Positions 1-32,483 of a stretch of DNA of 32,483 bases are shown piece after piece. Source of the stretch: Nitrospinae bacterium CG11_big_fil_rev_8_21_14_0_20_45_15. Its GTDB lineage: Bacteria; Nitrospinota; Nitrospinia; Nitrospinales; VA-1. The stretch is from assembly GCA_002787235.1 (NCBI GenBank), contig PCWG01000045.1:327-32809 (forward strand). Direction: 5' to 3'. The first letter of the stretch is position 1, and each line of letters begins with the position of its first letter. The notes beneath the pieces were generated by a model, which ran no database searches, was not told where the DNA came from, and worked only from the letters and a program-made list of their open reading frames with translations. Position numbers and translations under genes: made by a program.

Positions 1-932
1 TGGACCGCATGGAAGTAAAAAAGATTCCACGTACGCCTTCGGTTCTTATTTTGATGTCGGTTTTTTTTCTTGTGTCAGTCGCGATTGTTGCGCTTTTGCT
101 TCCACTCCTGCAAGTGCAGGCAGAGAATTTTATTCAAAATTTACCTCGGTACATTGCCGTCGTCCATGGCTGGGTTGAGCCGCTGCTCGAGCGTCTTGCC
201 GGGATAGATCAGGCAAAAGCCCAGATTATTTTGAAGGATGCGCTGGCTAAGTTCGGTACTTTGCCTTTGAAAGTATTATCGGCGGGTTCCGATGTTTTGT
301 GGGGATCGCTTTCCGGGCTTTTTAATATCATCTTAATGATTGCCAATCTGGTCATCATACCCGTCGCGATGTTTTATTTATTGCGCGACTTTGATGAGAT
401 CAATGACAAGGCCTTGGCGTTGATTCCCGAAAGATTTAGAGATTCTATTCTCGCATTGGTCAAAGACATCGACGCCACTCTGGCAGGTTTTGTACGGGGT
501 CAGTTGATGGCGGCCCTGTTGATGGGGATTCTTTATTGCATCGGATTGTTTGTATGCGGAACACCCATGAGTCTGTTCATTGGCCTGGCCGCAGGCCTTG
601 CCAGCCTCGTACCTTATCTGGGCCTGGTTCTGGGTTTTGTTCCCGCCGCTTTCATGACCTTTGCACAATCACATGAGTGGATGTCGGTGCTTGGAGTTGC
701 CGGTGTGTTTGCGGTCGTGCAGGCATTGGAGGGCATGGTCATCACACCAAGAGTTGTTGGGGACAGCATCGGTTTGCACCCCATCGTGATTATGGTTGCG
801 GTTCTTCTGGGAGCTGAGTTCTTCGGCTTCGTCGGTGTCCTCTTAGGTGTGCCCATCGCCGCAGTGATCAACGTCCTCTGCAAAAGAGGTTTGGATGTCT
901 ATAAAGAATCCTCCTTCTTCAACGCTTCTTAA
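1..932 (+). CDS. AI-2E family transporter (PerM-like), 5' truncated by window edge
   Basis: Integral membrane permease of the AI-2E/PerM (UPF0118) family, whose members export small molecules or ions across the inner membrane; the substrate here is unknown. The frame is open to the left edge. The first ATG (position 9) lies in the motif that normally follows the first two helices of the family (an R-M-E-x-x-x-x-P-R-T segment), so the true start is upstream of the window. About 310 residues are visible against a usual 340-370. Hydrophobic segments include residues 12-36, 95-125, 160-185, 190-215, 225-245 and 258-292. The typical C-terminal signature is present: a Pro-Tyr-Leu-Gly segment, then G-D-S-I-G-L-H-P and a helix ending in G-V-P-I-A-A. 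The gene is convergent with the PPIase gene. Family assignment is confident; function in this organism is not. Confidence 0.9.
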   Translation, partial: DRMEVKKIPRTPSVLILMSVFFLVSVAIVALLLPLLQVQAENFIQNLPRYIAVVHGWVEPLLERLAGIDQAKAQIILKDALAKFGTLPLKVLSAGSDVLWGSLSGLFNIILMIANLVIIPVAMFYLLRDFDEINDKALALIPERFRDSILALVKDIDATLAGFVRGQLMAALLMGILYCIGLFVCGTPMSLFIGLAAGLASLVPYLGLVLGFVPAAFMTFAQSHEWMSVLGVAGVFAVVQALEGMVITPRVVGDSIGLHPIVIMVAVLLGAEFFGFVGVLLGVPIAAVINVLCKRGLDVYKESSFFNAS

Positions 933-1034
933 TACCCTTTGATCTGAAATATTTGTATCTGCTCAGCCTGTGTTTGAGAGACCTTCGTGTTTTCTACAGG
1001 GGTAGGAATGTGAATTGTTTCGAGCTCAATTACA

Positions 1035-1082
1035 CCTCGCAATGACAGTCGCTCTGTTTGAGCGTGGACTGCCATTGCGAGG
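1035..1082. repeat. REP-like imperfect hairpin between convergent genes
   Basis: The left arm (1035-1050, CCTCGCAATGACAGTC) and right arm (1067-1082) are reverse complements with one mismatch. An inner GCTC/GAGC pair (1051-1054, 1060-1063) extends the stem. The arm resembles the widespread extragenic palindrome whose core reads CATTGCGAG. It lies between two genes pointing at each other and has no T-run, so it looks more like a REP/MITE-type element than an intrinsic terminator. I saw no second copy in this window. Confidence 0.7.
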
Positions 1083-1107
1083 GATGTCGTATGTGTGGAA
1101 ATGTTGG

Positions 1108-1386
1108 TTAGCTTCGGCTGGTGATTTCGATCAGATGATAACCAAATTGGGTTTTGACCGGTCCATGTACCACGCCTACGGCTTCATTGAAAACGACTTT
1201 GTCAAATTCGGGAACCATTTGTCCGGGGCGAAACTCCCCCAAATCTCCACCCGATGCGCCTGAAGGACATTTGGAATATTTGCTCGCAGTATCTGCAAAT
1301 GAAGCACCGTTTTCGATTTCTTTTTTCAATTTAAGACATTTCTCTTCTGTTTCTACCAACAGATGGCGCGCTGAAGCTGAGGACAT
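1108..1386 (-). CDS. Parvulin-type peptidyl-prolyl cis-trans isomerase, single domain
   Basis: A 92-residue stand-alone PpiC/rotamase domain catalysing cis-trans isomerisation of peptidyl-proline bonds. The full family pattern is visible: N-terminal A-R-H-L-L-V, then F-A-D-T-A-S-K-Y-S, the S-G-A-S-G-G-D-L-G loop, F-R-P-G-Q-M-V-P-E-F-D, and the C-terminal T-Q-F-G-Y-H-L-I strand. There is no signal peptide or second domain, so it should be cytoplasmic, like E. coli PpiC (93 residues). The ATG at 1386 gives the expected domain start. It follows the EgtD-like gene on the same strand by 42 bases and could be cotranscribed with it. The specific client protein is unknown. Confidence 0.93.
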   Translation of the reverse strand: MSSASARHLLVETEEKCLKLKKEIENGASFADTASKYSKCPSGASGGDLGEFRPGQMVPEFDKVVFNEAVGVVHGPVKTQFGYHLIEITSRS

Positions 1387-1428
1387 AATATTTTCCTTTA
1401 GGTTTTAGAGTTTGAATTAAATGTTTCC

Positions 1429-2430
1429 TCACATCTTTTTTGCCTGCCAGATGGGCATGACGTATTGTCGCTGGGAATCGTACAAGCGTTCTATTGTTTC
1501 AAATCCGCTGGATTCTGCCAGTGAATCGATTTCAAATTCTTCGTATTTGTAGGACTGCTCGGTTTGCAGGGTTTCCCATGCCTTGAAATGAAATTCCTTG
1601 TCGAGTGCTGAAATGTGAACCGACTGTTCGCAGGTACTGAAAAGATAACTTTCGATCGACCGGGTGTCCTTATTGTACTGAGCTTGCTGAACAAAATTTT
1701 CTTTTATGAAGTTGCCTCCAAGTGTTTCGTTGATGCGGTCTAACATGTATAAATTGAAATCTTCAAAAAACCCCTGATTGTCATTGTATGCGTTGTACAA
1801 TAACTTCGGATGTTTCATGAGATCGAAGCCGATGACGACGTAATCTCCGATGTTTAAATTTCCTCTCAGACGCGCCAGAAATTTTTTCATGGAAATATAA
1901 TCCATGTTCCCAAGAGTTGCTCCCAAAAAAAGGATCATGTTGCGTCGACTGGAGCTTTCTGTGGCCTGACTGAGCCCTTGAAAAAAATCTCCGATCAATC
2001 CGCTTGCACTAAAATCTGATCCCTGAAATTTTGATTCGAGATTTTTTATTAAAGAGCGAACCGCTCCGTCAGTGATATCAATGGGAATGTAATGGGTGGA
2101 CTGTCCCTCCTTTACCAGGTGGTCTATGAGTACCACTGCCTTTGCCCCGTCGCCTGCCCCGAGTTCGATGAGTTGCAGTCCGTTTTCAAAAGGCAGTCGG
2201 GCAATCACCCCGGCGTGATTTCTAATGATATCAAATTCGCAGGCAGAGGGAGGATAGTTCTCAAGCTGTGTGATTTTGTTAAACATTTCTCCCCCTCGAT
2301 CATCGAATAGTATCCAGGAGGGCAGGGCTTTGGGAGTCCTGGATAAGCCGTCCATAACGGTTTGCGCTAAATCGAGAGTGTTTGATTCAGAGGCGTCAGC
2401 AGAGTTGAGTTTTATAGTGTTAAATCGCAT
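1429..2430 (-). CDS. EgtD-family (Methyltransf_33) SAM-dependent histidine/amino-acid N-alpha-methyltransferase
   Basis: Family members use SAM to trimethylate the alpha-amino group of histidine (EgtD, ergothioneine pathway). Starting at ATG 2430 gives 333 residues, the usual length; the frame stays open to ATG 2514 but the extra 28 residues do not look like the family. Visible: F-D-D-R-G-G-E-M-F (42-50), Y-P-P (59-61), SAM motif E-L-G-A-G-D-G (89-95), P-I-D-I (116-119), L-F-L-G-A-T-L-G-N (167-175), G-F-D-L-M-K (201-206), F-N-L-Y-M-L-D-R-I-N (225-234), and T-E-Q-S-Y-K-Y (290-296). The Glu and Ser of the last motif correspond to the imidazole-binding pair of EgtD. The residue matching EgtD Met252 seems to be Ser261 (S-I-E-S-Y-L), which may alter substrate choice. 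No EgtB partner is in the window. It is divergent from the di-iron oxidase gene. Neither start has a good Shine-Dalgarno. Confidence 0.88.
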   Translation of the reverse strand: MRFNTIKLNSADASESNTLDLAQTVMDGLSRTPKALPSWILFDDRGGEMFNKITQLENYPPSACEFDIIRNHAGVIARLPFENGLQLIELGAGDGAKAVVLIDHLVKEGQSTHYIPIDITDGAVRSLIKNLESKFQGSDFSASGLIGDFFQGLSQATESSSRRNMILFLGATLGNMDYISMKKFLARLRGNLNIGDYVVIGFDLMKHPKLLYNAYNDNQGFFEDFNLYMLDRINETLGGNFIKENFVQQAQYNKDTRSIESYLFSTCEQSVHISALDKEFHFKAWETLQTEQSYKYEEFEIDSLAESSGFETIERLYDSQRQYVMPIWQAKKM

Positions 2431-2598
2431 TGGATGAGGGGTAAGGTTGACGATAAGCGGAGCCTTTGTTATGGTTAAGGATACCCTTTCAACAAATTGC
2501 CACCTCTGTTGCATTGTTGCAGGGTCAGGATTTCATAAAAGTGAAGCTTCATAATACCCAAGCTTAGAGAATTAAGCGAACCCTTTTCAAAAAATCCT

Positions 2599-3663
2599 AT
2601 GACTTTATATTTAGAGTCCCCTGTTTACGAACATCGTTTTTTAAATCTTGAAGAAGAATTTTCTGAACTCATTCGGTCAAAAGATTTACAACGCAAGGTA
2701 GATGCAGGGGATGACCAAATAACCTCTCTTGTCGCATGCATTGAAGAGGCTATTGCAGAGGCTTATAGGATAGATTCAGGGAGTCAGGAATCACACCTGT
2801 TTTTGCAACGAATTCTTTATCAGATCAACCGTATGAAGTTGTTCTGGTACGACGACCTGAAAAATTATGAAAACGAAGACTCACCGTTTCTTTTTTCGAT
2901 CCGATCCAGAATAGAGTCGGCCTGGCAGGGCTGGGAGTTGCAACAACTGGATATGGAAGGAATTGCGAATGAGGACGTCGTTGCTGAGTTGGAAGCTAGA
3001 GTTGAAAAAGATTTGCATCCTCGGTTGAGTGAAACCGGTCGTTATATTCAAAACGATATTACAGAAGCAGGATATCGTCGGCTCATGGCAATACTGTCTG
3101 TCAACGGACTGGTCGAATCAAGTCAACTTTCCAGAGTTCTCGGTGGTGTGGGGAATGAAGTGCAGTCGATGCTGACGCGGATATTTCTGGAAGAGTATGG
3201 CGGCGGCAAGCTGGCGCGCAAGCATTCAACTTTTTTTGAGGCCATGCTGAATTACTTTGATATGAATGCTAAACCAGAAGCCTATCTCGATCTGGTTCCG
3301 TGGAGTGTTCTGGCAGACATCAACCACAGCTTCACTCTTTGCGAAAGAAAAAAATATTTTCTACGTTATGCAGGCGGGTTGTTGTTCACAGAAGTGACAA
3401 CTCCTGCGGTTTTTGATAGTTATAAAATAGCTGGAGAGCGTTTGGGTTTCGACGAGACGGCGGTGGGTTATTGGGACTTGCACATGAAGGAAGACGAGAG
3501 ACACGGTCAATGGATGCTGACAGATGTCGCGTTGCCATTGGCTGAGCGATATCCGGATTGTGCGAACGATATTGTTCTGGGCTACGAACAGCAACGTTTT
3601 CTCAATATTCGTTCGGGTCAGGAGATGCTTCAATCCATTCTGTCGGCTGAGGAAGAGGCTTGA
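2599..3663 (+). CDS. Haem-oxygenase-like di-iron oxidase (HDO; iron-containing redox enzyme family)
   Basis: A 354-residue soluble helical protein of the Haem_oxygenas_2 / HDO superfamily. Characterised relatives (UndA, SznF) use a di-iron site and O2 for oxidative decarboxylation, desaturation or N-hydroxylation. Candidate ligands are E173, E199, H209, E265, H295, D299 and H302. The last three form the diagnostic H-x3-D-x2-H on the core helix (D-L-H-M-K-E-D-E-R-H-G). Spacing from E173 to H302 equals, as I remember them, the SznF ligands (189, 215, 225, 281, 311, 315, 318), offset by 16 throughout. Residues 1-130 resemble a helical dimerisation region. There is no C-terminal cupin, unlike SznF. 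ATG at 2599 directly follows a T/A-rich leader without a clear Shine-Dalgarno. It is divergent from the EgtD-like gene, suggesting joint control. The substrate is unknown; an amine or amino acid is plausible. Confidence 0.85.
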   Translation: MTLYLESPVYEHRFLNLEEEFSELIRSKDLQRKVDAGDDQITSLVACIEEAIAEAYRIDSGSQESHLFLQRILYQINRMKLFWYDDLKNYENEDSPFLFSIRSRIESAWQGWELQQLDMEGIANEDVVAELEARVEKDLHPRLSETGRYIQNDITEAGYRRLMAILSVNGLVESSQLSRVLGGVGNEVQSMLTRIFLEEYGGGKLARKHSTFFEAMLNYFDMNAKPEAYLDLVPWSVLADINHSFTLCERKKYFLRYAGGLLFTEVTTPAVFDSYKIAGERLGFDETAVGYWDLHMKEDERHGQWMLTDVALPLAERYPDCANDIVLGYEQQRFLNIRSGQEMLQSILSAEEEA

Positions 3664-3665
3664 GT

Positions 3666-3711
3666 AACCTGTAAAGTTCAGCTTGGAAAATTTTTCGTTC
3701 AGGTTTTTTTT
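3666..3711 (+). terminator. Weak candidate terminator after the di-iron oxidase
   Basis: AACCTG (3666-3671) pairs with CAGGTT (3700-3705), which runs into a tract of eight T (3704-3711). The loop is long (28 bases) and holds a small GAAAA/TTTTC pairing, so the structure is poor. The T-tract overlaps the 3' end of the convergent small membrane protein gene. Confidence 0.25.
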
Positions 3712-4007
3712 GCCAGGCCAATAATAGCAAGGATTAGCATTAAAAAACCTGAAAGGGTATAGACGTACATTCCGAACGTTGTGTTGCCGAGAATGTCGAC
3801 AAAGTAGGAACGATTTAAAATAAAGCCCCAGTAATACACAAACATATAGGAAACCAGCAGACCCAGGCGAAATCGACCCAGTAACATGCAGATGCATATC
3901 AGCACCACGAAAATCATCGCCTGCCCCATGGGAACTGACATGGTTTTGTCGGAGAGAAAAGCGGTGAGGGGGTCTCTGAAATCTATAGCGTCTAGTTCGT
4001 TTTCCAT
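3699..4007 (-). CDS. Small membrane protein, three transmembrane segments
   Basis: A 102-residue protein not assigned to a named family. It starts with a short acidic N-terminus (M-E-N-E-L-D-A-I-D-F) followed by hydrophobic segments at about 28-48 (I-F-V-V-L-I-C-I-C-M-L-L), 49-65 (L-G-L-L-V-S-Y-M-F-V-Y-Y-W-G-F-I-L) and 78-98 (Y-V-Y-T-L-S-G-F-L-M-L-I-L-A-I-I-G-L), then a Lys-rich tail. ATG at 4007 is chosen over TTG at 4010 because an AGGATAGGG stretch lies just upstream. It begins 13 bases after the peroxidase stop on the same strand, so the two are probably cotranscribed. It could be a membrane partner or electron-input subunit of the peroxidase, but the sequence shows no cofactor-binding motif. 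Confidence 0.75.
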   Translation of the reverse strand: MENELDAIDFRDPLTAFLSDKTMSVPMGQAMIFVVLICICMLLGRFRLGLLVSYMFVYYWGFILNRSYFVDILGNTTFGMYVYTLSGFLMLILAIIGLAKKT

Positions 4008-4020
4008 CAAGCCCTATCCT

Positions 4021-5022
4021 TTAAGGTAGAATGGGTACTGTGACGTTAATGGCTTTTCCTTCCAGTGCTTTCATGAAGTTCACAAGATCCTTTTTCTCTT
4101 GTTCCGTCAATGACAAGGGCATGATCATGGGTGAACGGTTTTTGGCAACGTCACCGCCTCGATTGTAAAATTCCACGACATCTTCAAGTGTCGCTTCACT
4201 GCCATTGTGCATATAGGGAGCACTCCTGGATATATGTCGCAGTCCGGGAGTTTTGAATGCGCCTTTATCCGCTTCATCCTTCGTCACGTTGTAGCGCCCT
4301 AGATTTTCTTTTAGAGGGCCGTGATTTTTTAAGCCGATGTTGTGAAATCCGCTGTCAGTGAAGTTGGGACCATTGTGGCAAAAGGTGCACTTCCCTTTGC
4401 CAAAAAAAACATCCATTCCACGTTGGGCAGATTCCGACATGGCTTTTTTGTTTCCTTTCGAAAATTTGTCGTAGGGCGAGTCTTTTGAAATGATCGAACG
4501 TTCAAAGGTTGCGATGGCTTTCGCAATATTTATTTTAGTGATTCCTTCATTTCCGAATACATTCTTGAACATCGTCACGTAACCGGGGATAGCGTTGAGT
4601 TCTTTGACCAACTCATCCAAATTCTGGTTCATTTCTCCGGTGGATTGAATGGGACCGAGTGCCTGTTCTTCCAGAGTTTTTGCGCGTCCATCCCAGAATT
4701 GAAAATCAAAGTAAGCACTGTTGATGATGGTGGGGCTGTGACGGCCCAGTTCTTTTTGTCCGTTGCCAAGTGCGCGCGGCAGGCCATCGCCCCAACCGAG
4801 TCCGGGATTGTGGCAGGTCGCACAACTGATCCAATTGCTCCCCGAAAGTCGAGGGTCGAAATAAAGGGCCTTCCCGAGTTCTTCCTTGTCTTTCGTCCAG
4901 GCATTGTCCGCAGGATGTTTGACAGTGGGCAAGGGTTGGTATAAGGAATCCTGAGCCAAAACTGACTGGACACCCAGCAACACGAGGCTAAGGGTTAGTA
5001 TATAAAATAAGGGTGATTTCAT
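4021..5022 (-). CDS. Di-haem cytochrome c peroxidase (MauG/CcpA family), periplasmic
   Basis: Reduces H2O2 to water with electrons from periplasmic c-type donors; some relatives (MauG) instead oxidise protein side chains. From ATG 5022 the protein has 333 residues, a Sec signal peptide (about 1-23, ending V-L-A-Q) and a GGAG Shine-Dalgarno eight bases upstream; the frame extends to 5151 but that extension lacks family character. Two haem c sites are visible: C-A-T-C-H (67-71) and C-T-F-C-H (212-216). Other family marks are L-G-K-A-L-Y-F-D-P-R-L-S-G, R-H-S-P-T-I-I-N, F-W-D-G-R-A and K-T-P-G-L-R-H-I. Met271 in P-Y-M-H-N-G-S is the likely axial ligand of the electron-transfer haem. An extended -10 box lies 55 bases upstream. 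The small membrane protein gene follows. Peroxidase against MauG-like activity cannot be settled by eye. Confidence 0.92.
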   Translation of the reverse strand: MKSPLFYILTLSLVLLGVQSVLAQDSLYQPLPTVKHPADNAWTKDKEELGKALYFDPRLSGSNWISCATCHNPGLGWGDGLPRALGNGQKELGRHSPTIINSAYFDFQFWDGRAKTLEEQALGPIQSTGEMNQNLDELVKELNAIPGYVTMFKNVFGNEGITKINIAKAIATFERSIISKDSPYDKFSKGNKKAMSESAQRGMDVFFGKGKCTFCHNGPNFTDSGFHNIGLKNHGPLKENLGRYNVTKDEADKGAFKTPGLRHISRSAPYMHNGSEATLEDVVEFYNRGGDVAKNRSPMIMPLSLTEQEKKDLVNFMKALEGKAINVTVPILP

Positions 5023-5076
5023 TGATGGTTCTCCATAACGAAGATGATTTGCAGTCTTAAAGAGCCCTATCTTTAA

Positions 5077-5085
5077 ATTATAGCA
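5077..5085 (-). promoter_or_regulatory. Extended -10 promoter for the peroxidase gene
   Basis: Reading the minus strand, TGCTATAAT is a perfect extended -10 (TGn plus TATAAT) about 55 bases upstream of the peroxidase ATG. No good -35 is found 17 bases further upstream, as is usual for extended -10 promoters. Confidence 0.45.
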
Positions 5086-5195
5086 GTTGCTTGAACTAAA
5101 ACTGAGTAAAAATATTGTTTTTTTAGAAGATATGATCAGAAAATGTGGCATTTAAAAACGCTTATAAAGGGAATCCGAATCAAAATATTTTTTTG

Positions 5196-5213
5196 AGAAA
5201 CAGGTCTGTTTCT
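5196..5213. promoter_or_regulatory. 18-bp palindrome in the peroxidase / nfu divergent region (candidate operator)
   Basis: AGAAACAG-GT-CTGTTTCT: two perfect 8-base arms around a 2-base centre. It sits in the 316-base intergenic region (5023-5338) between the divergent peroxidase and Nfu genes. Both of those relate to redox and iron, so a redox- or Fe-S-sensing repressor is a reasonable idea, but the sequence does not match an operator I recognise. The rest of the region is A/T-rich with the -10 box noted at 5077 and nothing else I can support. Confidence 0.4.
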
Positions 5214-5338
5214 TCTTGCAGTTCGGTTCGCACCTATTTACCCTTTAAAATAAAATCGAAGCGGGGCAACAGGCATCTAATATACAGGTTAATGATTATT
5301 GCAGTACTTTGAAACAGGCTCAGGAGATCAAACGTTTT

Positions 5339-5926
5339 ATGAAAATCATAGAGAGACAAGAAACGCCCAATCCGGCGGCGTTAAAATTTATTATGGATGG
5401 CCCGGTAACAGAGGGTAAGCCTGAATCATTCACACTGGATGAAGAAGATGAATATCACGGTAACAATGCACTTGCCAAAGCCTTGTTTGCAGTGGGTGCG
5501 ATGGAGGTATTCCTTTGTGACAACTGTGTTTCGGTGACGATGTTCAATGAATCAGCCTGGCAATATTTTATCAATGATGTGATTTTTGCAATTGAAACGC
5601 ATCTCTCACCCGAAGCGAAAAAAGCCGTTGCAGAAAAAGAGAAAAAGGAATCCGTTTTAGATAGAATCGATGTGAGTGAATTTCCTGGTTTTTCTGACGA
5701 TGAGAAACGCAATGTCATTGACGACTTGATGGAAGAGATGGTTCGACCCACGTTGGCCAACGACGGTGGTGGAATGGAGGTGCTGCGTGTTGAGGGCAAT
5801 GAAGTATGGATCAAATATCAAGGTGCCTGTGGCAGTTGCCCCAGCTCGACAGGCGGTACCTTGAGAGGAATAGAAAAAGTATTGAAAGGTTTTTTGAGCC
5901 CCGAATTGAGTGTGAAAATCACTTAA
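5339..5926 (+). CDS. Nfu-type iron-sulphur cluster carrier (Nfu_N + NifU C-terminal domain)
   Basis: A 195-residue Fe-S scaffold/carrier, with the domain order of mitochondrial NFU1: an Nfu_N domain (about 1-90, with Q-E-T-P-N-P-A-A-L-K-F near the start) and a NifU-like C-terminal domain (about 120-195). The C-terminal domain carries E-M-V-R-P-T-L-A-N-D-G-G-G and the cluster-binding C-G-S-C (C164, C167). Two carriers typically share one 4Fe-4S cluster and deliver it to client apoproteins in the cytoplasm. ATG 5339 has AGGAG 12 bases upstream and matches the family start; TTG 5309 would add ten residues. An oddity is a second C-x2-C (C60, C63) inside the Nfu_N domain. The gene is divergent from the peroxidase gene. 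Confidence 0.92.
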   Translation: MKIIERQETPNPAALKFIMDGPVTEGKPESFTLDEEDEYHGNNALAKALFAVGAMEVFLCDNCVSVTMFNESAWQYFINDVIFAIETHLSPEAKKAVAEKEKKESVLDRIDVSEFPGFSDDEKRNVIDDLMEEMVRPTLANDGGGMEVLRVEGNEVWIKYQGACGSCPSSTGGTLRGIEKVLKGFLSPELSVKIT

Positions 5927-5944
5927 AGAGAAAGTCTTTGTTTC

Positions 5945-5974
5945 CCTCAAATAGCTTCACAGAATTATTTGAGG
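5945..5974. repeat. Inverted repeat between convergent nfu and small gene
   Basis: CCTCAAATA (5945-5953) and TATTTGAGG (5966-5974) form a perfect 9-bp stem with a 12-base loop. It lies just after the nfu stop and covers the stop codon of the convergent 50-residue small gene. There is no T-run on either side, so termination by this hairpin would be weak; it may instead protect the 3' ends. Confidence 0.4.
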
Positions 5975-6117
5975 CCTCTCAATATTCTACGCCCATAGAT
6001 ATTCACTAATGCCAACAAGTTCCATTCGTACAGGTATTTGTCCCGTTGAGTGATTTTTTTAGCAGATTCTGATGATGTGCCGGTTGTTTGCATTCTGTGG
6101 GGCTTGTCTTTTGTCAT
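5965..6117 (-). CDS. Small protein of 50 residues, unknown
   Basis: Reading the minus strand from ATG 6117 gives 50 codons and a TAA. The protein is basic, starting M-T-K-D-K-P-H-R-M-Q, with a Ser/Thr-rich part (T-T-G-T-S-S-E-S) and a more ordered second half (Y-L-Y-E-W-N-L-L-A-L-V-N-I-Y-G-R-R-I-L). A GGAGAGGA Shine-Dalgarno sits about eight bases upstream. It starts 20 bases after the stop of the 55-residue small gene on the same strand, making a two-gene transcript. The aromatic and hydrophobic C-terminal half could form one amphipathic helix. No family is recognised; support is the Shine-Dalgarno and the paired layout. Confidence 0.5.
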   Translation of the reverse strand: MTKDKPHRMQTTGTSSESAKKITQRDKYLYEWNLLALVNIYGRRILRGLK

Positions 6118-6137
6118 AAGGATATCCTCTCCGTTGA

Positions 6138-6305
6138 TCAATTCAAACCTTTATAGGATTTAGGAACATTGTCTCCGAACAACGTCTTCAGTAATTTTTG
6201 ATTTTCCCGGTCAAGTTCTTGCTTTATTTTTTCAACCCGATATAATTTTTCCTGTTGCAGGCTGGCTGTCAAAATGGATTTATATTTTTCCTTTTTGTGG
6301 TTCAT
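6138..6305 (-). CDS. Small charged coiled-coil-like protein of 55 residues
   Basis: ATG 6305 opens a 55-codon frame ending in TGA. The product begins M-N-H-K-K-E-K-Y-K-S-I-L, and residues 15-43 are a run of charged heptad-like sequence (L-Q-Q-E-K-L-Y-R-V-E-K-I-K-Q-E-L-D-R-E-N-Q), likely a coiled coil. It ends L-F-G-D-N-V-P-K-S-Y-K-G-L-N. An AGGAG Shine-Dalgarno lies seven bases before the start, and a perfect TATAAT (6347-6352, minus strand) lies about 42 bases upstream. It is the first gene of a small two-gene unit with the 50-residue protein. Function unknown; the coiled coil suggests a protein-binding or regulatory peptide. Confidence 0.55.
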   Translation of the reverse strand: MNHKKEKYKSILTASLQQEKLYRVEKIKQELDRENQKLLKTLFGDNVPKSYKGLN

Positions 6306-6346
6306 GATGTTCTCCTGCTCCGTAATGTGTATTAAGGTTATGAATG

Positions 6347-6352
6347 ATTATA
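6347..6352 (-). promoter_or_regulatory. Candidate -10 box for the two small genes
   Basis: A perfect TATAAT on the minus strand, 42 bases upstream of the ATG at 6305. No convincing -35 is seen at the usual spacing. The remainder of 6306-6517 is A/T-rich spacer; a perfect TTGACA (6461-6466, plus strand) occurs but has no matching -10. Confidence 0.35.
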
Positions 6353-6517
6353 TGCAAGCCTCATGCCACTTTTTGATTCCGCAAAGATGATCTATTTAAG
6401 TATTTATTTATGTGTATTTACAGGGCTATCTTTTTTTGTGAATGTTGTCTTGTAAGTTTATTGACACTTTATTCGTGGAATTTTGACGGGTAATTTAAAA
6501 TCAGGGTAGGAGGGCGC

Positions 6518-6964
6518 GTGAGTCGATCTCGACAGGGCATCTTGTCATTTTTATTTTTGTGGATGGTGCTTTGGGGAGGTGCGGGTTGTTACAGTCTGAC
6601 CACCGGGGTCACCGGAATGGATCCTAATCTGGTGGCCACTCTGGATGATCGTTCGCTATGTATTGCTTATGAGGGTGCGATCCGACACGGTTTTATAACC
6701 CAGTATATTGTGACTGAGATCAATCGGCGTGGTTTGCTCAGTGAGGAAGAGTGGATTTTTGTTAATAGAGGGAATTTGTATCAGGGTATGAGATTGTGTG
6801 GTGTCTATGCGGCTTGGGGAGCACCTGAAAATCAGATTGTGTTCAAGGATGCTTTTAATAGCAAACCAGATCGTTTGCAATTGATGTATAAACTATGGGC
6901 GAACGCAAGGAAAACGATTGTTATCGTAGAAGATAATTTAATCGAAAGCTGGTCGAACTACTGA
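6518..6964 (+). CDS. Putative lipoprotein, unknown function
   Basis: A 148-residue protein starting at GTG 6518, chosen because AGGAGG (6508-6513) sits four bases upstream. Residues 1-23 form a signal peptide with basic N-terminus (M-S-R-S-R-Q-G) and a hydrophobic core, ending G-G-A-G-C; C24 is a plausible lipidation site, although the -3 residue is Gly rather than Leu. The mature part contains D-D-R-S-L-C-I-A-Y-E-G-A-I-R, an E-I-N-R-R-G-L segment and a C-G-V-Y-A-A-W-G-A-P-E-N motif. The last resembles the 'WG.P' stretch seen in small outer-membrane lipoproteins. Two Cys in the mature region (C51, C94) might pair. I do not recognise a characterised family. The gene is followed at 67 bases by the HspQ-like gene on the same strand. 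Confidence 0.72.
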   Translation: MSRSRQGILSFLFLWMVLWGGAGCYSLTTGVTGMDPNLVATLDDRSLCIAYEGAIRHGFITQYIVTEINRRGLLSEEEWIFVNRGNLYQGMRLCGVYAAWGAPENQIVFKDAFNSKPDRLQLMYKLWANARKTIVIVEDNLIESWSNY

Positions 6965-7031
6965 AAGCAGGAGTTGGTGAATGTGTTCTGAGTGTTGTGG
7001 CAATTTTCTATTATTTTAAGGACAGTCCGCT

Positions 7032-7271
7032 GTGGCAATTTCAAAAGCAAAATTTTTGATCGGTCAGCCCGTTCATCACAAACGTTTTCATTACAGGGGC
7101 ATTGTGGTTGGGGTGGACCTTGAGTTTGGCAGTGACGACGAATGGTATGAAATGATGGCCAAGAGTCGCCCGCCTAAAGACAAGCCCTGGTACCATGTCC
7201 GTGTTCATGATGGCAGGCGAACTTATGTTGCCGAGCGCAATCTCGAAATGGATCCAAACGCTAATAATTGA
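7032..7271 (+). CDS. HspQ / YccV-like (hemimethylated DNA-binding domain) protein
   Basis: A 79-residue protein of the YccV-like family. In E. coli HspQ is a heat-shock protein that acts as a Lon protease specificity enhancer and was first described as binding hemimethylated oriC. Family marks: F-L-I-G-Q-P-V-H-H near the start, Y-R-G-I-V-V-G-V-D, K-P-W-Y-H-V and T-Y-V-A-E-R-N-L. It is shorter than E. coli HspQ (about 105) and lacks the C-terminal tail. GTG 7032 has AAGGA about nine bases upstream; the next residues fit the family start. It is convergent with the GT2 gene, whose stop is only eight bases away. Confidence 0.88.
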   Translation: MAISKAKFLIGQPVHHKRFHYRGIVVGVDLEFGSDDEWYEMMAKSRPPKDKPWYHVRVHDGRRTYVAERNLEMDPNANN

Positions 7272-7279
7272 TGAGCCTG

Positions 7280-8056
7280 TTAATCGAGTGGTTGGGAAAC
7301 GGAAAGTTTTTCCCCGTTTGCATCGAATAAGTGAGAAGTCTTTAGATTCTTTTTGTGCATGAGAAACCTGAAGGTGCGTTCAAGAACACCCAGGCCGTAG
7401 ATCACACTGCGCTGGAAATTGATGGACGAGGCTTCCTCAAAGTATTTTGTGGGGCAACTGATTTCACCAATTCGAAATCCAAAGAACAGTGCTTGCAAAA
7501 TCATTTCGTTATCGAAAATAAAATCATCCGAATTTTCTTCCAATGGCAAAGTCTCAAGCACTTCGCGGCTGAAGGCACGGAACCCGGTATGGTATTCCGA
7601 GAGTTTGGCACCCAAAAGCAAGTTTTGGAACAGGGTCAAGCCGCGATTGGCGATGTATTTGTACAGAGGCATGCCACCGCTCAAGACCCCCCCTCCTATA
7701 ATTCTTGAACCTAAAACCATGTCGTATTCGCCAGAAGCGATCATCGCACCGAGAGCCGCTGTCAAAGGCGGAGAGTATTGATAGTCGGGATGCACCATAA
7801 CAACGATGTCTGCTCCCAGTTTCAATGCTTCTTTGTAACAGGTTTTCTGATTTCCACCATAGCCGCGATTCTTGGGGTGAGTGATGGTTGTGACGCCAAG
7901 CTCTCTGGAAATTTTTGAGGTGTCGTCGCTGGAGTGATCGTCCACAAGAATGATGCCGTCCAGGTATTCATGGGGTAATTCGTCATAAGTTTGTTTGAGT
8001 GTTTTCTCCGCGTTATAGGCGGGAAGGACAACGACTAGTTTTTTTCCTAAAATCAT
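7280..8056 (-). CDS. GT2 family glycosyltransferase (dolichyl-phosphate mannosyltransferase-like)
   Basis: A 258-residue GT-A-fold transferase resembling DPM1, which moves a sugar from a nucleotide donor to a polyprenyl phosphate on the cytoplasmic face of the membrane. Visible: V-V-L-P-A-Y-N-A-E (9-17), the V-D-D-H-S-S-D-D loop (39-46), [10 protein letters not shown], and V-H-P-D-Y-Q-Y-S-P in place of the usual D-A-D-L-Q-H-P-P. The H-P-D form is common in this subgroup. G-S-R and the acceptor motif H-T-G-F-R-A-F-S-R are present. There is no C-terminal transmembrane region. It is the last gene of the minus-strand run tonB-like, CDP-alcohol transferases, GT2, 60 bases after its neighbour. The sugar and acceptor are not known. 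Confidence 0.9.
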
Positions 8057-8116
8057 GATTCTTGCGGTATGAGGTCAAGTGGACTGACGCCTTTGATTGT
8101 GACGTCGTTTGTAATT

Positions 8117-9319
8117 TTATTGTTTGCGTCTGGAATATACCAGATATCCGGCAAAAATATTGGAGCCTACTGCCGTCAATGCGAGAAACCAGGAGCTGAC
8201 TCCAAACAGAGAAAATCCGAGCAGGTAATATGTGAAATCGCGATTGGCTATTTCAGGTGGTTCCCCGGATTTCTTTTCGGGCACAACGGCGTCATGCGAG
8301 TCTGCCTGCGCTTTCCCTTTTATAATATTTTGGTTTAAAAGTGCAAAGGAAAGTAAATTTCCCAGAACCGCGAATGCCCCCAAGGCCTTGTAAATGCCTT
8401 GACCGGTTTCAAAATACAGTCCCATGCCCAGGCAAAAGAAAACAGAGATATGAACGATATTATCGCAAAGAATATCAAATTCGGCTCCGATTTCAGACTT
8501 CATAAACTTGAGTCGGGCGACTTCACCATCGACGCAATCGACCCATGCTGAAATTTGCAACGCGACAGCACCTGCTAATATAGCCCAAAAACTCCCCTGA
8601 AAAAATAAAAGTGCGGAACCCAGACCGATAATGAGGCTCATCAAGGTGATGTGGTTGGGTGTCAAGGCAGTGGTGACAAAATAATGCGTCAGCTTGTTGG
8701 AAATACGTCGTGTGATCACACGGTCCATAAAACTGTCATTGCTCAAGCCGCTGGCGTAGATGAGCCGCTTGCTGTGCCAAGAAAAATCAGATTCTTTTTC
8801 CAGCGGGCGGGAGTTTTGAAGAATAAATAAACGCGCTGAGGGAAATGGTGACGCATCAATTTTTTCAGGAGTTTGATCACTGGAAATGAATGGCTGTTCC
8901 CATTGCAAAATTTCTTCTTCTGTTAAGGAGATCGTTGTGTAGGTTGGCTCGTTACCTTCAATCGGCATTTCCGCGAGTGCCGTTTTTAGCACCTGGTTTG
9001 AGTGAAGAAAGGCACCGTGAAAGATTTTTACATGGTTTGTTGCTTGTAGGAATTCTTTCAGTGCAGATTTTCCTTCCAGCAATCGGGGGGTGTGTGGAAG
9101 TCGAGGGTCAGCCAATTCTTTTGATAAAAGTAAATTCTCTGCAGGTGTGCAATGTGGAATATAGATGAAAAGTTCTCTCAGATTGGATTCATTCAGCTCC
9201 AGTAAATTCCTCAATAAAAGGGATACGCCAGCGATGGGTCTCAGATACCAGTCAGTACAGCGGGTGTTCAATGGCGGTTGCTGGAGAACAAGGACCGCGG
9301 TGTTGTTTGTGCTGGACAT
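8117..9319 (-). CDS. CDP-alcohol phosphatidyltransferase with decayed N-terminal nucleotidyltransferase domain (copy 1)
   Basis: A 400-residue membrane enzyme transferring a phospho-alcohol from a CDP-alcohol to another alcohol. The C-terminal catalytic motif is complete: D261-x2-D264-G265-x2-A268-R269-x8-G278-x3-D282-x3-D286. Hydrophobic helices occur at about 222-260, 286-330 and 365-395. Residues 1-200 resemble the sugar-nucleotidyltransferase domain fused in bifunctional inositol-phosphate cytidylyltransferase/DIPP synthases, with R-P-I-A-G-V-S-L-L-L-R-N-L-L matching the 'aGlPLLeR' strand-helix. The Gly-rich G-x-G-x-R loop and the metal Asp are absent (H-V-K-I-F-H-G-A-F instead), so this domain is probably inactive. 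It lies five bases downstream of a second paralogue. The product (phospholipid, inositol- or glycan-phosphodiester) cannot be named from sequence. Confidence 0.88.
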   Translation of the reverse strand: MSSTNNTAVLVLQQPPLNTRCTDWYLRPIAGVSLLLRNLLELNESNLRELFIYIPHCTPAENLLLSKELADPRLPHTPRLLEGKSALKEFLQATNHVKIFHGAFLHSNQVLKTALAEMPIEGNEPTYTTISLTEEEILQWEQPFISSDQTPEKIDASPFPSARLFILQNSRPLEKESDFSWHSKRLIYASGLSNDSFMDRVITRRISNKLTHYFVTTALTPNHITLMSLIIGLGSALLFFQGSFWAILAGAVALQISAWVDCVDGEVARLKFMKSEIGAEFDILCDNIVHISVFFCLGMGLYFETGQGIYKALGAFAVLGNLLSFALLNQNIIKGKAQADSHDAVVPEKKSGEPPEIANRDFTYYLLGFSLFGVSSWFLALTAVGSNIFAGYLVYSRRKQ

Positions 9320-9324
9320 AACAG

Positions 9325-10557
9325 TTACGGGAGTTCCTGCTGGGTTTTTCTCAGGGCCAGAGTTTTTAATCGGATGCGAAACAGTTCCAAAGCAAATAGC
9401 AAAGAGCCAAAACCCGCAAACCAGAGAAACCAGTCTAATTCCCCAACAATTCCAAATAAAAGAACAATGTAAACAAAATTTCGACTGGCGAGCAATTGGA
9501 TGGCACTATAGATAGAGGTTCCTTTGAAAAAAGCACCTTTGCCGCCCTTTGGAAAATAGATCAGGATAAAGATACCCCCTCCCCCCAGACATAGCATCGC
9601 GAAAGGGAGCAGTGCCTGGTTCCAGCCGTCTACCTTGGCAACTCCCAGCATGATACCCGTGAAGACAAAAACATTGATGACATTGTCGCATGCGGTATCG
9701 AGTTTTTCGCCAAAATCCGATTCCATGAATTTCAAACGGGCAACGTCGCCATCGCAACAATCCCATACCGCAGTGAATGCCAGTAAAAGACTTCCGATGA
9801 GTCCGCCCCAATAGTTCCCCTGAGCAAATCCATAACTCGCCAACAGGCCGATCAGCAATCCTGCCAAGGTGATCTGGTTGGGGGTGAAAGGGGTTTTGAC
9901 CAATAAAGATGAAATGCGTAATGCAAAAAAGGAATTGAACCAGATGTCCATGAGTTGACTGTAGTGGAAACGATGTTTGGCAATGAATGTCCGCTCGGCT
10001 TGCTTCAGCTCGGATCTGTTTTGGACGCTGGAAACAAAAATAGGAGCATCGGAATCGGCAGGGATAAGAGAAATATTCACAGGAGGGTTGCCTGATTGAT
10101 TCCATGAGTCAAGCGCAGACAGGCACTCCAAAGGTAGCAGAAACAGAGGAAGCCTTTCATGCCTTTCCCCAGCCATCTGTACAACATGGTTGGTTTTAAA
10201 GGATTCACTCGCTTGGCTTGTTTGAAAAAAAGAGCTGATGGTTTCTTTGAGAACGATGGTATTGGCGTTGATAGCTAGGCAATGCTTGTCTTTGAGTATT
10301 TCCAGTTGAGAAAAATAATGACCCTCCTCTAACCTGATCAAATCTCCTTTGAAACGATGATCTGTAGCCAGTTCCTTGTTGAGGTGATCGCAATCTTCGA
10401 GCTTTTTTTTTGATCCAAACAATACAATATGTTCAAATCCAACCCGATTGAGGGTGAGTATCAAACGTTTGAGTAGAGGAATGCCTGCGACTTTTTTATC
10501 AAGCAAAGATAAATCGAAGGAAGGTGGAATAAATATGGCAGCAAAACAATTATTCAT
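9325..10557 (-). CDS. CDP-alcohol phosphatidyltransferase with decayed N-terminal nucleotidyltransferase domain (copy 2)
   Basis: Paralogue of the next gene, 410 residues with the same two-part layout. The catalytic signature is intact: D266-x2-D269-G270-x2-A273-R274-x8-G283-x3-D287-x3-D291. The N-terminal part keeps the fold-like segment V-A-G-I-P-L-L-K-R-L-I-L-T-L-N-R-V-G-F (23-41) and a following strand H-I-V-L-F-G, but begins A-A-I-F-I-P-P-S-F where an active enzyme has A-A-G-x-G-x-R. The metal-binding Asp position reads I-N-A-N-T (96-100). Nucleotidyl transfer is therefore unlikely. The signature L-K-F-M after A-R is shared by both copies, which indicates duplication. It starts eight bases after the TonB-family stop. 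Two copies may form a heterodimer or serve two acceptors. Confidence 0.88.
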   Translation of the reverse strand: MNNCFAAIFIPPSFDLSLLDKKVAGIPLLKRLILTLNRVGFEHIVLFGSKKKLEDCDHLNKELATDHRFKGDLIRLEEGHYFSQLEILKDKHCLAINANTIVLKETISSFFQTSQASESFKTNHVVQMAGERHERLPLFLLPLECLSALDSWNQSGNPPVNISLIPADSDAPIFVSSVQNRSELKQAERTFIAKHRFHYSQLMDIWFNSFFALRISSLLVKTPFTPNQITLAGLLIGLLASYGFAQGNYWGGLIGSLLLAFTAVWDCCDGDVARLKFMESDFGEKLDTACDNVINVFVFTGIMLGVAKVDGWNQALLPFAMLCLGGGGIFILIYFPKGGKGAFFKGTSIYSAIQLLASRNFVYIVLLFGIVGELDWFLWFAGFGSLLFALELFRIRLKTLALRKTQQELP

Positions 10558-10565
10558 GGATGGAT

Positions 10566-11639
10566 TCAGTCATTTGATCTGGCGTGTCGAAATCTTGGCG
10601 AATATACAAAAGTGGCAATGATAGAGAGCTTGTCTCTTTGAATCGATAGCGGAAATGGATAAAAAGGTGCGGCGTCCTGAACGGCTTTAATAGCGGCTAC
10701 ATCGAGTATTTCCTCACGAGAGGAATCCTTCACCCAAACCCCTTTTAAACTTCCGTCTTTAGAGATAATAAAACGTAAATCCACATTGCCCTGAATGCCT
10801 TTTTGAGCCGCTTCGAGAGGATAATTCCACACACGTTCGATTTGATGTTTGACACGAGCAAAATACGAGGCGTACTTGACTTCCTTGGTATTGAGAGAAA
10901 TCGATTCGCCATCGTCGGCGTCCTGTGCTAACGGATCAAGTGTGTCCGAGGATGCATATTTTTCAGGATCAATCCCGTCCAGCAAAGCAGTGAGACCTTT
11001 GGATGTGGTGCTTTCAGGAATTTCCTCGGCAGGAGTGATTTCTTCAGAACTCAATAATTCACTGCCATTCAATTCTGGATCCAGTTCTTGTTTTTTTTCT
11101 TCAACTTTAGGTATTGGCTTGGTCTGCTCTTGCTTTTCTATAGCGGTAGAACTTTTTTTAGGGGCGATTCTTTTTTTACGGGAATATTTATTAATTTCCG
11201 ATTGATTCTGGTCAGAGTGGGCACGTGAATCAACATTGGAAAGAAGGTTGGTTTCTTCTGGTTTTTCTGATTTTTTAGGCTCGGGAATGTTTACAACTTC
11301 TCCCGGCGATTCTTCCGCTTTAATTTCTTTATTTGGTATGTACTTGATATGGATGGGCTTGGGTTTGATTTCAACGTCTTTTTTCGGAGTGTGGATCGCC
11401 TGAAAGGAAATAACAAGCACATGCACCAAAAGGGAAAGTAAAATGAACTTTCCCGGTGCGGTTCTAGCGATGATGCTATTTGACAAATTCTTTTCTGTAA
11501 AAATTGTTTTCAGAGCGATTTTAACCTCCTTCGATTGTAACAGAAACGATAGCTCAATTTGAACCAGTAATCCAGAGTGATTCTTCAAGTGTTGAATGTT
11601 TCTTGCAGACTTATTGTACTGCAAAGAATTCGTGTGCAT
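10566..11639 (-). CDS. TonB-family protein with C-terminal TonB domain
   Basis: An inner-membrane-anchored periplasmic protein. The likely core is an N-terminal signal anchor (F-I-L-L-S-L-L-V-H-V-L-V-I-S-F), a long Pro/Glu/Lys-rich linker (K-P-K-P-I-H-I, P-E-P-K-K-S-E-K-P-E-E) and a C-terminal TonB domain: Y-F-A-R-V-K-H-Q-I-E-R-V-W-N-Y-P, G-I-Q-G-N-V-D-L-R-F-I-I, D-G-S-L, D-V-A-A-I-K-A-V. This domain contacts outer-membrane transporters or other periplasmic-spanning partners. The start is uncertain. ATG 11639 and TTG 11669 both lack a Shine-Dalgarno, and the 40 residues between ATG 11639 and the anchor look non-coding. A perfect AAGGAGGT (11524-11531) precedes only ATC and CTG codons. ExbB/ExbD are not adjacent. 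It heads the run that ends with GT2. Confidence 0.8.
   Translation of the reverse strand: MHTNSLQYNKSARNIQHLKNHSGLLVQIELSFLLQSKEVKIALKTIFTEKNLSNSIIARTAPGKFILLSLLVHVLVISFQAIHTPKKDVEIKPKPIHIKYIPNKEIKAEESPGEVVNIPEPKKSEKPEETNLLSNVDSRAHSDQNQSEINKYSRKKRIAPKKSSTAIEKQEQTKPIPKVEEKKQELDPELNGSELLSSEEITPAEEIPESTTSKGLTALLDGIDPEKYASSDTLDPLAQDADDGESISLNTKEVKYASYFARVKHQIERVWNYPLEAAQKGIQGNVDLRFIISKDGSLKGVWVKDSSREEILDVAAIKAVQDAAPFYPFPLSIQRDKLSIIATFVYSPRFRHARSND
11524..11531 (-). promoter_or_regulatory. Perfect Shine-Dalgarno inside the TonB-family frame, no standard start behind it
   Basis: On the minus strand AAGGAGGT is followed in frame by AAA, ATC, GCT, CTG. ATC (11517-11519) is five bases after GGAGG and CTG (11511-11513) is eleven. 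Starting there would give the expected short cytoplasmic lead before the signal anchor. Confidence 0.4.
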
Positions 11640-11790
11640 ATGATGTTTGTGCTCTGCGGCCAAAGACAACTTTAGTCTTTTGATTTTTATGATTTTTAAT
11701 ATGGAATGGACTTGCTATTCTTTTTGGGTTCATGATATTTAAAGTAGGTTTCGTTGTCTATCTTGGAAGGACTTCCCCGACTGGAGAAAT

Positions 11791-13365
11791 ATGAGCGTTA
11801 AGGTTCTGTTTGTTTACCCAAATACCTACGGCATGAACATGCTTCCTCCTGCGATTGCGCTGTTTTCGGCTTTGCTGAAAGGAAGAGGGCATCAGGTGGA
11901 CTTATTTGACGCAACCTATTATCAAACCGATTATGGTGTAGATTCCGACGGAACCAAGGCGACTCGTTTGAATGTTGTTCCCTTCAATCCTGATGAGAAA
12001 GGGATTCTCTTACGTACCACCGACTGGCGAGATGATATTCGCGAGAAGGTCCAGTCTTTTTCTCCCGATCTCATCGCACTGTCAACGACTGAAGACATGT
12101 GGCTTCTCGGAGTCCAGTTACTTGAAGAAATACAAGATCATATCAAGCGTCATAAAATACCTGTCATAGCAGGCGGTGTCTTCCCTACTTTTGCGCCGGA
12201 AATTGTTATCAAACAAGATTTGATTGACATGGTTTGTGTGGGCGAAGGGGAAAATGCGCTTCTTGATCTCTGCGATCGTATTGATAAAGGCAATTCCTGG
12301 GATGACGTGACGAATTTGTGGGTGAAGCAAAGGGATGGTTCGGTTCTCAAAAATTCCATTTCAAATCCCTTTGACATCAACGATACGCCTATCATTGATA
12401 TTGACCTTTTTGAAGAGCAAAGGCTTTTTAGGCCTATGGCGGGCAAGTGGTACAAGATGATGCCCATTGAAACGATCCGAGGATGCCCCTATAAATGTGC
12501 CTTTTGCAATTCTCCCGATCAGTTGACTCTTTATGACGATGCAACGGAAACAACTTTTTTCCGGAAAAAAAGTATTGAGCTGGTATACCGCGAGCTCAAG
12601 CATTTTAAAGAGAATTATGGCATTGAATACAATTATTTCTGGGCAGATACATTTCTTTCCTGGAACAACCGCGAGTTCGACGAATTTTGTGACATGTATT
12701 CAGATATTGGTCTTCCATTCTGGATGCAAACACGCCCGGAAACTCTGACAGATTATAAAGTCAAGCGTCTTGCTGAGGTTGGACTCCATCGAATTTCCTT
12801 TGGCATTGAGCATGGCAATGAAAACTTCCGGAAAAAGTTTCTGAAACGCGACTGGAAGAACGATGCGATTATAAAAGCATTGAAAATTCCAGTTCGGCAC
12901 AATGTTTCCTTCAGCTTGAACAACATCACTGGTTTTCCCACGGAAACCCGCGAATTGGCTATGGATACGGTCGAGTTGAACCGTCATATCGATTCCAACA
13001 ATCAAAACTTATATTCCTTTGTACCGTTTCATGGCACTCAGCTTAGGAAATTGTGTGAGGAAATGGGGTTGGTATCTCCCGAGACGATCACAAAGGCACT
13101 CACCGATAAGCCCATGCTTGTCCAGAAACAGTATCCGCCCGAACAGATTGAAGGCTTGCAGAAATGTTTCGTGCTTTACGTGAAAATGCCCAAAAGCCGA
13201 TGGAAGGATATTGAACGGGCAGAAGCAAATACGACGGAAGGTAACCGGATTTTTGAAGAATTGAAACAGGAATATCTGGAAAAATACGCCGTCAATTCTA
13301 CGGGAACGGATTCTAACTCTGCTGATTTGGAATACGGTGTGGAAGCTGTGAAACCCTCAATTTGA
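11791..13365 (+). CDS. Cobalamin-binding radical SAM protein
   Basis: A 524-residue enzyme with an N-terminal B12-binding Rossmann domain (about 1-170: V-L-F-V-Y-P-N, S-P-D-L-I-A-L-S-T-T, I-P-V-I-A-G-G-V-F-P-T, V-G-E-G-E-N) and a radical SAM core with C232-x3-C236-x2-C239 (R-G-C-P-Y-K-C-A-F-C-N). Such proteins catalyse methylation of unactivated carbons, ring contractions or other radical steps. The C-terminal ~150 residues include F-V-P-F-H-G-T and F-V-L-Y-V-K-M-P-K-S-R-W and are typical of the B12-radical SAM group found in surface-polysaccharide loci. A GGAG lies six bases before ATG 11791. It is alone on the plus strand between two minus-strand glycan runs. A 121-base divergent region separates it from the TonB-family gene. 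The substrate is unknown. Confidence 0.9.
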   Translation: MSVKVLFVYPNTYGMNMLPPAIALFSALLKGRGHQVDLFDATYYQTDYGVDSDGTKATRLNVVPFNPDEKGILLRTTDWRDDIREKVQSFSPDLIALSTTEDMWLLGVQLLEEIQDHIKRHKIPVIAGGVFPTFAPEIVIKQDLIDMVCVGEGENALLDLCDRIDKGNSWDDVTNLWVKQRDGSVLKNSISNPFDINDTPIIDIDLFEEQRLFRPMAGKWYKMMPIETIRGCPYKCAFCNSPDQLTLYDDATETTFFRKKSIELVYRELKHFKENYGIEYNYFWADTFLSWNNREFDEFCDMYSDIGLPFWMQTRPETLTDYKVKRLAEVGLHRISFGIEHGNENFRKKFLKRDWKNDAIIKALKIPVRHNVSFSLNNITGFPTETRELAMDTVELNRHIDSNNQNLYSFVPFHGTQLRKLCEEMGLVSPETITKALTDKPMLVQKQYPPEQIEGLQKCFVLYVKMPKSRWKDIERAEANTTEGNRIFEELKQEYLEKYAVNSTGTDSNSADLEYGVEAVKPSI

Positions 13366-13384
13366 CCTGCAGATTTAAGTCGGG

Positions 13385-15082
13385 TCAATGCATTTGTAGA
13401 AAATCTCGAACGCCTTGTTCATCGACCGGCTGGAAGTAATTTTTCCTCACTTCATCCGCCAGTTCAAATTCCCGTCTCAGATCATTTGGGTCTTTATTTT
13501 TGTAAAAAACCACCGATTTGGCCAACTCTTCAGATGTGTAGCAAATTCGCCATAAGAGAGGGTCGACATCCTCCGGTATGGCGTGGTGAGTCAACCCACT
13601 GGTACTTCCAATGATAATTACAGGAACTTGCCAGGCGATGGCCTCCATGAGGACTCCCGAGCCAGCACTGATCAATACCCGGCTATCTCCCAGCCATTGT
13701 TCCAACTTCCCTTCCACAAATTGAAAATTTGAGGGAAGTGAGAAGGGAATGCTTTTAAGAATATCTTGCTGGGAGCAGGTGGGATGCATTTTTAATAAAA
13801 AATGCATATTTTCATCATTGAGTATTTTGTACATCTCATGAATGCGTTGTAGGATCTCAACGGCCTTGTCAATGAGTATCGGGAATGCAACCAAGATGAA
13901 AAATTTTTCACTGATAGATTTTTTTTCCGAACGATTCCAAATATAGCGGTATCGAAATGCGGGTGCTGTTCCCACCTTTAAATCGGGAGCATGTTCTTTG
14001 ACTTGCGTGACAATCCCCTCACCCATGACCTGTATTTTTTCTGGAAGTAATTTTAATTTTTCTTCAAGTGCCGTCGGAAAGACGCAGTGATGATGTCTGG
14101 GCAACAAGAAGCCAATATAGCCAATCGTTTCGATTTCAGGATAGTATTTTCTAAAACCCGCATTCCAGCCCTTGTCCACAATTTGATTTTCAAACCAGTT
14201 GACCGCCATTTTCAGAACAATTCCTTTCTCCTTCAGGCGATGACTGAACCGATAGTTCAGCAGGGCGGTCATCGCGGGGCCTACTTCCTCCAGAGAACGA
14301 ATTTCTTCAACGACCAGAGGTTTGATGTTTACTCCTGAAAATTGAACGGACGGGATTCTCAAAAATCGTGAACGCAAAACATAGCCCCAAGCATAAAAAT
14401 AATCTTCCCATTTTAGAAAATCCTCTTTCAGTAAATAATTTTTATTACTGTTTCTAAGGGCCTTGTAGGTGTCTTTCAAACGGGAAGATGAAATTTTATA
14501 AAGTGTGGGGACAAAAAAAATCTTCTGCTTTTCCTTCTCACTGAGAAAATCGAGGAGACCGGGATAATAAACTTCGGTGTCGATAGAATAGTCTTGTACA
14601 AACAGATCGATCAGAATCGCATCGGGGGGGATGAATTTTTTTTCGTAGTCGGTGTCTCTTGCCTGCCAATGGGAATAAAAAATTTTCAGTGGTGTCAGGA
14701 AAGTTTTTTTCAGCCAGAGTGTGGACTTTTTTAATAAAGAAATGTCAGGTATCTGAATCTCTGGAAGTGTTTCTTTGCCGGAAAAAATGGGTGCGAGAAT
14801 TTTTTTGACCGCTGAGGAATCGACAAGGATTGAATCAATTTTTATTTTCTCGGCGAGTAGCTCCTGAACAAGACGAATACAGCAACAATGATGAAAAAAA
14901 GGGCTGGCATAGCCGTTACGACTGGGGGGGCCGGAAACCCACCAATCGAGATTGGCTTCGTTACCTTTTGAAAGTCCCTCTATCAAATCGTGAAAAGGAG
15001 TGCGGATTTCCTCTGCAATCCGACCCATCCGTTGAGACAATTCCATTCCCAGTTTGCCGTCGAATCGTAAGTCAAGAATCAT
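13385..15082 (-). CDS. GT-B-like surface carbohydrate biosynthesis protein
   Basis: About 565 residues from ATG 15082 (TTG 15109 would add nine; neither has a Shine-Dalgarno). The second half looks like a GT-B / CDP-glycerol glycerophosphotransferase-type fold. K-M-H-P-T-C-S-Q-Q recalls the family 'K.HP' motif, and L-I-S-A-G-S-G-V-L-M-E-A-I-A-W-Q-V-P-V-I-I-I recalls the 'S.S...EA...G.P' donor-binding motif. G-Y-I-G-F-L-L-P-R-H-H-H precedes a helical linker. The N-terminal half is unassigned and begins D-L-R-F-D-G. It most resembles the surface carbohydrate biosynthesis proteins of Leptospira-type LPS loci (TIGR04326 group), from memory. No membrane span. Last gene of the long minus-strand glycan run, convergent with the B12 radical SAM gene; the two stop codons lie within an imperfect TTGACC/GGTCAA repeat. 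Confidence 0.65.
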   Translation of the reverse strand: MILDLRFDGKLGMELSQRMGRIAEEIRTPFHDLIEGLSKGNEANLDWWVSGPPSRNGYASPFFHHCCCIRLVQELLAEKIKIDSILVDSSAVKKILAPIFSGKETLPEIQIPDISLLKKSTLWLKKTFLTPLKIFYSHWQARDTDYEKKFIPPDAILIDLFVQDYSIDTEVYYPGLLDFLSEKEKQKIFFVPTLYKISSSRLKDTYKALRNSNKNYLLKEDFLKWEDYFYAWGYVLRSRFLRIPSVQFSGVNIKPLVVEEIRSLEEVGPAMTALLNYRFSHRLKEKGIVLKMAVNWFENQIVDKGWNAGFRKYYPEIETIGYIGFLLPRHHHCVFPTALEEKLKLLPEKIQVMGEGIVTQVKEHAPDLKVGTAPAFRYRYIWNRSEKKSISEKFFILVAFPILIDKAVEILQRIHEMYKILNDENMHFLLKMHPTCSQQDILKSIPFSLPSNFQFVEGKLEQWLGDSRVLISAGSGVLMEAIAWQVPVIIIGSTSGLTHHAIPEDVDPLLWRICYTSEELAKSVVFYKNKDPNDLRREFELADEVRKNYFQPVDEQGVRDFLQMH

Positions 15083-15129
15083 TGAGGAGTATTTTTTTGA
15101 GTGTGACAAACCCGCAGTGATCAGGTTTT

Positions 15130-16188
15130 TTAAAAATCAACGGGTTGAAGGACTTCTATAAGAGCTTGCATTTTTTCAACGGGACCGATCGAAATTCTGA
15201 GATAAGTTTCAAAGCCTTCTATTGCAAGTCCGCCGCGAACCAAAATCCCTGCTTTTGAAAGTAGGTTGATAACGGTTTGTTTATTGTCCTTGAAATCAAT
15301 GTAAACGAAGTTGGCGTGTGTGTCTTGAAAATTCAGCCCCTTTGATTTGGCAAACTCAAGAAGAGACTTTTTCCCCTGTTCTGTATCGGAGAGGTAGTTT
15401 TCAGAAATTTCAGGCTGGTCCAATAATTTCATCGCGGCCAGGATACAGAGGGAATTGACTTCATACATCGGGCGAAACTTGTACAGCAGTTGAGCGACCT
15501 CAGGTTGTGCGACAAGATAACCGATGCGGAGGCCCGCCAGACCGTAAGCTTTTGAGAACGTCCTGCTGACAATCAGGTTATCGTGCTCGTTCAGTAAAGA
15601 GATAGCCGTTTGTTTGCAGAATCCGTAGTAGGCCTCATCGACCAATACGGGAACCTGAAAGCTGGCGGCTTTGACAATAATAGCTGTGAGATCTGTTTCA
15701 GAAATCAGGGTTCCTGTTGGGCTGTTGGGATTTGCGATGACAACCAATTCTGTTTTTGGCCCAATGCTATTTAGAAGGCCGGGGATATCGAGTTGTAATT
15801 GAGTGTCATAACCGATGGCCTTTTTTTGCGCGCCGTGTAATTCACAATAAATATCTACCATCGCAAAAGTGGGATCAAGAACGATGACCTCTCCGCCCGG
15901 ATTTACAAACAAATCGAAGCAGTGTCGAATCGCCGCATCGGAGCCAGCGGTGATCATGAGTTGGTCCACGTTCAGCTGGTGCAGTTGCGCCAATTTCTCA
16001 TACAGAGCCTCGGGCTCAGGATACGCCGTCAGATGGTCTGAACGGATGTCTGCGATAAAGGCATCGAAAAATTCTTTCGGGAAATCTGTGATGCGCTCGT
16101 TCTTGTCCAGTCTTATCAAACCATGACGGGTTTTTGATTCGCCGCGTAAACGATGGACGCTTTTGACCCATGCTTTATGTTTTATCAT
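15130..16188 (-). CDS. Class I/II PLP aminotransferase, histidinol-phosphate aminotransferase-like
   Basis: A 352-residue fold-type I PLP enzyme. Landmarks: R-L-D-K-N-E (27-32), A-Y-P-E-P (55-59), A-G-S-D-A-A-I (81-87), A-N-P-N-S-P-T-G-T (152-160), D-E-A-Y-Y-G-F (184-190), the Schiff-base lysine K213 in S-R-T-F-S-K-A-Y-G-L-A-G-L-R, and the C-terminal Y-L-R-I-S-I-G with its carboxylate Arg. HisC works in histidine biosynthesis, but no other his gene is here. The neighbours are a SPASM radical SAM enzyme (10 bases upstream) and a GT-like gene, so a role in making an amino sugar or amino alcohol for a glycan is more likely. HisC-like proteins in capsule loci have also turned out to be phospho-amino-acid decarboxylases, so the reaction type is open. 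Confidence 0.88.
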   Translation of the reverse strand: MIKHKAWVKSVHRLRGESKTRHGLIRLDKNERITDFPKEFFDAFIADIRSDHLTAYPEPEALYEKLAQLHQLNVDQLMITAGSDAAIRHCFDLFVNPGGEVIVLDPTFAMVDIYCELHGAQKKAIGYDTQLQLDIPGLLNSIGPKTELVVIANPNSPTGTLISETDLTAIIVKAASFQVPVLVDEAYYGFCKQTAISLLNEHDNLIVSRTFSKAYGLAGLRIGYLVAQPEVAQLLYKFRPMYEVNSLCILAAMKLLDQPEISENYLSDTEQGKKSLLEFAKSKGLNFQDTHANFVYIDFKDNKQTVINLLSKAGILVRGGLAIEGFETYLRISIGPVEKMQALIEVLQPVDF

Positions 16189-16198
16189 TTTTAAATTC

Positions 16199-17362
16199 CT
16201 AGATCACCGTGCATGCGGTGCAGGGTTTTCTGCTTTCGCGTTTGTTGTTGAGATGATCGGCTCTCAGTTCTTCGTAGTCGGCAGAACGCCACAACTCGGT
16301 CAAATCAAGGTCCTTTAGAAAACCTTTTGACAGAGTCGATTTGTAATCAACATCGCAGGGGTTCGCTTGACCGTCCCACCAGACGAACATTCGACGCCAT
16401 AAATCCGAACAGGGTTTGCTGATTCCGTTTGCGGGCTGGCTGTAAACATTTTCCCAGGGATTGTATTGTACGAACGCGACCTGGTCGACAAGATCGCCCC
16501 AGACTTTCTGCATGGAATTGATGTCCTGCTCGTCCGAAAATTTAACGCCTGAAACACGGGTGATGACGGGAAGGTTGGAATACTGGATCTGTCGAATTTT
16601 TTGGAATCGCTCGATGTTGCTGAGAACAGTAGCGAGATTGCCGTTAACGCGCAGTTTACTGTACAGAGGCTCCGTTGCAGCATCCGCAGAAAATACCACT
16701 GTTTTTACGCCACCGGAAAGTATGGCGTGACATTTTTCTTCATCCAGCAAAGATGCATTGGTGTTGATTTTCAGATTGAGAAATTTTCCGCGTGTGTATT
16801 CCAGCATGGGAACGATGTCTTTGCAGATCAACGGTTCTCCTCTGGAAGCCAGTGAAATGAACTCAATGTTCCCCACGGCCTGATCGATGATTTGTTTGAA
16901 CAGGTCCAGTGACATTTGACCCATGAATCCATGCGATTTGTCGGAAAAGGTAGGGTCCGTTTCAAAGCAGAATACGCACCGAAAATTACAAATCGAGGTG
17001 GGTTCGATTTGAAGATAGGGTGGATACGCGTCAAGAATTCTATTTTGAGGATAGATTTCATAGCGGTAGCGATGCACCAGATAACGCGGTAAATCGGCAT
17101 CGGATACGGTTGCGATTTCTTCCACTACATTTGGACTGAGTGAAAAACACGGTCGATTGTTTTCCGGCGTTGGAGAAAGCAGGTCTTTGCAGAGCTGATC
17201 AAAAATGGGTCGATGCGGCTCCGACAAATTTTTGAGGCAATCTTCCTTGTCGGACAGCTCGGCAATACGCTTCATGGATACAGCGAGCAGATCATTGTTC
17301 TGGTGCCGGATCTCGACAAAGCTGTTGTGTTTTTCGTAGATGGGGCGATTTTTCTCGGTCAC
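16199..17362 (-). CDS. Radical SAM protein with C-terminal SPASM/twitch cysteines
   Basis: A 387-residue radical SAM enzyme. The SAM-cleaving cluster motif is C125-x3-C129-x2-C132 (S-I-C-N-F-R-C-V-F-C), preceded by a 110-residue N-terminal extension. F-I-S-L-A-S-R-G-E-P-L (168-178) is the GE/SAM-binding part. C-terminal Cys C318, C336, C381 and C384 (P-C-D-V-D-Y; P-C-T-A-C) form a SPASM-like auxiliary Fe-S site, typical of enzymes acting on peptides, sugars or alcohols. The start is GTG 17362 with AGAGGA about ten bases upstream. It sits 14 bases after the CMP-sugar synthetase and 10 before the HisC-like gene, so it is in the operon. Such enzymes in glycan loci may epimerise, dehydrogenate or rearrange a sugar; the exact reaction is not shown. 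Confidence 0.9.
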   Translation of the reverse strand: MTEKNRPIYEKHNSFVEIRHQNNDLLAVSMKRIAELSDKEDCLKNLSEPHRPIFDQLCKDLLSPTPENNRPCFSLSPNVVEEIATVSDADLPRYLVHRYRYEIYPQNRILDAYPPYLQIEPTSICNFRCVFCFETDPTFSDKSHGFMGQMSLDLFKQIIDQAVGNIEFISLASRGEPLICKDIVPMLEYTRGKFLNLKINTNASLLDEEKCHAILSGGVKTVVFSADAATEPLYSKLRVNGNLATVLSNIERFQKIRQIQYSNLPVITRVSGVKFSDEQDINSMQKVWGDLVDQVAFVQYNPWENVYSQPANGISKPCSDLWRRMFVWWDGQANPCDVDYKSTLSKGFLKDLDLTELWRSADYEELRADHLNNKRESRKPCTACTVI

Positions 17363-17376
17363 TTTTTGTCTGTCCT

Positions 17377-18132
17377 CTACGCTTCTTCAAATCCGTGTTT
17401 GCGAAGCCAGAATTCAACCATAGGCACCTGCCATTCGTAGTCAACGTCGCATCCGCCCCAGTTTGGAATAGGGGCGATGTTCTGTCCCATCCATTTTTGC
17501 GGTAAAAGTCCCTCTGCCATTTTCTCCAGACATTTTGGGCGGACGACAGAAACCCCCATATCGGCAAAATGGACATCTCCCTGAGAATCGCGGTCACAAT
17601 TCAGAGAACGAGGATCTCCAAATGTTTCGAAAGGAACCATGGGGCGCAGACACCCGTCGGGCCCCAGTTTGCGTGCGCGAAGCGGACTCCACATATTGTA
17701 AACCGAAGTGGTGACTGCGGAGTCAAAGGTTTCATCATTGCGAAGAATTTCGATTCCCTTGTCAATCAGTACGCTATTCAAAGTTGCGGCGTTGGCAAAT
17801 AATAAGACGATCAGTTCGACGCGTTTGCCTTCTTCAGCAAGCAGTCGTTTGATCTCATAATACCCGTGGGCAAAGACATCTTCTCCCAATGCTTGTTTGG
17901 TTGCCAGTTCGGGTGGACGTTCGATCAACTCAGCACCGTGCTCTTTGGCAAGGGTCATGATTTCAGGGCAATCGGTTGAAACAAAAACCCGTTTAACATG
18001 AGAAGATTCCTTTGCCGCTAACAGCGGATAGCTGACGAGGGGACGCCCTAAAACGGGATAAACATTTTTTCCGGGAAACGCAACACTGCCTTTACGTCCA
18101 ATCACAAGCGCACAAACAATAGATTCACTCAC
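17377..18132 (-). CDS. Acylneuraminate cytidylyltransferase family (CMP-sugar synthetase)
   Basis: A 251-residue NeuA/KdsB-like enzyme joining CMP from CTP to an acidic sugar or related hydroxy acid, making an activated donor for glycan assembly. The nucleotide loop is G-R-K-G-S-V-A-F-P-G-K-N-V (12-24), followed by G-R-P-L-V-S-Y-P-L. V-S-T-D-C-P-E-I (the S-T-D motif) and E-R-P-P-E-L-A are in place. P-I-P-N-W-G-G-C-D-V-D-Y-E-W-Q near the end matches the family's D-I-D-x-x-x-D region. GTG 18132 follows AAGGA by eight bases. It begins 21 bases after the HAD phosphatase stop, consistent with a phosphatase-then-activation pathway. No sialic-acid synthase (NeuB) is nearby, so the sugar is probably not a standard nonulosonate made here. 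Confidence 0.9.
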   Translation of the reverse strand: MSESIVCALVIGRKGSVAFPGKNVYPVLGRPLVSYPLLAAKESSHVKRVFVSTDCPEIMTLAKEHGAELIERPPELATKQALGEDVFAHGYYEIKRLLAEEGKRVELIVLLFANAATLNSVLIDKGIEILRNDETFDSAVTTSVYNMWSPLRARKLGPDGCLRPMVPFETFGDPRSLNCDRDSQGDVHFADMGVSVVRPKCLEKMAEGLLPQKWMGQNIAPIPNWGGCDVDYEWQVPMVEFWLRKHGFEEA

Positions 18133-18153
18133 TGATACATTCCTTAAAAAAAA

Positions 18154-18810
18154 TCAAAAATTTAAATCATCGAAAGAACATCCCTGCAACCGTTTTTGCA
18201 GATCTTGATTGAAAGGGGTACGGCGCAGTAAAAAGGACACGTTATTTTTCTCGGCGGCATGGAAGTCGGTTGAAGAATCTCCCACCACCAAAGCCTGTTC
18301 GGCGGGACAACCAAGGCGGTTCAATACCTCGCTGACGACTTCGGTTTTAGGCTTCGGTGCGCCGTAAATTTCTCTAAAATAATGGGCGATTCCCAACGCA
18401 TTCAATATGCTTTCAATTTCTTCCTGAGGGGTCGCGGTGATCAAAATAAAATGTTGGTCGGTGTGGTTTATCTGCAAATATTCGCGTACCCCGGGGACCC
18501 ATGGAGAATCAACCACGGCTTGCTGAACTAAATTTGAAAATTGCTCACAAAGATCCTGAATCCGTTCTGGGGAGCTTGTCGTACCTGTCCAGCTCAAGTA
18601 TAGCGGAATTTTCTCATAACGGGAAACACCCCCATGAAGACTGTGGTGATGGCGTACCTTTTTGATCACATCCATGCCGTAGGAAGAGAACAGCTTCTCA
18701 TATCCCTCTGACTTTACAGTGACAGAATCTTTGATCACACCGTCAAAGTCCCAGAAGATCACTTGCCGGGATTTTAATAGAGCGCAAGCCTCTTGTTTTA
18801 AATCAGTCAT
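18154..18810 (-). CDS. HAD-superfamily phosphatase
   Basis: A 218-residue HAD hydrolase of the phosphoglycolate phosphatase-like (subfamily IA) type, removing phosphate from a small metabolite. Motif I is W-D-F-D-G-V-I-K-D (nucleophile first Asp), motif II I-L-I-T-A-T-P, motif III Lys in A-P-K-P-K-T-E-V, and motif IV V-V-G-D-S-S-T-D. The helical cap between motifs I and II is present (about 30-110). ATG 18810 is preferred to GTG 18819; neither has a clear Shine-Dalgarno. It lies directly upstream of the CMP-sugar synthetase in the run, suggesting it dephosphorylates the sugar phosphate before activation, as KdsC does in the Kdo pathway. Confidence 0.88.
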   Translation of the reverse strand: MTDLKQEACALLKSRQVIFWDFDGVIKDSVTVKSEGYEKLFSSYGMDVIKKVRHHHSLHGGVSRYEKIPLYLSWTGTTSSPERIQDLCEQFSNLVQQAVVDSPWVPGVREYLQINHTDQHFILITATPQEEIESILNALGIAHYFREIYGAPKPKTEVVSEVLNRLGCPAEQALVVGDSSTDFHAAEKNNVSFLLRRTPFNQDLQKRLQGCSFDDLNF

Positions 18811-18861
18811 GGCAGTCACTGTGCTTGCGTGCGATGCCCTGTTTGATTATGTATTTTCTGG

Positions 18862-19785
18862 TTATGAGTCTTCATTGTCGATGGGATTTCCCTGAGAATT
18901 CGATTGTTCAATGCGTACTTCGTCGATCAATTGCAACAGGCCTTGCCCCAGATCCACATGAAGTGGTGGCACGTATTTTCGGCCCAGACGGGGTTGATAC
19001 GCATAAGGTGTGCGAACGTAGTGTCCGATCAATTCTTTTTCTATAAATTCAACTTTATCAGGGATGCCCAGAATTTCGGCCAGCATCTTTAACAAATCGC
19101 TCACGCGCATGGGTTCCTGACCCGTGAGGACGACACTCTGATTGCGAAAGTCATTTCCCAATGCGACGACGCTGGCTTTGGCGGCATCTTCAACGTGAAT
19201 GTATTCGCGTAAGGAGTCCGAGCTTCCTTCATAGCTTACTTTGCCGGTTTCCATCGCTCTGCGAACAATGCGGAGGAGACCATTGCCATCGTCCGCTCTG
19301 GGGCCATAAAGAGAACCGTAGCGCAGGATGGTGTAGTCAAGATTGAAAACGCGTTGGTATTCTTCAACATAGTGCTCACCGGCCTGTTTACTGCATCGGT
19401 AAAATCCGCCTTCGCGGCTGTACACGTAAACGGTGCTGGCATAAACGTAACGTTTCACATTGTGTTTCTTGCAGGCTTCCAGTGCATGAACGTTACCGAG
19501 TACATTGATTTTTACGGTTTCTATCGGCTTGTCAAGAGCTTGATTGAGGTCTGCGAGAGCCGCAAAGTTATACACTGCCTGAGAACCGGAAATCGCTTGA
19601 TCGAGTCGATCCAGGTCGAGCAGGTCGCCGATGATCATTTCTTGTCCGGGTTGTTTCCAGGGAGAGTCCACCCAGTCATAGATGCGCACCTGAAATCCGG
19701 CCGCGCTCAAATGATCGGCGACGTGGGAACCGATGAAACCGCTTCCCCCAATCACCGTTACAATGCCCTTTTTATTTCCAGTCAT
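18862..19785 (-). CDS. NAD-dependent epimerase/dehydratase (extended SDR)
   Basis: A 307-residue extended short-chain dehydrogenase acting on nucleotide sugars. The NAD-binding G-G-S-G-F-I-G (13-19) is near the N-terminus, D-L-L-D-L-D marks the adenine-binding region, and the catalytic Y-x3-K appears in G-F-Y-R-C-S-K-Q-A-G-E. R-Y-G-S-L-Y-G-P-R follows, as in UDP-glucose 4-epimerase relatives. V-Y-A-S-T-V-Y-V-Y contains the catalytic Ser/Thr. The ATG overlaps the stop of the upstream 2-hydroxyacid dehydrogenase by four bases (ATGA), so translation is coupled. Whether it is an epimerase, dehydratase or reductase is not evident from the sequence. Confidence 0.9.
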   Translation of the reverse strand: MTGNKKGIVTVIGGSGFIGSHVADHLSAAGFQVRIYDWVDSPWKQPGQEMIIGDLLDLDRLDQAISGSQAVYNFAALADLNQALDKPIETVKINVLGNVHALEACKKHNVKRYVYASTVYVYSREGGFYRCSKQAGEHYVEEYQRVFNLDYTILRYGSLYGPRADDGNGLLRIVRRAMETGKVSYEGSSDSLREYIHVEDAAKASVVALGNDFRNQSVVLTGQEPMRVSDLLKMLAEILGIPDKVEFIEKELIGHYVRTPYAYQPRLGRKYVPPLHVDLGQGLLQLIDEVRIEQSNSQGNPIDNEDS

Positions 19786-20765
19786 AGATTTTGGCTTTGA
19801 ATGCGATATTCTTCTTGAGGAACTTCACTCTCTAGTGTTTTCCCTGTTAAAAAGCGTACAGCCTCTTCAGTGGCTTTGATTTCCATTTCGGTACGACAGT
19901 CAATGGACATGGAGCCCATGTGGGCCGTCAGCAAACATCGTTCAATTTGAGCGAGCTTGCCATTGTAAGGTTCATTTTCAAACACATCCATAGCCGCGCC
20001 ACTGAGGTGTCCTTCAGCCATGACATCGTGGAGATCGTCCTCGTTGATGATGCCCCCGCGTGATGTGTTGATCAGCATCGCGTCTTTTTTCATTGCCAGT
20101 AATTGCTCGCGCCGGATCATGTCCTGGGTCAATTGTGTCAAGGGAAGGTGCAGGCTGATGAGGTCTGCCTCTGAATATATTTTTTCCTTGGAGACCCAGG
20201 CAAGTTTGAATTCCTTATCCAGTTTGTGATTGGGCTGGATGTCGTTGGCCAGGATTTTGAGCATACCAAAGCCTTTCATGCAACGCAATACACGGGTTCC
20301 AATCCTCCCCATTCCTATGATACCAATGACCACTTCGGACAGTCTTCGCCCGTAAATGCGATGCCATTTCCCCTGATGCATTTGCGTGTTGGAAACATGT
20401 GTCGAGCGCAGGAGGGTCAACATCATTCCCAGCGTGAGTTCGGCTACCGCCGGGCTTGGGCTGTCGGGTGTGTAAGAAACTTTGATTCCCCGTCGTTGCG
20501 CTGAAAGCAGGTCGACACTGTCCAGACCGATGCCTACTCTTGAGATCAGTTTGAGTTTGTTGGCATGTGCCAGAACCTTTTCGGTGATCGGTTCCGTTCC
20601 TGCAATCAAAACATCGAATTCAGGAATCATATTGGCCAACTGATCTTCCGTGAGCTTTTTGTTATGCGGATTGATCAGATACTCGATATTGGCTTTTTCG
20701 AGCAATTCCAAAGGCCGAGGATTTTTATCTCCAAAAGGGACCGTGGTGATGAGTGCTTTTGCCAT
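19782..20765 (-). CDS. D-isomer-specific 2-hydroxyacid dehydrogenase (phosphoglycerate dehydrogenase-like)
   Basis: A 327-residue NAD-dependent dehydrogenase of the SerA/PdxB superfamily. The Rossmann motif is G-I-I-G-M-G-R-I-G-T-R-V (147-158), with an acidic residue at the end of the next strand (A-N-D-I). Catalytic residues are visible: Arg in N-T-S-R-G-G-I-I-N-E, Glu in D-V-F-E-N-E-P, and His in L-L-T-A-H-M-G-S. The ACT domain of SerA is absent. Neighbours argue for a role in supplying a hydroxy-acid or keto-acid precursor for the surface glycan rather than serine synthesis. It starts six bases after the 6-phosphogluconolactonase stop. Confidence 0.9.
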   Translation of the reverse strand: MAKALITTVPFGDKNPRPLELLEKANIEYLINPHNKKLTEDQLANMIPEFDVLIAGTEPITEKVLAHANKLKLISRVGIGLDSVDLLSAQRRGIKVSYTPDSPSPAVAELTLGMMLTLLRSTHVSNTQMHQGKWHRIYGRRLSEVVIGIIGMGRIGTRVLRCMKGFGMLKILANDIQPNHKLDKEFKLAWVSKEKIYSEADLISLHLPLTQLTQDMIRREQLLAMKKDAMLINTSRGGIINEDDLHDVMAEGHLSGAAMDVFENEPYNGKLAQIERCLLTAHMGSMSIDCRTEMEIKATEEAVRFLTGKTLESEVPQEEYRIQSQNL

Positions 20766-20771
20766 TTTGTA

Positions 20772-21497
20772 TTACCAGCGAGACTCTAAAAAGTCTTGAA
20801 AATTTCTGCTATTTTTAAAATCATTTCTAATTTGACTGCTCGCATCTCTGTCCAATAGCCAGGTACCTCCCAAGGTCAGACGAACGGGCAGGGAGGAAAA
20901 ATCGGTTTTAGATTCAAAAGCTGTGTCCAGAGTTTTGCCTTTTGCAATTCCCGTGGCCAAAACAAAAATATACCGGGCGCGAGTGATGACATCGGGAGTT
21001 ACGGTCAAACGTTGACAGGGTGCTTTGGGTCCTGTGATGGATTCTACCCCCCTTCGTTCTGAAAGCAGGACCGGGTCGTGAGGGAAAAGCGATGCGATGT
21101 GGCCGTCCTCTCCCATGCCCAGAAGCAGGACATCAATGGTTTCTGGAAGCATTTGAGCGTAGGCTTTTGCCGCCGCCGCCCGGTCTGGGTTTTCAGCTTC
21201 CATACGAACGATGGAAGTCACTCCGGGCAAAGTCCTCATCACCAACGCATAATTGCTTTCGGGATGATCGGGTGCCACGCAACGCTCATCACCCAAGTAG
21301 AAGTGTATTTTATCCAGTGGCAACGCAGAAGTGCGGGACCAATACAGATACAAACGTTCTGCGACGGTTCCACCTGTGAGCATGAGATTACAAGTGCCCT
21401 GTCTGGAGATAACAAGTTCTACAGCTTTTCCGACTGCTTCCGCCGCCATCTCTGGCCAACTGTCCCAATCGTCACTGGTCAAAATACATGGTTCCAA
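20772..21497 (-). CDS. pgl: 6-phosphogluconolactonase
   Basis: A 241-residue enzyme hydrolysing 6-phosphogluconolactone in the oxidative pentose phosphate pathway. Family marks: L-M-L-T-G-G-T-V-A-E-R-L-Y (38-50), Y-L-G-D-E-R-C-V-A-P (67-76), S-N-Y and the signature L-G-M-G-E-D-G-H-I-A-S-L-F-P (128-141). The start is TTG 21497, the only codon that yields the usual N-terminus; CAGGTG lies about nine bases upstream. No zwf or gnd gene is next to it. Its place inside the glycan run suggests either a metabolic supply role or recruitment. The related glucosamine-6-phosphate deaminase family is less likely, given the intact signature. Confidence 0.92.
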   Translation of the reverse strand: MEPCILTSDDWDSWPEMAAEAVGKAVELVISRQGTCNLMLTGGTVAERLYLYWSRTSALPLDKIHFYLGDERCVAPDHPESNYALVMRTLPGVTSIVRMEAENPDRAAAAKAYAQMLPETIDVLLLGMGEDGHIASLFPHDPVLLSERRGVESITGPKAPCQRLTVTPDVITRARYIFVLATGIAKGKTLDTAFESKTDFSSLPVRLTLGGTWLLDRDASSQIRNDFKNSRNFQDFLESRW

Positions 21498-21548
21498 AAT
21501 CGTTCACCTGTTGCAAAATTATAAAACTTCAGATTCTCACTGAAATGC

Positions 21549-22283
21549 TCAAACTTTGCGTTGCAACTCCAGTAATTTACGCGAAATTTCATCTCTCCGC
21601 AAAAGAACTTTAACCGCAGGTGACAGATCAAATTCATTGACGGTGGAGTCAATCGCTTGGAGGGGTTCGGTCCCATCCATGAGCAGACCGTCCATGAACG
21701 CTTCAATCTTCTCTTTACGTTCTGAATGCGTCTTATGTGGATAGTCGGCTTTCGACATCAAAGCAAAATCGATATTTGGCCAGTACTGATTGATGAAGTC
21801 GTCAAAGTCCACAGGGACTCCCTTGCTCAGAGTAATGTCTCTGGCTTTCTCCGGGGCCTCTTTGAGAAGTTTGTTGTAAAGGGAAACGATCGATTCAACA
21901 CAATCGTATATGATCATCGAATGAATCTCATTCATGGTCTCGTACGATCCGAAAGAATCCATCGACTTGACCAGAAGGACCAGCGCAAAGTGAGTCGATT
22001 CTTTGTCGAGAAAATTTGCGGTCCAGGGAAATCGCGAATGATACCAGGCATCGATATCGCTGGGATATTCCTGACGGGAAGAATCCGCGGGAGGCTGAAA
22101 ATCGTTTTCGACATAATCCAGAATATCGTCCAATTCTTTATACGATAGATCAAGCCCGGCTCGAACGATTGTGTAGGGAAACAACTGTCGATAATAGGTC
22201 TCGCGTTCCCTTTGTTCGGTCGGGATATTTTCATAGATAATCGACTCAGGACGCTGGTCGATGGCTTTTGCAAAAATTAACAT
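21549..22283 (-). CDS. Hypothetical protein of 244 residues
   Basis: Not recognised. A soluble, acidic, mainly helical protein with no signal peptide, membrane span or Cys cluster. Notable stretches are Y-Y-R-Q-L-F-P-Y-T-I-V-R-A-G-L-D-L-S, W-Y-H-S-R-F-P-W-T-A-N-F-L, E-T-M-N-E-I-H-S-M-I-I-Y-D and a Lys/Glu-rich C-terminus ending L-L-E-L-Q-R-K-V. ATG 22283 has AAAGG about seven bases upstream. It is the first gene of the long minus-strand glycan run, 51 bases before pgl, with its own upstream region facing the copper efflux operon. It is therefore placed where a regulator or pathway-specific protein might sit, but nothing in the sequence shows a DNA-binding motif. Confidence 0.7.
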   Translation of the reverse strand: MLIFAKAIDQRPESIIYENIPTEQRERETYYRQLFPYTIVRAGLDLSYKELDDILDYVENDFQPPADSSRQEYPSDIDAWYHSRFPWTANFLDKESTHFALVLLVKSMDSFGSYETMNEIHSMIIYDCVESIVSLYNKLLKEAPEKARDITLSKGVPVDFDDFINQYWPNIDFALMSKADYPHKTHSERKEKIEAFMDGLLMDGTEPLQAIDSTVNEFDLSPAVKVLLRRDEISRKLLELQRKV

Positions 22284-22430
22284 AACAAAACCTTTGATGT
22301 GAAGGGACTGATAAAATTCAGATCGACCATTCTACCTTCTTGATAGCATTTTTAGGGATTTTTCAACAGGCGGCCTAATAATTTCCAGAGGCAGATATTA
22401 AATCAAAAAAAACATTTTTGTTTGCATGGT

Positions 22431-22459
22431 TTGCAAAACGATTCAGTTAGGACTATATT
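22431..22459 (+). promoter_or_regulatory. Candidate sigma70 promoter for the copper efflux operon
   Basis: TTGCAA (22431-22436) and TATATT (22454-22459) are separated by 17 bases, 35 bases before the ATG of the small Cys protein. A CTATA...TATAG interrupted inverted repeat (22453-22468) overlaps the -10. Regulator unknown; no CueR or CusRS gene is in the window. Confidence 0.4.
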
Positions 22460-22493
22460 AAAGTATAGCTTATCATTTACCGTAACTAATGTT

Positions 22494-22763
22494 ATGAAGA
22501 GTTTTTTCAAAAAACACAGGGCGATTTTTCTCTCGGCAATAGTGGTTTGTCTGCTATTTGTCGCGAGTCCTGCTTCGGGTGCGGTCCATGACGGCATGCA
22601 GGATTGTGCCATCAGCACCACCTGTATGCATTGTGCCGTTCCCAATTCTGCCACATCATTGGTGTTTTCGGTGTTTCTTAAAACCGACCATTTCAGTCCA
22701 TTTGCGTTTGCTATTTATATCCCCCCCACATTGCAACCGCTCACACCCCCTCCCAAAGCGTAG
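22494..22763 (+). CDS. Small secreted Cys/His/Met protein leading the copper efflux operon
   Basis: An 89-residue protein with a Sec signal peptide (about 1-30: basic M-K-S-F-F-K-K-H-R, hydrophobic core, S-P-A-S-G-A). The mature part starts with a metal-ligand-rich stretch: H32, M35, C38, C44, M45, H46, C47 in V-H-D-G-M-Q-D-C and C-M-H-C. A hydrophobic segment and a Pro-rich tail (I-P-P-T-L-Q-P-L-T-P-P-P-K-A) follow. This layout resembles the small proteins that often precede heavy-metal RND operons, and it may be a periplasmic Cu(I)/Ag(I) carrier or sensor in place of CusF. ATG 22494 has no clear Shine-Dalgarno. Gene order and the signal peptide support it more than any family match. Confidence 0.65.
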   Translation: MKSFFKKHRAIFLSAIVVCLLFVASPASGAVHDGMQDCAISTTCMHCAVPNSATSLVFSVFLKTDHFSPFAFAIYIPPTLQPLTPPPKA

Positions 22764-22805
22764 TCTGTAGCCCATCCGTATTTGTATTTTTGTTTGCTTG
22801 AGTTT

Positions 22806-22820
22806 CGGTCTCTTAGACCG
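22806..22820. repeat. Short hairpin in the spacer before the efflux genes
   Basis: CGGTCT-CTT-AGACCG: a 6-bp perfect stem with a 3-base loop in the 156-base gap between the small Cys protein and the CusC-like gene. No T-run follows. It could separate expression of the first gene from the rest or stabilise the 3' mRNA. Confidence 0.35.
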
Positions 22821-22931
22821 TGATAACGCGTGCACTTTGTTTGTTTCTCCGTTCGTACTGAATGTTGATGGAACAGGCTTTGTGTATTTGCGAGCGAATT
22901 TTACCCTTTCATAAAAAATATGGAGACAGTC

Positions 22932-24206
22932 ATGCGTCATTGGACTGGATGGATTGCCGTTTTTTGTCTACTGGGGGTGGTCGTGTTCCCCGGTCGGCTT
23001 TTTGCAGAATCTTTTGAAGAGGTTCTGAAAAATTTTATTGATACCGCCGTGCAAAATCACCCCCTGCTCGGAGAAGCCGATCAACATATAAATGCGTTGA
23101 ATGAGATTCCGGCACAAGTGTCTTCTTTGGAGGACCCGGTTCTGGAATTCGGTTTGTACAATTTGCCGACAAATTCATTTGCGTTCGATCAGGAAGCGAT
23201 GACGCAGAAAAAAGTGGTCGTTTCGCAGATGTTTCCATTTCCCGGAAAGTTGGGACTGAAAGAGTTGTCCGCCGAGAAAGATGTGGAGATGGCTCGTCAA
23301 CATCGGGACGAACTACGCTTGCTGATTGAGCGTGACGTCAAATTGTCATTTTATGAATTGTGTTTTCTTAAAGCGGCCCAGGAAACAACCCTCGAAAACA
23401 AAAAACTGCTTCAACAATTTGTTGAAATGGCGCAAACGAAATATTCGGTTGGCAAGGGACTGCAACAGGATGTGATCAAGGCGCAGGTAGAGCTTTCCAA
23501 GATCATGGATGAGTTGCTTCGTCTGGGACAATTGGAGGCAACCGAAAAGGGCAAGCTGAACTCGCTGATGAATCGTCTTCCGCAAGATCCCTTGCATATC
23601 CCGCATGGAATTCAGAAAACACAATTCAACTTTGATATCGAACAACTTCAGGAATTATCAGTAGATAATCGACCTTTGTTGAAAGAGGCACAGGCCCTGA
23701 TAGCTCGTTCAATGGCGGGCAATGCTTTAGCGCAGAAAGAATATTATCCCGATCTCAATGTGGGTGTGAGCTATGGGCAACGGGAAGATTCATTGCAAAC
23801 ACGACACCCTGATCTGGTTTCGGCATTTTTCAAGGTCCGCATACCACTGTGGCAAAGTAGCAAACAGAGTAAAAAAGTTTCGGAAACTTCTTACCGGATT
23901 GAGTATGCAAGGGAAACGTACCGAAAATTAAAAAACAAAATTTTCATGGAAATCAAAGAAGCGACAGACCAGGAAAATAAAGGAGCCCGGCTTTTAGAGT
24001 TGATTGGTGAAGGAATCATCCCCCAGGCACGTCATTCACTGGAATCGGCCATGGCCGGTTACAGCGTAGATAAAGTTGATTTTTTGACCCTGCTGGATAA
24101 CGAAGCAACGTTGTTCAAATGGCAGATCAAATATCATCGAGAGCTGACTAATTATGAAAAAAATATCGCGACATTGGAGTACACCGTTGGCAAATCTATT
24201 TTCTAA
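22932..24206 (+). CDS. TolC/CusC-family outer-membrane efflux protein
   Basis: A 424-residue outer-membrane channel component of a tripartite heavy-metal exporter. It has a Sec signal peptide (M-R-H-W-T-G-W-I-A-V-F, cleavage after L-F-A) without a lipobox Cys, and the two-repeat OEP architecture: long helices at about 125-185 and 330-400, with P-F-P-G-K-L (after V-S-Q-M-F) and Y-Y-P-D-L-N-V-G-V-S-Y-G repeat-entry motifs. ATG 22932 is preferred to ATG 22920 because GGAG lies six bases before it. The 3' end overlaps the adaptor gene's predicted start by 53 bases. E. coli CusC is lipidated; this one is not. Confidence 0.9.
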   Translation: MRHWTGWIAVFCLLGVVVFPGRLFAESFEEVLKNFIDTAVQNHPLLGEADQHINALNEIPAQVSSLEDPVLEFGLYNLPTNSFAFDQEAMTQKKVVVSQMFPFPGKLGLKELSAEKDVEMARQHRDELRLLIERDVKLSFYELCFLKAAQETTLENKKLLQQFVEMAQTKYSVGKGLQQDVIKAQVELSKIMDELLRLGQLEATEKGKLNSLMNRLPQDPLHIPHGIQKTQFNFDIEQLQELSVDNRPLLKEAQALIARSMAGNALAQKEYYPDLNVGVSYGQREDSLQTRHPDLVSAFFKVRIPLWQSSKQSKKVSETSYRIEYARETYRKLKNKIFMEIKEATDQENKGARLLELIGEGIIPQARHSLESAMAGYSVDKVDFLTLLDNEATLFKWQIKYHRELTNYEKNIATLEYTVGKSIF

Positions 24207-25824
24207 AATTCAAAGTTTTCTAAAAAAAATCTGCGAATCAGAAAATATTTCTATCGTTGCGGATAAGAATGAGGAACATGTGACTTCCGATAAGGAAGAG
24301 TCTGCTTCGTCGTCCGTTACCCTGCCGACTGCGCCTGTCGCCGCAAATCTGCTACCAGACGACGTGAAAAAGTGGGAGATCATATTTCCAGTGGAGCCCG
24401 AGGAGAAAATGCTTGAGGAACGCAGAAGCTCTTTTGCAATGGTGGTGATTCTTCTTGTCTGCATGGCTGGAGCTTTTTCTTATGGTTATCTGAGTAGCCC
24501 TGAAAATATAGCGGAAACGCGCAATACACTCATGCAGATTTGGATGGATGGCAACGAGTTGGCTCAACCTTATATCAGGCAGATCAAAGACGAAGTAGAG
24601 ACTCTGAAGAAATCTGAAATACTGCCTCGTAAATCTGCCGGTATGGAAGGGATGGTTTCTTCTTCCACAAAAGGATCGAGTGACAAAAAAGTAAAATATT
24701 GGAAGGCTCCCATGACCCCCGGTTTCAAGTCAGACAAGCCAGGAAAATCTCCTATGGGAATGGACCTGATTCCTGTTTATGACGACAAACCTCAGGGTTC
24801 CTCAACTCCGATCGTGAAGACAAACCGAGGTTTTCGGCAATCATCGGGTGTTAAAACTGATGTTGTGCAAAAGAGAAAGCTTTCTCGGACTATTCGCGCC
24901 GTCGGGGCGTTGACTTACGATGAACGAATGCTCATGCACATCCATACGAAATATGAAGGATGGATAGAAAAATTATATGTTGATTTTACCGGTCAAGAGG
25001 TCGCGAAAAATGAGGTGTTGGCCGAAATTTACAGTCCCGATCTGGTGGCTACACAGGAAGAGCTTTTGTTGGCACTCAAATACAATCAGACTTTGAAGAA
25101 TAGTTCCATTCCAGAGATTGCTAAAGGAACGCAAGGGCTATTGGATTCGGCGAAAAAAAAATTGGAATTGCTTGATGTTCACCCTCACCAGATCGAAGCC
25201 TTGCTACGTGATAAAAAAATCATGAAGACCATGCACATCCATTCACCGGGACGTGGATTCGTCGTAAAAAGGAATGTGAACCATGGCTCGTTTATCAAAC
25301 CTGGAATGAATCTATACACCTTGGCCGACCTTACCAATATATGGGTGCTGGCCGATATTTATGAATACGAATTGCCCTGGATTCGCTTGGGGCAAACAGT
25401 TTCTATGACGCTTTCTTATTTTCCCGGACGGTCATTTGAAGGGAAAGTGACTTTCATAAATCCGGTGGTTGACCCTAAAACACGCACCATACAGGTGCGG
25501 ATGGAATTTGATAATCCCGACTGGGAGTTGAAGCCGGATATGTATGCCAATGTGATGATTAAATCCCCTATAGAAATAGAAGCCCTTGCGGTTCCAGAGG
25601 AGGCCGTCATTCGTTCTGGTTTGGAGAATCGGGTCGTGGTTCAAAATGCAAAGGGACAATTTTCATCCGAAAAGGTGACGCTGGGGGCTCAGGCGGAGGG
25701 ATATATCCAGGTTATTGATGGACTGAAGGAAGGGGATAAGGTGGTGACCTCGTCCAACTTTCTCATTGATTCGGAAAGTAATTTAAAAGAAGCGTTGGGA
25801 AAAATTGAAGATACCTCGAAATAA
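24154..25824 (+). CDS. CusB-type periplasmic adaptor with N-terminal anchor (Cu(I)/Ag(I) efflux)
   Basis: A 556-residue membrane-fusion protein linking the RND pump to the outer-membrane channel. Its N-terminal region is unusual: about 92 residues of charged sequence, one transmembrane helix (95-113), then a linker. Residues 182-209 form the CusB metal-binding segment (Y-W-K-A-P-M ... S-P-M-G-M-D-L-I-P), with Met187, Met201 and Met203 matching the Cu(I)-binding Met triad of E. coli CusB. Barrel, lipoyl and hairpin segments follow (I-H-T-K-Y-E-G-W-I; L-T-Y-D-E). The end (G-L-K-E-G-D-K-V-V-T-S-S-N-F-L-I-D-S-E-S-N) matches the CusB tail. ATG 24154 overlaps cusC; a later start is possible but would remove only the charged lead. 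Confidence 0.9.
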   Translation: MKKISRHWSTPLANLFSKIQSFLKKICESENISIVADKNEEHVTSDKEESASSSVTLPTAPVAANLLPDDVKKWEIIFPVEPEEKMLEERRSSFAMVVILLVCMAGAFSYGYLSSPENIAETRNTLMQIWMDGNELAQPYIRQIKDEVETLKKSEILPRKSAGMEGMVSSSTKGSSDKKVKYWKAPMTPGFKSDKPGKSPMGMDLIPVYDDKPQGSSTPIVKTNRGFRQSSGVKTDVVQKRKLSRTIRAVGALTYDERMLMHIHTKYEGWIEKLYVDFTGQEVAKNEVLAEIYSPDLVATQEELLLALKYNQTLKNSSIPEIAKGTQGLLDSAKKKLELLDVHPHQIEALLRDKKIMKTMHIHSPGRGFVVKRNVNHGSFIKPGMNLYTLADLTNIWVLADIYEYELPWIRLGQTVSMTLSYFPGRSFEGKVTFINPVVDPKTRTIQVRMEFDNPDWELKPDMYANVMIKSPIEIEALAVPEEAVIRSGLENRVVVQNAKGQFSSEKVTLGAQAEGYIQVIDGLKEGDKVVTSSNFLIDSESNLKEALGKIEDTSK

Positions 25825-25863
25825 ACTGCTGGGCGTTGAGCCCATGCAAAGGTTTTAACAATT

Positions 25864-28800
25864 ATGATTGCGAAAGTCATTGGATTTTCTTTGAAGAATA
25901 GATTCCTGATTCTATTATCGGCCGCTCTGATTGTGGCATCAGGAATCTACGCTCTGAAAAAAACGCCGCTCGATGCCATTCCCGATCTCAGCGATGTGCA
26001 GGTGATTGTTTTTGCCAACTATCCAGGGCAGGCACCGCAAATAGTCGAAGACCAGGTGACTTACCCTTTAACGACGGCGATGCTTTCGGTTCCACGTGCT
26101 AAAACAGTGCGAGGCTATTCCTTTTTTGGGTTGTCTTTTGTTTATGTGATTTTCGAAGACGGGACCGATTTGTATTGGGCGAGAAGTCGAGTGCTGGAAT
26201 TGCTTAATTTTGTTTCCGGGCGTTTGCCCAAAGAAGTACAACCCACACTGGGACCCGATGCTACCGGAGTAGGCTGGGTGTATGAATATGCGCTGACCGA
26301 CAAAACAGGACGTTTGGATTTGGCCGAGCTCCGATCCTTGCAAGACTGGTTTTTAAAATACGAATTGCAAACTGTTCCGGGAGTGTCCGAGGTCGCCAGT
26401 GTTGGCGGCTATGTGAAACAATATCAAATCGAAGTCGACCCCAATAAACTTTTTGCTTACGGGATTCCACTCGAAAAAATCGTCCACGCTGTAAAAAGAA
26501 GCAACCGCGACGTGGGTGGGCGTGTTCTGGAAATGGCAGAAACCGAATTTATGGTAAGGGGCAGGGGTTATGTGGAATCCATTGAGGATATTGAATCCAT
26601 TCCTCTGGGTGTCAATGCCAAAGGGACGCCCCTGTTGCTTAAAGACGTGGCTTATGTTCATTTAGGGCCGGAGATGCGACGGGGCCTGGTTGACCTGAAT
26701 GGTGAGGGCGAGGTTGTTGGAGGTGTTGCGCTCATGAGGTTTGGGGAAAATGCGTTGGATGTGATCAATGGTGTCAAACAAAAACTGAAGGAATTGCAAT
26801 CAGGGCTTCCCGAAGGGGTCGAAATTGTTCCTGTTTACGACCGCTCTGGACTCATCCTGCGAGCCGTTGAAAATCTGAAAGAAAAGCTGATCGAAGAATT
26901 CATCGTTGTAGGCTTGGTGTGCGCGGTGTTTTTGTTTCATATCCGTTCCTCTCTGGTTGCCATGAGCGTGATCCCCGTCGGAATATTGATGGCATTTCTG
27001 GTCATGCACTTTCAGGGATTGAACGCGAACATCATGTCACTTGGCGGTATCGCCATCGCCATCGGCGCGATGATCGATGGTGCGATTGTGATGATTGAGA
27101 ATGTTCACAAACACATGGAACGTGAACAAGGGAAAAAAAATCATTGGCAAATCGTGTATGAAGCCTGTTCGGAAGTCGGCCCGGCCCTGTTCTTTAGTCT
27201 GTTGATCATCACCGTGTCCTTCCTTCCAATTTTTACTCTGGAAGCGCAAGAGGGGAGGTTGTTTGCTCCGCTGGCTTTTACAAAAACCTATGCCATGGCC
27301 AGCGCGGCTTTTTTATCAATCACATTGACCCCTGTTTTGATCGCCTTGTTCGTGCGCGGTAAAATTCTTCCTGAAAAAAGAAACCCGATCAACCTTCTGT
27401 TGACGTTTCTGTACAAACCGATTCTTTATCTGGCTTTGAGAATGAAGACATTGATTATTCTATCGGCATTTGTGCTCCTGTTCATTGCCTGGACGCTTCT
27501 GACGCGCATGGGGTCCGAGTTCATGCCGCCTTTGGACGAGGGTGATCTTTTGTATATGCCAACCACCTTGCCCGGAATATCCATCACAGAAGCGCGGGAC
27601 CTGCTTCAGAGAACAGATCGCATCATCAAGCAGATTCCAGAAGTCAAAAGAGTCTTTGGAAAAGCAGGTCGGGCTGAAACAGCCACCGACTCTGCTCCTT
27701 TGAGTATGTTTGAAACCATCATTTTATTGCATCCGAAAGAACAGTGGCGACCGGGGCTGAGTGTAGAGGATTTGAAACGTGAACTGGATGCAGCGATCAA
27801 TATTCCCGGGGTGACAAATGCCTGGACCATGCCCATAAAAACTCGGCTGGATATGTTGTCCACAGGAATAAAAACCCCTGTCGGAATTAAAATTGCGGGT
27901 AATGACTTGGATGCGTTGCAGGCATTGGGAAAAAAAATAGAGGGCATTGTACGGGATATTCCGGGAACCTCCAGTGTCTATGCCGAACGCGTGGCGGGGG
28001 GGAACTATCTTGACTTCAATATCAACCGACTGGAAGCGGCTCGCTTCGGCCTCACTGTAGGCGACATTCAAGACGTGATCGAGACAGCGATCGGCGGCAA
28101 AAATATTTCCACGACGGTTGAGGGACTCGAACGTTACCCCATCAATCTTCGTTACAGTCGCGAGTTCAGGAATAACCTTCCCGTCTTGCGAAGAACGCTG
28201 ATCCCAGCTCCCGGCGGCGAGCAAATTCCCATGGCACAGGTTGCTTCTATAGAAATAAAAAAAGGTCCACCTGCAATCAAAAGCGAAAATGCGCGTTTGA
28301 ATGCCTGGATTTATATTGATATTCGGGACATTGATGTTGGAACCTATGTCGAAAATGCAAAACAAATTGTTGAGAGAGAAGTCTCGCTCCCGTCAGGAGT
28401 CAGCCTGACCTGGAGCGGACAGTATGAGTATATGCAGAGGGCAAAAGAGCGACTCAAAATAGCCGCACCCTTGACCTTATTTGTGATTTTTCTGCTTCTT
28501 TATTTAAACTTCAAAAAAATATCCGAGAGCCTGCTCATTTTACTTTCGCTTCCGCTCTCCACCGTTGGTGGTGTCGGCCTGGTCTATTGTCTGGGTTATG
28601 ATCTCAGTGTTGCTGTTGCGGTGGGTTTCATTGCACTTTCGGGAGTGGCCGCAGAAATAGGGGTTCTGGTTTTGGTTTATATCGATCAGGCGTATCAAAG
28701 AAATTTGCAGGAAGGAAGCATAAGGAATGTTGCCGATTTGCGCAGAACGGTGATCGAAGGTGCCGTGGGCCGTGTGCGACCGATCATGATGACCATGACG

Positions 28801-29037
28801 GCGATCACTCTAGGCTTGGCCCCCATCATGTGGGGCGAAGGTACCGGTTCACAAGTGATGCAACGCATTGCCGCTCCAATGATCGGCGGCATGATTTCCG
28901 CGACCTTGCTGGGTTTGATCGTTCTCCCTGCCGCTTATGCCATTGTTCTCAAACATCGAATGAAAAAAATATGGCGAAGGCAAAAGTTGGAAGACGAGCG
29001 CGCACAACAACTCAAGCTGAAAGGTTTTTTAGCTTGA
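25864..29037 (+). CDS. cusA: CusA-type heavy-metal RND efflux pump, Cu(I)/Ag(I)
   Basis: A 1057-residue inner-membrane proton-driven exporter (HME-RND family) with 12 predicted helices and two large periplasmic loops. The proton-relay Asp is D405 in G-A-M-I-D-G-A-I-V-M-I-E-N. The three substrate-binding Met of E. coli CusA (573, 623, 672, recalled from the literature) have matches here: M565 in L-L-Y-M-P-T-T, M615 in P-L-S-M-F-E-T and M664 in L-D-M-L-S-T-G-I-K. The spacing is identical (50 and 49). This indicates monovalent copper/silver rather than Co/Zn/Cd. It starts 39 bases after the adaptor gene. The 3' end is convergent with the GDCCVxC gene, 14 bases away. Confidence 0.95.
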   Translation: MIAKVIGFSLKNRFLILLSAALIVASGIYALKKTPLDAIPDLSDVQVIVFANYPGQAPQIVEDQVTYPLTTAMLSVPRAKTVRGYSFFGLSFVYVIFEDGTDLYWARSRVLELLNFVSGRLPKEVQPTLGPDATGVGWVYEYALTDKTGRLDLAELRSLQDWFLKYELQTVPGVSEVASVGGYVKQYQIEVDPNKLFAYGIPLEKIVHAVKRSNRDVGGRVLEMAETEFMVRGRGYVESIEDIESIPLGVNAKGTPLLLKDVAYVHLGPEMRRGLVDLNGEGEVVGGVALMRFGENALDVINGVKQKLKELQSGLPEGVEIVPVYDRSGLILRAVENLKEKLIEEFIVVGLVCAVFLFHIRSSLVAMSVIPVGILMAFLVMHFQGLNANIMSLGGIAIAIGAMIDGAIVMIENVHKHMEREQGKKNHWQIVYEACSEVGPALFFSLLIITVSFLPIFTLEAQEGRLFAPLAFTKTYAMASAAFLSITLTPVLIALFVRGKILPEKRNPINLLLTFLYKPILYLALRMKTLIILSAFVLLFIAWTLLTRMGSEFMPPLDEGDLLYMPTTLPGISITEARDLLQRTDRIIKQIPEVKRVFGKAGRAETATDSAPLSMFETIILLHPKEQWRPGLSVEDLKRELDAAINIPGVTNAWTMPIKTRLDMLSTGIKTPVGIKIAGNDLDALQALGKKIEGIVRDIPGTSSVYAERVAGGNYLDFNINRLEAARFGLTVGDIQDVIETAIGGKNISTTVEGLERYPINLRYSREFRNNLPVLRRTLIPAPGGEQIPMAQVASIEIKKGPPAIKSENARLNAWIYIDIRDIDVGTYVENAKQIVEREVSLPSGVSLTWSGQYEYMQRAKERLKIAAPLTLFVIFLLLYLNFKKISESLLILLSLPLSTVGGVGLVYCLGYDLSVAVAVGFIALSGVAAEIGVLVLVYIDQAYQRNLQEGSIRNVADLRRTVIEGAVGRVRPIMMTMTAITLGLAPIMWGEGTGSQVMQRIAAPMIGGMISATLLGLIVLPAAYAIVLKHRMKKIWRRQKLEDERAQQLKLKGFLA

Positions 29038-29051
29038 TATCGCCGGTTTGA

Positions 29052-29303
29052 TTAAATCTTGTTGTTGTTAATTTGATTGGAAGTTTCTACTTTTTGAGCT
29101 TTTTGAACAGAAGGGCATGGCCTGCTCCCATAGGAACAAAAAACACAGCAATCCCCCTGCTTGGGACGCAGGACTCTTCCACAGTTCGTGCAATCGTAAA
29201 AAAACTGACAGGTCTCGATTGGTAAGATTTCTGTTTTTGCATGATTGCAAAAAGGACAGGTGATAGTGGATTGCAGACTGATGGGAATCATGGAAGGTGA
29301 CAT
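29052..29303 (-). CDS. GDCCVxC domain-containing zinc-ribbon-like protein
   Basis: An 83-residue Cys-rich protein of the GDCCVxC family (some homologues are selenoproteins), commonly found beside metal and arsenic or mercury resistance genes. Nine Cys: C16-x2-C19, C32, C38-x2-C41, then G-D-C-C-V-F-C (C52, C53, C56) and C63 in R-P-C-P. The pattern S-T-I-T-C-P-F-C-N-H, then F-F-Y-D-C-T-N-C-G and G-D-C-C-V-F-C-S-Y-G is the family signature. All Cys positions read as Cys, so no selenocysteine is involved. ATG 29303 is seven bases after the acr3 stop; the frame continues to 29360 inside acr3. Zn ribbon or thiol-metal trafficking is a guess. Confidence 0.88.
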   Translation of the reverse strand: MSPSMIPISLQSTITCPFCNHAKTEILPIETCQFFYDCTNCGRVLRPKQGDCCVFCSYGSRPCPSVQKAQKVETSNQINNNKI

Positions 29304-29310
29304 GTGTATT

Positions 29311-30402
29311 TTAGGGAAGAGGTTTTGTGAGTGAGGCATTGTACCAATTTTTAGTTCCATTCACGATACGCACCACGGAGAGCATGACGGGAACCTCGAC
29401 CAGCACACCCACCACCGTTGCCAACGCCGCCCCCGATTCAAAACCAAAAAGACTGATGGCGGTTGCGACTGCGAGTTCAAAAAAATTACTGGCTCCGATC
29501 AGCGCAGAAGGTCCGGCGACACTATGAGAAACCCCCAAAGACTTGTTCAACAAATAAGCCAATCCAGAGTTGAAATAGACTTGAATGATAATGGGAATGG
29601 CAAGTAGAACGATGATCATCGGCTGAGCGATGATTTGTTCTCCCTGAAAACCAAACAGTAAAACCAGAGTAACGAGGAGGGCTGAAAGTGAAAACGGATG
29701 CAAGGTTTGTAAAAGCTTTTCCAACTGCGCTTCGCCCTTTTTTTTCACCAGCCAATTTCGCCAGAATTGAGCGACGACAACCGGCAAAAGAATATAAAGG
29801 GCCACGGAGAGGAACAGGGTTTCCCAAGGCACGGTGATGGATGAAAAGCCCAGCAATAAACCGACCAAGGGCGCAAAAGCAAAAATCATTATCAAGTCAT
29901 TCAAGGCAACCTGACTGAGGGTGAAATTGGGATCTCCTTTGCAAAGATTGCTCCAGACAAAAACCATTGCTGTGCAGGGAGCCGCCGCCAACAGGATGAG
30001 TCCTGCGATGTAGGCATCGATTTGTCCGGCGGGCAGGTAGTCGGAAAAGAGATGGGATACAAATATCCATCCCAGAATCGCCATTGAAAAAGGCTTGATC
30101 GCCCAGTTGATAAAAACCGTGACGCAGATGCCTTTCCAATGCGACTGCACCTGGTGCAAAGTCTTGAAATTCACCTTCAAGAGCATGGGGACGATCATCA
30201 CCCATATCAACAGAGCCATGGGAATATTGACACGGAATATTTCGGCCTGACCCAGAGATTGAAACGGACTCGGTAGAAAATGACCGAGGGTGATTCCTGT
30301 CAAAATGCAGAGAATGACCCAAAGACTCAAGTAACGTTCAAAAAAATCCAGAGAAGGTAATTGATCTTTCTTCTTGCTGGAGATATCCACGGATGCGTTC
30401 AT
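29311..30402 (-). CDS. acr3: ACR3-family arsenite efflux permease
   Basis: A 363-residue inner-membrane arsenite/antimonite exporter (BART superfamily) with about ten transmembrane helices. Family marks: the A-P-C-T-A-M-V-F-V-W-S motif with the essential Cys (C143), followed by G-D-P-N-F-T-L-S-Q-V-A-L-N-D, and G-A-S-N-F-F-E-L-A-V-A-T-A near the C-terminus. AAGGA lies about nine bases before ATG 30402. It starts 41 bases downstream of arsR and is followed by the GDCCVxC gene, forming arsR-acr3-GDCCVxC. There is no arsC (arsenate reductase) or arsA in the window. Confidence 0.96.
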   Translation of the reverse strand: MNASVDISSKKKDQLPSLDFFERYLSLWVILCILTGITLGHFLPSPFQSLGQAEIFRVNIPMALLIWVMIVPMLLKVNFKTLHQVQSHWKGICVTVFINWAIKPFSMAILGWIFVSHLFSDYLPAGQIDAYIAGLILLAAAPCTAMVFVWSNLCKGDPNFTLSQVALNDLIMIFAFAPLVGLLLGFSSITVPWETLFLSVALYILLPVVVAQFWRNWLVKKKGEAQLEKLLQTLHPFSLSALLVTLVLLFGFQGEQIIAQPMIIVLLAIPIIIQVYFNSGLAYLLNKSLGVSHSVAGPSALIGASNFFELAVATAISLFGFESGAALATVVGVLVEVPVMLSVVRIVNGTKNWYNASLTKPLP

Positions 30403-30443
30403 TTGGAATGATCCTTATTTCTCAAAGATTATGAAACCGAGTC

Positions 30444-30767
30444 TTAGGAAACGCATGCGCCGGGGACTTCACAATCTTCAGGTTGTCCCTGACAACAATT
30501 TTCTGTGAGATACGCTAACAGAGTGTTCATGGTCTCGTATTTTGCCGAGTAGAATAAGGTTCTTCCCTCTCGCTGGCATTGAATGAGCTCCGCTTGTTTC
30601 AGTTCTTTCAAATGGAAAGACAGTGTGGATAGAGGAATATCGAGTTGCTCCCCGATTTTCCCGGCGGGAACTCCCGTTCGGCCTGCCTGAACCAATAACC
30701 GGAAAACCTTGAGACGGTGTTCTTGTGCTAAAGCGGACAAGGCTGTGACTGCGTTTAATATTTCCAT
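30444..30767 (-). CDS. arsR: ArsR-family As(III)-responsive repressor, C-terminal Cys type
   Basis: A 107-residue winged-helix repressor that leaves DNA when it binds arsenite. The helix-turn-helix is G-K-I-G-E-Q-L-D-I-P-L-S-T-L-S-F-H-L-K-E-L (36-56) and the wing is Q-R-E-G-R-T-L-F-Y-S. The classical E. coli ELCVCDL site on the DNA-binding helix is absent. Instead Cys91-Cys92, Cys99 and Cys105 occur at the C-terminus, similar to the C-terminal CC...C site of Acidithiobacillus ArsR (C95, C96, C102 as recalled). It heads the ars unit and probably represses its own operon. The start ATG 30767 has no strong Shine-Dalgarno. Confidence 0.95.
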   Translation of the reverse strand: MEILNAVTALSALAQEHRLKVFRLLVQAGRTGVPAGKIGEQLDIPLSTLSFHLKELKQAELIQCQREGRTLFYSAKYETMNTLLAYLTENCCQGQPEDCEVPGACVS

Positions 30768-30769
30768 AG

Positions 30770-30777
30770 TTCTAGAA
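30770..30777. promoter_or_regulatory. Palindrome at the arsR start (possible operator)
   Basis: TTCTAGAA, a perfect 8-bp palindrome, lies immediately upstream of the arsR ATG, where an autoregulatory ArsR site would be. The surrounding 30768-30959 region is A/T-rich and also serves the divergent methyltransferase gene. The motif is short and could be chance. Confidence 0.25.
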
Positions 30778-30959
30778 ATATCAAATTATTATGCTTAAGT
30801 AAACTGATTTTTAATATATTTTTCTGAAAGGGAATGGAGGCCGAGCTTGTCTATGTATCATCGTTGTTTGTGCCGATTCAGGGCAATGCCTTTCTATGGA
30901 GGGTATTTGCCGGCTTGAAGCCTAAGGCTGTTTGACGTATCATTCCCCAGCTTCATTAA

Positions 30960-31550
30960 ATGAAAGCATTTTTCCTGTTCCCGATTCGCAGGTACTTCAA
31001 TGTGATGTTATTTTCGCTTTCCGTTTTCGTTCTAGTCGCTGTTCTGGTGTTGGCTGTCATCGCCATCGCTCCGGCATTTTGGGGTTCGCCCTGGCATCCC
31101 TTGCGCCGACAATCGATCAAAAAAATTCTGGAATTTTCAGAATTGAAAGCGGGTGAAAATTTTTTCGAACTGGGTTCTGGGGACGGTCGTGTTTCATTGT
31201 CTGCGGTACAGGATTTTGGCGCAAAAGCGACGGGATTTGAGATTGACCCGATCAAAGTCTGGCTGGCTCGCTGGCTGGCACGCAGAGCGAATGTTTCTGA
31301 GAGTGCCCAATTTTTCCGCAAGAATTTTTTTGAGACGGATTGCTCAGATGCGGATGTTGTTTACCTTTACCTGACGCATCAGGCGATGGATCGATTGTTG
31401 CCGGAATTGAAGAAACAACTGAAGCCTTCGGCGCGGATCGTGTGTTACCGGTTTTGTTTTCGCGGGCAGGCACCGGATAAAATCAATGCCGATAACAATC
31501 TCTTTCTCTATCGTATGGGTAAGGGCAACGCGATGAATGCTTATTCCTGA
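30960..31550 (+). CDS. Membrane-anchored SAM methyltransferase, FAM173/ATPSCKMT-like
   Basis: A 196-residue class I methyltransferase with an N-terminal hydrophobic anchor (about 15-38: V-M-L-F-S-L-S-V-F-V-L-V-A-V). The SAM motif is F-F-E-L-G-S-G-D-G-R-V (69-79), preceded by G-S-P-W-H-P. G-F-E-I-D-P (acidic post-II loop), D-V-V-Y-L-Y-L-T and a later P-S-A-R-I-V-C-Y-R-F-C-F follow. This order (short anchor, P-rich entry, D/E-L-G-S-G-D-G-R, V-Y-L-T, Y-R-F) matches the FAM173 family, whose human members methylate a lysine of ATP-synthase subunit c and of ANT. Bacterial relatives are uncharacterised. It is divergent from arsR. An alternative is a generic small-molecule methyltransferase. Confidence 0.75.
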   Translation: MKAFFLFPIRRYFNVMLFSLSVFVLVAVLVLAVIAIAPAFWGSPWHPLRRQSIKKILEFSELKAGENFFELGSGDGRVSLSAVQDFGAKATGFEIDPIKVWLARWLARRANVSESAQFFRKNFFETDCSDADVVYLYLTHQAMDRLLPELKKQLKPSARIVCYRFCFRGQAPDKINADNNLFLYRMGKGNAMNAYS

Positions 31551-31560
31551 ATGTATTCAG
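31547..31560. repeat. Palindrome at the methyltransferase stop
   Basis: CTGAAT-GT-ATTCAG: a 6-bp perfect stem around GT that includes the gene's TGA stop. No T-run follows. The rest of 31551-31685 is A/T-rich spacer leading to the protoporphyrinogen oxidase gene. Confidence 0.3.
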
Positions 31561-31650
31561 ATGAGATGGTTTTCTCTTATGGTGTTGCAATAAAATATTT
31601 TACAAAAATATACAGTCCGTTTATCGTGACGAGCATTCTTTGCGGTGGAT

Positions 31651-31679
31651 TTGCGGACAACATATAAAACTGACATAAT
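31651..31679 (+). promoter_or_regulatory. Candidate promoter for protoporphyrinogen oxidase (possibly leaderless)
   Basis: TTGCGG (31651-31656) and CATAAT (31674-31679) with a 17-base spacer. A start site seven bases after the -10 falls at position 31686, the A of the ATG. No Shine-Dalgarno lies between, consistent with a leaderless transcript. Confidence 0.35.
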
Positions 31680-31685
31680 AGAAAT

Positions 31686-32483
31686 ATGAAAAAAATAATC
31701 ATTATTGGCGGCGGCATTGCGGGACTTGCAAGTGCCTACCGTATTCAGGAAGAAATCGAAAAAGGTGCGGATATCCAATGCGAAGTTTTGGAAGCTTCTG
31801 CTCATTTCGGCGGGAAAATTCACACCGAACGCTTTGATGGCTTTTTGGTAGAGCGTGGGCCCGACTCGTTTATTTCGCAAAAACCCTGGGCGATTCAATT
31901 GTGCAAAAAGATCGGTCTGGCCGATCGTTTGACTGGTACCAATCCCGATCAAACCAAGACTTATGTGTACACGGGCAAGCGTATGGTGACGATGCCCGAT
32001 GGGCTGAGCCTCATGATTCCGACGAAATTTCTGCCCTTTGCCTTGAGTCCGCTATTCAGTTGGGCGGGGAAAATACGCATGGGAATGGACCTGTTTCTTC
32101 CGGGCAAAGGGGATGACAAGGACGAAAGTCTGGCCTCCTTCATTCGTCGGCGACTGGGCGAAGAAGCCTTGCGAAAAATGGCGGAGCCGATGCTGGCCGG
32201 GATATACGCGAGTGATCCCGAGACGATGAGCATCAAAAGCACTTTCCCGATGTTCTTTCAGGCCGAGCAAAAATACCGTTCTTTGATCCTTGGGGCCTTG
32301 GCGCGTAAGCGCAGTGCGGGTGCGCAACCTGCGGCACCGAAAGGACCTTCGCCATTCACCTTGTTCATGACCTTGAAAAACGGTCTGGGCGAAATGACGG
32401 AACGCTTGCTGGAGAAATGTCCCAATATTACTTTCCGGGAAAATACCAAAGTCCGTGAAATTTCAAAAACGGAATCGGGTTGG
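31686..32483 (+). CDS. hemY: Protoporphyrinogen oxidase (HemY/PPOX), 3' truncated by window edge
   Basis: FAD-dependent oxidase converting protoporphyrinogen (or coproporphyrinogen III) to the porphyrin in haem biosynthesis. The first 266 codons are visible. The FAD-binding motif G-G-G-I-A-G-L-A-S-A-Y (8-18) is at the N-terminus; E-A-S-A-H-F-G-G-K-I follows the second strand, and V-E-R-G-P-D-S-F is the family signature. Also present are L-A-G-I-Y-A-S-D-P (the PPOX substrate-region motif) and L-K-N-G-L-G-E-M. The frame is open at the right edge; a full-length protein would be about 450-480 residues. ATG 31686 gives a clean N-terminus. The oxygen-dependent HemY type is assumed by homology; the membrane-associated coproporphyrinogen oxidase variant cannot be excluded. 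The haem-using peroxidase at 4021 is a possible consumer of the pathway. Confidence 0.93.
   Translation, partial: MKKIIIIGGGIAGLASAYRIQEEIEKGADIQCEVLEASAHFGGKIHTERFDGFLVERGPDSFISQKPWAIQLCKKIGLADRLTGTNPDQTKTYVYTGKRMVTMPDGLSLMIPTKFLPFALSPLFSWAGKIRMGMDLFLPGKGDDKDESLASFIRRRLGEEALRKMAEPMLAGIYASDPETMSIKSTFPMFFQAEQKYRSLILGALARKRSAGAQPAAPKGPSPFTLFMTLKNGLGEMTERLLEKCPNITFRENTKVREISKTESGW

Follow-up and report, generated by a model that had tools for sequence, protein, structure and literature searches.

A conserved SznF-type di-iron oxidase and its exchangeable methyltransferase partners: a candidate N-oxygenation unit in Nitrospinota, Nitrospirota and cyanobacteria

Two divergent genes in the 32,483-nucleotide stretch of DNA analysed here (the window) encode a methyltransferase (MT) and a heme-oxygenase-like di-iron oxidase (HDO) that appear to form a small biosynthetic unit. 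In the model that, on balance, we lean towards, the HDO would be a di-iron N-oxygenase of the same type as SznF and RohS that depends on O2 and acts first, on a nitrogen atom in some common small amine, with an amino acid or a guanidine-like compound as the most likely choice; a SAM-dependent MT would then methylate, and so tailor, the N-oxygenated product. One HDO would be served by three interchangeable MTs: EgtD-like in Nitrospinota and part of the Nitrospirales, HemK-like in cyanobacteria, and a Methyltransf_25 protein in two other Nitrospirota. The homology, invariant ligands, fold, adjacency, co-occurrence and partner replacement described below were all established by computation. The locus is organised as follows.

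1429..2514, minus strand: MT, an EgtD-family (PF10017) SAM-dependent methyltransferase (PF10017 E=2.2e-83)
2431..2598, no strand: spacer between the divergent genes, with no RNA element matched in Rfam; the gaps in relatives range from tens to a few hundred bases
2599..3663, plus strand: HDO, a heme-oxygenase-like di-iron oxidase of 354 aa (PF14518 E=2e-28; 3H/4C ligands)

The MT probably starts at position 2430 (Met29 of the longest open reading frame), where nearly all of its relatives begin. With this start the spacer measures 168 bases, the length given in the initial annotation, as against 84 bases with the longest frame, and it would be expected to carry the promoters of both genes. No electron donor gene is encoded beside the pair. 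The genome, a Nitrospinota genome of Nitrospinaceae type, contains a single PF10017 gene and a single PF14518 gene, and its closest named relative is OFTM96 (Nitrospinaceae bacterium; 76% HDO identity).

The divergent arrangement is conserved. Among 60 relatives the HDO was found in 36, the MT in 30 and both in 28, and in every one of these 28 the two genes are divergent neighbours; the two MTs that occur without an HDO both lie at contig ends. In an evenly drawn sample of 296 Nitrospirota genomes, 12 contain the HDO and eight a close MT (~48% identity), which adjoins the HDO in all eight (co-occurrence p ~4e-13, with shared ancestry ignored). The mirror-tree correlation between MT and HDO is 0.965 (32 pairs). 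The genes flanking the pair vary between genera, and neither Nitrospinota nor Nitrospirota showed a third conserved gene in the unit. Next to the Nostoc HDO, c3-c6 and c8 turn up repeatedly, which they do not in other groups. Accidental adjacency was ruled out by these conserved neighbours together with the co-occurrence of the two functions in Nitrospinota, Nitrospirota and cyanobacteria. The initial annotation had proposed a functional MT–oxidase pair and named adjacency in related genomes as a check; the neighbourhoods bear out the check, and with the co-occurrence across phyla they argue for the pair.

The same HDO also occurs with different MTs. A scan of GTDB contigs identified cyanobacterial HDOs with 50-58% identity that are not accompanied by an EgtD-like MT. 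Their partner is an unrelated HemK/PrmC-like MT of 231-242 aa with an NPPY motif, and its predicted model has a class I SAM methyltransferase fold. An NPPY motif typically marks enzymes whose methylation targets are planar NH2 groups. Within an evenly drawn sample of 339 cyanobacterial genomes, the HDO is present in 26 and the HemK-like MT in exactly those 26 (p about 2e-39, again ignoring shared ancestry). The two genes may be tandem, convergent or unlinked, and at two loci where the HemK-like MT is not adjacent it lies elsewhere in the genome. This varied gene order, with its unlinked cases, is a better argument for an association of HDO and MT than the probabilities, which are only a rough guide because they ignore shared ancestry. 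The initial annotation had described the MT as EgtD-type; the HemK-like partner shows that the system does not require this.

A third kind of partner is seen in two Nitrospirota (L142 and L179), where a Methyltransf_25 protein is encoded 34-56 bases downstream of the HDO and the flanks are different. Elsewhere the HDO stands alone. Seven Nitrospinota genomes retain it without the MT; they fall on roughly three branches of the HDO tree, which is rooted at its midpoint and contains several weak nodes. No HemK-like MT was found as a hidden partner in these seven. Two further Nitrospirota (G067 and G545) have the HDO only, with no convincing Methyltransf_25 partner hidden in either, and so does G064, a cyanobacterium outside the 339-genome sample. 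The MT is therefore not obligatory everywhere. At the Binatia HDO loci a glycosyltransferase and a PLP decarboxylase take the place of the MT.

Several neighbouring observations deserve mention. All that is left in G125 (G125:C1:194480-195247) is adjoining fragments of the two genes, HDO and HemK-like MT, which look as though they decayed together. G065, the Binatia genome behind L128, has twelve PF14518 matches; its orthologue of the window HDO overlaps the glycosyltransferase gene by four bases, and the PLP decarboxylase is nearby. Plasmids yielded only distant relatives of the HDO, in three records (L209, L210 and L211), each followed directly by a CDGSH or Rieske 2Fe-2S protein, a possible electron donor.

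Across these partners the HDO itself changes little: a single position separates EgtD-partnered from HemK-partnered proteins (90% level). Because the HDO sequence hardly depends on the partner MT, and because the HDO survives loss of the MT, the HDO is more likely to act first, although this argument is indirect; the order of the steps and the type of substrate are both inferences. A common HDO substrate followed by replaceable methylation most simply accounts for the partner swaps and the MT losses. The initial annotation had placed the steps the other way round, as in SznE/SznF, so that the MT would make an N-methyl amino acid or guanidine for the HDO to oxygenate. We regard this order as possible, but we do not favour it. 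It has a clear precedent, in that SznE supplies N-omega-methyl-arginine to SznF (PMC11705231). Furthermore, SznF and RohS, the nearest characterised HDOs by sequence profile, act on a guanidine or aminoimidazole nitrogen, and the NPPY motif of the cyanobacterial MT would suit such a role. Different MTs could yield one identical methylated substrate. However, methylation first would need either this convergence of three unlike MTs or partner-specific HDO pockets, and only the one diagnostic HDO position was found. Retention of the HDO in genomes without an MT also speaks against it, as does the fact that EgtD-family enzymes methylate an alpha-amine, not a guanidine.

Assignment of the oxidase as an N-oxygenase, the first step of the preferred model, draws on its ligands and fold. 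The protein passes PF14518 with 99.7 bits against a cut-off of 28.9. In the HMMER alignment with SznF (6m9r), E173, E199, H209, E265, H295, D299 and H302 pair with E189, E215, H225, E281, H311, D315 and H318 at a constant offset of 16, exactly as given in the initial annotation; this correspondence far exceeds chance. E215, H225, E281, H311, D315 and H318 of SznF are metal-binding and essential (PMC11705231). None of the seven ligands varies among 26 relatives belonging to the same order, nor in a set of 51 sequences that spans Nitrospinota, Nitrospirota, Cyanobacteria and Binatia. With three His and four carboxylates, the HDO belongs to the 3H/4C (SznF-type) subset, which comprises about a quarter of HDOs and was first seen in SznF (2026 review, PMC13108848). 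As also annotated initially, SznF's cupin domain is absent: the reading frame stops at residue 354 and has no cupin match.

An AlphaFold2 model of the HDO (pLDDT 86, pTM 0.87; weak around residues 170-210) gave a consistent picture. Its best 17 PDB fold matches are all HrmI, SznF or RohS (Foldseek, probability 1.00), and FlcD, CADD, BesC and UndA are much weaker. Of the two proteins named for comparison in the initial annotation, SznF is among these best matches and UndA reaches only E ~0.09. Taken with the invariant ligands, these matches support an N-oxygenase-type di-iron site, as first proposed, and suggest that the ligands converge on one site. We favour N-oxygenation as the probable chemistry because N-oxygenases are the nearest relatives both by profile (RohS and SznF) and by predicted fold (HrmI, SznF and RohS). 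A different reaction, such as C-C cleavage, desaturation or the self-sacrificing p-aminobenzoate synthesis of CADD/NePabS, is unlikely. HDO functions do diverge with identical ligands, so that the same set can serve different chemistries, and reactions have been assigned to only about a dozen HDOs (PMC13108848). Against this, N-oxygenases account for the 3H/4C set and for every one of the top 17 fold matches, with UndA, BesC and CADD far behind.

The MT, in turn, is related to EgtD yet probably differs from it in the substrate pocket. It scores 259 bits against the EgtD equivalog TIGR03438, short of the 290.9 cut-off; the best of 21 MT relatives reaches E=4e-83, compared with E=1e-94 to 1e-100 for genes that pass. 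In the alignment with M. smegmatis EgtD, from which the numbering is taken, Y56, N166, Y206, E282 and S284 are retained as Y87, N203, Y243, E319 and S321, but T213 and M252 are replaced by F250 and S289. Both replacements occur in 37 of 37 pair MTs. Thr213 is kept in the EgtD of egt loci and in metallopterin-type EgtD; Ser in place of M252 is found at metallopterin-type loci too. Thr213 of EgtD places a water at the imidazole; the residues that hold the carboxylate are Tyr206, Ser284 and Tyr56 (PMC8593015). Since the amino and carboxylate contacts are kept but Thr213 has become Phe, an alpha-amino acid probably still fits the pair MT, although the pocket for its side chain is altered. By these sequence measures, it belongs to the EgtD family but is not EgtD. 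A histidine substrate, or the imidazole considered initially, fits poorly with the invariant Phe, even though the amino and carboxylate contacts persist.

Could the pair nevertheless follow an ergothioneine-like route, with the MT making trimethylhistidine and the HDO oxidising or sulfurising its imidazole? We consider this very improbable. It is true that PF10017 includes EgtD, that the MT keeps the amino/carboxylate contacts and the E282 equivalent, and that C-S bond formation on trimethylhistidine arose several times in evolution (PMC9516567). Moreover, full-length EgtB above the cut-off was found in none of 56 relatives, and the best EgtB match in the genome itself scores 92 bits and is confined to the C-terminal part, in a search that covered only EgtB/OvoA-like sulfoxide synthases. 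However, the Phe at position 213 contrasts with the Thr of egt-locus and metallopterin-type EgtD, and the cyanobacterial partner MT lies outside the EgtD family altogether. In addition, in all eight Nitrospirota (Nitrospira) genomes that carry the pair, a second gene of the EgtD family lies elsewhere (29-34% identity to P0002). In three of three such genomes tested, this second gene passes the EgtD cut-off (332-336 bits) and has a PLP lyase-like neighbour, and in two of the three an EgtB/OvoA-like gene is nearby. An ergothioneine role for the MT was accordingly rejected on the missed TIGR03438 cut-off, the clade-specific T213F, the absence of EgtB above the cut-off from the 56 relatives and the second EgtD-family gene in Nitrospira. 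Nor did we find the use that the initial annotation had considered, an MT working in an ergothioneine pathway without the HDO, given the missed cut-off, T213F and the lack of EgtB in relatives.

Least probable of all is that the HDO mainly guards against peroxide or oxidative stress, as reported for Acinetobacter DtpC, the MT link being secondary: DtpC is an HDO required for desiccation tolerance (PMC13232832) and many of the host cyanobacteria live on land, but this leaves the strict cyanobacterial MT partner unexplained.

No published description of the MT–HDO pair was found in the open-access literature, most subscription papers lying outside the scope of the search. The logic, an N-oxygenase HDO with a methyltransferase, is known; the type of partner and the taxonomic range are new. 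One orthologous HDO is linked by phyletic co-occurrence to MTs of three families in several phyla. More tentatively, at close to an even chance, the pair may represent a family of methylated and N-oxygenated metabolites of amino-acid type that has yet to be described, the products of a single conserved HDO working with lineage-specific MTs, common to marine nitrite oxidisers and a minority of cyanobacteria and with a role outside classical antibiotic clusters. If the model is confirmed, nitrite oxidisers and cyanobacteria would share an N-oxygenated metabolite new to science, and partner swapping would reveal how methylation tailors an HDO product. As an orphan system the pair is tractable: both enzymes are short and soluble, no megasynthase is involved, and cyanobacterial hosts exist in culture.

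Other loci were noted in passing. In the window, 8117-10557 (minus strand) encodes two tandem ~400-aa proteins, each with an N-terminal part of ~200 aa that has no Pfam match and then a CDP-alcohol phosphatidyltransferase domain, reminiscent of bifunctional nucleotidyltransferase/CDP-alcohol transferases. At 11791-21497 lie genes for a B12-binding radical SAM protein, a putative glycosyltransferase, an aminotransferase, a SPASM radical SAM protein, a cytidylyltransferase, a HAD phosphatase and an NAD-dependent epimerase, then an apparent D-2-hydroxyacid dehydrogenase and a 6-phosphogluconolactonase-like gene; the run may encode a pathway to an uncommon sugar or head group. Two Nitrospirota loci (L196:7095-8123 and L197:7315-8328) have EgtD-family genes right after a ~1130-aa molybdopterin-type enzyme, as in the published arrangement of metallopterin-dependent ergothioneine synthase. 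In the Nitrospira gene clusters L203 and L208, an EgtB/OvoA-like protein and an EgtD above the cut-off are encoded together with a class V PLP lyase and ABC transporter genes of glycine-betaine/choline type, a set that probably serves ergothioneine synthesis and transport.

The pair resembles several known systems in part. Metallopterin-dependent ergothioneine synthase (MES) with EgtD likewise places an EgtD-family gene beside a redox enzyme, and the MTs at such loci are the nearest non-pair relatives of the pair MT that we saw (34-38% identity); there, however, a molybdopterin enzyme stands where the pair has its HDO, and the MT retains Thr213. EgtD itself, the histidine N-alpha-methyltransferase of ergothioneine synthesis, shares the PF10017 fold, the SAM site and the amino/carboxylate contacts, but the pair MT falls under the equivalog cut-off, carries T213->F and M252->S, and has an HDO partner. 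The azomycin N-oxygenase RohS and the lysine N-oxygenase HrmI are, like the window HDO, stand-alone HDOs, RohS (with A3) being its best profile match and HrmI its best fold match; they differ in gene neighbourhood and share 18-19% identity over the fold alignments, and HrmI is 3H/3C (PMC13108848), unlike the 3H/4C window protein. SznE/SznF has the identical HDO ligand set at a constant offset, the N-oxygenase fold and a SAM methyltransferase partner, and the conserved association of MT with HDO is found here as well. In contrast to SznF, the window HDO has no cupin domain, and in place of a guanidino MT like SznE its partner is an MT of the EgtD family or, in other lineages, a HemK-like or Methyltransf_25 protein. 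Finally, the unit here consists of two genes and not a larger cluster, and the evidence leans towards oxygenation before methylation.
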